Positions 1-12,178 of a stretch of DNA of 12,178 nt are shown one piece after another. The notes under the pieces were generated by a model, which ran no database searches, was not told the DNA's origin, and saw only the letters and a program-made list of their open reading frames with translations. The stretch is from Bacteroidales bacterium (GTDB taxonomy: Bacteria; Bacteroidota; Bacteroidia; Bacteroidales; UBA932), in assembly GCA_017429885.1 (NCBI GenBank), contig JAFROA010000098.1:1-12178 (forward strand), read 5' to 3'. Within the stretch, counting starts at the first letter, position 1. Each line of letters begins with the position of its first letter. The position numbers and the translations under genes were made by a program.

Positions 1-51
1 AGGGACGGGAGGACAGATGCCTCTGTTGAATTGGAAACTCTTTTAAGATAA
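1..51 (+). CDS. Possible 3' end of an upstream gene (partial)
   Basis: Frame 1 is open from the window edge to a TAA at 49-51, one base before the dapF ATG, and would encode 16 residues ending ELETLLR. Frame 2 is also open, to a TAA at 44-46, so the frame is not settled. Frame 1 is preferred because the tight stop-to-start spacing is typical of an operon, like the other junctions in this window. Nothing about function can be said from so short a tail. Confidence 0.35.
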   Translation, partial: RDGRTDASVELETLLR

Positions 52-52
52 G

Positions 53-916
53 ATGTTACAAAAGTTCTTCAAGTATCACGGAGCCGGCAATGACTTCTTG
101 TTGGCGGACAATCGGGAAGGTTATCTCAGCTTGTCCCGGAATCAGATTCGCCATCTTTGCGACCGTCACACTGGTTTCGGCGCTGACGGAGTGATGTTGC
201 TCGAGAAAAGTCTGAAAAAGGACTTCCGGATGGTCTTCTATAATCCTGATGGCAGCGGGGGAATGATGTGTGGCAACGGAGGGCGTTGCATAGTCGCTTT
301 CGCCGCTGATTTGGGAGTCGTCTCCGGTAATTTTCCGGTCGAGTTCGAGGCTCCTGACGGCTTTCACACCGCTGTTATTCTGAGCGAAGCGAAGAATCCC
401 GGAGCGAATGGCGATGCCCGCCAGATACGTTTGAAAATGAAGGAAGTCACTGGGGTTAAGGAATATCCTGACGATAATGCGTTTTTCCTAGACACCGGCA
501 CCCGACATCTTGTCAAGTTTGTCAAGGGGTTGGATGATTATCCCGTCAAGGAGCAAGGGAGAATCCTTCGTCAGGATCCCCGGTTCGCTCCCGAGGGGAC
601 CAACGTCAATTTCGTCGAGCCTGTCATTCTGAGCGAAGCGAAGAATCTTCTTCGAGTACGCACTTTCGAGAAAGGAGTTGAGGATGAGACTTTGGCTTGT
701 GGTACGGGAATTGTTGCAACGGCTATAGCCGCTTCACGCGAAGGAATCCCAGGCAAGACCGCTCCGGACGGGCGTGTCTCTTATGATGTGCGCGCCTCCA
801 TCTCAGATCTGAAGGTGGATTTCATCCCTTCCGGTCAAGGCTCCGGATTCCTGGCGACGGATGTGTGGCTGACTGGACCGGCTGAAATAGTCGGGACTGT
901 TGAGTGTTTTTTATAG
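53..916 (+). CDS. dapF: Diaminopimelate epimerase with two in-frame repeat insertions
   Basis: This cytoplasmic, cofactor-independent enzyme interconverts LL- and meso-diaminopimelate in the lysine and peptidoglycan precursor pathway. Family hallmarks are clear in order: the N-terminal YHGAGNDF, the first catalytic cysteine in MMCGNGGRC (C73), DTGTRH with a retained His (H152), GTNVNF, and the second catalytic cysteine in ETLACGTG (C216). The protein ends with the expected WLTGPAE strand. At 287 residues it is slightly long for the family. The extra length lies largely at two places where the peptide VILSEAKN appears (residues 108-115 and 191-198), each encoded by the same short DNA repeat. 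The usual TGSPH motif reads TGTRH, a mild variation. Both catalytic cysteines and the reading frame are intact, so the enzyme is probably functional despite the insertions. The ATG at 53 directly precedes the conserved N-terminus. Confidence 0.95.
   Translation: MLQKFFKYHGAGNDFLLADNREGYLSLSRNQIRHLCDRHTGFGADGVMLLEKSLKKDFRMVFYNPDGSGGMMCGNGGRCIVAFAADLGVVSGNFPVEFEAPDGFHTAVILSEAKNPGANGDARQIRLKMKEVTGVKEYPDDNAFFLDTGTRHLVKFVKGLDDYPVKEQGRILRQDPRFAPEGTNVNFVEPVILSEAKNLLRVRTFEKGVEDETLACGTGIVATAIAASREGIPGKTAPDGRVSYDVRASISDLKVDFIPSGQGSGFLATDVWLTGPAEIVGTVECFL
372..398 (+). repeat. Dispersed palindrome-like repeat, copy 1, inside dapF
   Basis: A 27-base unit (CTGTTATTCTGAGCG... ending GAAGAATC) matches the unit at 621-647 with a single mismatch. 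Its ends, ATTCT and AGAAT, are inverted repeats of each other, and the middle carries a GCGAA doublet. It is read in frame as VILSEAKN, between the APDG strand and the IRLKM strand of DapF, where family members normally have a short turn. Similar translated repeats (VILSEAKNL) are known from many annotated bacterial proteins, which supports a mobile or amplifying small repeat. Confidence 0.8.
621..647 (+). repeat. Dispersed palindrome-like repeat, copy 2, inside dapF
   Basis: This is the second copy of the 27-base unit, in the same orientation and the same codon phase as copy 1, again giving VILSEAKN. It lies between GTNVNFVE and the conserved VRTFEKGVEDET segment, just before the second catalytic cysteine loop. 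Family members normally have only a few residues here. The shared phase is what would keep the gene open after both insertions. Confidence 0.8.
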
Positions 917-935
917 GATTATCAATGATCAAATT

Positions 936-1691
936 ATGAGAATTTCATTTAGTTTATCCCTTGCCGCTTTGATTGTTTTGGCAGCGGTATCATGTAAGGA
1001 ACCACAGCGTTCAACCGCTAGTTTTGTGCAAGTCACATCGTTCGATATGGATGAGATTTCTGTCGAGACGTATTATCATGACGGCATCTTGTTCGCTCCG
1101 CTGTTGACATGGGACGATGTGTGCTATTACAATTCATCCTCAGATGATCTCAATACTGGCTTCCATGGTGGTTTCAGGGTCTCTGTGCGAAAAGCGGACG
1201 ATGATACCTCCGAGGAGCTGGCCATGGTCACCGCCGCCGACCCAGTGGGAGGAGCGAATGGGAGTAAGGGGTATATGGTTTTCAAACAGACCTCCTCAAT
1301 GCCGGAGACAAGCATTGATTACCGCCTCACCGGTTTTTACACCGCCGCTGTGTCCTCTTACGGATGTGATGTGTGTAATACTTTGTATAATAAACGTTTG
1401 GGCGAAGAAGGCCTTATCTCTCCAGGTGACTATCTCAAAGTCAAAATAGAGTTCTACAAGGGCACAGCTCTTTTGGGCTCAGTTGAGAAGTACCTGATTG
1501 ATTACGCTACCGTGACTGAACCCAAGATGGAGAACGAGTGGGTCGGATGGAAAATGACAAGCGACACAGGGAATTCTTCAGCCGTCTCCGGTTTCGACGC
1601 CGCAAAGATCACTGTCGAGTCCTCCGGAGCCCACATAGACCCGTCGTTCTGCTTGGACAACTACTGTGTCCATATGAACGTGGAGTATTGA
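936..1691 (+). CDS. Small secreted lipoprotein, DUF4465-like
   Basis: The product is a 251-residue predicted lipoprotein. Its signal peptide, MRISFSLSLAALIVLAAVSC, has a lipobox ending at Cys20, so it is probably anchored in an outer membrane leaflet. The ATG at 936 is preferred over an in-frame TTG at 900 because it begins the signal peptide directly and avoids overlapping dapF. The mature part is rich in aromatic and polar residues and predicted beta structure. The GDYLKVKIEFYKG segment, a later GW segment and a C-terminal FCLDN resemble DUF4465 proteins, which are extracellular Bacteroidetes proteins of unknown role. Four cysteines (in two CxxC-like or spaced groups: VCYY, CDVC, and near the C-terminus) could form disulfides. 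It lies 19 bases after dapF and probably shares its transcript. It is convergent with the next gene, with only 5 bases between their stop codons. Confidence 0.7.
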   Translation: MRISFSLSLAALIVLAAVSCKEPQRSTASFVQVTSFDMDEISVETYYHDGILFAPLLTWDDVCYYNSSSDDLNTGFHGGFRVSVRKADDDTSEELAMVTAADPVGGANGSKGYMVFKQTSSMPETSIDYRLTGFYTAAVSSYGCDVCNTLYNKRLGEEGLISPGDYLKVKIEFYKGTALLGSVEKYLIDYATVTEPKMENEWVGWKMTSDTGNSSAVSGFDAAKITVESSGAHIDPSFCLDNYCVHMNVEY

Positions 1692-1696
1692 TTCCT

Positions 1697-3898
1697 TTAC
1701 CACGAGATCTTGACCCGGACGCCATCCGGTTTGTTCACGTGACTTACAAGATATGTGCTTCCGACCTCGTCCCAAAGGGCGGGGTCTATTGTTTCCTCCC
1801 CGTCCACAATGACGCTTGAAGGCTTTTGTGGCAACAGCACCCTGGTGGCGCAGACAGTCTCTGCCGGCCCTTTAGCTGTCCAGGAGAACGCGCGTCCTTT
1901 CTTCTTGGTGTCGTATGCCCTTCCTGCCATGGCTAGGATGGAAGGTGCTTTTGGAGCGTTGTCTATGTTATAAAGGAATCCTTGCCCACCAGGCGTGACA
2001 GTTTTGCTGGTGAGGACAGGGAGGGAAGGGTCGTATAGGTCTATCAGGCGTCCTGACAATACGACGGGCTCATCGCTGACGCTTTCGTCCATCACTGCCA
2101 CTAACTCGTATGGACCTCTCGTCAATCTCAGGTTATTCTTGAATACGAGTTCACCTCCGCTTTCGGAATAAAGTCTGGTGACAGATTCTAAGAATCCTTT
2201 ATCTGAGTCTCCATCCAGGACAAACTCCTTTGGATCCTGCCTTATGATCCTGACCGAACCTGACCCGAAAACATATTCACCCTCCGGTGCTCCCGACTCA
2301 ATTCCCATGAGAGAGAACAAATGGTCTGAAGGGGCGTTGTAGCTATTCCCGCCCGTGTTCCACCATTCCTTCACCTTTTGGAAAGGATCCGTGTCTCTTC
2401 CGCAGTACACGAGTCTTCCACCTTGCCTTACCCATTCGGCTATATGCACATGAGCCTCAGAGTCCATCGGCTTCATGTTGGAGTAGGTCATTACAAGAAC
2501 CTTGACATCCTCGAAAGCTTTCTCATGCCCGGTGTTCTCGATGTGGGTTATACCGATGGGGACACCTCTTTTAAGGAGGGGCATCGCCATTCCGAAGAAG
2601 TCGGCCAAACCAGGATCGTCATATCCTTCGTGAGTAGGGAAACGCTGGAACATCAAGGAGTTGCCCATCAGCACGCTTATTCCTTGACTGCCAGAGACCT
2701 TGTTCTTTGAGACTGGAATACTCTCCAGGCTTCCTGTCATAACCTGCATCATAGTGGAATAGTCTGATGGAATCTTTATTATCTCGTCGCTTCCGGCGCT
2801 TTTCGGATAGAGCCTCCCATAGATTCTCTCCGGCCATGGCATGATCTCATAATCAGCTATTTCCGGATGGAGAAGCTGGGCGGTGAAAGTGGCGTGATAA
2901 TTCTTCTTGTAGTCATTCCAGTCACGTGTGCCGTCCTCGATCGGGTCCGTGAGGAACCACACCCGGCGCCCTGTCGGGGCTGTCATTGAGGCCATGCAGG
3001 TATATTCAAGATACGCTGTCTCAAATGTACGCTCCTTGTACACCCCGTTCAGGTGGTTGGGTACTCTTGAGGTCCCGGTCCAGACTTGCGCTATGTAACC
3101 GTCTACCCCCTTCATTGAGGCCAAGCTGGCCTCAGGACTCACTATCTCCCACTGTGAATAGTTAATCAGCGAGTGGGTCGGAACGTAGCACTTCACGTCC
3201 ATGCCTTTGCTCCTGCCGTATTCCTTGGCATAGGTCGTGACATCGTCCAGTGCCCTGTAGTAGAGGTGGTACTTTAGTTTGTTGGAGAGATATGTCGCCT
3301 CTGGCGATTCGTCCTGAGGCCTCCAAGGCTCCCCGTAATAATCCATCCACTCTCGCTTGAAAGCCTCACTGTAGCCTCCCCGGTTCCAGAATTCCGGCTC
3401 CTCAAAATACAGGGACTCGATTCCGGCATCGATGACCCTTTTGACCTGGCTCTCTTTGAAGTATTCCAGGAAACGCGTGGTCGGGACTATGTAGGGGACC
3501 ATCTTCCCGTGCCAGATTGTGTCTCCGTCCGCTTGCATTTGGCCTTCGTCGAGGTGAGTGGCACCGTCCCACTTGCCAGTGAAATAGTCTACGTAGCCTC
3601 CCCAGGCGATTCCGGTCATGAAATCAACCCGGTAGCCTCTCTCCTTCCAGGATCTGATCCGGTTCTCGACAGCTGAGACACCTTCATGGCCGTCCTCTTC
3701 AAGGCTTTTCCCCGCACCATAGACCATCACTGCGTCCGCCCTGGTGTCGATGGCCGGGCTCCATGCCTTTGAGGTTTGGAAAGTGGTTTTAACCCTGTCT
3801 TTACTGACATTCCCTACTCGAGAAGCGCACGAAAACAGAAAAACCAAGGTCGTGAGTGTCATCACGGCCTTGGCTTCCCAAGTGTGTGTCATTTTCAT
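1697..3898 (-). CDS. Large lipoprotein resembling glycoside hydrolases (TIM barrel plus GATase-like domain)
   Basis: This 733-residue protein has a signal peptide with a lipobox ending at Cys24 (LVFLFSC), so it should be lipidated and envelope-anchored. Residues about 50-365 look like a TIM-barrel carbohydrate-active domain. A strand ends in YFEEPEFW (164-171), whose glutamates are candidate acid/base residues, and aromatic-rich YIAQVW and VWFLTDP strands follow. Residues about 405-510 (VLVMTYS, then GGRLVYCG) resemble the Rossmann-like GATase/beta-galactosidase trimerisation domain found after GH42-type barrels. The remaining C-terminus is predicted beta-rich. I cannot assign a GH family. 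It starts at ATG 3898, sharing one base with the TAA of the aldolase gene upstream (TAATG), which implies translational coupling. It may therefore release the sugar the cytoplasmic enzymes consume. Another in-frame ATG lies at 3892. Confidence 0.65.
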   Translation of the reverse strand: MKMTHTWEAKAVMTLTTLVFLFSCASRVGNVSKDRVKTTFQTSKAWSPAIDTRADAVMVYGAGKSLEEDGHEGVSAVENRIRSWKERGYRVDFMTGIAWGGYVDYFTGKWDGATHLDEGQMQADGDTIWHGKMVPYIVPTTRFLEYFKESQVKRVIDAGIESLYFEEPEFWNRGGYSEAFKREWMDYYGEPWRPQDESPEATYLSNKLKYHLYYRALDDVTTYAKEYGRSKGMDVKCYVPTHSLINYSQWEIVSPEASLASMKGVDGYIAQVWTGTSRVPNHLNGVYKERTFETAYLEYTCMASMTAPTGRRVWFLTDPIEDGTRDWNDYKKNYHATFTAQLLHPEIADYEIMPWPERIYGRLYPKSAGSDEIIKIPSDYSTMMQVMTGSLESIPVSKNKVSGSQGISVLMGNSLMFQRFPTHEGYDDPGLADFFGMAMPLLKRGVPIGITHIENTGHEKAFEDVKVLVMTYSNMKPMDSEAHVHIAEWVRQGGRLVYCGRDTDPFQKVKEWWNTGGNSYNAPSDHLFSLMGIESGAPEGEYVFGSGSVRIIRQDPKEFVLDGDSDKGFLESVTRLYSESGGELVFKNNLRLTRGPYELVAVMDESVSDEPVVLSGRLIDLYDPSLPVLTSKTVTPGGQGFLYNIDNAPKAPSILAMAGRAYDTKKKGRAFSWTAKGPAETVCATRVLLPQKPSSVIVDGEETIDPALWDEVGSTYLVSHVNKPDGVRVKISW

Positions 3899-5205
3899 TA
3901 TTCCCCGACGTGGAAAGCGACCCTGAGGTCCTCAATCTCGGCATCGGTGATAGGCTTTAATGAGCCCAACGGAGCGGCGAGAATCAGGGATCTGGCGCTG
4001 AAATCAGCGACCTCGAGACGGTCGAAAGTGTTAATCAGTTTGTCACCGGTGACCACGTCCGAGTCATTCTCCAGCATCACGAAAGGCCGGTGGCGGAACT
4101 CGTCGGCGAGGTCAGAGAGACGCTCGTCGTACTGGCTTCCGAACGGGAAGGTTGGGATATCCTGGAGGAATATCCAGCTCTCAGGAATCGTCCGTACATC
4201 AAAGTTAACTCCTGTGGTGCAGAACCCCATCAGGGCGGGGGACTGGGTCAGGATGATGGAGTTGACTTTGGGATTGCGGCGATATATCTCGTAGTGGAGA
4301 GCCACGGAACGGCTCGCCATTTTTCCCGCCTCTACCATCCCGTCTTTGACCTGCACGATGTCCTCTGGATCAATGTCCCAACGCTGGACGTTGGAAGGGG
4401 TGATCAGGAAGTCGTTGCCCTTCCACCTGACTGATGCGGTACCGTATGAGCTGCACATCAGACCCTGTGAGCAAGCTCTGCGAACAATCTGGCAGATCTC
4501 TGTCCTGATGGCACGCTCCTCGGATGGATGGGTAACATTCATGAAGTGCTCGAACGGGGTGTTTACCGCCATTTCGTGCTTGTTTATCTGCTCTTCTGTC
4601 AGGTATTTAGGCTCACCGATGGTCTTGGCGTTGAGGATGGTGCGGGCGCATAGCTCCAGAGTCTCGAAACGCTGGTAAGCGTCGGCTATATCCTCTCCGA
4701 ACAATACCACACCGTGGTTTTCCATTATGACGGCCTTATAGTCGGGATTTTTCTTGAACTCCTCCACTATCTTTTTGCCGAGCAACTCGCTACCCGGAAG
4801 TGCATATTCAGCGAAACCTACGGGTCCGCAGACAGCTCTAGCCTGAGGGATTATGCTGGTGTCGGGAATCTGATGGACCACGCTGAAAGTGACAAGTCCC
4901 GGAGGATGCGCATGGATCACTGAGTGGGCCTTCGGATTCATCTTGTAGATGGCCTTGTGGAAGGGATATTCCGAAGACGGCCTGTGAGGTCCTACTATAG
5001 TCCCGTCCGCCTTGACACACATTATGTCAGACGGAGTCAAGGAACCCTTATCTATTCCCGCAGGGGTGATCCACATGTCTCCGTTGCTGTCCATGATGGA
5101 CAAGTTTCCACCGGAAGTGGTTGTCATACCGCTGCGATAGATCCTGCCGATGATGATAGCGATCTGCTCGGCGGGATGCATCAATTTGATATCCAGTTGT
5201 TTCAT
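3898..5205 (-). CDS. Tandem class II aldolase/adducin protein, second half degenerate
   Basis: The 435-residue protein consists of two class II aldolase/adducin domains in tandem. The first (about residues 5-200) has the full set: phosphate-binding SGGNLS (31-36), SSEYPFH with the candidate catalytic Glu79, zinc ligands in HAHPP (H98, H100) and ENHG (H164). The second (about 225-425) keeps the fold-defining segments, for example ITPSNVQRWDIDPEDIV and YEIYRRNPKVNS. However, HAHPP is replaced by TQSPA, ENHG by ENDS and GGN by SYG, so it should not bind zinc. It could be a structural or regulatory half, or form composite interfaces. An ATG at 5205 is chosen, two bases past the stop of the preceding gene. 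A TTG at 5214 would add three residues. Its place after the aldolase/dehydrogenase suggests the same sugar-phosphate pathway, but its substrate is not evident. Confidence 0.85.
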   Translation of the reverse strand: MKQLDIKLMHPAEQIAIIIGRIYRSGMTTTSGGNLSIMDSNGDMWITPAGIDKGSLTPSDIMCVKADGTIVGPHRPSSEYPFHKAIYKMNPKAHSVIHAHPPGLVTFSVVHQIPDTSIIPQARAVCGPVGFAEYALPGSELLGKKIVEEFKKNPDYKAVIMENHGVVLFGEDIADAYQRFETLELCARTILNAKTIGEPKYLTEEQINKHEMAVNTPFEHFMNVTHPSEERAIRTEICQIVRRACSQGLMCSSYGTASVRWKGNDFLITPSNVQRWDIDPEDIVQVKDGMVEAGKMASRSVALHYEIYRRNPKVNSIILTQSPALMGFCTTGVNFDVRTIPESWIFLQDIPTFPFGSQYDERLSDLADEFRHRPFVMLENDSDVVTGDKLINTFDRLEVADFSARSLILAAPLGSLKPITDAEIEDLRVAFHVGE

Positions 5206-5206
5206 A

Positions 5207-7165
5207 TTAAGCAAGCATTACCTGGCCACCGGTCACGGGAATGGCCTGTCCGGTCTCGCCAGTCTGTTCAATGGCATATAAGATGGCCTTGCATACATCC
5301 TCGGGATTGCATCCCTTGCGCATAGGCACCTTTGAGAGGTAATAATCCTTCACGTCCTGCACCGTCTTGGCTCCGGGGGCCTTTCCGGCCTTGAGATATT
5401 GGATGAACAAGCCCTTCTCGGGGTCGCTCCAAAGCGGTCCGTCGTAGTAGTTTCCAGGACAAATGGAGTTGACCTTGATCCTGAACGGGGCCAGCTCAAG
5501 GGCGAAGGACTGGGTCAGTCCGATGCCGCCGAATTTGCCTCCGGCGTAAGCGAAATTAGCCTTGCTGCCGACCAGGCCGCTCTTGGAGTTGATCTGGACA
5601 ATGTCAGCGAAATACTCGGGGTCATTGGCGGTCTCGATCTTCATGACGTGGCTGGCCACCTTGGCGCAGAAGAAATATGCCTTATAATTGATGTTGGTGA
5701 CGAACTCGAAATTCTCGGGGGTCATCGCCTCGAGGTCTCCGGCGCGCACGACACCGGCGTTGCTGACGAAGGCGTCAAGTGCTCCGAAATTGACGATGGT
5801 CTCTTTAATGAGGTTATGAAGGCTGTCCATATCGGCAACGTTGGTCTTCACGAATATCGCCTTGTTCGCTTTGGCGATCTCATTGAAGGAGGCTGCTGTC
5901 TTCTGGCCGGTCACCTCGTTGAGGTCGGCGACCACGATGTTCGCTCCCTGCTTGATCAATTCACGGGCGATACCCTCGCCGAAGCCTTGGGCGGCTCCTG
6001 TGACGATGATGGTTTTGCCCTCGACCCTGCCTTTGGAGGCGGTGGCGGCCACTTTGCGGCGGTAGTTCTCGACCTCCCAGTTGTCGATGAAGGAAATCTG
6101 ACGGGCTGTCATGGGGTGCTCCCCACCGAAGAAGGAAGCGTACCATGCGACCTTCATGGAGTCCGTGAACACTTCGGTGACGGTCTGGGCCTCCTTGGCG
6201 TTGGCTCCTGCGGCTACAAGTCCTATTCCTTTGATGAGCAACACTTTCGGGGTGTGGCCTCGCTTCTCGACATAAGCCTCGATCTTCTTCTCGGCTTGCT
6301 TCACGAGATCCTCGGGACCCTTGTGGTCAATGTAGATGAATTCGCTCTTGCAGTAGACGATGCCGTCGGGAGTGAAAGGCTTCATCACAGGCGCGGCTTC
6401 GTCCTTTCCGCCGATAAACTTGCTGATGAGGGCGTTATTGGTGATTTTCAGGGTCTTAAGTCCCCGGCCTCCACGGCTTAGTATCGTCCTTATGGCGGGG
6501 ATGGTCTCGCTGACACAGTCGCAAACAGCAGCCTCGCCCTCGGGAACGGGCTTGACCAACTTCTCGAGGGTGGCCATGACTCTCGCGTATGTCGCCTTGA
6601 TCTCATCGGTGGTCTCGCCACCCACGAATATGCCGTGGTTCTGGAGGAATATCACCTTAGGCTCGACACAACGCTCCTTACGATACTCTTTGATCTTGTC
6701 ATAGACCTTCTTGAAAAGGGTGTAACCGGGATCGGTGTAAGGGACGTACAAAGCGTCCGGGAAGAGCTCAGCGCATTTCGCCGCAGCGTCTTTTGAGCAC
6801 ATGAGTCCGTTCACCAGGGTGGGGTGGAGGTGGACCACATACGCTGACTCCATGCAGTTATGGAGGGATGTCTCGACAGAGGGGCGCCTGCCTTTCGTGA
6901 GGCATGCGGTGGCGAGGTCGTTCTTGACCTGCTCCTCCCTGAGGGTCGTGTCAGAGCTGTACACCTTCTCTCCCATTGGATTCAGCAAAGCCCTGTCCAG
7001 CACGGCGAAACCTTCTTCAGTGATTGTGGCCAGGGCATGACCGCTGGCCTTGACCCAAAGTTTGTCCGCTGTCTTGAAAGAGGTGTTTCCGCCTCCGGCG
7101 ATCACATACTTGTCGTCGCTACCATACTCGCGCGACACTTCAACCAATTTCTCGATCTCAGACAT
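5207..7165 (-). CDS. Bifunctional class II aldolase / short-chain dehydrogenase (rhamnulose-1-phosphate aldolase/lactaldehyde dehydrogenase type)
   Basis: This 652-residue fusion matches the architecture of the YuxG/RhaEW-type enzymes. In characterised members the aldolase part cleaves L-rhamnulose 1-phosphate to dihydroxyacetone phosphate and L-lactaldehyde, and the dehydrogenase part oxidises lactaldehyde to lactate with NAD. The aldolase part (about 1-370) shows GGGN (24-27), VETSLH with Glu98, zinc ligands in VHLHP (H112, H114) and QNHG (H177). The dehydrogenase part (about 380-652) shows the nucleotide-binding TGAAQGFG (389-396), NAG (469-471), a serine at about 527 and the YxxxK pair Y540/K544. 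All key residues are present and the length is normal for the family. It lies 4 bases after the PHP gene. L-fuculose or another 1-phosphate could be the real substrate, since no isomerase or kinase is visible nearby to fix it. Confidence 0.9.
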   Translation of the reverse strand: MSEIEKLVEVSREYGSDDKYVIAGGGNTSFKTADKLWVKASGHALATITEEGFAVLDRALLNPMGEKVYSSDTTLREEQVKNDLATACLTKGRRPSVETSLHNCMESAYVVHLHPTLVNGLMCSKDAAAKCAELFPDALYVPYTDPGYTLFKKVYDKIKEYRKERCVEPKVIFLQNHGIFVGGETTDEIKATYARVMATLEKLVKPVPEGEAAVCDCVSETIPAIRTILSRGGRGLKTLKITNNALISKFIGGKDEAAPVMKPFTPDGIVYCKSEFIYIDHKGPEDLVKQAEKKIEAYVEKRGHTPKVLLIKGIGLVAAGANAKEAQTVTEVFTDSMKVAWYASFFGGEHPMTARQISFIDNWEVENYRRKVAATASKGRVEGKTIIVTGAAQGFGEGIARELIKQGANIVVADLNEVTGQKTAASFNEIAKANKAIFVKTNVADMDSLHNLIKETIVNFGALDAFVSNAGVVRAGDLEAMTPENFEFVTNINYKAYFFCAKVASHVMKIETANDPEYFADIVQINSKSGLVGSKANFAYAGGKFGGIGLTQSFALELAPFRIKVNSICPGNYYDGPLWSDPEKGLFIQYLKAGKAPGAKTVQDVKDYYLSKVPMRKGCNPEDVCKAILYAIEQTGETGQAIPVTGGQVMLA

Positions 7166-7169
7166 AATC

Positions 7170-8279
7170 TTATTTGTTTAAGGTTTTCATTATAATCTCT
7201 TCCCCGGCGTCGACGGAGTCCAGTCCAGCCTGATGGGCGACAATCTTGCACGCTCCACGGAAGTTGGTGATTCTCAGCTTCTCGGAAAGTCCCTCGGGGT
7301 GGTCGCTACTGCGCAACTTGATGGATTCCATAGCCGGGGTGTTATGCTCGGAACCGAAAGTGACTGTGAATCCCTCGTCCTGGAGGTAGTCGGAATATTC
7401 CTCGAGCACCTTTGTCGTGTTCCTTGTGGTGATGAACTCCACTGAATTGAAACCACGTTTCTTCAAAGTGTCGGCTGCCTTTTGGAGGTCTCCCTCGAAG
7501 TCCGTGAACTCTCCTTTGGCGTTGTCGGCCAGGAAAGGATAAGTGGGGATACCACCGGCAGCTCTGATGATTTTGCAGACTGTATCCATCGGGAGGAAAG
7601 CCTTTGGATCCTCGGGGACGAAGGCGGCTCCTCCAGCTTTGAGAAGTTTGCTCCTAATCTCATTCTCGACAGCCGCCACATTATCCTGGGCTGATTTGAG
7701 TGGCGCGCCACCGAATATTCTCTCGTAAGCGGCGGCTCTTTCCGCACCCTCCTTGAATCTGGCCTCGATGGCCATTCTCAGGGCCTTGGCGAGGTGACGC
7801 TCTCTGACAGAACCTTTCGTCAATTCGTCGACAATAGTCTTGAAATCAAGGTTGAAACCCGCTCCTACAGCGTCCAGGTGGGAATTGAGTTTTTCGCACA
7901 TTCTTTCGACTTGGGCATTGGACTCCTCCCTGACTTCCGATAAAAGCCACGCTTCCCTTCCCTTTAGGGTAGTCGGATAGGCGAGTCCTTTTCCGCTGAT
8001 GTATGTTCGTCCAGGGTTATTGGGGTCATTGACCCTGAGTCCGGCGGCCTGGTCCTCGCTGTTCAGGGATATGAATTCTATTCCCATGATCGGGTAGAGG
8101 TGCCTTTTATCGCATCCGTCTTTCCAGTCAGCGTAGCCTTTCATGGAATAGAAGTCGTTGATTCCCACCACTCCAACTCCTTCCTTGACGGCCATGTCCA
8201 AGGCTTGGTCGATCCCGCTGAAGGCGCTGAACGAATAGGGGGTGTGCATGTGGGCGTTTACGTCGATGATTGTGCTCAT
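7170..8279 (-). CDS. PHP-domain metal-dependent hydrolase-like protein
   Basis: The 369-residue protein starts with a PHP-type motif, VNAHMHTPYSF (H10, H12), followed by GINDFYS (40-45), GIEF with Glu68, ERHLAKAL (H162) and GSEHNTP (H312). These correspond to the ordered metal-binding motifs of PHP phosphoesterases. Some are altered: the usual TDH motif is NDF and the usual GSDxH motif is GSEH. Its metal set is therefore incomplete or unusual. The middle of the protein (about 105-235) is a helical insertion. PHP proteins usually remove phosphate from small metabolites or nucleotides. In this operon, between rimM and the aldolase/dehydrogenase, a sugar-phosphate substrate is a reasonable inference but unproven. 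The start ATG lies 18 bases after the rimM stop. It lacks polymerase or histidinol-phosphatase neighbours that would suggest those roles. Confidence 0.75.
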   Translation of the reverse strand: MSTIIDVNAHMHTPYSFSAFSGIDQALDMAVKEGVGVVGINDFYSMKGYADWKDGCDKRHLYPIMGIEFISLNSEDQAAGLRVNDPNNPGRTYISGKGLAYPTTLKGREAWLLSEVREESNAQVERMCEKLNSHLDAVGAGFNLDFKTIVDELTKGSVRERHLAKALRMAIEARFKEGAERAAAYERIFGGAPLKSAQDNVAAVENEIRSKLLKAGGAAFVPEDPKAFLPMDTVCKIIRAAGGIPTYPFLADNAKGEFTDFEGDLQKAADTLKKRGFNSVEFITTRNTTKVLEEYSDYLQDEGFTVTFGSEHNTPAMESIKLRSSDHPEGLSEKLRITNFRGACKIVAHQAGLDSVDAGEEIIMKTLNK

Positions 8280-8297
8280 GTGTTATTGTTTTTGTGA

Positions 8298-8822
8298 TCA
8301 GAACAAGCCTTCCGGCAAATCCAGGGACAAGGTTTTCGCATCCTCATCGATATCTATGATCAGATCATCGTGAAGAGGGATCATGACTGTCTCTTCCCCG
8401 TGTTTGACATATAAACAAGGATTGCCTGGAATGGGCTCATAATCAATTATTTCTCCAATAAATAGGCCTTCCTGGTCATTGAGAGACCAGCCTATCAGGT
8501 CCTCTACGGATAATTCTTCTTCCTCGTCTGACGCGCCAATTATGGAATCTTTCTTGGCGAGAATGTCCTTTCCCACGAGTTCTTCAGCGTCGGTCAGGTC
8601 ATTCACTCCGGTGAGATGTAGAAGAGCTTTTGAGGTCCCTTTCTCTTTATATGATTCAATAAAAAAGGGAACCGGAAGCCCATCAAACATGATGAACACC
8701 GGTTCCTTGAGATTCAAGTCTCCGATACCTGTCTCATGAAAACCCGCGAGGATTTCCCCTTCGGTACCGTAGGACTTCAGTACCCGGGCTATCCGCAGAA
8801 AATCTGAAGGAGCCCCGGACAT
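8298..8822 (-). CDS. rimM: Ribosome maturation factor RimM
   Basis: RimM binds ribosomal protein S19 and assists maturation of the 30S subunit head, acting in the cytoplasm. The 174-residue product has the expected two domains. The N-terminal RimM domain opens with IARVLKSYGTEGEI, the family's glycine-rich start, and includes LTGVNDLTDAEELVGK. The C-terminal PRC-barrel (about 100-174) includes DLIGWSL, IGEIIDYEPIPGNPCLYV and VMIPLHDDLIIDID. Length is normal. It begins 3 bases after the rpsP stop, the classical rpsP-rimM pairing, so both are almost certainly cotranscribed. The four genes that follow it are not part of the usual set. Confidence 0.93.
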   Translation of the reverse strand: MSGAPSDFLRIARVLKSYGTEGEILAGFHETGIGDLNLKEPVFIMFDGLPVPFFIESYKEKGTSKALLHLTGVNDLTDAEELVGKDILAKKDSIIGASDEEEELSVEDLIGWSLNDQEGLFIGEIIDYEPIPGNPCLYVKHGEETVMIPLHDDLIIDIDEDAKTLSLDLPEGLF

Positions 8823-8825
8823 TTT

Positions 8826-9380
8826 TTAAGCCTCAGCAGTCGCTTCCTCAGCGGCCTCGCCAGCTTCCTCGGCGGCCTTGGCGGCAGCCTCTTCAGCGGC
8901 TTTGCGTTGAGCCTCAGCGAGTTCCTCTGCCTTCTTGGCGAGAGCGGCAGCCCTCTCATCGTTGACCTTCTTCTCAGCGGCGATAGAAGCCTTGACCTTC
9001 TCGGCGGCTTCCTTCACGAGACCGTCTTTCTTGGCCTGGATCTTGGCATCCCTCTGAGCTTTCCAAGCGTTCCATTTCTGGTCGGCCTGCTCCTGGGTGA
9101 TGGCGCCTTTCTCAACGCCCCTCTGGAGGTGCTTGCGAAGAAGAACACCCTCATAGGACAGGATCCTGCGGGTGACAAGTGTGGGCTGGGCACCTACGTT
9201 GAGCCAAGCCAGAGCCCTCTCACCGTCAAGAATGATGGTGGCGGGGTTGGTGTTGGGGTTGTAGGAGCCGAGTTGCTCGATGAAACGTCCGTCGCGCGGC
9301 GAGCGGGAATCGGCCACGACAATGTGGAAGAATGCGAAATTCTTCTTTCCGTGGCGCTGCAGTCTGATTTTAACAGCCAT
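8826..9380 (-). CDS. rpsP: 30S ribosomal protein S16 with long C-terminal extension
   Basis: S16 is an essential assembly protein of the small ribosomal subunit. Residues 1-80 carry the whole S16 domain: [40 protein letters not shown], and the LNVGAQPT and LLRK segments. The product is 184 residues, roughly twice the length of E. coli S16. The extra part (about 100-184) is highly charged and Ala/Glu/Lys rich, predicted to be a long helix or coiled coil, as is common in Bacteroidetes S16. The ATG at 9380 begins MAVKIRL, the conserved N-terminus. The frame stays open upstream to 9560 but crosses the promoter and overlaps the tRNA, so that extension is not coding. It heads the six-gene minus-strand cluster. 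Confidence 0.95.
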
Positions 9381-9420
9381 TGTGAATCTGTTTTTAAATA
9401 AATAATTATTAAACGTGTAA

Positions 9421-9437
9421 CCCCCAACTCGTGGGAG
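9421..9437 (-). promoter_or_regulatory. Small hairpin in the rpsP leader
   Basis: On the minus strand, CTCCCA and TGGGGG can pair (six pairs, one G-T) around a five-base CGAGT loop. The hairpin lies in the presumed 5' leader of rpsP, about 40 bases before its ATG and just after the predicted transcription start. It could affect mRNA stability or S16 autoregulation, but no known motif was recognised. Confidence 0.3.
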
Positions 9438-9441
9438 CTCG

Positions 9442-9449
9442 CAAAGATA
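9442..9449 (-). promoter_or_regulatory. Predicted rpsP -7 element
   Basis: The minus strand reads TATCTTTG, an exact match to the Bacteroidetes -7 consensus TAnnTTTG, about 62 bases upstream of the rpsP ATG. A good -33 TTG box is not obvious at the expected spacing, so the promoter is called on the -7 element alone. It would drive the rpsP-rimM-catabolic cluster. Confidence 0.5.
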
Positions 9450-9476
9450 CGAATAATTATGAAATCGAGAAAAAAT

Positions 9477-9507
9477 TTTGGTATTTACAGAATAATGTAT
9501 AATTTTG
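9477..9507 (+). promoter_or_regulatory. Predicted tRNA-Leu promoter (Bacteroidetes type)
   Basis: TTTG at 9477-9480 and TAATTTTG at 9500-9507 match the Bacteroidetes -33 (TTTG) and -7 (TAnnTTTG) elements, separated by 19 bases. The tRNA begins 28 bases after the -7 box. A short inverted repeat (TCCCA at 9511-9515, TGGGA at 9522-9526) lies in the leader. Confidence 0.65.
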
Positions 9508-9535
9508 CAGTCCCAATCCAATGGGACACATACCT

Positions 9536-9619
9536 GCGGTAGTGGTGAAATGGTATACACGCTACTTTGAGGGGGTAGTGGGCGCTACGCCCGTGTGAGT
9601 TCGACTCTCACCTACCGCA
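9536..9619 (+). tRNA. tRNA-Leu (anticodon GAG)
   Basis: A full class II cloverleaf can be folded by eye. The acceptor stem is GCGGTAG with CTACCGC (seven pairs, 9536-9542 and 9612-9618). The D-arm contains TGGTATA. The anticodon stem CTACT/GGTAG encloses the loop TTGAGGG, with anticodon GAG at 9569-9571. A long variable arm (GGGCG-CTA-CGCCC) marks a leucine-type tRNA, and the T-arm is GTGAG-TTCGACT-CTCAC. The discriminator base is A at 9619. The next bases are CCG, so the complete CCA end is not encoded and must be added after transcription. GAG decodes CUU and CUC leucine codons. Confidence 0.95.
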
Positions 9620-9626
9620 CCGAAAC

Positions 9627-9660
9627 CGGCTTCAGAGTGATTCTGAGGCCGATTTTCTTT
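9627..9660 (+). terminator. Rho-independent terminator after tRNA-Leu
   Basis: A ten-pair stem (CGGCTTCAGA with TCTGAGGCCG, one G-T pair) closes a five-base loop and is followed by a T-rich run starting at 9653. It lies eight bases after the tRNA's discriminator base. Read from the minus strand the T-run is poor, so it is weaker against transcription coming from the gene ending at 9685. Confidence 0.85.
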
Positions 9661-9662
9661 TA

Positions 9663-9683
9663 TTTTTGGCGAGTTTTTGGCGA
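9663..9683. repeat. Tandem pair of TTTTTGGCGA
   Basis: TTTTTGGCGA occurs twice, at 9663-9672 and 9674-9683, separated by one G. The pair sits between the tRNA-Leu terminator and the stop codon of the next gene. Short repeats beside a tRNA 3' end can be remnants of an integration site, but no integrase and no copy of the tRNA 3' end are visible in this window. Confidence 0.5.
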
Positions 9684-9684
9684 C

Positions 9685-10422
9685 TTATCCGTTAATATTC
9701 CTCCATATTGTGACAGCCCCTTCTGATTTTGGATAATAATCGCTTATTCTGGCAATCATAGCGTACCCTGGCCACTCAAAATCAACATAGTCAGAGCTTC
9801 CAATGCCTCCATAGAAGAAATACTCCGGCATTCTGTCGCCCATTCTAACCGTCTTAGCTAAAGGAGCATTGAAATCTTTGAAGTCTGTCCAGTTTAATCC
9901 AAACCCCGTACCAGGTTGAATAACGGCCATTGCTTTTGGCATGATCTTATTGGCGAGATAAAGCCCAGAGTAAGCGGCGGCCCCTTCAGCGCCAAGATAC
10001 AAAAGAGAGAATCTTTCCGGTCCGTGCTCTTCTCCGAATTCAATGTCCCGCTCAAATACCGCCCCCTTTGCAAAAGGTTTCCAGTTCTGCCTATACCTCA
10101 GATACTCTTTGGGATCAATACCATCAGGCATCTGAAGTGGTTTATCCGCCCCTATGTCTGAGGGACGCAGTGTCCTGGCAACAAGTAGGCTATATCCCCT
10201 GAAGCCATCAAGGTACTCTTCCAACCTATCTTCTCCTGTAGCGTAATCCGCATAGATATAACTGCAAATTCCCATCTCATCGAAGTGCTCATTACAGTAT
10301 TTTACTACACCACCATCAATATCACACGCAGGATAGTAGAGGGAGTCCACCAAAAGATCATTTAGTGGAAGATTTCCAAACTCTATATCATTGATAGAGA
10401 GAGCTAATAAATGCTCAATCAT
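9685..10422 (-). CDS. Uncharacterised conserved-looking protein coupled to the DUF2779 gene
   Basis: This 245-residue soluble protein has no signal peptide or membrane segment. The ATG at 10422 overlaps the TGA of the DUF2779 gene as ATGA, so it is translationally coupled and this start is preferred over 10497, which would add 25 residues read from inside the neighbour. Motif-like blocks are DSLYYPACDIDGGVVKY (26-42), SYIYADY (54-60), RFSLLYLGAEGAAAY (137-151), AVIQPGTGFGLNWTDF (166-181) and YFFYGG (201-206). I recall similar blocks in widespread hypothetical proteins but cannot name a family. Gly-rich GAEGAAAY and QPGTGFGLNWTDF could form a ligand or nucleotide-binding pocket, which is only inference. 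Base composition is more AT-rich than the genes to the left. It ends just before the TTTTTGGCGA repeats. Confidence 0.75.
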   Translation of the reverse strand: MIEHLLALSINDIEFGNLPLNDLLVDSLYYPACDIDGGVVKYCNEHFDEMGICSYIYADYATGEDRLEEYLDGFRGYSLLVARTLRPSDIGADKPLQMPDGIDPKEYLRYRQNWKPFAKGAVFERDIEFGEEHGPERFSLLYLGAEGAAAYSGLYLANKIMPKAMAVIQPGTGFGLNWTDFKDFNAPLAKTVRMGDRMPEYFFYGGIGSSDYVDFEWPGYAMIARISDYYPKSEGAVTIWRNING

Positions 10423-12178
10423 TGCATTATTCGGTTTTTGACCGTATCGTAAAAATACTCCCAGATGAAAACCATTGCCAAAGTGTCTAACTCGCAATAT
10501 CGAAGTAATGAAGATTTGAGGATATCCGTTGCCATCATGTCAGTAAACTGGAGTTTTGAGTACGCAGCTAATGCTGCGCCGCCATTTGCTACGGTATCGC
10601 CAAGTTCTTCTTTATAGCTATTCCAATCCTTCTCAGTAAACCCAGAAGCTTCAAGCACCGTCTTTTCAATTTCGTCAAGAAAAAGATAAGGGTTATCTAC
10701 GGAGGCTATCCCGTCATTCTTTTTTATCCATTGAATGGGCATGGAGGGTGGGTAATTCAGGCTTTTTATTTGGGAACCATAAATCGGCTTGGAGTACTTT
10801 CTTTGTAAGAAACTGCTTGCGTTCAAAACTGCAGGAAGTACAACCTTGATAGACGTCCGGCCCTTCATGTATTTTGGGTACAGGAAGCAATCCTTCACAA
10901 TTGCCTCCAAATCTAGCATATCCCTCTCTCCCTTCATTTTGACAGTTTCCTCACGCTTGGAGTGTGTGATGGAGTCGATAAAAGCAATCAAATCGTCCTT
11001 ATCTCTTTCTGTAGAACCAATCAATTGTTCACGGATATCGCGAAGAATCGTGTTCTCATGGCTGGCATATCTGAATATCGGCCCGTCATCCATAGTCAGT
11101 TGTTTTCTAAGTTCACGCACAAAAGCAAAATTGGGGAATGTGTGCTTTTTTGTATTAATAAACTGCCCAGCGTGTTCAATGGAATATGTTCCATCAAAAT
11201 TGAATGTGACAGCATGATGTGAAAACTGGAAGGCGACAGACTCGTAAGGCCTCATCCCCTTATAGAAAGGCAGGGCGGTGGCAGATGTCTCAAAGTCGAT
11301 GAAATGAAGCTTTTTGCCTTTCCATTCGGACATATACTTTGCTAGAGCATCCTTGTTCAGATATAGCTTATTGTCTACGATAGCATCCCCAAATTCACTC
11401 AATATCTTCGAATTCTGGTTCTCAATGGCGTATAGCAGCTTTCTGCGCACTGGTATCTCTGCAGTTTTCGGTTTCAAGTCGACCAAGTCTATCTGAGAAA
11501 GAAAGTATTTCTTATTCTCTATCAGTTCGTCAACTCTTTTTGAAAAACCTGACATACTGAAATCGCGAAGCCATGGCCTTTCAAAATCTTCGTCATTAAG
11601 ACCAGCTCTTTCTTTCCAACACTCTTTGAAGCCGTCCAGTTTCCCTTTATCCTTTATGCTATCAGTAGTATAGAAGGGACAATTGAAACACGAGTGAGAC
11701 AGTCTTGACTCCAATTTGTGATGCTCACAATAAGCTTCTGCAAGTCGATTGATCTCTGAAATGTCTACATCGCAAAGATGATCTACATCAAAAGCTGTCA
11801 GGATGTGTGGCACATCAGCCAACATCTCTGCTCCTGGTCGAATGATGATTTTGTCGCCGGCTTGTTTTGTATTAATCTCGAAGAACTGATTCATTCCGTC
11901 AACAGGAGCCTGAATGGTTTTATCGGCCATCATCAAATATGCGTGGACGACAAAAGATGCTTCGGGGAATAATCCCTTCAGGGCGTTTACAACTACATAT
12001 TTCTGAAAGGCAACGTCTTTTAGGTATTCAAGAACACCTTGGATTTTGATGTCCTTATCTGTAATCTTTTCGCCTCCTTCTTTCAAAAAAGACTTTGCCT
12101 TGACTTCAATAAGATTGATGCAGTTCCCCTTCTTCTCGATTATATCGGCGAGAACATAACATTTCCCGAATCGGAAAG
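10419..12178 (-). CDS. DUF2779 protein: PD-(D/E)xK nuclease-like plus DnaQ/RNase H-like domains (5' end outside window)
   Basis: The gene runs off the right edge. 585 residues are visible (numbered from the first full codon). A TTG at 12086 would be a false start, because the frame stays open to the edge and the extra 30 residues are conserved-looking. They read FRFGKCYVLADIIEKKG then INLIEVKAKS, where D11 and E24-V-K26 fit the Cas4/RecB-like PD-(D/E)xK core. A CFNCPF pair (163-166) and a later ECW (185-187) could be part of an iron-sulfur cluster. The DUF2779 C-terminal part begins at LHFIDFETSATALPFYKGMRPYES with D294 and E296. It continues with YASHEN (370-375), DMLDLE, GRTSIKVVLPAV and YCELDTLAM with D564, the order expected of a DEDD (DnaQ-like) exonuclease fold. 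The product is probably a cytoplasmic nuclease acting on DNA or RNA. The downstream gene overlaps it by ATGA. No other system genes are visible here. Confidence 0.85.
   Translation of the reverse strand, partial: FRFGKCYVLADIIEKKGNCINLIEVKAKSFLKEGGEKITDKDIKIQGVLEYLKDVAFQKYVVVNALKGLFPEASFVVHAYLMMADKTIQAPVDGMNQFFEINTKQAGDKIIIRPGAEMLADVPHILTAFDVDHLCDVDISEINRLAEAYCEHHKLESRLSHSCFNCPFYTTDSIKDKGKLDGFKECWKERAGLNDEDFERPWLRDFSMSGFSKRVDELIENKKYFLSQIDLVDLKPKTAEIPVRRKLLYAIENQNSKILSEFGDAIVDNKLYLNKDALAKYMSEWKGKKLHFIDFETSATALPFYKGMRPYESVAFQFSHHAVTFNFDGTYSIEHAGQFINTKKHTFPNFAFVRELRKQLTMDDGPIFRYASHENTILRDIREQLIGSTERDKDDLIAFIDSITHSKREETVKMKGERDMLDLEAIVKDCFLYPKYMKGRTSIKVVLPAVLNASSFLQRKYSKPIYGSQIKSLNYPPSMPIQWIKKNDGIASVDNPYLFLDEIEKTVLEASGFTEKDWNSYKEELGDTVANGGAALAAYSKLQFTDMMATDILKSSLLRYCELDTLAMVFIWEYFYDTVKNRIMQ

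Follow-up and report, generated by a model that had tools for sequence, protein, structure and literature searches.

A DUF2779 dual-nuclease gene overlapping the gene of an undescribed, predicted Rossmann-like protein at a tRNA-Leu 3' flank in Bacteroidales: candidate accessory DNA-processing cargo

The DNA analysed here (the window) is the whole of one contig (C41; 12,178 nt) from a 2.24-Mb assembly that is 68% complete. Its right-hand part carries two overlapping genes beside a tRNA gene, with the following features.

9536-9621, plus strand: tRNA-Leu(GAG), called by ARAGORN; edge of the accessory segment
9663-9684, no strand assigned: tandem 11-base repeat TTTTTGGCGAG/TTTTTGGCGAC, lying after the tRNA terminator and abutting the partner stop codon
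9685-10422, minus strand: partner gene, an open reading frame (ORF) of 245 residues; undescribed family with a predicted Rossmann-like fold
10419-10422, minus strand: ATGA start/stop overlap joining the DUF2779 and partner genes, read in the sequence as TCAT on the plus strand
10419-12176, minus strand: DUF2779 gene, PF11074 match; 585 of 684 residues lie inside the contig and the 5' part lies beyond the contig end

An earlier note, made from the sequence alone, had described a DUF2779 gene coupled by an ATGA overlap to a 245-residue ORF, next to a tRNA gene and in DNA richer in AT than the left part of the window. Both ORFs and the overlap are present in the sequence, ARAGORN finds the tRNA gene alongside, and the G+C content of the pair is 0.424 (9685-12178), compared with 0.526 for positions 1-9535. 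The two-gene unit therefore stands, but the span attached to it, 10419-12178, covers the nuclease gene alone. Because the pair is encoded on the minus strand, the partner and tRNA genes converge, with 63 nt between their 3' ends. The contig end cuts off the first 99 residues of the DUF2779 protein in the window; a full-length form (P0121, 684 residues) is 99.8% identical to it over the 585 residues that they have in common.

The DUF2779 ORF matched PF11074 with 67.5 bits, well clear of the curated cut-off of 23.3. Invariant and near-invariant columns were taken from an alignment of 45 sequences and are given in P0121 numbering. The PD-(D/E)XK columns (D110, E123, K125 and Q157) are all occupied as expected in the window protein, as are D393, E395, D521, Y659 and D663, which we take to be the signature of the DEDDy class. 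C262, C265 and C285 are also present and the fourth cysteine, C23, which falls beyond the contig, is found in P0121; these four presumably form a Cas4/AddB-like cysteine set. The conserved residues thus mark DUF2779 as a predicted Cas4/RecB-type PD-(D/E)XK nuclease with its cysteine set, joined to a DEDDy 3'-5' exonuclease-type domain, and judged by these residues all catalytic positions inside the contig are intact. The term 'dual nuclease' used in the earlier note is correct, since the motif columns are intact, and it is already known, since the portion of PMC3985635 available to us describes both regions: DUF2779 is listed there among presumed 3'-5' exonucleases, as family F.17 of a survey of RNase H-like proteins, and a DUF83-like PD-(D/E)XK region is pointed out. 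The family is large (one search gave 5,339 proteins at E <= 0.001) and extends to mobile and viral DNA (7 plasmid records and 8 viral-contig loci). Sequence searches found no relative of solved structure up to E = 1, and the only PADLOC match, to PbeB (E 0.014 over 22 residues), does not place the protein in a known anti-phage system. Judged by titles and abstract openings, none of the six papers found to mention DUF2779 is about phage defence.

The 245-residue protein proved to be as anonymous as it had first appeared: searches of Pfam, NCBIfam, PADLOC and PHROG up to E = 1 gave nothing, and a sequence comparison with solved structures gave one chance match only (E 1.9). Its predicted structure (pLDDT 90.6) is a confident Rossmann-like fold, loosely resembling methyltransferases. 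The protein is confidently predicted to be a conserved Rossmann-like member of an undescribed, patchy, cross-phylum family, which was found in 7 of the 398 genomes sampled from the host family, the window's own genome included. Carriage by phages or plasmids was rejected because tblastn searches of 50,697 phage and 72,556 plasmid records found nothing; one viral contig held a distant relative.

Several members of the partner family are combined with other domains. P0243 is a fusion with a GNAT acetyltransferase, and the corresponding ORFs overlap at L016:8237-9480 (by Pfam) and L020:4361-5393 (by clustering). Others are fused to Sel1 repeats (L013:8867-10738) or tandemly duplicated (L022:8623-10119, the same as P0241). 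A macro-domain ORF recognised by Pfam overlaps the partner ORF at L026:9409-10732, and one of the same cluster lies close to it at L024:2193-3879. At L032:3507-6690 and L041:7347-10648, Pfam counts and reading of the sequence revealed apparent large serine recombinases and DUF2924 genes near the partner, which suggests that mobile elements carry it at these two loci.

The S16 protein was used to search 71 genomes of the genus, and the closest were G017 (99%) and G042 (93%). DNA identity between the window and G017 runs from 9503 to 9631, ending ten bases past the tRNA gene, and identity with G042 ends at 9626. Downstream of the tRNA gene comes an OmpA-like gene (so named from its sequence) in G017 and a series of other genes in G042; the two genomes rejoin at a common gene further on. 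Because identity with both relatives stops at the tRNA 3' end and the genes there differ, we regard the segment as accessory and as starting at that point, in keeping with the remark in the earlier note that tRNA 3' flanks are common integration sites. That the pair might be core genes at this site was rejected, as the two closest relatives carry different genes after the tRNA. Up to position 9679 the window resembles a further genome, G044 (87.7% over 155 bases). Among 200 loci, the 22-mer made up by the tandem repeat was confined to those of the window itself, and the repeat is possibly a junction remnant. An integrase may have placed the segment at the tRNA gene; none was recognised on reading the ORFs of the window.

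We next considered how often the two families occur together. DUF2779 was found in 7 of 38 partner genome loci (L003, L006, L007, L008, L010, L029 and L036), in every case above the PF11074 cut-off, with 0 to 3 genes between; in six of the seven it lay on the partner strand. Apart from the window, direct adjacency was confined to L036, where 38 bases separate the genes. For the reverse comparison, DUF2779 was present in 43 of 296 genomes of a phylum-wide sample, at 49 places. We took 29 of these places (L172-L200, long forms) and four from close relatives (L109-L112), giving 33 neighbourhoods; the 20 places left aside comprised that of the window, 2 that fell below the cut-off and 17 more, most of them open frames of ~490-525 residues. 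None of the 33 neighbourhoods contained the partner, and 31 of the 38 partner loci, on stretches of 5 to 21 kb, had no DUF2779. The idea of a conserved, dedicated pair did not survive these counts: the partner family occurs largely without DUF2779, as the earlier note had allowed might count against it, and an obligate pairing was rejected as a general rule. The association between the two families is real but loose.

This looseness gives weight to a simpler explanation, which we consider a serious possibility although somewhat less probable than the reading developed below: two unrelated accessory genes may lie in one island under a common promoter, DUF2779 being by itself a WYL-regulated nuclease, the partner a separate piece of cargo and the ATGA overlap a matter of gene packing. 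The partner and DUF2779 are mostly apart, the contexts of the partner are mixed, and a WYL gene lies in 7 of 20 neighbourhoods of DUF2779 of the accessory kind (see below) that lack the partner. Against this explanation, random placement would be expected to give 0.025 where seven loci were observed, six of them same-strand, although this null is too easy a test because accessory genes cluster in islands, which it ignores. DUF2779 also comes next after WYL among the recurrent neighbour clusters at partner loci, but its lead is small, with 7 loci compared with 6 for OGG-like proteins and 5 of 38 for a further cluster of proteins of 546-600 residues.

Within DUF2779 itself, two lineages could be told apart. 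One fixed gene context recurred in 13 of the 33 neighbourhoods (L180, L183, L185, L189 and L191-L199), exemplified in L180 by genes of the CNNM/CorC, MurB and M48-peptidase types. In all 13 of these core proteins D110, E123 and K125 are gone, whereas the four cysteines and the DEDDy residues are kept. The window protein and the 28 other full-length DUF2779 proteins compared keep all of these residues, save for one change of D521 in L029. WYL genes were absent from the 13 core neighbourhoods, in contrast to their frequency among the 20 others given above. The window DUF2779 is of the accessory kind. Since PD-(D/E)XK residues are missing from the core lineage and retained in the accessory one, what each of the two nuclease modules does can be separated, even if a defence function proves wrong.

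Partner loci were compared with 20 control loci, namely the tRNA-Leu/rpsP regions of the window's genus (no tRNA was found in 2 of the 20). WYL regulators occurred at 12 of 38 partner loci and 1 of 20 controls, OGG-like proteins (PF21790) at 6 and 0, and DUF2779 at 7 and 0, so that the partner lies near all three more often than the controls do; the WYL and OGG counts lean upward because both profiles were built from these loci. A Pfam search of 149 proteins encoded close to the partner at 40 loci (L003-L041 and L128; at most two neighbours of at least 110 residues per side, DUF2779 being excluded by design) returned WYL 7 times, OGG-like 6, PARG 3, macro 2 and NADAR 2, and the WYL figure includes one hand-picked protein because one L128 gene was swapped for the known WYL gene of that locus. 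At the richest loci, L003 and L006, a single strand encodes a WYL-PARG fusion together with the partner, an OGG-like protein and DUF2779; in L006 other genes intervene. Most partner loci lack both DUF2779 and OGG, and ordinary-looking neighbours (a sulfatase, DUF2064) were seen at some. Our literature search found no mention of PF21790 or DUF6939.

Some OGG-like proteins also have C-terminal modules in common with partner proteins, which is the most telling evidence from the neighbourhoods. In BLAST comparisons, the OGG-like protein of L004 resembled partner protein P0036 (48% over 104 C-terminal columns; module X). The C-terminus of partner protein P0006 was matched by the OGG-like proteins of L014 (E 5e-14) and L006 (E 5e-6; module Y). 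A profile of module X, which had no Pfam match up to E = 0.05, recognised 25 of 161 partner-family proteins, the L003 and L006 copies and the L004 OGG-like protein. The module Y profile recognised five OGG-like proteins and P0006; only the match in the window's genome (on contig C205) is independent, because the other four OGG-like proteins and P0006 were seeds. Elsewhere among the ORFs examined neither module was found, except in an ORF of 103 residues that lies on the border of L125 and that we interpret as the truncated end of the L003/G441 gene. In the 398-genome sample, OGG was present in 16 genomes, the partner in 7 and both in 3 (hypergeometric P = 0.0017); these 3 genomes hold the only strong partner matches, and two of the three had prompted the idea.

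The other contigs of the window's genome were surveyed for the same components. Its two OGG-like genes are both on C205, the only contig with PF21790 matches. On that contig (L140:4997-7255) an OGG-like domain is fused to a radical SAM/SPASM enzyme, and the second OGG-like gene lies at 1404-2549. Other C205 genes resemble what we take to be HepT/MntA and AbiE toxin-antitoxin pairs. C205 also has relatives of genes that neighbour the partner in L006 (76%), L005 (71%) and L128 (41-44%). The genome has one WYL gene (C372), one PARG gene (C179) and one PF03167 (uracil-DNA-glycosylase, UDG) gene of ordinary length (C318); among 14 control genomes, PARG was found in 0, OGG in 0, WYL in 7 and UDG in 13. 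The window itself gave no WYL, PARG, PF21790 or PF03167 match, the last with the proviso that a divergent member could be missed. The C372 WYL and C179 PARG genes were rejected as near neighbours of the pair, lying among ordinary-looking genes on contigs of 5.9 and 6.1 kb. Because the genes on these contigs look ordinary and include no other part of the module, linkage to the pair is not seen in this genome. Overall the results from the genome's own contigs cut both ways, and they leave the odds between a functional reading and mere co-location unchanged.

An elaborate form of the functional reading would make the 245-residue family the core enzyme of a modular base-excision defence, in which the partner modifies bases of invading DNA or unmasks modified ones, an OGG-like protein with a borrowed C-terminal module excises them, PARG and WYL exert control and DUF2779 destroys the abasic DNA; the window would be its minimal two-gene form, with the rest elsewhere in the genome. 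We judge this version unlikely. A link to known defence genes, which the earlier note had raised, was not borne out. PADLOC returned 99 families for the 149 neighbours and 73 for 134 control ORFs drawn at random from the 20 tRNA-Leu/rpsP stretches; with these figures not clearly apart, enrichment in defence islands is not demonstrated, and we rejected PADLOC counts as a discriminator.

Two further functions for the partner were weighed. It could belong to a toxin-antitoxin-like or ADP-ribose-signalling unit, making or sensing ADP-ribose-type marks that its PARG, macro or NADAR-like neighbours remove. PARG occurs in L003 and L006 (by Pfam) and in L013 and L128 (by clustering with them), macro domains in L026 (by Pfam) and L024 (by clustering), and DUF6939 in L003 and L128, the copy in L128 matching NADAR-DarT1 weakly; a single PARG gene is also present in the window's genome. 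At most partner loci, however, such a hydrolase is missing, PARG is not matched in the window, and an ADP-ribosyltransferase fold was rejected for the partner because none appeared among the 50 matches listed in each structure search, all of which makes this reading improbable. Similarly improbable is a restriction-modification-like unit in which the partner, as a methyltransferase, would mark host DNA and the dual nuclease destroy unmarked DNA: 43 of the 50 VIA matches listed are Rossmann methyltransferases by our reading of their titles (with names such as TrmB and METTL1 counted as methyltransferases) and the conserved partner loops follow strands 1, 2, 4 and 5, presumably the cofactor-binding places of the fold, but the fold scores are weak, the partner has no methyltransferase match in Pfam or NCBIfam, and its alignment consensus, inspected by eye, holds no DPPY/NPPY-type motif.

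The reading that we tentatively favour, at somewhat less than even confidence, is that the pair is accessory cargo at the tRNA-Leu 3' flank whose products are co-translated and act on the same foreign DNA, as a defence of the base-processing, DNA-degrading kind. The DUF2779 and partner genes would have been acquired horizontally, and would be translated together. By analogy with known systems, the partner would either act on a modified base or nucleotide as an enzyme or recognise it as a reader; at the richer loci it would act beside the OGG-like DNA glycosylase, which would excise the modified base and leave abasic sites, with a PARG-type ADP-ribose hydrolase alongside and a WYL regulator presumably over the set. 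The DUF2779 dual nuclease might then remove the damaged DNA. Of the parts of the richer loci, the window itself holds only the nuclease and the partner. If this reading is true, DUF2779, a large nuclease family and so far an orphan, would be joined in one pathway with the unnamed cross-phylum family of the partner, and the C-terminal modules common to partner and glycosylase would offer a handle on what the system recognises.

To the extent that PMC3985635 was available, the window protein agrees with DUF2779 family F.17 in joining a DUF83-like PD-(D/E)XK region to an RNase H-like exonuclease domain, and it passes the Pfam cut-off; no difference was found in the nuclease, and what is new is its coupling to the 245-residue family. 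With Cas4 and Cas4-like nucleases, as presented in the accessible part of PMC5704561, it shares the PD-(D/E)XK motif and, of the four invariant cysteines, the three that fall inside the contig, the fourth being present in P0121 (a putative Fe-S cluster), but it is fused to a DEDDy domain rather than to Cas1 or a helicase. The same text reports WYL regulators near UvrD-Cas4-like fusions, and PMC9122601, in the sections consulted, links BrxR-family WYL repressors to phage-defence islands. Like those islands, relatives of the window have WYL regulators beside both the DUF2779 and the partner families; unlike them, the window has no WYL match, and the PADLOC comparison covers two of its proteins.

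The Brig systems offer a parallel. In Brig3-BapA, by the excerpts of PMC13160076 that we had, an accessory enzyme unmasks a hypermodified base, which a glycosylase then excises, and a predicted ADP-ribosyl glycohydrolase gene that its authors found dispensable adjoins the pair; the available part of PMC11078745 reports a Brig1 homologue in a similar setting, near an ADP-ribosyl glycohydrolase. Related Bacteroidales loci likewise bring a DNA glycosylase close to an ADP-ribose hydrolase and an accessory protein. The correspondence of partner, OGG-like protein and DUF2779 to Brig3-BapA is one of analogy and not of membership, and from it we infer the substrate, the order of the steps and the defence role. 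BapA is described in PMC13160076, so far as its text could be seen, as two beta-barrels, compared with the Rossmann-like model of the partner, and homology between them was set aside on that description. The genome's only PF03167 match lies on C318, outside the locus, and the glycosylase of the related loci is of the OGG-like PF21790 type rather than a member of the uracil-DNA-glycosylase superfamily found in the Brig systems (PMC11078745 and PMC13160076, as far as available). If the favoured reading is true, OGG-like PF21790 proteins would become candidates for base-excision immunity outside that superfamily.
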